This document shows, piece after piece, positions 1-28,364 of a stretch of 28,364 bases of DNA. The notes below the pieces were generated by a model. It was given only the letters and a program-made list of their open reading frames with translations. It was not told the DNA's origin and made no database searches. How positions within the stretch are numbered: the stretch's first letter is position 1; the number at the start of each line of letters is the position of its first letter. A program made the translations under genes and the position numbers. The DNA is from a virus: the IMG/VR virus record IMGVR_UViG_3300042887_001392, positions 1 to 28,364 of that record; one strand, 5' to 3'.

Positions 1-127
1 TTAATGAACCACTAAATGATCCACTAGTTAAACTATAAGAACCAGTCACACCTAATGAACCTGAAATAATAGCAGATCCAGTAAATGGGAATGTACTTAC
101 TACTGAACCAGTAGCTACTGTTACGTT
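1..127. repeat. Terminal direct repeat (left copy), circular junction
   Basis: Positions 1-127 are identical, base for base, to 28238-28364, the last 127 bases of the window. The repeat lies inside the tail-fibre coding frame, and the codon phase agrees at both ends (a codon starts at 127 and at 28364 on the minus strand). An exact overlap of 127 nt ending at the contig ends is what a de Bruijn assembler leaves on a closed circle with k=127, so I read it as an assembly overlap. A true packaged terminal repeat, or a repeat shared by two fibre genes, cannot be excluded. Confidence 0.93.
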
Positions 128-619
128 AAATGTACTTGCATCTCCTTTAGTGAATGTTATCACATTATTAGTAGCACTAGCTGTAACTAATAATGAACTA
201 GTACTAACTGTAGCACCTGCATTTAAAGCAAAAGAAGCAGTAATAGCTTGAGACGCTGAAGTAGCAAAAGAAGCACTATTTGCTATACTAGCAAAAGAAG
301 CACTGTTTGCAACACTTGCAAATGAGGCACTTGTTGATGTACTAGCAAAAGATGCTGATGTGCTTGTAGAAGCAAATGAAGCAGAAGTAGCATTAGTAGC
401 AAATGAAGCACTTATAGTTGTTAAAGCAAAAGATGATGTTACTGCTTGAGAGGCAGATGTTGCAAATGATGCTGAAGTAGCTGTGTTAGCTAATGAGGCA
501 GTAATATCTAAACTACCTGTGATTTTATCTCCTAATCCATTTTGCAATTCACTACCACTAACCTGTGTTAGAAATTGAAATGAAGAGGAAATGTAAAGAT
601 TGGTTAAATTACGTCCCAT
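1..619 (-). CDS. Tail fibre protein, N-terminal part (gene crosses the circular junction)
   Basis: The minus-strand frame opens at the ATG at 619-617 and stays open to base 1. It then continues in frame at 28237, so this is the first about 206 codons of a 933-residue protein whose remainder is at 26055-28364. After the start MGRNLTNLYISSSFQFL, a block at roughly residues 40-135 is built of degenerate repeats of the type SASFA, with small Ala/Ser/Thr spacers. A GDxSTFNVTV-type segment and a Gly-Ser-rich segment follow. Such Ser/Ala repeats are common in trimeric tail fibres of environmental phages. The gene follows the head-tail connector gene with a 6-nt gap. It has no stop codon before the window edge. 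Confidence 0.85.
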   Translation of the reverse strand, partial: MGRNLTNLYISSSFQFLTQVSGSELQNGLGDKITGSLDITASLANTATSASFATSASQAVTSSFALTTISASFATNATSASFASTSTSASFASTSTSASFASVANSASFASIANSASFATSASQAITASFALNAGATVSTSSLLVTASATNNVITFTKGDASTFNVTVATGSVVSTFPFTGSAIISGSLGVTGSYSLTSGSFSGSL

Positions 620-625
620 TATATA

Positions 626-1261
626 TTAAAAATTAGATACATTGTTCATATAAGCCCTATAAGGGTATTGAGGAAATTGTGGGTAACGAGAATCATAAAC
701 AGGCAATCCACATTCAACAGCTTGATTATAATGATATCCTCTTCCATTTCTACGCATTACAATAGGATTACGATATTGTACTCCAAAGTCTGGATACATT
801 TGTTGTAATTCTACGTTACCATTCAATTCAGGATAGTTACCTTGTTTCTGAATCAAATAGTTAGTTAATCTTTCTTGATAAAATTGTGATTTGTTTTTAA
901 CAGACTCACGTTTTCTATTATACCAAGTACCATCTACTTTTTCACTATTTTCACCACCTGTAGGAGACAACAAACCATTGTTACGTGGTCTGATATAAAT
1001 GTCTTCTAAAGCATAGTAGTATGACAAATATAATAAAGCATTTTGTACATAGTTAAGTACTAATGTTTGATAATCACCTGTTAAGGTATTTGTTTTAATT
1101 TTATCTAAAATTGCTTCATACAATTTAGTACCTAATAAACGCTGAATATCAATGTCCTGTGCTTCACGAACAGCGTTCTTAAGTAATTTACTATCTACGT
1201 TATTATTTATGTCAGTGAATTGACGTAGGTTTTCTTCACTGATTATGAATACATCAGTCAT
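626..1261 (-). CDS. Head-tail connector / neck protein (DUF6712-like)
   Basis: A 211-residue protein starting MTDVFIISEENLRQFTDINN. The N-terminal half is helical, with an ordered pattern (a DxQRLLGTKLYE-like segment near residue 40, then a long aromatic/Leu helix around 65-90 containing YLSYYYALEDIYIRP). This resembles the DUF6712 family found next to portal and capsid genes in Bacteroidota phages, which is thought to be an adaptor joining the portal to the tail. The C-terminal about 65 residues are Pro/Tyr/Gly/Asn-rich and likely extended. Two genes after the portal and just before the fibre is a fitting place for a connector. The family assignment comes from pattern recall and is moderate; a structural role is safer. 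Confidence 0.6.
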   Translation of the reverse strand: MTDVFIISEENLRQFTDINNNVDSKLLKNAVREAQDIDIQRLLGTKLYEAILDKIKTNTLTGDYQTLVLNYVQNALLYLSYYYALEDIYIRPRNNGLLSPTGGENSEKVDGTWYNRKRESVKNKSQFYQERLTNYLIQKQGNYPELNGNVELQQMYPDFGVQYRNPIVMRRNGRGYHYNQAVECGLPVYDSRYPQFPQYPYRAYMNNVSNF

Positions 1262-1279
1262 TGTTTTAGTTTTTAGTTA

Positions 1280-1990
1280 TTATTGTGCTACAACAGTACC
1301 TTGTGGGTTATTAACTGTAATAGCTTGAATTATTGGAGAAGCAACACTTGCTGAATAAGCAGTAAATGTAGTTCCTGTAGGCAATACAAATCCAGTTACT
1401 CCTAAAGCACTACCTGATACAGTAATATTAGCATCAGCAGTAGCTGTAATTGTAGTAAATGAACCTGTTACAATACCTGAACCAGCAGGTCCGTACATTG
1501 TAGCACCACCAAAAGTAAGTGTTGTACTACCTGATACTGCTGTATATTGAGTGTTCAAATTATAGGCATTATCATAGCTACCTGTTAATCCAACAGAGAA
1601 CAATAAACCAGTAGATGCTGAAACAGCACTTGTAATACCTTGTAATCCTGAATATGCTGTAGCACTATTAGCGGCTGAAGCAGAAGTATTAAATACCGCA
1701 GAGGCAGTAGCTGTAAAATTAGCAGCGCTAGTATTAAATGGAACATCATTAATGTAAATGGTATCTGCTGTATTTGCAGGATCTGTTGAACCTGAATAGA
1801 ATACAACTTTAGTTCCATCTACAGAAAATGCTGTAACACCTGCTGCTCTTAATGATGCAGTAGCTGATGAAGATACATAAGCGTCAAAATAGCTAGCTGA
1901 AACAAACGTAATATCAAAATTAGTAGTTGCGGGAGTAGCTAGTTGACCTGTATTTGCGGGGGTAGTTCCGCTGATGACTTGAATTGGCAT
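1280..1990 (-). CDS. Ser/Thr/Ala-rich putative structural protein
   Basis: A 236-residue protein starting MPIQVISGTTPANTG. It is very rich in Ser, Thr, Ala and Gly, with alternating hydrophobic residues suggesting beta structure, and has no cysteine, signal peptide or membrane segment. It sits between the portal gene (22-nt gap) and the connector gene (18-nt gap), within the head/neck block. Its composition resembles the fibre and adhesin proteins more than its neighbours. A capsid decoration, neck whisker or tail-associated protein would fit the position, but I recognise no family. The long overlapping frame at 1585-1818 is a composition shadow. Confidence 0.7.
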   Translation of the reverse strand: MPIQVISGTTPANTGQLATPATTNFDITFVSASYFDAYVSSSATASLRAAGVTAFSVDGTKVVFYSGSTDPANTADTIYINDVPFNTSAANFTATASAVFNTSASAANSATAYSGLQGITSAVSASTGLLFSVGLTGSYDNAYNLNTQYTAVSGSTTLTFGGATMYGPAGSGIVTGSFTTITATADANITVSGSALGVTGFVLPTGTTFTAYSASVASPIIQAITVNNPQGTVVAQ

Positions 1991-2011
1991 AGTTTTATAT
2001 TTTTAAAATTT

Positions 2012-3268
2012 TTAGTTAATTGGTTGTTCTTGTCCGGCTTGATTAATGTTAGGATCGTTAACTCTATCGGCACGTTCAATTTGTGCCTCTAACATATTAT
2101 CTTCACCTACTTCACTGTCTTGTCCTGTTACTACATCAACAACTTCCTCATCATCACTGTATAAGTTTAATTGCTGAATACCTAAAACATAATCACTACC
2201 AAAATTAATTTTTAAAATCTCATCAAAACAATCTAAGATTGCTTGTTGGAATGGTTTGATTACTGTATTAGTGAATAACAAATATGCCTCACTAGTTTCT
2301 GTTCTACCACCTAATTGACCTTCGGTTTTGATACCTAACATCATAGGAGATGTAATACGGTGAGCAGTTAATATTTTTTGCGTTACTAAGTCGTTTATAG
2401 TTGTATAATAAACGTCTGTTCCGTTTGAGTCGATAGGGGTTATGATTGGTGCATTATCTGGACTATCAACGTCCATATAAATTAATGAACCAGCATTTTC
2501 TGTACCACCGTATTGACTGCGAAGCATTATTTCAATTGCTTCTCTTTCTTCCTCATTTGCATTAGTGAATGTGGTAATAGCAAGAGAAGGTACAACACCA
2601 TTAGTAATGTTGTTAAGGTGAAAATTGTCAATTTGTGCATCTAATTCAATTACTTTTAAAGCACCTACATAATCAGGTACAGGATAATACTTCATACCTG
2701 GACGATAGGCTTCATAAACGTAAATTTGAGATGGTTCTTCGTCTTTTTTTAATGGATTATATACAGGTAAAAATGGGATATCTTCTAATGATTGGTTAAC
2801 ATATGAACTTACGCCATTCCATTCATCCCAAATGTAGTAACCTGGAATCTTACCTCTAAAGTTTTTTTCTTTAGCACGTAAGTATGAAAAATCAATGTGG
2901 TATACTTCAGCAATCTTGCTTCTATCTTTAGACCAGATTACTTCCAAAGCAAACCCACCAAATAATTTAAGATCTTTAGCTACTTTTTTAAGCAAATCAT
3001 TCCAAGATTCACCTTCAAAGTTTGCAAAATCTAATGTCTCAGGTTTATCACTTGTTAAACCATTACCTACAATTGAGTCAACTGTAGCATTGATACAAGT
3101 TCCGTGAATTGATGAATAGTTCATCAAATCGATTAATTTGTTAGGAAAACCATTGTCAGCTCCAAAACTAATATAGAATTGATTCTTACGCTCTATTAAA
3201 CTAATACGTTGGTTAGTTTGAACATTACGTGGAATAGTTTTGAATGTATATTTTTTATTTTCACTCAT
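2012..3268 (-). CDS. Portal protein
   Basis: A 418-residue protein. The portal forms the dodecameric ring at one capsid vertex through which DNA enters and leaves. It has the outline of SPP1/HK97-type portals. An N-terminal segment binds near a FGADNGFPNKLIDLMNYSS-like stretch (residues about 34-52). The core alternates short beta strands and helices (LFGGFALEVIWSKD, then IYVYEAYRPG). A long stem helix region follows (DLVTQKILTAHRITSPMMLGI, about 295-315), and the C-terminal tail is acidic. The length is typical. Unusually, it is downstream of the capsid gene here instead of just after the terminase. The start is an ATG 2 nt after the previous gene's stop. Confidence 0.82.
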   Translation of the reverse strand: MSENKKYTFKTIPRNVQTNQRISLIERKNQFYISFGADNGFPNKLIDLMNYSSIHGTCINATVDSIVGNGLTSDKPETLDFANFEGESWNDLLKKVAKDLKLFGGFALEVIWSKDRSKIAEVYHIDFSYLRAKEKNFRGKIPGYYIWDEWNGVSSYVNQSLEDIPFLPVYNPLKKDEEPSQIYVYEAYRPGMKYYPVPDYVGALKVIELDAQIDNFHLNNITNGVVPSLAITTFTNANEEEREAIEIMLRSQYGGTENAGSLIYMDVDSPDNAPIITPIDSNGTDVYYTTINDLVTQKILTAHRITSPMMLGIKTEGQLGGRTETSEAYLLFTNTVIKPFQQAILDCFDEILKINFGSDYVLGIQQLNLYSDDEEVVDVVTGQDSEVGEDNMLEAQIERADRVNDPNINQAGQEQPIN

Positions 3269-3270
3269 TA

Positions 3271-3720
3271 TTATGGATAATTATAGGTAGTATAAGTACC
3301 TCCGTTTGCTGGTAATAAATATGTGGTTGTAGTTACTCCATTGCTGCCTGAAATAAATGCTCTGTCAGTTGACAATAAAACAGTTTTATTAAATCCTCCA
3401 CTTCCATCCCATTCAACATTAGTGTTAGTCCATAATGTATTTTGTGATCCCCAAGTGCCTAAACCAACACCTGTAAATTCCCAAATATTAACATCATATT
3501 GTCCTGATGCTGTTGGTAAAGTTGAACCAGATACTTGAAATACTAACCAAGGATTTGTAGGACCAGGAGTATTAATTAAAGTAGCAACAACATTGCTTTT
3601 TTTAGAATAATCGTATGATTGAGTAAAGTCAAGTAATACTTGAGTTGTACCAAGTGATGCTGTGACATCAGGGTAAACTGCACTTGAATTTGTAGTAGAT
3701 GAAACGTTTAACTGTAGCAT
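3271..3720 (-). CDS. Small structural protein of the head/neck block, unknown
   Basis: A 149-residue protein starting MLQLNVSSTTNSSAVYPDVT. It has a beta-rich pattern with motifs LLDFTQSYDYSKKSN and NPWLVFQVSGSTLP (about residues 30-70), then an aromatic/Gly/Thr-rich C-terminus. The mix of short beta strands, Ser/Thr/Gly and no charged helices is typical of an exposed jelly-roll-like or fibre-attached domain. It lies between the probable tail tube gene and the portal. A strong stem-loop precedes it (3732-3776), so its expression may be uncoupled from the capsid genes. I do not recognise a named family; a decoration or neck protein is a guess from position. Confidence 0.7.
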   Translation of the reverse strand: MLQLNVSSTTNSSAVYPDVTASLGTTQVLLDFTQSYDYSKKSNVVATLINTPGPTNPWLVFQVSGSTLPTASGQYDVNIWEFTGVGLGTWGSQNTLWTNTNVEWDGSGGFNKTVLLSTDRAFISGSNGVTTTTYLLPANGGTYTTYNYP

Positions 3721-3731
3721 AGTTTACTTTC

Positions 3732-3776
3732 AACCAAGTAGGGGGTTACGCATTTAAGCGCAACCCCCTTTTGGTT
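3732..3776 (+). terminator. Long two-part stem-loop between structural genes (terminator-like on + strand)
   Basis: AACCAA (3732-3737) pairs with TTGGTT (3771-3776). Inside it GGGGGTT (3741-3747) pairs with AACCCCC (3762-3768) and CGC with GCG, around the loop ATTTAA. On the plus strand the inner stem is followed by TTTT and then a T-rich stretch, the classical intrinsic terminator layout. The flanking genes are on the minus strand, where no T run follows. For the sense mRNA it is more likely a processing or 3'-protecting hairpin after the capsid and tube genes; for antisense RNA it would be a stop. Confidence 0.6.
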
Positions 3777-3787
3777 TATTTTAAAGA

Positions 3788-4351
3788 TTAGAGAGATCCT
3801 GAGTAAGAGGTAATTGTAATACCACTTAAAGAACCAGTGAAGGAAGTAGCTGAACCACTAACCTCTGAAGCAGGGTTAGGCTCGTTTCCTGAGAATACCA
3901 AGTTATAACCGTTCAAATCGCTGAACGCAGTTCCAGTTTGACTGGTACCACTCAACAATTGAGCGCCGTTTACTTGGCCCATCAAGAACCAACGAGCGGC
4001 TCCTGTTTCACTACCATTATTAGTTTCAATAATAATTGATAGGTTAGGGTTTTGTGCTAATACTCTTACTTGGTTACGAGTCGCAGTTTGCATCTTGAAG
4101 AATACAGCGTTACAAGTTTGATTGTAAACTACTGTACCATTTTCAGGAGTTGCTACTATCTCTTCACTATAATTAGACGTTTGACGGAATAATTGGAATT
4201 GATAGAAGATACCTGAACCAGTAATCCCAGTAATTAAACCTTGAGACCCTGTGATGTTAGAGATCGAACCAGATAAGATGTAGATATTTTTAATACCACC
4301 CGTATTGTCACGACAACCGAGTTGAAATCCTGATGTTATAGCGCAAGGCAT
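3788..4351 (-). CDS. Putative major tail tube protein
   Basis: A 187-residue protein starting MPCAITSGFQLGCRDNTGGI. The opening pattern (Cys, then Gly, then a CRDxxGG segment followed by a beta strand) and the late pattern RWFLMGQVNGAQLLSG, FSDLNGYNLVFSGNEP resemble structural proteins next to the capsid gene in many Bacteroidota phages. The second part looks like the tail-tube signature in which a conserved strand repeats as Gly-Tyr-x-Leu-x-Phe-x-Gly-x-Glu. Codon use leans to TTC, AAC, AAG and TTG as in the capsid gene, suggesting high expression, as expected for a tube subunit present in many copies. It follows the capsid gene by 39 nt. The tube role is an inference; a decoration protein is the alternative. 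Confidence 0.55.
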   Translation of the reverse strand: MPCAITSGFQLGCRDNTGGIKNIYILSGSISNITGSQGLITGITGSGIFYQFQLFRQTSNYSEEIVATPENGTVVYNQTCNAVFFKMQTATRNQVRVLAQNPNLSIIIETNNGSETGAARWFLMGQVNGAQLLSGTSQTGTAFSDLNGYNLVFSGNEPNPASEVSGSATSFTGSLSGITITSYSGSL

Positions 4352-4390
4352 AATATTATATCTTTCTGATTTTAAATGTTAAACAATAGA

Positions 4391-5332
4391 TTAGGCTTCA
4401 GCGCTAACCCAGAATTCAGGATAAGCAATGTTAACTCCTAATTTGGTAGAAATACGGTGACGCAAGGTGTCAGTATTGATATCATACCACAATTGGAATT
4501 CAGTGAAATCGCTCAATAAATCTGTACCAGCGACGATTTGCTTAGCAGGACCAAACTTAATGGTATTTACACCTTGCAAACCAATAGTACCTACTACAGT
4601 TACGTTAGGTTGGAAAGGATACTTCATTTCATACAAACCAGGACGGTTAGTAACAGAAGCTGGATCGAAATAGAAGTTGTTAGCAGTACGCAAAGCAGTC
4701 AAGTAGTTACGGAATAAAGTAACACTCATGAAGAAAGTTAAATCTTCTCTGTCAGCAACATCAGCACTTGAGGTAGCGATCATTCCGTCCATAGTGGTCA
4801 AAATGTTAGCAGCTGAACCTGAAGCAGCGATGAATGGGAAACGAATAACACCTGCAGTTGAAGAACTGATAGTTACGTTCAAACCGTTTACAGCACAAGT
4901 TCCACCGAAGGTAGAAGCTGAACCTGAAACTTGCTGCCACAAGAATTGGTCGTTTGCTTTTTGGAATTGGTTTACTAACAATTCGCTGTACTGAGTAGCT
5001 AATGCGAAAGTTTCGTTGTAAGAACCTGGAGCCAAAGCAGAGATACCTAAGTATTTCTTATCTAAGTCTTTCAAGCACAATGCATCGAATGAAGTACGAG
5101 GACAAACCTCAATTGTACGTTGGGTAAAAGTAGCTGATCCAGAGGCAGTGCTTACGCAAGTACCATTCTGCATATACAAGCTAACTTCGAAAAGGTTAAT
5201 AGGCTCTTGGTATTTAACACCTTCTTGAATGGTGATATATTCCATTGTTGAACCAGCATAAACCATCTTGATGATCAACTCACCAGCAACCTGGTTGTTG
5301 AAGTCGGATAGAGCGGCGACGTTTAATGACAT
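4391..5332 (-). CDS. Major capsid protein
   Basis: A 313-residue protein starting MSLNVAALSDFNNQVAGELI. Evidence is mainly context and composition. It directly follows a scaffold-like gene, has a length suited to a small HK97-fold subunit, mixes helices (about residues 115-135, an FALATQYSELLVNQFQKAND-type spine helix) with beta segments, and ends in conserved aromatic residues (PEFWVS). Codon choice is shifted to TTC, AAC, AAG and TTG compared with neighbours such as the tape measure, which fits a very highly expressed gene. I see no separate delta domain at the N-terminus; scaffolding is supplied by the upstream gene. The protein has four to five cysteines, which is somewhat unusual. Confidence 0.75.
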   Translation of the reverse strand: MSLNVAALSDFNNQVAGELIIKMVYAGSTMEYITIQEGVKYQEPINLFEVSLYMQNGTCVSTASGSATFTQRTIEVCPRTSFDALCLKDLDKKYLGISALAPGSYNETFALATQYSELLVNQFQKANDQFLWQQVSGSASTFGGTCAVNGLNVTISSSTAGVIRFPFIAASGSAANILTTMDGMIATSSADVADREDLTFFMSVTLFRNYLTALRTANNFYFDPASVTNRPGLYEMKYPFQPNVTVVGTIGLQGVNTIKFGPAKQIVAGTDLLSDFTEFQLWYDINTDTLRHRISTKLGVNIAYPEFWVSAEA

Positions 5333-5358
5333 AATTGTATTGTTTTAATTGTTAGGGG

Positions 5359-6066
5359 TTATTTGTTTTTATTTTTAAGTAATTCAGCCATAACTTTCAT
5401 TTGTTTGGCTTTCAATGAATCTCCACCGAATGTATCTTTTTTAACATCAGCAGACATCATAGTTTTATCTTTAGCAGGAGACTTCATAAATTCTTCCATT
5501 TTAGTCTTCATTGACTTCATTTCTTCTTTGATACCAGCGATTTCAGAAGCGATAGTTTCGTCGATAGCCATCTTAACTTTTTTCATCATTTCGGCTTCAA
5601 CTTCAGCTTCAGTTTTAACTGGGCCAGTCAATGTAGATACTGGAACATTAGTTTCAGTTACTGCATTTTGAGGAGTAGTACCTTCAACATTTGAAATTGA
5701 TTCTTTAGCAGCAAATGCTTCTTCAACAGCAGCGTTAGCTTGATCTTCAACTACACCTAATCCATCTTCCATAGACATTTCTTCTTCAGTTTTACCTTCA
5801 GGAGAAACAATTTCTACTACAGATGAACCTTCAGTTTTAATCATAGTACCATCTTCTAATTTGTGGTATCCATCGGGAGCGAGGCTTTCTTGGCCTTCTT
5901 TGGTTACAACTTTAACTTCGTCGCCTACTTTCAAAGTATCACCAGGGAAAACGATTTTGAACGCTTTGTTCTCATCAAATACTTCACCAAATGCTTCTTT
6001 TACAGGAGTTTTATCAACTAAGCCAAAGTGTTGTTTAACCAACTCTTTTAATTGTTCTTTGTTCAT
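5359..6066 (-). CDS. Capsid scaffolding-like protein
   Basis: A 235-residue, highly acidic and Lys-rich protein without aromatic clusters. Residues about 40-90 form a small beta domain (FPGDTLKVGDEVKVVTKEG, DGYHKLEDGTMIKTEG). The middle is acidic and disordered. Residues about 150-195 form a Lys/Glu/Met-rich coiled coil (EAEVEAEMMKKVKMAIDET onward), and the C-terminus is basic. This layout (disordered middle, long coiled coil, basic tail that could touch the capsid shell) and the place immediately before the capsid gene and after the protease fit a scaffold removed by the XkdF protease. No database family is claimed. The start is an ATG in an A/T-only leader. Confidence 0.65.
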   Translation of the reverse strand: MNKEQLKELVKQHFGLVDKTPVKEAFGEVFDENKAFKIVFPGDTLKVGDEVKVVTKEGQESLAPDGYHKLEDGTMIKTEGSSVVEIVSPEGKTEEEMSMEDGLGVVEDQANAAVEEAFAAKESISNVEGTTPQNAVTETNVPVSTLTGPVKTEAEVEAEMMKKVKMAIDETIASEIAGIKEEMKSMKTKMEEFMKSPAKDKTMMSADVKKDTFGGDSLKAKQMKVMAELLKNKNK

Positions 6067-6110
6067 AATTAATTAATTTGATTATAAATATATAAATAAG
6101 GTTGTTAAAT

Positions 6111-6236
6111 TTATTTTTTTGCTTGAGCATAGCAAATTGCTGATGCTTGTCTTACAGGATATTCTTTTCGCAATTTAGCTATGCATTTTGCGATAAATTC
6201 GTCTTTAGGTTCAGCACCACGTTTAGGTATAGGCAT
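6111..6236 (-). CDS. 41-aa conserved-type small basic protein
   Basis: A short frame with an ATG at 6236 and TAA at 6113-6111. The product begins MPIPKRGAEPKDEFIAKC and ends AICYAQAKK. It fills the gap between the protease (starts 2 nt after the protease stop) and the scaffold. The two cysteines, the PKxxEFIAKCIAKL helix and the xxQASAICYAQ ending resemble tiny proteins that accompany protease and capsid genes in Bacteroidota phages (pattern MPxPK...F...C...QAxAICY). Function is unknown. Good coding signals are the tight packing, lack of alternative genes and family-like sequence. Confidence 0.7.
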   Translation of the reverse strand: MPIPKRGAEPKDEFIAKCIAKLRKEYPVRQASAICYAQAKK

Positions 6237-6238
6237 AA

Positions 6239-8512
6239 TTATTTTTTAGTTAGTACGTTATTGTAGAAATAGCCCTCAACTGAGAAGCCTTTAACTTTAC
6301 CTGTTTTAACATATTCGTTCCAAACACGTCTGTTATCAATTTTGTACATTCCATACCATTGACCAGTAATAGGTTGAAAACCATATAATACTGATTTATC
6401 AGCTTCTGGATCTTTAACAATCCAAGTTTCAACTAAATAAGCATCATCAACTCTATGAGCACCATCGTGTTCAATGTTAACTGAATCAACTAATTTATCT
6501 TGCATCATTTTATATGCAATTTTCTCAATTGTTTCTTTAGAGAAAAATACTTGATATTCCTCACCTGTTTCTTCATCAACACGAGGAATTAATTTACCTG
6601 GAGTCATTAATGGACCTACTAACATTTGCTTTTCAGCTAATTCAGAAGCGAAATTACGTTTTCTATTTCCAGTAGATGCTTCATTAACAAAGTTAGGTAA
6701 TGCAGCTACATTAATGTTAAATTCTTCTTCGGTTAAATAATCTGCTATTATATCAAGATGTCCTTCCATATAATCAACGTTATGTGTCATTCCTACTTCC
6801 TCATCTATCTCGTGCATTAAATCATAAAAATCATTGACTAATATAAATGCTTCTGTATAGTCATCAAGTGTAGAGGACTCATTTTTTAACACACGTGCTT
6901 CTATTTCAAACACATTATCAGCTATTTGAGCTGCTGAACGAATCATTCCCTTTGTTTCTTCATCAGGATTCATTTGTTTTAAATGTTCAAAAGTAGATAT
7001 AGCACCTGGACATATATAGAAAAATTCTGTTGGATAACCAAACACAGTTATAAAAAATGACTCATTAAATTGTTCACGTTTAGGATGTTTAGTAGGTAAC
7101 AGATCATAATCTGTTGTATATTTTTTATTTTGTGGACGTCCTTCTTTAACCAAATATAAAAAAGCATTAACACGTGCTAAAGCCCATTGTTTAGCACCTC
7201 CACGAGCTGCCACTGAAGGTGAACGAGATGTGTTATAGGCGCCTAAACCACGTTGATAAACAGATTTAAGTTGTCCTACATTTACACCATATCCTAATTT
7301 ATCTTTATAACGCTCATTAAAATCATCTACTTTCTTTTGTAATGTTTCTTCTGTAGCTTTATCTACTTCAGCACCACGTGAAGTTGAAGCATCACCTTTA
7401 GCTGAACCTTCACCTTTAGGATTAGGATTAGGAGTATCTGATTTAGGTGCTTTTTTAGATTCTTTAATACCACCACGAGGACCAATCTCAGCATATACTT
7501 GAGGTTCATTAGGTGGCATTTGAGGAATGTTTGATTTCAATAATGACATTTCTTGTTTTATAAGTTCCTCTATTATAACGGCTTCAGGATCAACTAACGC
7601 AAAATTGTGTTTGGTTGCATAGTCGTCGTTATTAGTCACTATATAGAACTTATCTAAGTAAGCCATACGTTCACCTATTCTCATTCCTTCTAATACATCT
7701 GTTTTATACTTAAATTTACTCATTAAGTATTCAGTATAAGCAGTACCAGCTAAGAACATAAAACGATCATACTGTAAACTGTACTTATCTAATATTTGGC
7801 TATATACTTTGTTAGCCCAATCTTTTCTTTGTTGTGATGAAAAATTCTTTAATGTCAAATTATAAGGCTCAATCATTTGATCTAAATCAGTCAAATAATA
7901 TTTTGCAGATAATATTTTAATGTAATTATCATCTTTTTGTTGCTTACGAGCAAACGATAATGACTTATCAAATAATGGTGAATCATACATTTCCTCAGCA
8001 GCACACTTGTAATCTAATTTTTCTGAAGAACAAGAAATTAAATAAACATCTTTACCTTCATCTGAGAATTTAGAAAATTCAATACCTGCTTGACGTAATT
8101 TCTTTTCAGCCCAAGGTAATGCTGCTTCACCACCCCATAACAAATATGAGATATATCCACAAGCATTATAATCTTTACGTTTAGTAGCTAATTCATAATT
8201 GCCCTTTTGACGGATTAAAAATGAACGCATACGTTGAATAGTATCAAGTGTTAATTTTTCACCATTTACTAATTGTTGTGCTCTTACTTTACCTACTTGA
8301 GTAGCACATTTGTTATTATTTTTTTCATTTAATTCAATACCACGTTTAGCAGCATCAACTGCTGCTTGTGGATAGTCATTATGGGTTAATTCAGCCATAC
8401 TGACTTTATTGAATGCGATAAAATTTTCTTCTATTGCTGGTGATTCAACTAATGCCGTAGCATCAAATCCTGAGATTACTGAATCATCTATTTTAAGTTC
8501 TACTATTTTCAT
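6239..8512 (-). CDS. XkdF-type prohead protease interrupted by a large multi-domain insert
   Basis: A 757-residue protein. Residues 1-36 (KIVELKIDDSVISGFDATAL, then VESPAIEENFIAFN) match the N-terminus of XkdF putative serine proteases (Peptidase_S78_2). The rest of that domain resumes only at about 620-748 (VGPLMTPGKLIPR, YQVFFSKETIEKIA, VNIEHDGAH with His-682, GQWYGMYKI, VKGFSVEGYF with Ser-744). Between them lie a helical domain ending in YISYLLWGG (about 47-145), a DUF6884-like domain (154-290: ISCSSEKL, ILSAKYYLTDL, IEPYNLTL), a Lys/Pro/Gly-rich linker (340-385), a DUF5824-like segment (388-475: SVYQRGLGAYNTS, QWALARVNAFL, DYDLLP) and a helical region (480-600). Typical XkdF proteins are far shorter. 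The enzyme would trim scaffold and capsid during head maturation. Its stop overlaps nothing; its start shares one base with the tape-measure stop. Confidence 0.8.
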   Translation of the reverse strand: MKIVELKIDDSVISGFDATALVESPAIEENFIAFNKVSMAELTHNDYPQAAVDAAKRGIELNEKNNNKCATQVGKVRAQQLVNGEKLTLDTIQRMRSFLIRQKGNYELATKRKDYNACGYISYLLWGGEAALPWAEKKLRQAGIEFSKFSDEGKDVYLISCSSEKLDYKCAAEEMYDSPLFDKSLSFARKQQKDDNYIKILSAKYYLTDLDQMIEPYNLTLKNFSSQQRKDWANKVYSQILDKYSLQYDRFMFLAGTAYTEYLMSKFKYKTDVLEGMRIGERMAYLDKFYIVTNNDDYATKHNFALVDPEAVIIEELIKQEMSLLKSNIPQMPPNEPQVYAEIGPRGGIKESKKAPKSDTPNPNPKGEGSAKGDASTSRGAEVDKATEETLQKKVDDFNERYKDKLGYGVNVGQLKSVYQRGLGAYNTSRSPSVAARGGAKQWALARVNAFLYLVKEGRPQNKKYTTDYDLLPTKHPKREQFNESFFITVFGYPTEFFYICPGAISTFEHLKQMNPDEETKGMIRSAAQIADNVFEIEARVLKNESSTLDDYTEAFILVNDFYDLMHEIDEEVGMTHNVDYMEGHLDIIADYLTEEEFNINVAALPNFVNEASTGNRKRNFASELAEKQMLVGPLMTPGKLIPRVDEETGEEYQVFFSKETIEKIAYKMMQDKLVDSVNIEHDGAHRVDDAYLVETWIVKDPEADKSVLYGFQPITGQWYGMYKIDNRRVWNEYVKTGKVKGFSVEGYFYNNVLTKK

Positions 8513-10398
8513 TAGAATTGTCTTCTTTGATTAATTTTAGCTTCTGCTGCTTGTGCACTTGTCACATCACCAGCTAATACATATGTTTTAAAAACGCCGC
8601 CTGGTCCTCCTGTTTGTGAACCTCCAAATCCTCCTGTTGTTCCTCCTGTTAATGATGGGACTGTATTTGATCCAAACCCACCAAATTGTGATTGTGATAT
8701 ACCAGCATTAGGCAATGATGGAGCTGATGGTACTGTTGGGCCTGAAGCTGTTCCTGAACCTCCACTACTTAAAATAGCTTTAGCTCTTGATGCTGCACCT
8801 AATACAGCAGCTATTTGTGAAGCATAAAATATAGGAAAAGCAAATGGTGCTGCAGGTCCTGTTGCTTTAGCTCCTTTTTGAGCGATGTCTAAAGCATTTA
8901 TAAATCCAACTCCTGTACCAATTGCAATGTCTGCTAATGCTGCTGTTTTAGCGGCTGTACTACCCTCTTTAAATAATCCTCCTAAAGCAACTAACGCACC
9001 TCTTGATGCTGCTACAAATTGATCTTGAGCATCTGCTTTTGCTTTTTCAGCAGCAACAATATCATCAGCTGTTTTTTTAGTACTATCAGCAGTTTCTTTA
9101 TCTAATCTCTTTTGTTCTTCTGTTCGTTTTGTAGCTAAATCAATCACTGCTTTATCACGCTCAGCAGTAGCTACAACTTCTAAATCAGCATATTTTTTAT
9201 CTATAAGAGCTAAGGCCTCAGCATTATTAACTGCGCCCATTTGTTCTTGCATATAAGCATCTTGTAAAGCTGCTAATTGGTTTTGAAATTTAACCTGAAT
9301 TTCTTCATCTTCGGTTTTGGCTTCAGCTAATCGTCTTTGACGAGCAGCTTCATCAGCACTTAATTGAGCTGCATTGACTTGAGCTTCTAATTCTTTACGA
9401 CGTGCCTCTTTTTCTTTAAGTATTTCTTCTTCTTCTTTTGCTTGTTCTTTTGATAAAGCAATAGCATCGTCTTTAGATTTCTTATTTCTATCTTTTATTC
9501 CTTTCTTGAAATTAATGTCAAGTAAATCTAATTCTTTATTTAATTGTGCTTGTAATGCTCCATTTTCTTGGGCATATTTACTAAACTCTTCGTTAATTTT
9601 TCTAAGCTGTTCTTCATCACCGTTAGCTTCTTTTTGTCTTCTTAAAAAATCTTTATTTTGTACTGCTGCTAATCCTTCTAATGCTGATAACTGATCATTA
9701 ATAGATTGTTTTTTAATATCTAATAATTCTTTTTCTGATTTACCTTCTAATTCAGCTTGAGCAACAGCTATATCACCTTTATCTTTAATAGTTCTGATAG
9801 CATTTTTAGCTGCTGTTTCAGCATTAGATAATGAACGAGCAGCTTTTTCATTTGCTTCAGCTGCTTTAGTACCAAATAAATCAAAGGCATCTGCTAATTC
9901 CGTTACTGCAAATATAATAGCACCAATACCTAATCCAGCTAAAGCAACACGTGTAACGTTAATTGCTCCTGTAGCTGTAGTGAATGCTGCTTTAAATGAA
10001 CTACCAAGTAATTTATTAGCTGCAACAAATGAATTAGATACATCTCTTAATCCATTAACAACTCCTATAACACCTAATAATTTCTTTTCAGCTTCCTCAA
10101 TTGCTTCACTTGAAGCACCAAAGGCAATAAATGCAGAACTAACTGCACCTACCGCACCTGTTAAACCATTAAATGTATCTACTAATGCTGTTGCACGTTG
10201 TTCTTTATCTAAACCTTCAAATTGTAGTTCAACATCTTTTAATTGAGATCTTACTCCCTTAATTTGATTTCCTAATTCAGTAAAACCAGGATCACCAATT
10301 TTAAGTTGTTTAAATTGGGCTTCTAAGGTTTGTAAATCCTGTTCTAATTCGTTTACTGATTTACTATTGACTGCGACGTCTATGCTAAATGTAGCCAT
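8512..10398 (-). CDS. Tail tape measure protein
   Basis: A 628-residue protein starting MATFSIDVAVNSKSVNELEQ. It has long helices typical of a tape measure: an N-terminal coiled coil (about 12-70), Ala/Gly-rich hydrophobic segments (76-95 and a possible membrane-spanning stretch at about 151-170, LAGLGIGAIIFAV), a long charged coiled coil (about 180-460, rich in KEEEEILKEKEARRKELEAQ-like runs), an Ala-rich hydrophobic region (about 465-560) and a Gly/Ser/Pro-rich C-terminus. By the usual rule of about 0.15 nm per residue it would specify a tail near 90-100 nm, so this is a tail-bearing, probably siphovirus-like, phage. It overlaps the protease start by one base and lies upstream of the head genes, which is unusual. 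Confidence 0.8.
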   Translation of the reverse strand: MATFSIDVAVNSKSVNELEQDLQTLEAQFKQLKIGDPGFTELGNQIKGVRSQLKDVELQFEGLDKEQRATALVDTFNGLTGAVGAVSSAFIAFGASSEAIEEAEKKLLGVIGVVNGLRDVSNSFVAANKLLGSSFKAAFTTATGAINVTRVALAGLGIGAIIFAVTELADAFDLFGTKAAEANEKAARSLSNAETAAKNAIRTIKDKGDIAVAQAELEGKSEKELLDIKKQSINDQLSALEGLAAVQNKDFLRRQKEANGDEEQLRKINEEFSKYAQENGALQAQLNKELDLLDINFKKGIKDRNKKSKDDAIALSKEQAKEEEEILKEKEARRKELEAQVNAAQLSADEAARQRRLAEAKTEDEEIQVKFQNQLAALQDAYMQEQMGAVNNAEALALIDKKYADLEVVATAERDKAVIDLATKRTEEQKRLDKETADSTKKTADDIVAAEKAKADAQDQFVAASRGALVALGGLFKEGSTAAKTAALADIAIGTGVGFINALDIAQKGAKATGPAAPFAFPIFYASQIAAVLGAASRAKAILSSGGSGTASGPTVPSAPSLPNAGISQSQFGGFGSNTVPSLTGGTTGGFGGSQTGGPGGVFKTYVLAGDVTSAQAAEAKINQRRQF

Positions 10399-10419
10399 AT
10401 TGTTATAAATATTTTATTG

Positions 10420-13400
10420 TTAATACATTGAATTTACTGTTGCTATAATAGAGGGTGTAAATGGATAAACACTTGAACTAGCTTCTGTTGATAAGAAAAC
10501 ATTTGTATCTGTTGCTGACCAAGCTAATTCCCAATAATCACCTGCTGAACCTGTTAAAAATAAATTCCAAGCAGCTACAGCTTTATCACCTGAACCTCCT
10601 CCCATTGTAACCTTTGTATTTGAGTTAGGTACATTTGCTCCATTTTTCTTTAACCAAATGTGAGCTGTTTGTTTTGTACCTGTTGTTTTATCTAACTGAG
10701 CACTAAATGCTAAATTATAAGCACCTGTTTTAGATACAAGAAATCTTGAACCTGATGATAATGCTATTCCTCTACTAAAATCAACAGTGTCAAATGTCAT
10801 TATTGATGCTGATTCAGGTGCAGTAACTGTTTGTGATGATGTACTGTATACAGAAATAAATGATGCTGTTTGAGCTAATGATCCAGTAAATGGCCAACAA
10901 TCTCCATTCACACATAAACTGCCTGTAATATCTACTGAACCAGTAAACTGAGCACTATTCTGAGTAATTGAATTACCCATATATACAGTACCTGTATTGT
11001 AAGTATCTAATATGACTGTAGGAAAGAATATAGCTGTATTTTGAGTATCTTGAGGTATAGCTCCATTATTACCAACTGATATTACATTATTGGCTGTTTC
11101 ATCATAATCAGCATTACCTACAACTAAAATATTAGGATTGTAAATAAATGGTTTTGTTTGATCCCAAATAACATCAGTACCATAAACCTCATTAGCATCA
11201 CGTGTACCTGCTTGATGTAAAATCTCAGAAGAAGTAACAGGTTGATTACTTATAAAATATGAGTACGATGTTGTACCATTTTCATTATAATCATTTTGAA
11301 TTACATCCTCGTATGTTTGAGGATCAAGATAAATTCTTCTACGGGGGAATTGTAATTTACGAGGTAATGTTTTTAATAATTCAACTTGTGTTGATTGTTT
11401 ATCAATTAAGTTAGCACCTTGTATTTTATTAATTCTATAGTAATGACCATCAATAAAAATCTTATCATTTAATTGTATACGCTCAATTTCAGTTGGATTT
11501 AAAACGATGTTCATTGTTACTATACGAGTATCTACATCATATAATTCGTTTATATAATAAGCCCAATATACTGAGTAAGCATCATTGCTTGTTCTTCCAT
11601 TAACATAGTTTTGTTGATAAGGATAAAAATCTAAGTTATCGTAGTGTATATCAAATGATGAAGAAAAATTTGCAGGTGATTCAGATAATCCTCCTAATGT
11701 TCTATAGTAATTAACAGGTATAGTATTTCCACTATCATCTTTAACATAATAATATCCTCTAACAGAACCTGATACGCCATAAGCTTCAGTTGCAGGTACT
11801 GTTTTTAAAGATTGTTTATGTAATAAACGTGGTTTGAATTTATATGGTTGACCATATTTGTTTTCTTCTTTTTTATAAAGTTGAGGAATAACAGTTGTAT
11901 AACCGTTTTGAATACCCTTAACAGGAGTAGCTGCAAATATGGTTTTAATTGTTTTAGTACCTTCAGTTAAATCAGAATCTGAATAGTAATTGTATTCACC
12001 ATATGTGTTATTAAATGTTGAATTTTGGAATTTGTTGATTACATCCTCATCTGTTTCATCAGTAAATAATATTTCTTTAGGTTGATCTCCTAATGGATGT
12101 CTAATTTCCCATTTAACATTTCTATCTACTTTATTAGTCCAGTCAACAATAGTACCTTGATCAACCCAAGTATTAAATGGTTCAATACGTAATAAGTTTC
12201 TTTCACCTTTAACAGGTTCAATTACTAAATTATATTTTAAAACTAAACTTTGAATAAAGTCAAGTATTCTTAAATCCTCAGGAAACTGTAAAGCCATATC
12301 TACAATTCCTAATTCAGTAGAAGGAGGACCAAGTACTTTTAACCAAGTATTAGTTCCTGTTTGAACTCCAATAGTTTCAGAACCTGAGGATCCATCACCA
12401 AATACCTCAACTTGAATAAAATCAGTTTGATTTAATGTTACCTGAAATGGTCCTAAATTTATATTACCTGAGCTAATACCAGGTATTCTTCTAACATAAG
12501 TTTGTAATGCTGTAGTACCATTTTTTAGTACTCTAATTCCTATTGTTCTTGTAGGATCAGGTCCTCCATAGTTATTAATTACAAAAGGAACAGCAGCATT
12601 TATAGTATAAGCACCTCTAACATCAGCAGTATACTTATAAAGACCAGTATCATAATTACCTCCATTATCATAAACTTCAGCATTGTATTCTACAGGATAG
12701 TAAGTACCATCCATAAGAATACTTTGTGTTGTACCCGTTCTATAAGCGTATACTGACTGCGAAACATAGTTGTTAATAGCAGGTCCTTTAAATTCATTAG
12801 CTGTGGTTAATAGATAAACACTTTGAAAATAAGCACTATTAATAAATGATGAAGTATACTTGTAATTAACAGTATCAAAAATAGTGTCTATTACTGCTTT
12901 AGCTCTAATAGCTGGTTTTAAATCTTGTGGTCTTAAAGGATAATTAATATTGTCAATCTGGAAAGTACCTCCTCCAAATTCAATGTTTGCTGAAGATGTA
13001 TAGTTAGGATCTTTACCATAATGAACTAATGGGTATAAAATATTTCCATTAACTAATTGATCATTCCACGATTGTGAAATAGCAGTCCAACTTGAAGTAT
13101 GATTATAAGCACTCCAGTCTAAATCAGCTAATGCACGAGTATCAATTTGAGTTCTAAAATCAACTGTTTCATTTACTACAGCACAATTGTAAATTACATC
13201 ATTGTATTGATCTGTGATAATGTTGTTTAAGTATAATTTGCCTGTATATACAGCTTGACCATCAACTAATACTTGACAAGGTACTGTATGTGTTAATCCA
13301 ATTGCTGGAGTAGTACCTAAATCAAATAAGTTATTAAAAAATTGGTTATTAACATCAGTGCCAGGCAAAGCAAATTCCTGAGATGATATTCCATAAATTT

Positions 13401-13527
13401 TCCCTATATCATCAGACTGAATAGCTGAGATATCTAATAAAAATTGAGGATCATTTGTTAACTCAAGATCAAATTTCTCTTGATCATCATTTATAGCTCT
13501 TAATATTACTTGATACTGTGTAGCCAT
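10420..13527 (-). CDS. Large tail / baseplate protein with C1q-like C-terminal domain
   Basis: A 1035-residue protein starting MATQYQVILRAINDDQEKFD. The N-terminal about 230 residues resemble distal-tail or hub-type beta domains (ELTNDPQFLLDISAIQSDDI, QEFALPGTDVNNQFF, CQVLVDGQAVYTGKLYL). The middle is Tyr/Asn-rich beta structure. Near residue 875 a short fibre-like stretch appears (SVDITGSLCVNGDCWPFTGS). The last about 140 residues (starting FISVYSTSSQTV, with FDTVDFSRGI, AYNLAFSAQLDK, AHIWLKKNGANV) look like a C1q/TNF-like jelly roll, a common receptor-binding head at the end of phage fibres. Its stop lies 21 nt before the tape-measure ATG and its ATG overlaps the 467-aa gene's stop by one base. 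I see it as the tail-tip hub carrying a binding domain; the exact family is not identified. Confidence 0.65.
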   Translation of the reverse strand: MATQYQVILRAINDDQEKFDLELTNDPQFLLDISAIQSDDIGKIYGISSQEFALPGTDVNNQFFNNLFDLGTTPAIGLTHTVPCQVLVDGQAVYTGKLYLNNIITDQYNDVIYNCAVVNETVDFRTQIDTRALADLDWSAYNHTSSWTAISQSWNDQLVNGNILYPLVHYGKDPNYTSSANIEFGGGTFQIDNINYPLRPQDLKPAIRAKAVIDTIFDTVNYKYTSSFINSAYFQSVYLLTTANEFKGPAINNYVSQSVYAYRTGTTQSILMDGTYYPVEYNAEVYDNGGNYDTGLYKYTADVRGAYTINAAVPFVINNYGGPDPTRTIGIRVLKNGTTALQTYVRRIPGISSGNINLGPFQVTLNQTDFIQVEVFGDGSSGSETIGVQTGTNTWLKVLGPPSTELGIVDMALQFPEDLRILDFIQSLVLKYNLVIEPVKGERNLLRIEPFNTWVDQGTIVDWTNKVDRNVKWEIRHPLGDQPKEILFTDETDEDVINKFQNSTFNNTYGEYNYYSDSDLTEGTKTIKTIFAATPVKGIQNGYTTVIPQLYKKEENKYGQPYKFKPRLLHKQSLKTVPATEAYGVSGSVRGYYYVKDDSGNTIPVNYYRTLGGLSESPANFSSSFDIHYDNLDFYPYQQNYVNGRTSNDAYSVYWAYYINELYDVDTRIVTMNIVLNPTEIERIQLNDKIFIDGHYYRINKIQGANLIDKQSTQVELLKTLPRKLQFPRRRIYLDPQTYEDVIQNDYNENGTTSYSYFISNQPVTSSEILHQAGTRDANEVYGTDVIWDQTKPFIYNPNILVVGNADYDETANNVISVGNNGAIPQDTQNTAIFFPTVILDTYNTGTVYMGNSITQNSAQFTGSVDITGSLCVNGDCWPFTGSLAQTASFISVYSTSSQTVTAPESASIMTFDTVDFSRGIALSSGSRFLVSKTGAYNLAFSAQLDKTTGTKQTAHIWLKKNGANVPNSNTKVTMGGGSGDKAVAAWNLFLTGSAGDYWELAWSATDTNVFLSTEASSSVYPFTPSIIATVNSMY

Positions 13528-14930
13528 TATCTGCTTCTCTTAGTATTTGCTAATGTATAATTAATTGTATATTGGAAATTCTTTTGTGTACGAGGATTTC
13601 GTTTACTTGTAAACTGTGAATCAGTGATAATAACAGGTAACATATTAAATCCATCTTGTATATACACGTTTGGTGAATAAAATAATGGTTCTAAATAATC
13701 AGCTTCTGCTTGTGTCAACCAGTCACTATTAGCTGTAAAATTCTCGTTTATATTCGTGTAATACGCATTATTTCCTCGTCTGCGTATATTGTAGTCAACT
13801 GCGTTAGTTGTTGTACTATAATCAACAAATGTTTGCTTGTATATACCTTTATCTAAATTAGTATTTTTATCTGATTGTAAAGTGAAATTAAACCAATCCC
13901 ACACTCCATAATCATTAATCCAAGCAAATCTCACTCCCTCATATCCACAATTAGGATCTTGTTTAGTAATTGTAAATGAATCCCAACTTGCACTTGTGTT
14001 AATTGTGTTAGATGCTTGTTGTGGTCTTAAAGTAATAGTATAATAATCCCAGTTTTGAGTACTGAAATTAAAGTTACCATTATTAGTAATATTTTGAGGT
14101 CCAATACCAGCATACAATAAGAATGAACCTGATGATTGTGAACCTGAATTTATAGAACAAGTTTGTACTGTTGATACAGCTGACCATAATTGGGTAGTTG
14201 CTGTTCTTGGTCCTCCATAATAAGAGGCAGTATTAACACTTGTATTGAACAATGATTGAGTATATGCTAAAGCACCCGTATAATATACGTTTAAATCAAG
14301 GGCATAAATGTCTTGTGCGCTTGATGTGCTTCCATTAAGTGCTCCGTTTATAACGCCTATAGTAAGGTAATCTGTCGGTCTTGCTGACTGTGTTCTACTC
14401 GCATCTGTTAATGCTACATTTTTAGTAAATGAAGCAGATGATGGTGTAGTTTGAGGATCATAAAATGAACTTGTATTCCAATTCCAAACACCACTATTAG
14501 GATCAACAACTCCATTAATTAAAAAATAATAAGGAATTGAACCAGTAACAGAAGCAGAACCTGTAGTTGCACCTACACCAGTATATGCTGTAACAGATGA
14601 TGAAGGTGATGTTCCATATTCTTCACCAAACGCTACTTTAAAGTATTTAGCAGCATTAGTATTCTTATAAAATAAACCATCAGCACCCATACTGAAATTA
14701 TCTGTATCATAATCTAAGTATTGTCTTACAATACGTCCTAAGTTAAATACACCTTTATAGCTTGGGTTAGGTTGTTGTTTTATTGTTGTTAATGTTGTTC
14801 CACAGCCATCTTTTAAAGCACAAACATATTGGTATTGAGCTGCTGATGAGGAGTTAGATGTAACTTCCCACAGCATATCACTGTTTGCTAAATTTAATTG
14901 GGCTGCGTATTGTTGAATTGTAATACTCAT
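13527..14930 (-). CDS. Putative distal tail / baseplate structural protein
   Basis: A 467-residue protein starting MSITIQQYAAQLNLANSDML. It is rich in Asn, Tyr, Thr and Ser, with alternating hydrophobic residues suggesting beta sandwiches. Recognisable stretches are GVFNLGRIVRQYLDYD (near 60-75), CGYEGVRFAWINDYGVWDWF (around 335-350) and a basic C-terminus. It overlaps the 1035-aa gene by one base and starts 2 nt after the HK97-gp10-like gene, so it belongs to the tail block. No named family is recognised. Distal tail, baseplate periphery or side fibre are all compatible. The aromatic DYGVWDWFNF segment would make a good query. Confidence 0.6.
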   Translation of the reverse strand: MSITIQQYAAQLNLANSDMLWEVTSNSSSAAQYQYVCALKDGCGTTLTTIKQQPNPSYKGVFNLGRIVRQYLDYDTDNFSMGADGLFYKNTNAAKYFKVAFGEEYGTSPSSSVTAYTGVGATTGSASVTGSIPYYFLINGVVDPNSGVWNWNTSSFYDPQTTPSSASFTKNVALTDASRTQSARPTDYLTIGVINGALNGSTSSAQDIYALDLNVYYTGALAYTQSLFNTSVNTASYYGGPRTATTQLWSAVSTVQTCSINSGSQSSGSFLLYAGIGPQNITNNGNFNFSTQNWDYYTITLRPQQASNTINTSASWDSFTITKQDPNCGYEGVRFAWINDYGVWDWFNFTLQSDKNTNLDKGIYKQTFVDYSTTTNAVDYNIRRRGNNAYYTNINENFTANSDWLTQAEADYLEPLFYSPNVYIQDGFNMLPVIITDSQFTSKRNPRTQKNFQYTINYTLANTKRSR

Positions 14931-14931
14931 T

Positions 14932-15378
14932 TTATTTTAAAATTTGTTTTGCTATTGTGTCTATTGCTTTACCAAATATACCTGTTAAATCTTTACTTAA
15001 TACTGTAGTGATAGCAGGTTCAATAAATGGAAATGCTTGTCTTCTTGTTTGTCCTCGTTTACCTATAGAACGTTGAATAACATAAGGTAATTGTTTTGCT
15101 GTAATACCTCCTCTAGGTGTAATACCATTTTTAGCAATCCAGAATCTAATTGCTTTAATTGGAGGTACTCTTCCAGGACCACGTTCTGCTCCATCATTAA
15201 CCCATTTACCATAATCAAGCATACTAATGACTAATCTATCACCTTCAACTGTTGCTTCAATTGAATTAGCTAACATACCAGTGTTATCATTATTATTACG
15301 TTGCAAATTAGCTTTCATCTGATCTACGATCTGATTACCAACTTGCTGTATTGCTTGATTCAAAGGTGTTTGTGCCAT
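14932..15378 (-). CDS. HK97 gp10-like tail completion / head-tail joining protein
   Basis: A 148-residue protein starting MAQTPLNQAIQQVGNQIVDQ. The pattern fits the HK97-gp10-like (minor tail Z / neck) family: an N-terminal amphipathic helix, NTGMLANSI (about 31-39), a strand ending LDYGKWVNDGAER (about 58-70) with the conserved Y-x-x-W-V-x-x-G, PPIKAIRFWIAKNG (about 76-89), an Arg-rich QRSIGKRGQTRRQAFPFIEP (about 105-125) and a C-terminal helix. These proteins sit at the head-tail junction and are needed to finish tail assembly. Length and position next to the tail terminator candidate are usual. Confidence 0.78.
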   Translation of the reverse strand: MAQTPLNQAIQQVGNQIVDQMKANLQRNNNDNTGMLANSIEATVEGDRLVISMLDYGKWVNDGAERGPGRVPPIKAIRFWIAKNGITPRGGITAKQLPYVIQRSIGKRGQTRRQAFPFIEPAITTVLSKDLTGIFGKAIDTIAKQILK

Positions 15379-15380
15379 AA

Positions 15381-15848
15381 TTATAATTTAGGAAAGTTAC
15401 AGAAATCAAGTGTTGCTTGTGTGTTAACTGTTATATTACCAACCCAACCACAAACACGATCATTAAAAGCCTCATATAATGGACTAATACTGTTTAATGT
15501 AATGAATTCTGATTGTTGATATGATCCTAAGTTAAAGTAAGCTATAATGTCATATAGATAAATTTCACAATTAGATTGTAATTGTAATACATCAGTATCA
15601 GTTAATTGAGGAACATCCATCATATAGAATTCAAAATTAAGTGTTCTGGCACCTGATACTCCATTAGCATTTAATGTAATACCATTTGATTGAATTGGTC
15701 TTAAGAATGCTAAAGGATATTTTACATTCTGATTTAATGAATCTAATCGATCAATACTACCTTCACCAAATTCATTAATAGCTAAATGTTGGGCACAGGC
15801 AGTTCTAAATTGTTCTACAATGTATTGGTAGGTAGGAAAATCGCTCAT
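15381..15848 (-). CDS. Putative tail terminator / tail completion protein
   Basis: A 155-residue protein read from the ATG at 15848 (MSDFPTYQYIVEQFRTACAQ), 2 nt after the stop of the upstream 79-aa gene. An upstream in-frame start at 15863 would overlap that gene and I do not prefer it. The opening helix, FYMMDVPQLTDTDVLQLQS (about 80-100), an aspartate-rich helix with YLYDIIAYF, and a C-terminal strand containing NITVNTQATLDFCNFP match the alpha/beta outline of tail terminator proteins that cap the tail tube. It precedes the HK97-gp10-like gene by 2 nt, a standard pairing. Assignment is from outline and synteny, not a certain family hit. Confidence 0.6.
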   Translation of the reverse strand: MSDFPTYQYIVEQFRTACAQHLAINEFGEGSIDRLDSLNQNVKYPLAFLRPIQSNGITLNANGVSGARTLNFEFYMMDVPQLTDTDVLQLQSNCEIYLYDIIAYFNLGSYQQSEFITLNSISPLYEAFNDRVCGWVGNITVNTQATLDFCNFPKL

Positions 15849-15850
15849 AA

Positions 15851-16090
15851 TTAACAGTTGCAATCCTTAGTTGGAGGAAGTTTATCTAATATTGTTTGTA
15901 ATTCAGTTTCATTTAATTCAAACATAGCCTGTAATGCAGGAAAGTTTAAATCGTGTTTACGTGCTTGAATTGATGCTTCTAATTCTGTTAATTCAGGTTC
16001 AGTAGCGCCAAATGCTTTTCTATTAACTTTTTTAACTACTTCTTCTTGAAAGTTAGTTAATTCGTTGTTGTTGTTTTCTAAGTTGTTCAT
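15851..16090 (-). CDS. 79-aa acidic small protein, unknown
   Basis: A 79-residue protein starting MNNLENNNNELTNFQEEVVK. It has an Asn/Glu-rich N-terminus, two predicted amphipathic helices (about 12-30 and 37-72) and a C-terminal KDCNC. It overlaps the end of the frameshifted chaperone frame by 38 nt and ends 2 nt before the tail terminator candidate, so it is probably co-translated with the tail genes. No family is recognised. A small chaperone or connector partner is possible from position only. Confidence 0.6.
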   Translation of the reverse strand: MNNLENNNNELTNFQEEVVKKVNRKAFGATEPELTELEASIQARKHDLNFPALQAMFELNETELQTILDKLPPTKDCNC

Positions 16091-16343
16091 TTTGTTCTAA
16101 ATTAATCTCGGTTATCATTGATAAATAATCAAGGGCAAATATTGTATTTAAATCAGTTATACACTTGTCTCCAGTGATTTGTAAGATGGGGTTCTTAGCA
16201 AGTTCATTGAGGATATATAACCAACCGTAATGCGAGACAAGGCTTTTTGAATCTTCGAGTTTTTCTTCGTCACTTCGTTCATCATTAACTCCCATTGTAG
16301 GGAAGAGGACTCCGTATTTTTTGATAATAAGTGATTGCTGCCT
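16053..16343 (-). CDS. -1 frame extension of the tail assembly chaperone (T-like part)
   Basis: This is the -1 frame downstream of the slippery site at 16349-16343. It is open from there to TAA at 16055-16053, adding 96 residues (RQQSLIIKKYGVLFPT, then MGVNDERSDEEK onward) to the first 184 residues of the 245-aa frame, for a 280-aa product. An internal ATG at 16295 could also start an 80-aa protein. The sequence looks like real protein: acidic linker, then HYGWLYILNELAKNPILQ, LNTIFALDYLSMITE and a Gln-rich helix, the aromatic/LA helix pattern of chaperone T domains. It overlaps the tail of the zero frame by 187 nt, and the zero-frame reading of that overlap looks less protein-like. Confidence 0.68.
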   Translation of the reverse strand, partial: RQQSLIIKKYGVLFPTMGVNDERSDEEKLEDSKSLVSHYGWLYILNELAKNPILQITGDKCITDLNTIFALDYLSMITEINLEQNEQLRKQQQRIN

Positions 16344-16894
16344 AAAAAAAAACCCAAAGCGCCTAACGCTACTGATGCTGGAAAATTATCATATTGTGAT
16401 GCTACTTGTTCACGTTTAACGTTATCGTATTTTTCTATATCATAATAATCAAATCCATTTTCAACTTGTCCCTGAAGTACTTTAATTGTTTGCTTAGTGA
16501 TCCATTTACTTGAATTTAAGTTATTTTTAGTAATTGGACGATACAAGATAGCTAAAATGTTATTTATGTTTCTATCAGTATCTTTAATTAACATATCAAT
16601 GTCAACATACTCATCTAAATTCATTTTATGCATTGGTCTATAACCATATTGAACTCCTTCCCATTCAATAACAGGATAAAATTCAGGTTCAACATTAGCT
16701 ATAAGTTCGTTTAAACGCGCATATAGTTGTATAATAAACGGTATCGGCCATTGCTTCACCGTTTGCATTGATTCACCAGTTAGTGTTGTTATAACGTGTA
16801 GTCTTTGTTCCATTTCATCTAATGATTTTAGGACACTAAACTGCTTATAATGCTTGACATTAAAATAATCAGGTATATTTGTTGTTATTTGCAT
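16157..16894 (-). CDS. Tail assembly chaperone (G-like), zero-frame product
   Basis: A 245-residue protein from the ATG at 16894 (MQITTNIPDYFNVKHYKQFS). An upstream in-frame TTG falls in the terminator T run and is rejected. The pattern is that of Bacteroidota phage G-like chaperones: an early strand, then helices SLDEMEQRLHVITTLTGESM and TVKQWPIPFIIQLYARLNEL, WEGVQYGYRPMHKMNLDEYVDID (the conserved edge near 95-117), helices ILAILYRP, and VALGALGFFLG near 175. The run of Phe codons at GFFL carries a T TTT TTA slippery heptamer (see the site entry). Residues after about 185 in this frame are Ser/Lys-rich and less convincing. As in lambda G/GT, the short and frameshifted forms would coat the tape measure before tube assembly. 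Confidence 0.7.
   Translation of the reverse strand: MQITTNIPDYFNVKHYKQFSVLKSLDEMEQRLHVITTLTGESMQTVKQWPIPFIIQLYARLNELIANVEPEFYPVIEWEGVQYGYRPMHKMNLDEYVDIDMLIKDTDRNINNILAILYRPITKNNLNSSKWITKQTIKVLQGQVENGFDYYDIEKYDNVKREQVASQYDNFPASVALGALGFFLGSNHLLSKNTESSSLQWELMMNEVTKKNSKIQKALSRITVGYISSMNLLRTPSYKSLETSV
16343..16349 (-). other. Candidate -1 ribosomal frameshift slippery site (T TTT TTA)
   Basis: On the minus strand nine T residues (16352-16344) are followed by A (16343). In the zero frame this reads GGT TTT TTT TTA GGC, so T TTT TTA (16349-16343) has the X XXY YYZ form that allows both tRNAs to re-pair after a one-base backward slip. The -1 frame is open both through the site and for 96 codons beyond it. 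Downstream RNA structure is weak: CCC/GGG with an adjacent T-A pair at about 16305-16290. A miscounted homopolymer (ten T) would give the same 280-aa fusion without frameshifting. Confidence 0.6.
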
Positions 16895-16930
16895 CAGTAA
16901 TAAATATGTGGCTGTAAGCTTTTTGATTCT

Positions 16931-16959
16931 AAAATACAAAAGAACCCCTTTCGGGGTTC
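16931..16959 (-). terminator. Intrinsic terminator after the 64-aa gene
   Basis: On the minus strand GAACCCC (16959-16953), loop GAAA, GGGGTTC (16948-16942) is followed by TTTTGTATTTT. This is a 7-bp perfect GC-rich stem with a stable GNRA tetraloop and a T tract, placed 27 nt after the stop of the 64-aa gene and 37 nt before the chaperone ATG. It ends the small-gene transcript, so the late genes need either read-through or a promoter between 16931 and 16895, where I see no convincing one. Confidence 0.88.
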
Positions 16960-16985
16960 GATTGCTGTTATTAAGTTAGAGCAAT

Positions 16986-17180
16986 TTAAACAGTTTCTGG
17001 ATTATCTATTTTTTCTACAATGACATTAAAGTTACCAATAATGGCAAAACTTGTTTCACTGTCAGTGTAAGTGATTTCTACACCTCCCATTGTTGAATAG
17101 GATTGAGTTGCTGGACGTGACTTAGAAGTAAATGTTCTGATTACTTCTCCTTTGGTTGTAACTAATTGTGTTCTGTACAT
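16986..17180 (-). CDS. 64-aa small protein, own transcription unit
   Basis: A 64-residue protein starting MYRTQLVTTKGEVIRTFTSK. It has alternating hydrophobic residues suggesting a small beta barrel (TQLVTTKGEVIRTF, VEITYTDSETSFAII, FNVIVEKIDNPE). There are no cysteines, membrane segments or recognisable family. It lies between two intrinsic terminators (17232-17263 upstream and 16931-16959 downstream) and has a promoter-like sequence just upstream, so it seems to be a single-gene unit set into the phage's leftward gene array, like a moron. It may act early or serve host takeover, but that is inference from its layout. Confidence 0.65.
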   Translation of the reverse strand: MYRTQLVTTKGEVIRTFTSKSRPATQSYSTMGGVEITYTDSETSFAIIGNFNVIVEKIDNPETV

Positions 17181-17201
17181 AACTTATTTTTTCTTATAAT
17201 G

Positions 17202-17233
17202 TTAATATAACATCACATTTCAGAATAGCCAAA
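17202..17233 (-). promoter_or_regulatory. Candidate Bacteroidota-type promoter for the 64-aa gene
   Basis: On the minus strand TTTG (17233-17230) is followed after 20 nt by TATATTAA (17209-17202), close to the Bacteroidota pattern of TTTG at -33 and TAnnTTTG at -7 (last bases differ). It lies right after the upstream terminator and about 22 nt before the ATG at 17180. Such A/T-rich motifs occur by chance in this genome, so support comes mainly from the position. Confidence 0.35.
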
Positions 17234-17263
17234 CAAAAGAACCCTCTTTTTTACGGAGGGTTC
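17232..17263 (-). terminator. Intrinsic terminator of the packaging transcript / possible ncRNA
   Basis: On the minus strand GAACCCTC (17263-17256) pairs with GAGGGTTC (17246-17239) over a 9-nt A-rich loop and is followed by TTTTGTTT. The stem is an 8-bp perfect match. It lies about 200 nt downstream of the 121-aa gene stop, leaving a long untranslated stretch that carries a second large inverted repeat. Confidence 0.85.
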
Positions 17264-17405
17264 AAATGTAGGTTGTGTTAAGTAGTTATAGTGCTGTTTT
17301 CTCGAAAGCATTACAAGAATTAAATATGGTGTGAGGGGGAATAAATTATGAAAGACTAAAGCAAATACTGCGGACCCCCTCACTACACACCATACAGAAA
17401 CAAAA
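17239..17405 (-). ncRNA. Possible structured small RNA ending at an intrinsic terminator
   Basis: No convincing gene fills 17181-17460. On the minus strand the stretch holds a large stem-loop: ATGGTG (17326-17331) pairs with CACCAT (17388-17393) and TGAGGGGG (17332-17339) with CCCCCTCA (17375-17382), a 14-bp stem with a 5-nt bulge and a 35-nt loop. The terminator stem at 17239-17263 follows after about 60 nt. Upstream, around 17410-17430, T-rich sequence with TTTATTTG resembles a -7 element. The result would be a roughly 165-nt RNA, or a structured 3' UTR of the terminase transcript. The start is only an estimate, and the strand is chosen because of the terminator. A 68-codon frame at 17213-17419 reads through both hairpins and is not favoured. 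Confidence 0.4.
17326..17393. repeat. Large inverted repeat in the gene-free stretch
   Basis: Arms ATGGTG plus TGAGGGGG (17326-17339) and CCCCCTCA plus CACCAT (17375-17382 and 17388-17393) are exact complements, separated only by a 5-nt bulge (CTACA) on the right side. The loop is 35 nt. The G5/C5 blocks are striking in such AT-rich DNA. It could be an RNA structure or a DNA site (for example a packaging or replication site near the terminase genes). Confidence 0.75.
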
Positions 17406-17460
17406 ATCGTTGGGAACAAATAAATGGCAAAAACTCAAACCCAACATCAATAAATATACA

Positions 17461-17826
17461 TTATTCTATTGTAATATCCAAGCTATCCTTAAGTTTCTTT
17501 AACTGGTCTTGAATTCCACACCATAACAAGAACTTATTGTATAGACCAAATTCTAGAATAAAGTCAAGTGCTAATTTTTCTTCTTCCCCTTCAGCAAATG
17601 GAGTTTGTGTTAAATCATCTTCACTTACAATATCAAATTCCTCATACATACCTGATTTAGCATCTGCAGGAGGTGTATATGGTGGTATTTCTACATTACT
17701 GTAGTCTTTAGGTTCAATTTTAATTGTTTCTGCAGTATTGTACTTTTTATTAGCTTTAATAATTTCAGGTGTAACTACTGGTTGTGTTGGATTTCTCTCT
17801 TCTTCTGTTTTAAATACGATTGGCAT
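17461..17826 (-). CDS. 121-aa acidic protein after the terminase, unknown
   Basis: A 121-residue protein starting MPIVFKTEEERNPTQPVVTP. The first about 75 residues are Pro/Glu/Thr-rich and probably disordered (NVEIPPYTPPADAKSGMYEE). The last about 45 form helices (LALDFILEFGLYNKFLLWCG, then a Lys/Asp-rich end). It overlaps the end of the large terminase gene by 17 nt, so it is translationally coupled to packaging. No family is recognised. A small terminase-associated or portal-linked cofactor would fit the place, but this is inference only. Confidence 0.65.
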   Translation of the reverse strand: MPIVFKTEEERNPTQPVVTPEIIKANKKYNTAETIKIEPKDYSNVEIPPYTPPADAKSGMYEEFDIVSEDDLTQTPFAEGEEEKLALDFILEFGLYNKFLLWCGIQDQLKKLKDSLDITIE

Positions 17827-19075
17827 ATAATTGATTATTATTTTGTTTATTTGTGTTTCCTATATAAATTTTTGATTTAGTAAATGCGTGTTCATTACGA
17901 GATAAATTAGCTAACATAATAGCATCAACTACATCATCGTGCATTCCCTGAGGATGTGTAAATGATACATTACCATTAGCAGCATACTTAAATGTATAAG
18001 CACTCATTTCATTAAATACCTCAGGCATTAATTGTTTTGATGGTAATTCAACTTTACCTTCCTGAATATCATAAATTAGCTTACGGACGCCTTTGGTTTT
18101 ACTATCTTGAGTAGTAGTAAATGCTACTAGTTTACGAATATATGGTTTTAATAGTTCGTACATTGCTAATCCAATCCCATTTGTTTCGCAAAATCCTCCC
18201 ACGACATTCCACTTATTGCACTCAAATATGATATCCTTTCCAATTTCCTCAAATGTGCGTCCGTTAGTTCTAATAATTTTTTCGATTCTTCCCGATTCGC
18301 TTTGGATAGCGCAAACTGTAAAATCATTTGTGATTCCAGTGTCAACTCCAATATAATAGCGTTCACTTCTTGTTGGTATTCCCCACTCATCTAATATACA
18401 TACTAAATCTAAATTTGTAAATACATCATTACCTGCATCTGTAAATTCAGCTAAATACTCTTGATAGTAAATGTCTTTAGGTAATGACTTATGTTGTTCT
18501 ATAATAAAATCTTTATCAACGTATGGATTATCACGACTAATACCTTTAAATGATATATAGACGTTATTAGACGTGTTACCTCGCAAGAAATACTCATAGA
18601 ACCAGTTCTTGCTTTTAGGTGTAGATATAATTAAACATTTCTTACCAATAGCAGTTAATGTGGGTAATACAGCTTGTTCAATAGCATCTTGCTTTATAAA
18701 GGCAGCCTCGTCAAGTACCATATAGTTAAAACTAAAACCTCTAATGGTATTATAGTTGTCAGTAGATAAAAATTGTAAAGTAGACCCATTAAGAAATGTG
18801 ATTGTAAGGTCTGCTTTATTTTGTTTATTAATAATTGAATGAGCAGCATTAGTTAATTCGTCAAATATTTTCTTACATTGATTGTATACAGGAGTAATCC
18901 AAGCACCTTTTTGATTTGGATTCTGTAGCAACCAATATAGCATCATATTTTGAGCCAATAATGATTTTCCGAACTGCCTACCAGTTGCTACTATTCCAAA
19001 CTTATGTACTGAATCAGCAAACCCATCAATGATTGCTTTCTGTCCTTTATGTGGGCTAAATAATTGTATCTCCAT
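17810..19075 (-). CDS. terL: Large terminase subunit (packaging ATPase-nuclease)
   Basis: A 421-residue protein that pumps DNA into the prohead through the portal and cuts concatemers. ATPase motifs: Walker A ATGRQFGKS (30-38), Walker B YMVLDEA (118-124) with the catalytic Glu, and coupling motif ISTP (150-153). Nuclease (RNase H-like) motifs: GVDTGITNDF (243-252, Asp-245), FCETNGIG (295-302, Glu-297) and GMHDDVVDA (377-385, Asp-380/381/384). Full length and all key residues are present, so it should be active. It follows the small subunit with a 20-nt overlap. The packaging strategy cannot be read from the sequence. Confidence 0.96.
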   Translation of the reverse strand: MEIQLFSPHKGQKAIIDGFADSVHKFGIVATGRQFGKSLLAQNMMLYWLLQNPNQKGAWITPVYNQCKKIFDELTNAAHSIINKQNKADLTITFLNGSTLQFLSTDNYNTIRGFSFNYMVLDEAAFIKQDAIEQAVLPTLTAIGKKCLIISTPKSKNWFYEYFLRGNTSNNVYISFKGISRDNPYVDKDFIIEQHKSLPKDIYYQEYLAEFTDAGNDVFTNLDLVCILDEWGIPTRSERYYIGVDTGITNDFTVCAIQSESGRIEKIIRTNGRTFEEIGKDIIFECNKWNVVGGFCETNGIGLAMYELLKPYIRKLVAFTTTQDSKTKGVRKLIYDIQEGKVELPSKQLMPEVFNEMSAYTFKYAANGNVSFTHPQGMHDDVVDAIMLANLSRNEHAFTKSKIYIGNTNKQNNNQLYANRI

Positions 19076-19448
19076 CTAAACTAGTTCCCCAATTTAATTT
19101 TATGTTACCTTCAATTTTAGCTTCAATTTGTTGAATGTCTAAGCCATCCAATTTAATCTGTGTTTGTATAGCTTTTAATGAATCACCCCATTTATTATCT
19201 GCTTCAGCTTGAATCTTAATACGTTCAAGTTCTTGCATATAATAATCTTTACGTGATGCTCGTTCTTGAGATATATCTTCAGTAATTATTTTCCACGACT
19301 CTTTCCATAATGTATTAGCGTGTTTGTTATTAATGTCATATTTCTCCCTTGCCCAAGTAGTGAATGTTGTCCATCCCGCTAAATTAGTCATAATATATTC
19401 AACACATTCATTTAAGTGTTTTGTATATTCAAATTTATTTGATTTCAT
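19056..19448 (-). CDS. Putative small terminase subunit
   Basis: A 130-residue protein starting MKSNKFEYTKHLNECVEYIM. Its N-terminal half holds helices consistent with a helix-turn-helix DNA-binding domain (AGWTTFTTWAREKYDINNKHA), followed by a long charged coiled coil (RASRKDYYMQELERIKIQAE) and an Asp/Gln-rich C-terminus. This is the usual small-terminase layout: DNA-binding head, oligomerising coil, tail that contacts the large subunit. It overlaps the large terminase gene by 20 nt and lies immediately before it, which is the strongest support. It would bind the packaging site. Confidence 0.7.
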   Translation of the reverse strand: MKSNKFEYTKHLNECVEYIMTNLAGWTTFTTWAREKYDINNKHANTLWKESWKIITEDISQERASRKDYYMQELERIKIQAEADNKWGDSLKAIQTQIKLDGLDIQQIEAKIEGNIKLNWGTSLDGDTII

Positions 19449-19511
19449 ATTATCGTATATTATTATATAAGTATATCCTATATTTCAATGATACATATCG
19501 TCCTACAAACT

Positions 19512-19967
19512 TTACTTCTTGTAATGATGTCTTATTCCTTTCCATTGGTATCTCCATTTATATTTGTCGTATGTACGTCTAATATCGTCTATATTAAACG
19601 ACCATCCATATTTCATAAACTCCGTCGCTAAATCAATTTTAATGTTTCTAATATGGCATACTATACAGTGTTGTTTAAAGTATACAAACACTTGAGTATT
19701 TGTTTTAGCATTAATTATTCTACCATTTGATGTCAATACATAATTATCTAACTTATCATCAAATATATGATATTGTTCCTTAGGTAATAATAATGTATCT
19801 AGGAATTGTTTATAATCAGTATGTTTTTGTTCTGTTTTAAAATGTTCTGGATAGAGTGTATCAATGTCTTTATCATACCCCATAGCTTTATATTCAATAA
19901 TTTCCCAAGCAGCTTCACTGTTAAGATAAGTATTAAATAATTTACCAGTATAGTATTCCCTAGCCAT
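19512..19967 (-). CDS. 151-aa protein, possible NUMOD4/HNH-related DNA-binding fold
   Basis: A 151-residue protein starting MAREYYTGKLFNTYLNSEAA. Residues about 73-130 contain DNYVLTSNGRIINAKTNTQV and CHIRNIKIDLATEFMKYGW, which resembles the N-terminal recognition module of NUMOD4/HNH homing proteins (Y-x-I/L-x-N/S-x-G-R followed by strands). No HNH catalytic motif follows; the protein ends with a basic aromatic helix (KYKWRYQWKGIRHHYKK). So it would be a DNA-binding remnant or a different protein. Its ATG shares a base with the stop of the 116-aa gene. It lies between a free-standing endonuclease and terminase, a place where homing genes often insert. Confidence is low. Confidence 0.4.
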   Translation of the reverse strand: MAREYYTGKLFNTYLNSEAAWEIIEYKAMGYDKDIDTLYPEHFKTEQKHTDYKQFLDTLLLPKEQYHIFDDKLDNYVLTSNGRIINAKTNTQVFVYFKQHCIVCHIRNIKIDLATEFMKYGWSFNIDDIRRTYDKYKWRYQWKGIRHHYKK

Positions 19968-20317
19968 TATTTTTTAGGTCTACCTTTAGTTGTTTTTACT
20001 TTAATTTCATTAGGCAATGTTTGAATTTCAGTAACTGCCTCAACAATGATTTCACTTGGTAAAATTTCTATTACAGGGTAAGCAATAGCTCTAATTTGTT
20101 GTTCGTACTGACTTAGGCGTGAATTCCATACATTGTATGTAGCAATCATTTCACAACTACAACTAGGTTGTCCAACTTGCTCTTTAAAAGCAAGATTGTG
20201 AGCTTTTTCAAACCATCCTAAGGTTGTTCGATCAATACGATATCCTCTTTTAGATAATACTTCCTCTATTATATAACGAGCCTGGTCTTGGGTTAAATTT
20301 TCATTAAAATTTATCAT
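19967..20317 (-). CDS. 116-aa protein with Cys pair and basic tail, unknown
   Basis: A 116-residue protein starting MINFNENLTQDQARYIIEEV. The middle shows GQPSCSCEMIATYNVWNSRL and SQYEQQIRAIAY (about residues 48-80), a pattern I associate with uncharacterised small proteins near terminase genes in environmental Bacteroidota phages, with a C-x-C-E motif that could bind metal. The C-terminus KTTKGRPKK contains an AT-hook-like GRP core with flanking lysines, suggesting minor-groove DNA binding. It overlaps the following gene by one base and starts 6 nt after the endonuclease stop. Function unknown. Confidence 0.6.
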   Translation of the reverse strand: MINFNENLTQDQARYIIEEVLSKRGYRIDRTTLGWFEKAHNLAFKEQVGQPSCSCEMIATYNVWNSRLSQYEQQIRAIAYPVIEILPSEIIVEAVTEIQTLPNEIKVKTTKGRPKK

Positions 20318-20323
20318 ATATTT

Positions 20324-20878
20324 TTAATTTGCGTATTTCCAAATAAATCCTGCTGATGTTTTTTGTTTACCTCTGCAACAAGCGTCAATATCTCCTTTAT
20401 ATTGTTCCTTAACTGATTTAACTGAATTCCATTGTTTAATAAAATTACCTTCTAAATCATATTGATTAACTACTTTATACATTTTTTCAATATGTTCTTG
20501 ACTATGTTTAGGTTTATCACGTTGAGCATCACCTATTTTTTTATAATCCATTTTAGAAGTTCTATGTGTTTTAAAAGCTGCACTCCAATCAACTTTTGCT
20601 TTAGCTGTTTTCCAATCAATTTTAGAAGCTATTTCTTTTCTATCCAATTTAGATTGCCATTCCATCATACGAGCAAATGAACTTCTATCTACTTTATAAC
20701 CATACTCTCTTTGTAGTTCTTTTTCTCTAATAGAAGCTATATTAGGGTCAGTATATGCCTCTAATATTTCATAATTTCCATTATAAACTTTTTGTTGCAT
20801 CATTCGGCGTTCTATATTAGATGTACAACCTATTTTTTTACCAAAAATTTCGTAGATGTAATAAATTTTATTTGCCAT
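20324..20878 (-). CDS. Free-standing GIY-YIG homing endonuclease
   Basis: A 184-residue protein. The N-terminal GIY-YIG module (1-60) shows a degenerate YYIYEIFGKKIGCTSNIERR, with Arg in the helix (24/25) and a likely catalytic Glu at 54. A charged linker follows with repeats of K-x-D-W/Y at about 86-112 and a basic stretch to 133. The C-terminus (136-184: VNQYDLEGNFIKQW, SVKSVKEQYKGDIDACCRG, GFIWKY) fits the NUMOD1 DNA-binding motif. Such genes are selfish elements that cut alleles lacking them. It lies between membrane-protein genes and terminase, overlapping the former by 11 nt. The first motif is YIY rather than GIY, so activity is not certain. Confidence 0.8.
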   Translation of the reverse strand: MANKIYYIYEIFGKKIGCTSNIERRMMQQKVYNGNYEILEAYTDPNIASIREKELQREYGYKVDRSSFARMMEWQSKLDRKEIASKIDWKTAKAKVDWSAAFKTHRTSKMDYKKIGDAQRDKPKHSQEHIEKMYKVVNQYDLEGNFIKQWNSVKSVKEQYKGDIDACCRGKQKTSAGFIWKYAN

Positions 20879-21122
20879 ATCTGTTTTTATCCATTAAATC
20901 AATTAAATAACTAATAGTATATCCGAATATACAAACTACTCCTGCTTTAGCCAAACTAAGTGTAACAACTAATCCTAACCAGAAAGAACAACATTTTACA
21001 CAATATAACCAACTGGTTGCTTTGTAGTTGTATAATTTAAAATAATTTTTAATCCATTGTAATGGCTGAAACCATTCAGCTATCATTACTGCCAATACTG
21101 CTAATCCTAATAGTTCAATCAT
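20868..21122 (-). CDS. 84-aa membrane protein, holin candidate
   Basis: An 84-residue protein starting MIELLGLAVLAVMIAEWFQP. It has an N-terminal hydrophobic helix (about 2-20) and a second hydrophobic region (about 47-75, CSFWLGLVVTLSLAKAGVVC then IFGYTISYLI). A cysteine pattern (YCVKCC) between them resembles small phage membrane proteins with C-x-x-C followed by Phe-Trp. It starts 7 nt inside the end of the preceding 55-aa gene and ends inside the GIY-YIG gene start. Two membrane-spanning segments and small size suit a holin, though no lysin is visible nearby. The role is inference. Confidence 0.6.
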   Translation of the reverse strand: MIELLGLAVLAVMIAEWFQPLQWIKNYFKLYNYKATSWLYCVKCCSFWLGLVVTLSLAKAGVVCIFGYTISYLIDLMDKNRYGK

Positions 21123-21282
21123 TAATAATATCTTTTAGTTGTCGTTCTACTTCCGCTCGTATGAGCTCATTTAATTTTCGTTGTTTACGCGTTTTAAACC
21201 GTTTTATACACGCTACTAATATAGGAGCGTAAAATGTAGCGACTGATGCTAAGGTAGCGGTTAATATAAAATATAATATCAT
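21115..21282 (-). CDS. 55-aa single-pass membrane protein, holin/spanin-like candidate
   Basis: A short frame from the ATG at 21282, whose last bases overlap the stop of the sigma-like gene (ATGA arrangement), to TGA at 21117-21115. The product begins MILYFILTATLASVATFYAP and has one N-terminal membrane segment (about 2-25) followed by a strongly basic stretch (KRFKTRKQRK) and a Glu/Arg helix. It overlaps the next membrane gene by 8 nt. Tight coupling on both sides supports coding. A single membrane segment with a charged cytoplasmic helix fits a spanin-like or holin-partner protein, but no family is recognised. Confidence 0.65.
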   Translation of the reverse strand: MILYFILTATLASVATFYAPILVACIKRFKTRKQRKLNELIRAEVERQLKDIIND

Positions 21283-21848
21283 TGTAGTATTGCTTTACAT
21301 TTGTTTCTAATAATTTCTAATCCATTGTCTACTGCTCGTTTTAAATGAATTAAGGATATACCATATTTCTTATTTATCTGAGCATAGGTCATACTGTTTA
21401 AAAAATAATCAGTGATAATGGCTTTATGGTAAAAGTCTAATTTATCTAATTGTTGTACCATACATTCAAATTCATCTATTTCCTCTAATTTAATTTCATC
21501 ATATTCACCGTCTATATAACTTTTACTTGATTCAGCTAAGTAAATGCCTCTGTTGTTATACATTTGTCTTCTATATTGACCCCAAAACGGTGATGTGCTG
21601 GATTTTAAATTTAGAGACATTGAACGTCCCATATAATTAAGTATTTTCTTATCTGTAACAGCTACTTTATACTGATAGTCAATTGATTTCTTTGTTAGAA
21701 ATTCGTGAATACAAAACGGTAATAAATCCTCCCACATATCAGAATTGTATCCTGTGATACGAATAGAATCTTTAACCATCTTAGGATAAGCTAAAGTTAT
21801 TTCCCTGTTGATAAAATCACGTTTTTCATTATCTGTTAAAACATTCAT
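21279..21848 (-). CDS. Sigma-factor-like / helix-turn-helix transcription protein
   Basis: A 189-residue protein starting MNVLTDNEKRDFINREITLA, the first gene of the leftward array. Its outline matches small sigma-70-like proteins seen in Bacteroidota phages: an N-terminal helical region with SDMWEDLLPFCIHEFLTKKS (about 36-55, like region 2), a middle linker with SPFWGQYRRQMYNNRGIY, and a C-terminal helix-turn-helix (about 152-182, MTYAQINKKYGISLIHLKRA) like sigma region 4. It would direct RNA polymerase to late phage promoters. Activity is inferred from outline only; a terminase-related or DNA-binding regulator is the alternative. The gene lies directly beside the divergent regulatory region. 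Confidence 0.55.
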   Translation of the reverse strand: MNVLTDNEKRDFINREITLAYPKMVKDSIRITGYNSDMWEDLLPFCIHEFLTKKSIDYQYKVAVTDKKILNYMGRSMSLNLKSSTSPFWGQYRRQMYNNRGIYLAESSKSYIDGEYDEIKLEEIDEFECMVQQLDKLDFYHKAIITDYFLNSMTYAQINKKYGISLIHLKRAVDNGLEIIRNKCKAILQ

Positions 21849-22104
21849 CAGATATAACTATATGCACCTGAATTTAAGATCGCACGTTTGATAAAAAACA
21901 TTTACTAAGTTTTCACGTACGTTTATAAAGTTTCTTACTTTAGCTTGTATTCTCACATTTGATAACGTATATTTATGACATGACAAGACAGGAACAGGAA
22001 GCAAGAACAAGCATGTCACGCTCGTCAAGACAACTTATCTTGATAAGTTGCTTGCAGGTTCAAGACATGACATGTAACATAACAAACAAGAAAACAAAAC
22101 ACAT
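21849..22104. promoter_or_regulatory. Divergent control region and repeat-rich leader
   Basis: A 256-nt gap separates the leftward sigma-like gene from the rightward gene at 22105, so it should carry outward promoters for both. The left part is AT-rich, with TTTGATAA twice (21887-21894 and 21958-21965) and the palindrome ACGTACGT (21915-21922). The right part (21976-22090) is T-poor and repeat-rich: CAAGACA three times (21984, 22026, 22061), TGACATG twice (21976 and 22068) with its reverse complement CATGTCA at 22012, and a strong hairpin at 22026-22054. I find no clean TTTG/TAnnTTTG pair. It is the best candidate for operators or an origin. Confidence 0.5.
22026..22054. repeat. Perfect hairpin in the control region
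   Basis: CAACTTATC (22031-22039) and GATAAGTTG (22042-22050) are exact complements over TT. The stem continues outward with CAAG (22026-22029) and CTTG (22051-22054) after one bulged A at 22030, giving 13 paired positions. No T run follows, so it is not a terminator. It may be a dimeric-protein operator, an RNA leader hairpin or part of an origin. Confidence 0.75.
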
Positions 22105-22545
22105 ATGAAAACAACAAACTTAACAAATGACAAATGGCTAGAAACACTTGAGCAAATGATTATTGACATGCCTAATTTAAAAATGGCTCGCACATGTTAT
22201 GATTATCTCAGGACTCAAGGAGTAGCACCTACAGAATCACAAAGTGTAAAATTATTTCAATTCTGGAAGAATCAATCTAATAGAACTCCAGGTGAAAAAT
22301 TCTTTAATTTAGAAAAACGATCAGGTGATCAAAAAGCAAAAAACACACAAAACACGTTAGAACAAACATTATTAACAATACAAAATTTACGTAATGTTAT
22401 TTTTGATGATGGTAAACGTACTTTAGATGAAGATGAAGTGTGTATTGAATTTGAATCAAAAATTGCTGGAGTTGTTGATAAAACAGAAATTAATGAATAT
22501 GTTATTAACAAAACAATTAAAATCCTTCAGCATTTAGCAAAATAA
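22105..22545 (+). CDS. 146-aa protein of the rightward (early-type) unit, unknown
   Basis: A 146-residue helical protein starting MKTTNLTNDKWLETLEQMII, the first plus-strand gene. It opens after an A-rich leader. It has an early helix with LETLEQMIIDMP, then a stretch TCYDYLRTQGVAPTESQSVKLFQFW and a long charged helix near the C-terminus (EYVINKTIKILQHLAK). The two plus-strand genes form one unit ending at the 23105-23140 terminator. The opposite strand orientation and position beside the divergent region suggest an early gene. I see no motif for replication initiation, repression or antirestriction; function is unknown. Confidence 0.75.
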   Translation: MKTTNLTNDKWLETLEQMIIDMPNLKMARTCYDYLRTQGVAPTESQSVKLFQFWKNQSNRTPGEKFFNLEKRSGDQKAKNTQNTLEQTLLTIQNLRNVIFDDGKRTLDEDEVCIEFESKIAGVVDKTEINEYVINKTIKILQHLAK

Positions 22546-22546
22546 T

Positions 22547-23062
22547 ATGAAAGTTACTAACGAAGATAGAGCCAAGATATTTGCTGAGTATTTAGGACCA
22601 CGATTTAAAACATTTGAAGTAGCATCAGAAAATGCTCCAGTTTCATTTTTATGTAAAGATTATGATGACAAAGAATACTACGTTTATGTAGAAATTCCAA
22701 ATGAACTATATGTTAGAGAAAGAGAAAATACTGGTATTGCTATTGAAAACAAACATTTTTATACATTGTATGGAATGATGTCTCAAGGTATGAACATATT
22801 CTGGTTCACTGCTTTTAATGACGGGTACATTTTATTTTATTTAAATGACTGTTTAACCCCAGAACAACTAAATGTATTACCTGAACAAACATTAATTGGT
22901 GTGGCTTCAGCTCTTCATATTGAAAAAGAGCAAATTAAGCACGAGACAAATGACGGTAAAGCATATTATACTGCTAAATCATCAGCACAACCTACTGTAA
23001 TTAAAGGTTCAATGCCATTAGGTAGAAAACCTAAGACAAAAGTTACTAAACGTAAACGTTAA
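22547..23062 (+). CDS. 171-aa protein with basic C-terminal tail, unknown
   Basis: A 171-residue protein starting MKVTNEDRAKIFAEYLGPRF, 1 nt after the previous gene. Middle strands (EYYVYVEIPNELYVRERENT, FNDGYILFYLNDC) and a short helix suggest a compact alpha/beta fold. The last about 20 residues are strongly basic (LGRKPKTKVTKRKR), typical of nucleic-acid or host-protein binding. It is the last gene of the rightward unit. Its stop at 23060-23062 directly abuts the convergent 42-aa gene's stop, so sense and antisense transcripts collide here. No family is recognised; a host-takeover or DNA-binding role would fit the layout. Confidence 0.75.
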   Translation: MKVTNEDRAKIFAEYLGPRFKTFEVASENAPVSFLCKDYDDKEYYVYVEIPNELYVRERENTGIAIENKHFYTLYGMMSQGMNIFWFTAFNDGYILFYLNDCLTPEQLNVLPEQTLIGVASALHIEKEQIKHETNDGKAYYTAKSSAQPTVIKGSMPLGRKPKTKVTKRKR

Positions 23063-23191
23063 TTATCTACCCTGTCCTCTGTATTTAGAGACAGGTGTTG
23101 CCTTGGGTCCGCTTTGTTTAAATGCGGACCCTTTCTTTTTGGTTTTGGGTGTAAATTTATTCACACCCATTGATTTAGTTACTTTAGCCAT
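23063..23191 (-). CDS. 42-aa basic small protein overlapping a plus-strand terminator
   Basis: A short frame from the ATG at 23191-23189 (overlapping the previous gene's TAA as TAATG) to TAA at 23065-23063. The product starts MAKVTKSMGVNKFTPKTKKK and ends VSKYRGQGR, with 12 Lys/Arg in 42. It is probably nucleic-acid-binding or disordered. It is the last gene of the leftward late array, and its stop abuts the stop of the convergent 171-aa gene. Two hairpins of the opposite strand (23071-23095 and 23105-23131) lie inside its coding sequence. Tight coupling to the glycine-rich gene supports coding; function unknown. Confidence 0.7.
   Translation of the reverse strand: MAKVTKSMGVNKFTPKTKKKGSAFKQSGPKATPVSKYRGQGR
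23105..23140 (+). terminator. Intrinsic terminator of the rightward unit, inside a minus-strand gene
   Basis: GGGTCCGC (23105-23112) and GCGGACCC (23124-23131) form an 8-bp perfect stem over an 11-nt loop, followed by TTTCTTTTT. It lies 43 nt after the stop of the 171-aa gene. A second hairpin precedes it (CCTGT/ACAGG with CTCT/AGAG, 23071-23095). The whole terminator is encoded inside the 42-aa gene on the opposite strand, so one DNA stretch serves as both protein code and terminator. Confidence 0.9.
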
Positions 23192-24066
23192 TAGTTAAAA
23201 GTTACAGTTCCTGAACCTGATGTAAGTGACAATATAGTATTACCTCCAGAAGTAGCTGTTGTAAATGTTAATCCACTAACAGATGCTGATAATGAAGTAT
23301 CATAACTTAAAATTACTACTCCTGAACCACCTGTACCTCCATCTCTTGTTCCAACTGTTGTTCCTCCTCCTCCACCGCCACCGCCACCGGTGTTAGCTGA
23401 ACCTGCTGTAGGTCCTGGGAAAGTGTTATTAACACCACCATTACCACCACCGCCTCTACCAACACCTGGATTTGTAGTTTGTATACCTGCTCCCCCACCA
23501 CCACAATATTCAATAGATATTCCAGTAATTGAACTAAATGAACCTGAACCTCCATTACCTGCTTGATTAGATACTCCATTAATACCAATAGAGCCAGCCC
23601 CACCTCCTCCACCGCCTGGGTTTTGAAACATTATTGTTGGGCCATCACCTCCATTAAATCCTACTGAGCCAGTACCTCCAGTAGTACTACCTCCTCCTCC
23701 GCCTCCACCTGAAGCTCCATTAAATCCATTTTGGCTAGTTTTACCTCCAGCACCACCTCCAATAGAAGTAATAGTGTGAAATATAGAAGATGAACCATTA
23801 GTACTATCAGCACCTAAATAAAATCCTCCTAACCCTCCATCACCTATTGAAGCATTATAATTTATATTTCTAGTTAAAGTTATAAATCCATCATTGAATT
23901 GACCACCACCGCCACCGCCAGCATTATTAGCTCCTCCTCCTCCACCTCCACCTAATACTAGATAAGAGACAATAAGTCCTTCTCCTACATTAGCAATATT
24001 ATTAATAGCAGTACTACCTTCATATATATTATTTAATGTAGTAGATCCTAAATAAAATTTTGGCAT
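23191..24066 (-). CDS. Glycine-rich tail adhesin-like protein (second copy)
   Basis: A 291-residue protein starting MPKFYLGSTTLNNIYEGSTA. After this short N-terminal segment (GST-type strand repeats) and a hydrophobic strand (LIVSYLVLGG), residues about 35-255 are dominated by GGGGG blocks separated by short Asn/Thr/Ser-rich strands, with a beta-type C-terminal cap ending TSGSGTVTFN. Poly-glycine blocks of this type form glycine-rich adhesins at fibre tips (as in T-even gp38), where the loops set host range. A related but different protein is encoded at 24238-25164. It is the last large gene of the fibre block and overlaps the 42-aa gene by one base. Confidence 0.7.
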   Translation of the reverse strand: MPKFYLGSTTLNNIYEGSTAINNIANVGEGLIVSYLVLGGGGGGGANNAGGGGGGQFNDGFITLTRNINYNASIGDGGLGGFYLGADSTNGSSSIFHTITSIGGGAGGKTSQNGFNGASGGGGGGGSTTGGTGSVGFNGGDGPTIMFQNPGGGGGGAGSIGINGVSNQAGNGGSGSFSSITGISIEYCGGGGAGIQTTNPGVGRGGGGNGGVNNTFPGPTAGSANTGGGGGGGGGTTVGTRDGGTGGSGVVILSYDTSLSASVSGLTFTTATSGGNTILSLTSGSGTVTFN

Positions 24067-24067
24067 A

Positions 24068-24235
24068 TTATTTTTCTTCTTTATTTTTAAACCAATCGTA
24101 AATTCTTAGTATATTAAGCACTAAAGCTGTAGTTAACACTGCTGCCGTGATAAACGGAGTAAATTTCATTATAAACGCTAATACACCGGTTATAGTCAAT
24201 GTATCTGATATGGTATTTGTTAATGGTGATGTCAT
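24068..24235 (-). CDS. 55-aa membrane protein between the two glycine-rich genes, holin candidate
   Basis: A short frame from the ATG at 24235-24233 to TAA at 24070-24068, filling the gap between the glycine-rich genes with 1-2 nt on each side. The product begins MTSPLTNTISDTLTITGVLA and contains a hydrophobic stretch (about 17-45, VLAFIMKFTPFITAAVLTTA) followed by NILRIYDWFKNKEEK, a charged tail. One long or two short membrane segments with a charged C-terminus suit a holin, which would place a lysis gene inside the adhesin block. Coding is supported by the tight spacing and charged ending; function is inference. Confidence 0.65.
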   Translation of the reverse strand: MTSPLTNTISDTLTITGVLAFIMKFTPFITAAVLTTALVLNILRIYDWFKNKEEK

Positions 24236-24237
24236 AA

Positions 24238-25164
24238 TTATTGAAATTTATATTTAACAATAACTACACCTGTACCACCATTTCCTCCTGTAGCACCACC
24301 TCTAGCTCCACCACCTCCACCACCAAGATTAGCAGTACCATTACCTCCAGTAGCGCCACCATTACCACCACCACCAGTACCACCAGTTCCATCTGTACCA
24401 CCACTAACATAATTAGCTCCACCTCCACCACCAGCATAAGTTACACTAGCTCCTGAAATACTATAAGCAGTTCCATTACCACCATTACCAGAAACACCAG
24501 CGGTACCAGTACCACCATTAGCAGATTTACCACCACCACCTCCAGCAGGATATGGACTAGCTGTTGATCCGTTTCCTCCTCCATTATTTCCTTCACCTAC
24601 AGTACCTGTACCTCCAGAAGTAGTTGTTGTAGCATAAGCTCCACCTCCACCTCCAGAACCTCCATTACCTCCATTTCCAGTACCTGAATCGCCAGTATTA
24701 CCTCCACCACCTCCACCTACAGCTACATAAGAATCAAATTGTGAGTCTCCACCAGCACCTCCTCTACCAATAGGCGATGTACTAGCTTGTACTCCTGTTC
24801 CTCCATTTCCTACTCTAATAGTGTAAGTTTGAACAGCAGCTGTTAAAGCAGCCAAATATTCAATACCACCAGCACCACCACCAGCAGAACATCCACCGCC
24901 ACCACCAGCTACAACTAATACTTCTAATGTATTATTAGGTGCAATACCAGCATTAGTAACCACAAATGAACTAGTAGCTACTGTAGTAAAAGTATGTACT
25001 TTATAATCACCATCAGTTGTAATAGTACCTCCAGTAGCACTAATAAAAGGAGGTACAGGTATACTTGGATCATAAATTAAACTTGATCCAAAATACATCT
25101 TTCTGACCTCTGTTGTACCACGATCAAATTGTGGGGTAATATTATTATTTTGCTTTATAGCCAT
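24238..25164 (-). CDS. Glycine-rich tail adhesin-like protein (first copy)
   Basis: A 308-residue protein starting MAIKQNNNITPQFDRGTTEV. Residues 1-90 hold an attachment-type region (VRKMYFGSSLIYDPS) and beta strands (GGTITTDGDYKVHTFTT). Residues about 90-290 are glycine-rich, with GGGGG blocks and Asn/Thr/Ala insertions, and the C-terminus ends GGTGVVIVKYKFQ. The Y-x-G-S-T/S motif near the start is shared with the 291-aa protein, so the two are paralogues or assemble on the same fibre. They probably form the host-range-determining tip. The 294-aa lectin-like gene ends 3 nt before it. Confidence 0.7.
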   Translation of the reverse strand: MAIKQNNNITPQFDRGTTEVRKMYFGSSLIYDPSIPVPPFISATGGTITTDGDYKVHTFTTVATSSFVVTNAGIAPNNTLEVLVVAGGGGGCSAGGGAGGIEYLAALTAAVQTYTIRVGNGGTGVQASTSPIGRGGAGGDSQFDSYVAVGGGGGGNTGDSGTGNGGNGGSGGGGGAYATTTTSGGTGTVGEGNNGGGNGSTASPYPAGGGGGKSANGGTGTAGVSGNGGNGTAYSISGASVTYAGGGGGANYVSGGTDGTGGTGGGGNGGATGGNGTANLGGGGGGARGGATGGNGGTGVVIVKYKFQ

Positions 25165-25166
25165 AA

Positions 25167-26051
25167 TTAATAAGTATTATAGAAATTATCAAAATTAGTT
25201 CTGATATTAGTTCTTTGAGTATCAACATTGTTATATAATATCCACTCACTCATTCTACCATTAGTATAAAATGAAGCACCAAAAGGTCCTCTACCTATAT
25301 TTGTTTTAGTAAATGATGAAGCTAAGAAACTTGTATTATATGGAGACGCAGGATTATCTAAAGTAAAATTAGTTTGTGAACCATCAATCCATAAAAATGA
25401 ATTATTTGTTCCAGCACCAACATTATAAAGTAAATCAACTAAAACAATATTACTATTAGCTACACTTTGTTGTCCTAATCTAGCTCCACTACTAGCTACT
25501 ATAGATACAGCACCTCCTCCTGTTTCATAAGGACCATAACTGTATCCATTATCTGGAGAGCACCAAAGGAATCCATTAGCAGTATAAGCATCTATAGTAC
25601 AAACAGAAAATACTTCAGCTATTTTATTGGATGTAAAAGCAGTTGTTTGTGCAAAATATTGATCAGTACCATTAAATGAACAAGCAGGTATTCCAGATGA
25701 ACCAGTAATAACAGTACTTCCATTCCAAATTAAAGGTCCTACTCCTGTACCTGCTCCTGTTTGATTAACACCATTTCCGCTTTGATCATACCAAGTAACA
25801 ATATGACCATTTGAAGCACCACAAAATGATGCTAAAGAAGCTGTGTCTAATATGTTATCTACAAATCCAATATCTTGTTGAGTTCCATCACTTGCTTTTC
25901 TAACTCTAAAAGCAGAACCTGTATAAGTTGAACTTAATTTTCTAGCTACTGAGTAAGCAACAAATGAGCTTGTATATGCTAATACAAAATCAAATGCTGG
26001 AGGTGCTGGAGCTGCTGCTGCTGATTTTATAAACGCGAAAGGTGTAAACAT
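25167..26051 (-). CDS. Lectin / arabinofuranosidase-type fibre-associated protein
   Basis: A 294-residue protein. After a short hydrophobic start and an Ala/Pro linker (AAAAPAPPAF), the body looks like the ArabFuran-catal / LamG-like jelly roll often found on phage fibres: AYSVARKLSSTYTGSAFRVR (about 32-51), DIGFVDNILDTASLASFCG (57-75), GHIVTWYDQSGNG (80-92), then CSFNGTDQYF and a C-terminal LamG-type strand with GRMSEWILYN. Such domains bind or trim surface polysaccharide. Key catalytic residues cannot be judged by eye, so binding without hydrolysis is possible. It follows the 933-aa fibre by 3 nt, so it is likely an attached or chaperone-like tip protein. Confidence 0.7.
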   Translation of the reverse strand: MFTPFAFIKSAAAAPAPPAFDFVLAYTSSFVAYSVARKLSSTYTGSAFRVRKASDGTQQDIGFVDNILDTASLASFCGASNGHIVTWYDQSGNGVNQTGAGTGVGPLIWNGSTVITGSSGIPACSFNGTDQYFAQTTAFTSNKIAEVFSVCTIDAYTANGFLWCSPDNGYSYGPYETGGGAVSIVASSGARLGQQSVANSNIVLVDLLYNVGAGTNNSFLWIDGSQTNFTLDNPASPYNTSFLASSFTKTNIGRGPFGASFYTNGRMSEWILYNNVDTQRTNIRTNFDNFYNTY

Positions 26052-26054
26052 ATA

Positions 26055-28364
26055 TTATATAAAGTTTTTGATATTACTCAAATACAAGCTTGAAGTATCA
26101 AAAGCAATAAATGTTACTATATCTACTGAGCTTGTTACTGCTGTAGGAACATAAGCACTTCCTGATACTTGTTTTATATTCGGAGTAAATGAAATTGATC
26201 CTGTTGCTGATGATGCTTGTGTTACTCGTAAGTTAATTGTTTGACCTGCTGATAAATTAGAGGCACTAACGTGAGTTGTAGATCCACTAACTAATGTTAA
26301 AGTAAAGAAGTTAGCTGCTGAACAATTTAAAGATGCAGTTTGAGATGTTATTGTTAAGGCATTAACATTACCTGTTAACGAACCACTAACAAACTGTCCT
26401 CCTCCTGTACTATCTGAAATAACATATAATGTATTAGCAGCATTAGCTGATCCTGATACTGTATTATATTCGGCTTGAGTACAAGTTACAATTTCATATA
26501 TTTTAGCTGATCCAGTAAATGTATCTGTATTATTTTGAATTATATTACTAGCTCCTATAGAACCTGATACGTTTAATGAGCCTGAAATTACAACAGCATC
26601 ATTAACTGTTACGGGACCATCAAATCCAGCTGAACCTGTAAATTCGTGAGCTGTTTGATTGTAAACAAATACACCATCAGTCATTGTAATAGCAGGGGAA
26701 GTACCATTAAAGTTTCTACCCGCTAATATAAAGTCTTCATCAGCACCATCTATACGACCTGCTACTATTGTATTGCTACTTAATTTAGCAAATGGTTTAG
26801 TATCAACTAACCAATAATCAGCAGAAGCTGTATTATTAATTGTTACTGCTACGTTAGTAGTAGCACCTGCTGTAGTTACTTGTTGTAATGTAGGTGTAGT
26901 ACCTGCATTTAAAGCAAACGAAGCAGTAACAGCAAATGAAGCTGAAGTACTTGCACTTGCATATGAAGCAGAAGTTGCGGTTAATGCACTGCTTGCTGCT
27001 AAAGCATATGATGCTGAAGTACTAGCACTTGCATAAGAAGCACTTGTTGCTGTTAAAGCACTACCTGCTGTCAAAGCATAAGAAGCTGATGTAGCACTAG
27101 CTGCTAAACTTGCACTATCCGCGTTTACTACGTTATTAACTGTAAGATTAAATGTGCTACCGTCGCCTTTAGTATAAGTTGTAGTTGCGTTGCTTATAGA
27201 CGCTGTAGTAAGTAATGAGCCAGTATTTGTAGGTACTACATTTAAAGCAAATGATGCTGTAGTAGCAAATGATGAACTAACTGCTTGTGAGGCAGATGTA
27301 GCAAATGAAGCTGAAGTAGCATTATCTGCAAAACTTGCTGTACCTAATAATGAACCAGTAATTCCTGTAGAAGCAGATATACTAGTTGCTACGATAGGAG
27401 TAGTAAATGTTACATTAGTACCATTATCAGTAATAGTTGAATCATTTAAGTGATGACCTCCATTACCTTTAGATAATCTATTATTTGTTAAGTATGTTGG
27501 TGATCCTTTAGTTGCGTACTCAGGACCAAACATTGTTACACCAAAATTTGTTGGATCTGAACCTGTGTATTCATAGAACCAATCATTTGTTTGACTATCA
27601 AATTGGAAAGATGCTGTTGTAGCAGGGCTTGAACCTGATTCAACAACTAACATTCCAGCATATCTTGATGTAGGATTAGTATTTAATACAATAAATGCAT
27701 CACCAATAATCACAGCTGAACCAGTTACTGTTTCAGTATAAGCAAAAGAAGCAGTTCCGTTAACTCTTAAATTATTATTAACTAAAATATTTGAAGCAGT
27801 TATGTTTAAACCGTTCGCTATATTTGAAGCAAAAGATGCTGTTGTTGCCTGTGATGAAGAAACCGCATATGAGGCACTAGTAGCGTTTATAGCAAACGAA
27901 CTACTTGTAGACGATGAAGCATATGAAGCTGATGTTGAGTTGTTACTATATGAAGCACTTGTAGCATTGTTAGCAAATGAAGCAGTAGCTACAAATGAAG
28001 CTGTTTGAGCAGTCACTACATTGTTTACAGTGTTTGTAAATGTAGTACCATCATTTTTAGTGTAAGTTATAGTAGCATTAGATACAGAAGCTGTAGTTAC
28101 TAAAGCAGCAGCATCAGTAATAGTATATAATGTATTAGGATCAGCTGATGCTGAAATAGCATTATATTGAGCTTGAGTTAATGTTACAATATGTTCAACT
28201 TTAGGAGTTGAAGTGTATATGTCTGTGATATTATCAATTAATGAACCACTAAATGATCCACTAGTTAAACTATAAGAACCAGTCACACCTAATGAACCTG
28301 AAATAATAGCAGATCCAGTAAATGGGAATGTACTTACTACTGAACCAGTAGCTACTGTTACGTT
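26055..28364 (-). CDS. Tail fibre protein, main part (continues across the junction to 619)
   Basis: The frame runs from beyond the window end down to the stop at 26057-26055. Joined with 128-619 (or 1-619 counting the overlap), the whole protein is 933 residues with ATG at 619. An internal GTG at 28286 is not the real start. Ser/Ala/Thr repeats (SASYA, SASFA) occupy several blocks. Paralogous modules recur: VEHIVTLTQAQYNAIS with LYTITDAAAL near the start of this part and YEIVTCTQAEYNTVS with LYVISDST later, and TYTKNDGTTFTNTVNNVV-like segments three times. These are typical of trimeric side or tip fibres built by duplication. It leads a block of adhesin genes. Confidence 0.85.
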   Translation of the reverse strand, partial: NVTVATGSVVSTFPFTGSAIISGSLGVTGSYSLTSGSFSGSLIDNITDIYTSTPKVEHIVTLTQAQYNAISASADPNTLYTITDAAALVTTASVSNATITYTKNDGTTFTNTVNNVVTAQTASFVATASFANNATSASYSNNSTSASYASSSTSSSFAINATSASYAVSSSQATTASFASNIANGLNITASNILVNNNLRVNGTASFAYTETVTGSAVIIGDAFIVLNTNPTSRYAGMLVVESGSSPATTASFQFDSQTNDWFYEYTGSDPTNFGVTMFGPEYATKGSPTYLTNNRLSKGNGGHHLNDSTITDNGTNVTFTTPIVATSISASTGITGSLLGTASFADNATSASFATSASQAVSSSFATTASFALNVVPTNTGSLLTTASISNATTTYTKGDGSTFNLTVNNVVNADSASLAASATSASYALTAGSALTATSASYASASTSASYALAASSALTATSASYASASTSASFAVTASFALNAGTTPTLQQVTTAGATTNVAVTINNTASADYWLVDTKPFAKLSSNTIVAGRIDGADEDFILAGRNFNGTSPAITMTDGVFVYNQTAHEFTGSAGFDGPVTVNDAVVISGSLNVSGSIGASNIIQNNTDTFTGSAKIYEIVTCTQAEYNTVSGSANAANTLYVISDSTGGGQFVSGSLTGNVNALTITSQTASLNCSAANFFTLTLVSGSTTHVSASNLSAGQTINLRVTQASSATGSISFTPNIKQVSGSAYVPTAVTSSVDIVTFIAFDTSSLYLSNIKNFI
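26941..27100. repeat. 72-bp tandem repeat inside the fibre gene
   Basis: A 72-bp unit beginning GCTGAAGTAC (26941) recurs at 27013 and, in part, at 27085, a spacing of exactly 24 codons. It encodes the peptide pattern SALTATSASYASASTSASYA with drift. Copies differ by several third-position changes. Such units can expand or shrink by recombination and change fibre length. Confidence 0.7.
28238..28364. repeat. Terminal direct repeat (right copy)
   Basis: Exact copy of positions 1-127; see the left copy. The base before it (28237, A) completes an ATT codon that joins the two parts of the fibre in frame, so the 127 bases are best counted once and the unit is 28,237 bp. Confidence 0.93.

Follow-up and report, generated by a model that had tools for sequence, protein, structure and literature searches.

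An XkdF-type phage head protease with shuffled domain modules suggested to be addressed into the virus head

Polyvalent proteins of phages and conjugative elements are long multi-domain polypeptides with shuffled modules that occur among virion genes of the portal and terminase type (Iyer et al. 2017, PMC5512222). They include MuF and portal fusions and a rare class with an assemblin-like peptidase, which is always C-terminal (PMC5512222). The Dar proteins of phage P1 (DarA, Hdf, and others) are internal proteins, one of which is cut by the head protease; they are ejected with the DNA and protect against restriction (PMC12810830). In SPN3US, the head protease cuts internal proteins, and the released propeptides mostly leave the head (PMC10052503).

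The window analyzed in this study, that is, the whole stretch of 28,364 bases, is a virus record encoding a 757-aa protein (P0001) that fits the polyvalent-protein design. Unlike domains (protease, DUF6884, DUF5824, LLWGG, and MID) are joined in one chain, the ORF lies beside virion genes, and the phage has a terminase and a portal. The protease core is C-terminal, as in the rare peptidase class, and its family S78_2 is presumably assemblin-like; in contiguous relatives, the peptidase is N-terminal and the modules stand behind it. What differs is the cassette on a protease chassis. In the family of the window protein, the protease is the constant part, its N-terminal strand pair is kept N-terminal with the modules in between, and the same modules occur on protease, portal, and capsid fusions and on either side of the core. 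Tudor, SH3, YaaA, XkdF, and the modules named here are absent from the text of PMC5512222. The Dar proteins, likened to the window modules by description only, are encoded by separate genes, whereas the window modules are inserted in the protease. The internal or ejection proteins of T4 and SPN3US are processed by the phage's own head protease and kept in the head, as we infer for the window modules, but they are separate substrates with N-terminal propeptides, whereas the candidate cargo of the window would lie in cis inside the protease. With gp1 (XkdF) of Nonlabens phage P12024S, the window protein shares the core, catalytic residues, N-terminal element, and location among head genes; gp1 has a gap of about 15 residues and a scaffold-like tail, whereas in the window protein the modules fill about 580 residues and the scaffold has its own gene.

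Domain organization of the window protease

The features of the window are listed below.

6239-8512, minus strand: protease ORF, 757 aa from ATG to stop
8405..8512, minus strand: N-terminal XkdF element, residues 1-36, predicted strands at 2-7 and 15-22 (AlphaFold2, AF2)
8078..8386, minus strand: LLWGG helical module, residues 43-145 (PHROG_2859, AF2, profile)
7652..8047, minus strand: DUF6884 module, residues 156-287 (Pfam PF21818)
7073..7501, minus strand: DUF5824 module with conserved lead-in AEIGPRGGIKESKKAPKSDTPN, residues 338-480 (Pfam PF19141)
6713..7057, minus strand: MID helical module without known family, residues 486-600 (AF2 and module profile)
6653..6724, minus strand: linker preceding the core, residues 597-620, NVAALPNFVNEASTG, predicted disordered (AF2)
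6242..6664, minus strand: XkdF/S78_2 protease core, residues 617-757, with His682 and Ser744 (Pfam PF14550)
5359..6066, minus strand: separate scaffold-like protein (position and sequence comparison)
4391..5332, minus strand: putative major capsid protein (position and a weak PHROG_11320 match)
2012..3268, minus strand: portal protein (PHROG portal match, 5e-40)
17810-19075: large terminase subunit (Pfam/PHROG scans)

Judged by sequence, the window ORF codes for a head-maturation protease of the XkdF family that retains its catalytic residues and is presumably active. The Peptidase_S78_2/XkdF family (Pfam PF14550) matched residues 621-747 (2.3e-9; 37.7 bits, cut-off 24), in agreement with an initial annotation that had recognized the remainder of XkdF at residues ~620-748, including the motifs HDG (His682) and GFSVEG (Ser744). 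The catalytic Ser is kept in 24 of 24 rows of the alignment (A5) and the Glu-His pair in at least 90%, so members with the same layout that are catalytically unrelated to XkdF did not emerge, and the core dN/dS between relatives is 0.01-0.21. The description of a split protease domain requires revision. The N-terminal element is indeed separated from the core, but the Pfam model does not include it. The catalytic domain as Pfam defines it is uninterrupted, being matched contiguously (profile positions 5-120 of 126) in the window and likewise in eight of nine relatives scanned.

The assignment of residues 1-36 to the N-terminal strand part of XkdF held, since this element is conserved and directly precedes the core in 67 contiguous relatives. 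It has eight invariant positions among 25 split proteins (alignment A4), namely L6, A21, V23, P26, A27, E29, F32, and F35 in the numbering of the 339-aa relative L057. The element may pack on the core; AlphaFold2, read by its confidence values and predicted secondary structure, gave a pTM of 0.32 for P0001 and 0.45 for L057. Distances of the N-terminal element and the core are strongly correlated in split proteins (Mantel r 0.86, and 0.87 in another run). We rejected this correlation as a sign of contact because the LLWGG-core correlation is equally high (0.86), which points to co-inheritance; the DUF5824-core correlation is looser (0.55). A fold search with the P0001 and L057 models found no PDB match at E ≤ 0.001, a BFVD fold search returned XkdF proteins, and sequence searches found no solved homolog of LLWGG or P0001.

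Between the N-terminal element and the core lies an insert of about 580 residues, close to the 575 originally estimated, which consists of several independent domains. The helical LLWGG, DUF6884, and DUF5824 domains named in the initial annotation were recovered with Pfam, PHROG, and AF2, and a fourth helical module, MID, had been overlooked. The LLWGG region matches PHROG_2859 at residues 29-142 (2.6e-12) and is predicted to be all-helical, with five helices (pLDDT 83-97). The DUF6884 module (4.7e-35 at 156-287, above the curated Pfam cut-off) keeps CxxxK at 161-165 and has LSAKYY at 201, where the G of the LSAxxG motif is replaced by Y. Among PADLOC families, it matches PDC-M57A, a candidate defence family (6e-41). 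DUF6884 has been described as a YaaA-like fold with a positively charged cleft that is probably DNA-binding, and its member YfjM as interacting with DNA lesions (PMC11701544). Because of this description and the PDC-M57A match, at least one module may plausibly be directed at DNA or at defence. DUF5824 was matched at residues 408-469 (6.7e-6; 26.7 bits, cut-off 25). MID, at approximately 486-600, is predicted with a pLDDT of 91-97, and scanning with its module profile places it in further architectures and orders. AF2 predicts disorder at residues 28-41, 147-155, 329-379, 459-484, and 596-623, the last with pLDDT below 50.

A linker motif, (N/D)V(S/T/A)AL(P/A)x(F/Y), recurs between modules (window 6653-6724; L016, L052, and L031) and resembles the N-terminal arm SLNVAALSDFNN of the capsid protein of the same phage (window 4391-5332). 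Tested against shuffled sequences, the resemblance gave 34/2000 for the window, 0/500 for L016, and 2/500 for L052, and it was weak or absent in L048, L062, and L113. The amphipathic segment IIEELIKQEM (window 7541-7582, residues ~311-324) is a recurrent feature of linkers in split proteins. In other members, a comparable LLEEIKxIL stretch stands behind the core at the C-terminus; segments of this type may be capsid- or scaffold-binding helices.

Scaffold, major capsid, and portal genes are encoded alongside the window protease, so that an XkdF-type context is present. The scaffold-like protein is a separate gene in the window; in Nonlabens phage P12024S and the prophage-like loci L450 and L452, a similar segment follows the protease within one polypeptide. 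The module profile scan gave no module match in the window portal. Elsewhere in the window, a T5orf172/MUG113-like (GIY-YIG type) protein lies near the terminase genes (20324-20878; weak, below the cut-off), a Sigma-70 region 4-like protein at 21279-21848 falls just under the cut-off, and the product of 25167-26051, in the putative tail-fibre region, is similar to the beginning of an alpha-L-arabinofuranosidase B domain (5.7e-11).

Layouts and module exchange among relatives

Relatives were collected by pattern-based scans and were thus sampled unevenly; the scan with P0001 gave 80 relatives, and that with a contiguous relative gave 600 or more, from which 80 were retained. Both parts are present in 110 distinct proteins; 67 of these have a gap of 11-15 residues between the N-terminal element and the core, 43 have one of 160-907 residues, and none has an intermediate length. 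The gap in the window protein and its copy (L002) is about 580-590 residues. A wider set contains 81 contiguous and 50 split proteins, and the smallest split gap is 111 residues. In P12024S, a cultured Nonlabens phage, the protease is contiguous, with a gap of about 15 residues and a scaffold-like tail behind, and the same form is found at loci in Flavobacteriaceae genomes. On a core-only tree rooted on the Nonlabens protein, which has only 124 columns and many unresolved forks, one change of layout suffices. On these gap counts, the tree, P12024S, and the Flavobacteriaceae loci, we consider the contiguous layout to be ordinary and the window layout to be derived, and the earlier statement that the two parts are adjacent in ordinary XkdF proteins is borne out by the 67 relatives with gaps of 11-15 residues. 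The contiguous form matched seven genome contigs, mostly of Flavobacteriaceae and other Bacteroidota, and a genome search found no relatives of P0001 in bacterial genomes. Since contiguous-form relatives occur in Bacteroidota genomes, the host of the window phage is likely a member of Bacteroidota. In L021 (4646-6027), the N-terminal element, LLWGG, MID, and core are distributed over two overlapping frames, by either natural fission or sequencing error.

Module profiles, which were built from the very data scanned and applied at an i-E threshold of 0.01, distinguish about 50 module orders in 253 distinct protease ORFs. The order in the window is N-LLWGG-D6884-D5824-MID-PROT, and others are N-LLWGG-D6884-CPGY-PROT, N-CRHW-D5824-LLWGG-PROT, and N-PROT-LLWGG-ZCHH-D5824, where CRHW, CPGY, and ZCHH are names coined here for further small modules (ZCHH is Pfam DUF3721). 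The modules stand on either side of the core, depending on the relative. DNA homology between the window and its close relatives breaks at residue ~147 (L026, L038, and L046), at residues 307-340 (L003, L011, L013, and L026), and at residue 480 (L004 and L026), and it resumes at residues 594-598 (L004, L011, L013, L026, L038, and L046). These breakpoints coincide with module borders, where AF2 predicts disorder. The pair L032 and L075 has a dN of 0.003 in the core and 0.69 in LLWGG, a difference that by sequence is a swap of one module. The window DUF5824 is 65-79% identical to that of relatives whose core is merely 31-48% identical, whereas within the clade of the window the values are 85-91% for DUF5824 and 78-99% for the core. 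Because these identities diverge, the modules and the core have partly separate histories.

The dN/dS values of the modules are mostly 0.02-0.28, and the modules are therefore kept by selection. These values led us to reject pure recombination noise in the linker, and they weigh against the idea that the linker is a tolerant recombination site gathering domains of no use to the phage. The wide range of lengths and the many cassette exchanges speak for such a site, but the same few modules recur on unrelated head proteins in bacterial and archaeal viruses, and we consider this explanation very improbable.

The C-terminal end of the protease in L048, L051, and L056 is a CDGSH-type iron-sulphur motif, CRKNGSCVCGRTESSNGLCDGSH, a possible further module, and HAD-phosphatase-like modules lie within protease or portal ORFs of L029 (765-855 of the protein), L066, and L288. 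At 31% identity, the L057 model matches BFVD A0A6J5KKZ6, a protein of an uncultured phage whose name refers to a Zeta toxin domain, so the modules may include a toxin-like domain.

The same modules on portal and capsid proteins

Other carriers were sought by two scans seeded with the LLWGG of other chassis and by Pfam/PHROG scans; single sequences served as seeds, since divergence within the LLWGG alignment (A3) was too great for scanning by pattern. The A3 profile finds LLWGG across bacterial and archaeal viruses. LLWGG and either DUF5824 or TUDOR precede Peptidase_S78 and Phage_capsid in a single ORF. Portal fusions have the orders portal-LLWGG-DUF5824-DUF3721, portal-LLWGG-CRHW, and, in haloarchaeal viruses, portal-LLWGG-MuF, and a fusion of about 1,400 aa reads DUF2213-DUF5824-LLWGG-DUF3721. 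The carriers belong to unrelated bacterial and archaeal viruses, with annotated examples in Roseobacter phages CRP-811/823, Halogranum virus HGTV-1 (gp11, prohead protease), Actinomycetia phage DSL-LC01, Halorubrum virus HRTV-28 (gp10), and HRTV-4 (gp30). A head chassis was identified by profile on 270 of 283 full-length LLWGG ORFs, and six of the remaining 13 are portals by PHROGs, all of the haloarchaeal type; this count is biased, as 197 of the 344 distinct LLWGG ORFs are XkdF, partly because the scans selected for XkdF.

LLWGG also occurs alone, in S-CBS4 gp19, between the portal and capsid genes, and in PaBG gp148, in a DNA-metabolism/replication region. These solitary forms make an independent function of LLWGG probable, and the location of PaBG gp148 shows that it is not exclusively a head module. 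The passages found on the PaBG proteome describe gel-visible proteins and do not name gp148. In the papers found, there was no virion proteomics of HGTV-1 or HRTV-4, and we found neither virion proteomics nor cleavage data for any relative.

A complete portal and a complete protease are encoded together at 78 loci. The portal carries LLWGG at 12 of them and the protease at 56, but no locus has it on both (8.6 expected by chance); for CRHW, the counts are 55 for the portal, eight for the protease, and none for both (5.6 expected). The nominal probabilities (1.5e-8 for LLWGG and 2.1e-5 for CRHW) are both overstated and are not independent evidence, because the tree accommodates the pattern with one change of location per module. 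LLWGG and CRHW have each moved between portal and protease without a second copy arising, and this fits a function that needs a location in the head and not a given carrier.

Proposed role of the modules in the head

The occurrence of the modules on protease, portal, and capsid proteins suggests, from sequence comparison, that they are domains addressed into the virus head. Head proteases of this class are incorporated into the procapsid. We propose, at about even chance, that the XkdF protease carries the modules into the procapsid and that cleavage frees them, some being kept in the head and acting early. The module cassette lies in the linker that joins the N-terminal strand pair to the catalytic core, and the protease would bring the fused modules along as it enters the procapsid. 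The disordered linkers would be natural cleavage sites, although we know of no cleavage motif for the XkdF family, and the folded modules would survive and be released. At least some of them would stay in the head and act early in infection, with phage DNA, host DNA, or host defences as their targets. We infer catalytic activity, cleavage, retention, ejection, and the roles of the individual modules; retention and ejection are proposed on the precedents of the P1 Dar proteins and the SPN3US internal proteins. Indirect support for cargo comes from the portal, MuF, and capsid fusions, the absence of loci with one module on both portal and protease, and shuffling at module borders, while the exit of the SPN3US propeptides counts against retention. 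More tentatively, LLWGG, DUF5824, DUF3721, TUDOR, DUF6884, HAD, and CRHW may form a pool shared by tailed bacterial and archaeal viruses, mostly present in one copy per genome, able to move between portal, protease, and protease-capsid fusions as loading routes, and cut loose by the head protease as cargo directed at DNA or defence upon entry.

Alternatively, the modules might act solely in head assembly, as scaffold-like filler, a regulator of protease activation, or a packaging aid, and be cut and exit before packaging. Propeptides released by the head proteases of phages as a rule leave the head (PMC10052503), separation of the N-terminal element from the core could serve activation, and Nonlabens phage P12024S and the prophage-like loci have a scaffold fused to this protease. 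We nevertheless hold this to be unlikely: the window has a separate scaffold, the module sets turn over among close relatives with near-identical cores, as parts essential for assembly do not usually do, the modules are also found on the portal, which remains in the virion, and LLWGG also occurs alone. Retention without delivery is a further reading, in which the modules stay attached or bound in the capsid as structural, DNA-contacting parts and injection is secondary or absent. Pairs of P1 DarA and Hdf, which sit on the inside of the capsid and bind capsid and DNA, with DarA cut by the head protease (PMC12810830), would be the model, and the probable DNA-binding cleft of DUF6884 (PMC11701544) and the resemblance of the linker motif to the capsid protein arm in the window, L016, and L052 would agree with it. 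The weakness or absence of this resemblance in L048, L062, and L113, a module content too variable for a fixed structural role, and the enzyme-like modules (HAD and DUF6884), which are not expected as structural parts, make it quite improbable in our view.

To our knowledge, head-loaded phage proteins and their loading routes are known for few model phages. If the modules carried by the XkdF protease and its counterparts are cargo, injected proteins would be readable from portal, protease, and capsid fusions in uncultured marine, freshwater, and hypersaline viruses, and LLWGG, DUF5824, DUF3721, MID, and CRHW, together with the defence-related DUF6884, would become testable early-infection factors.
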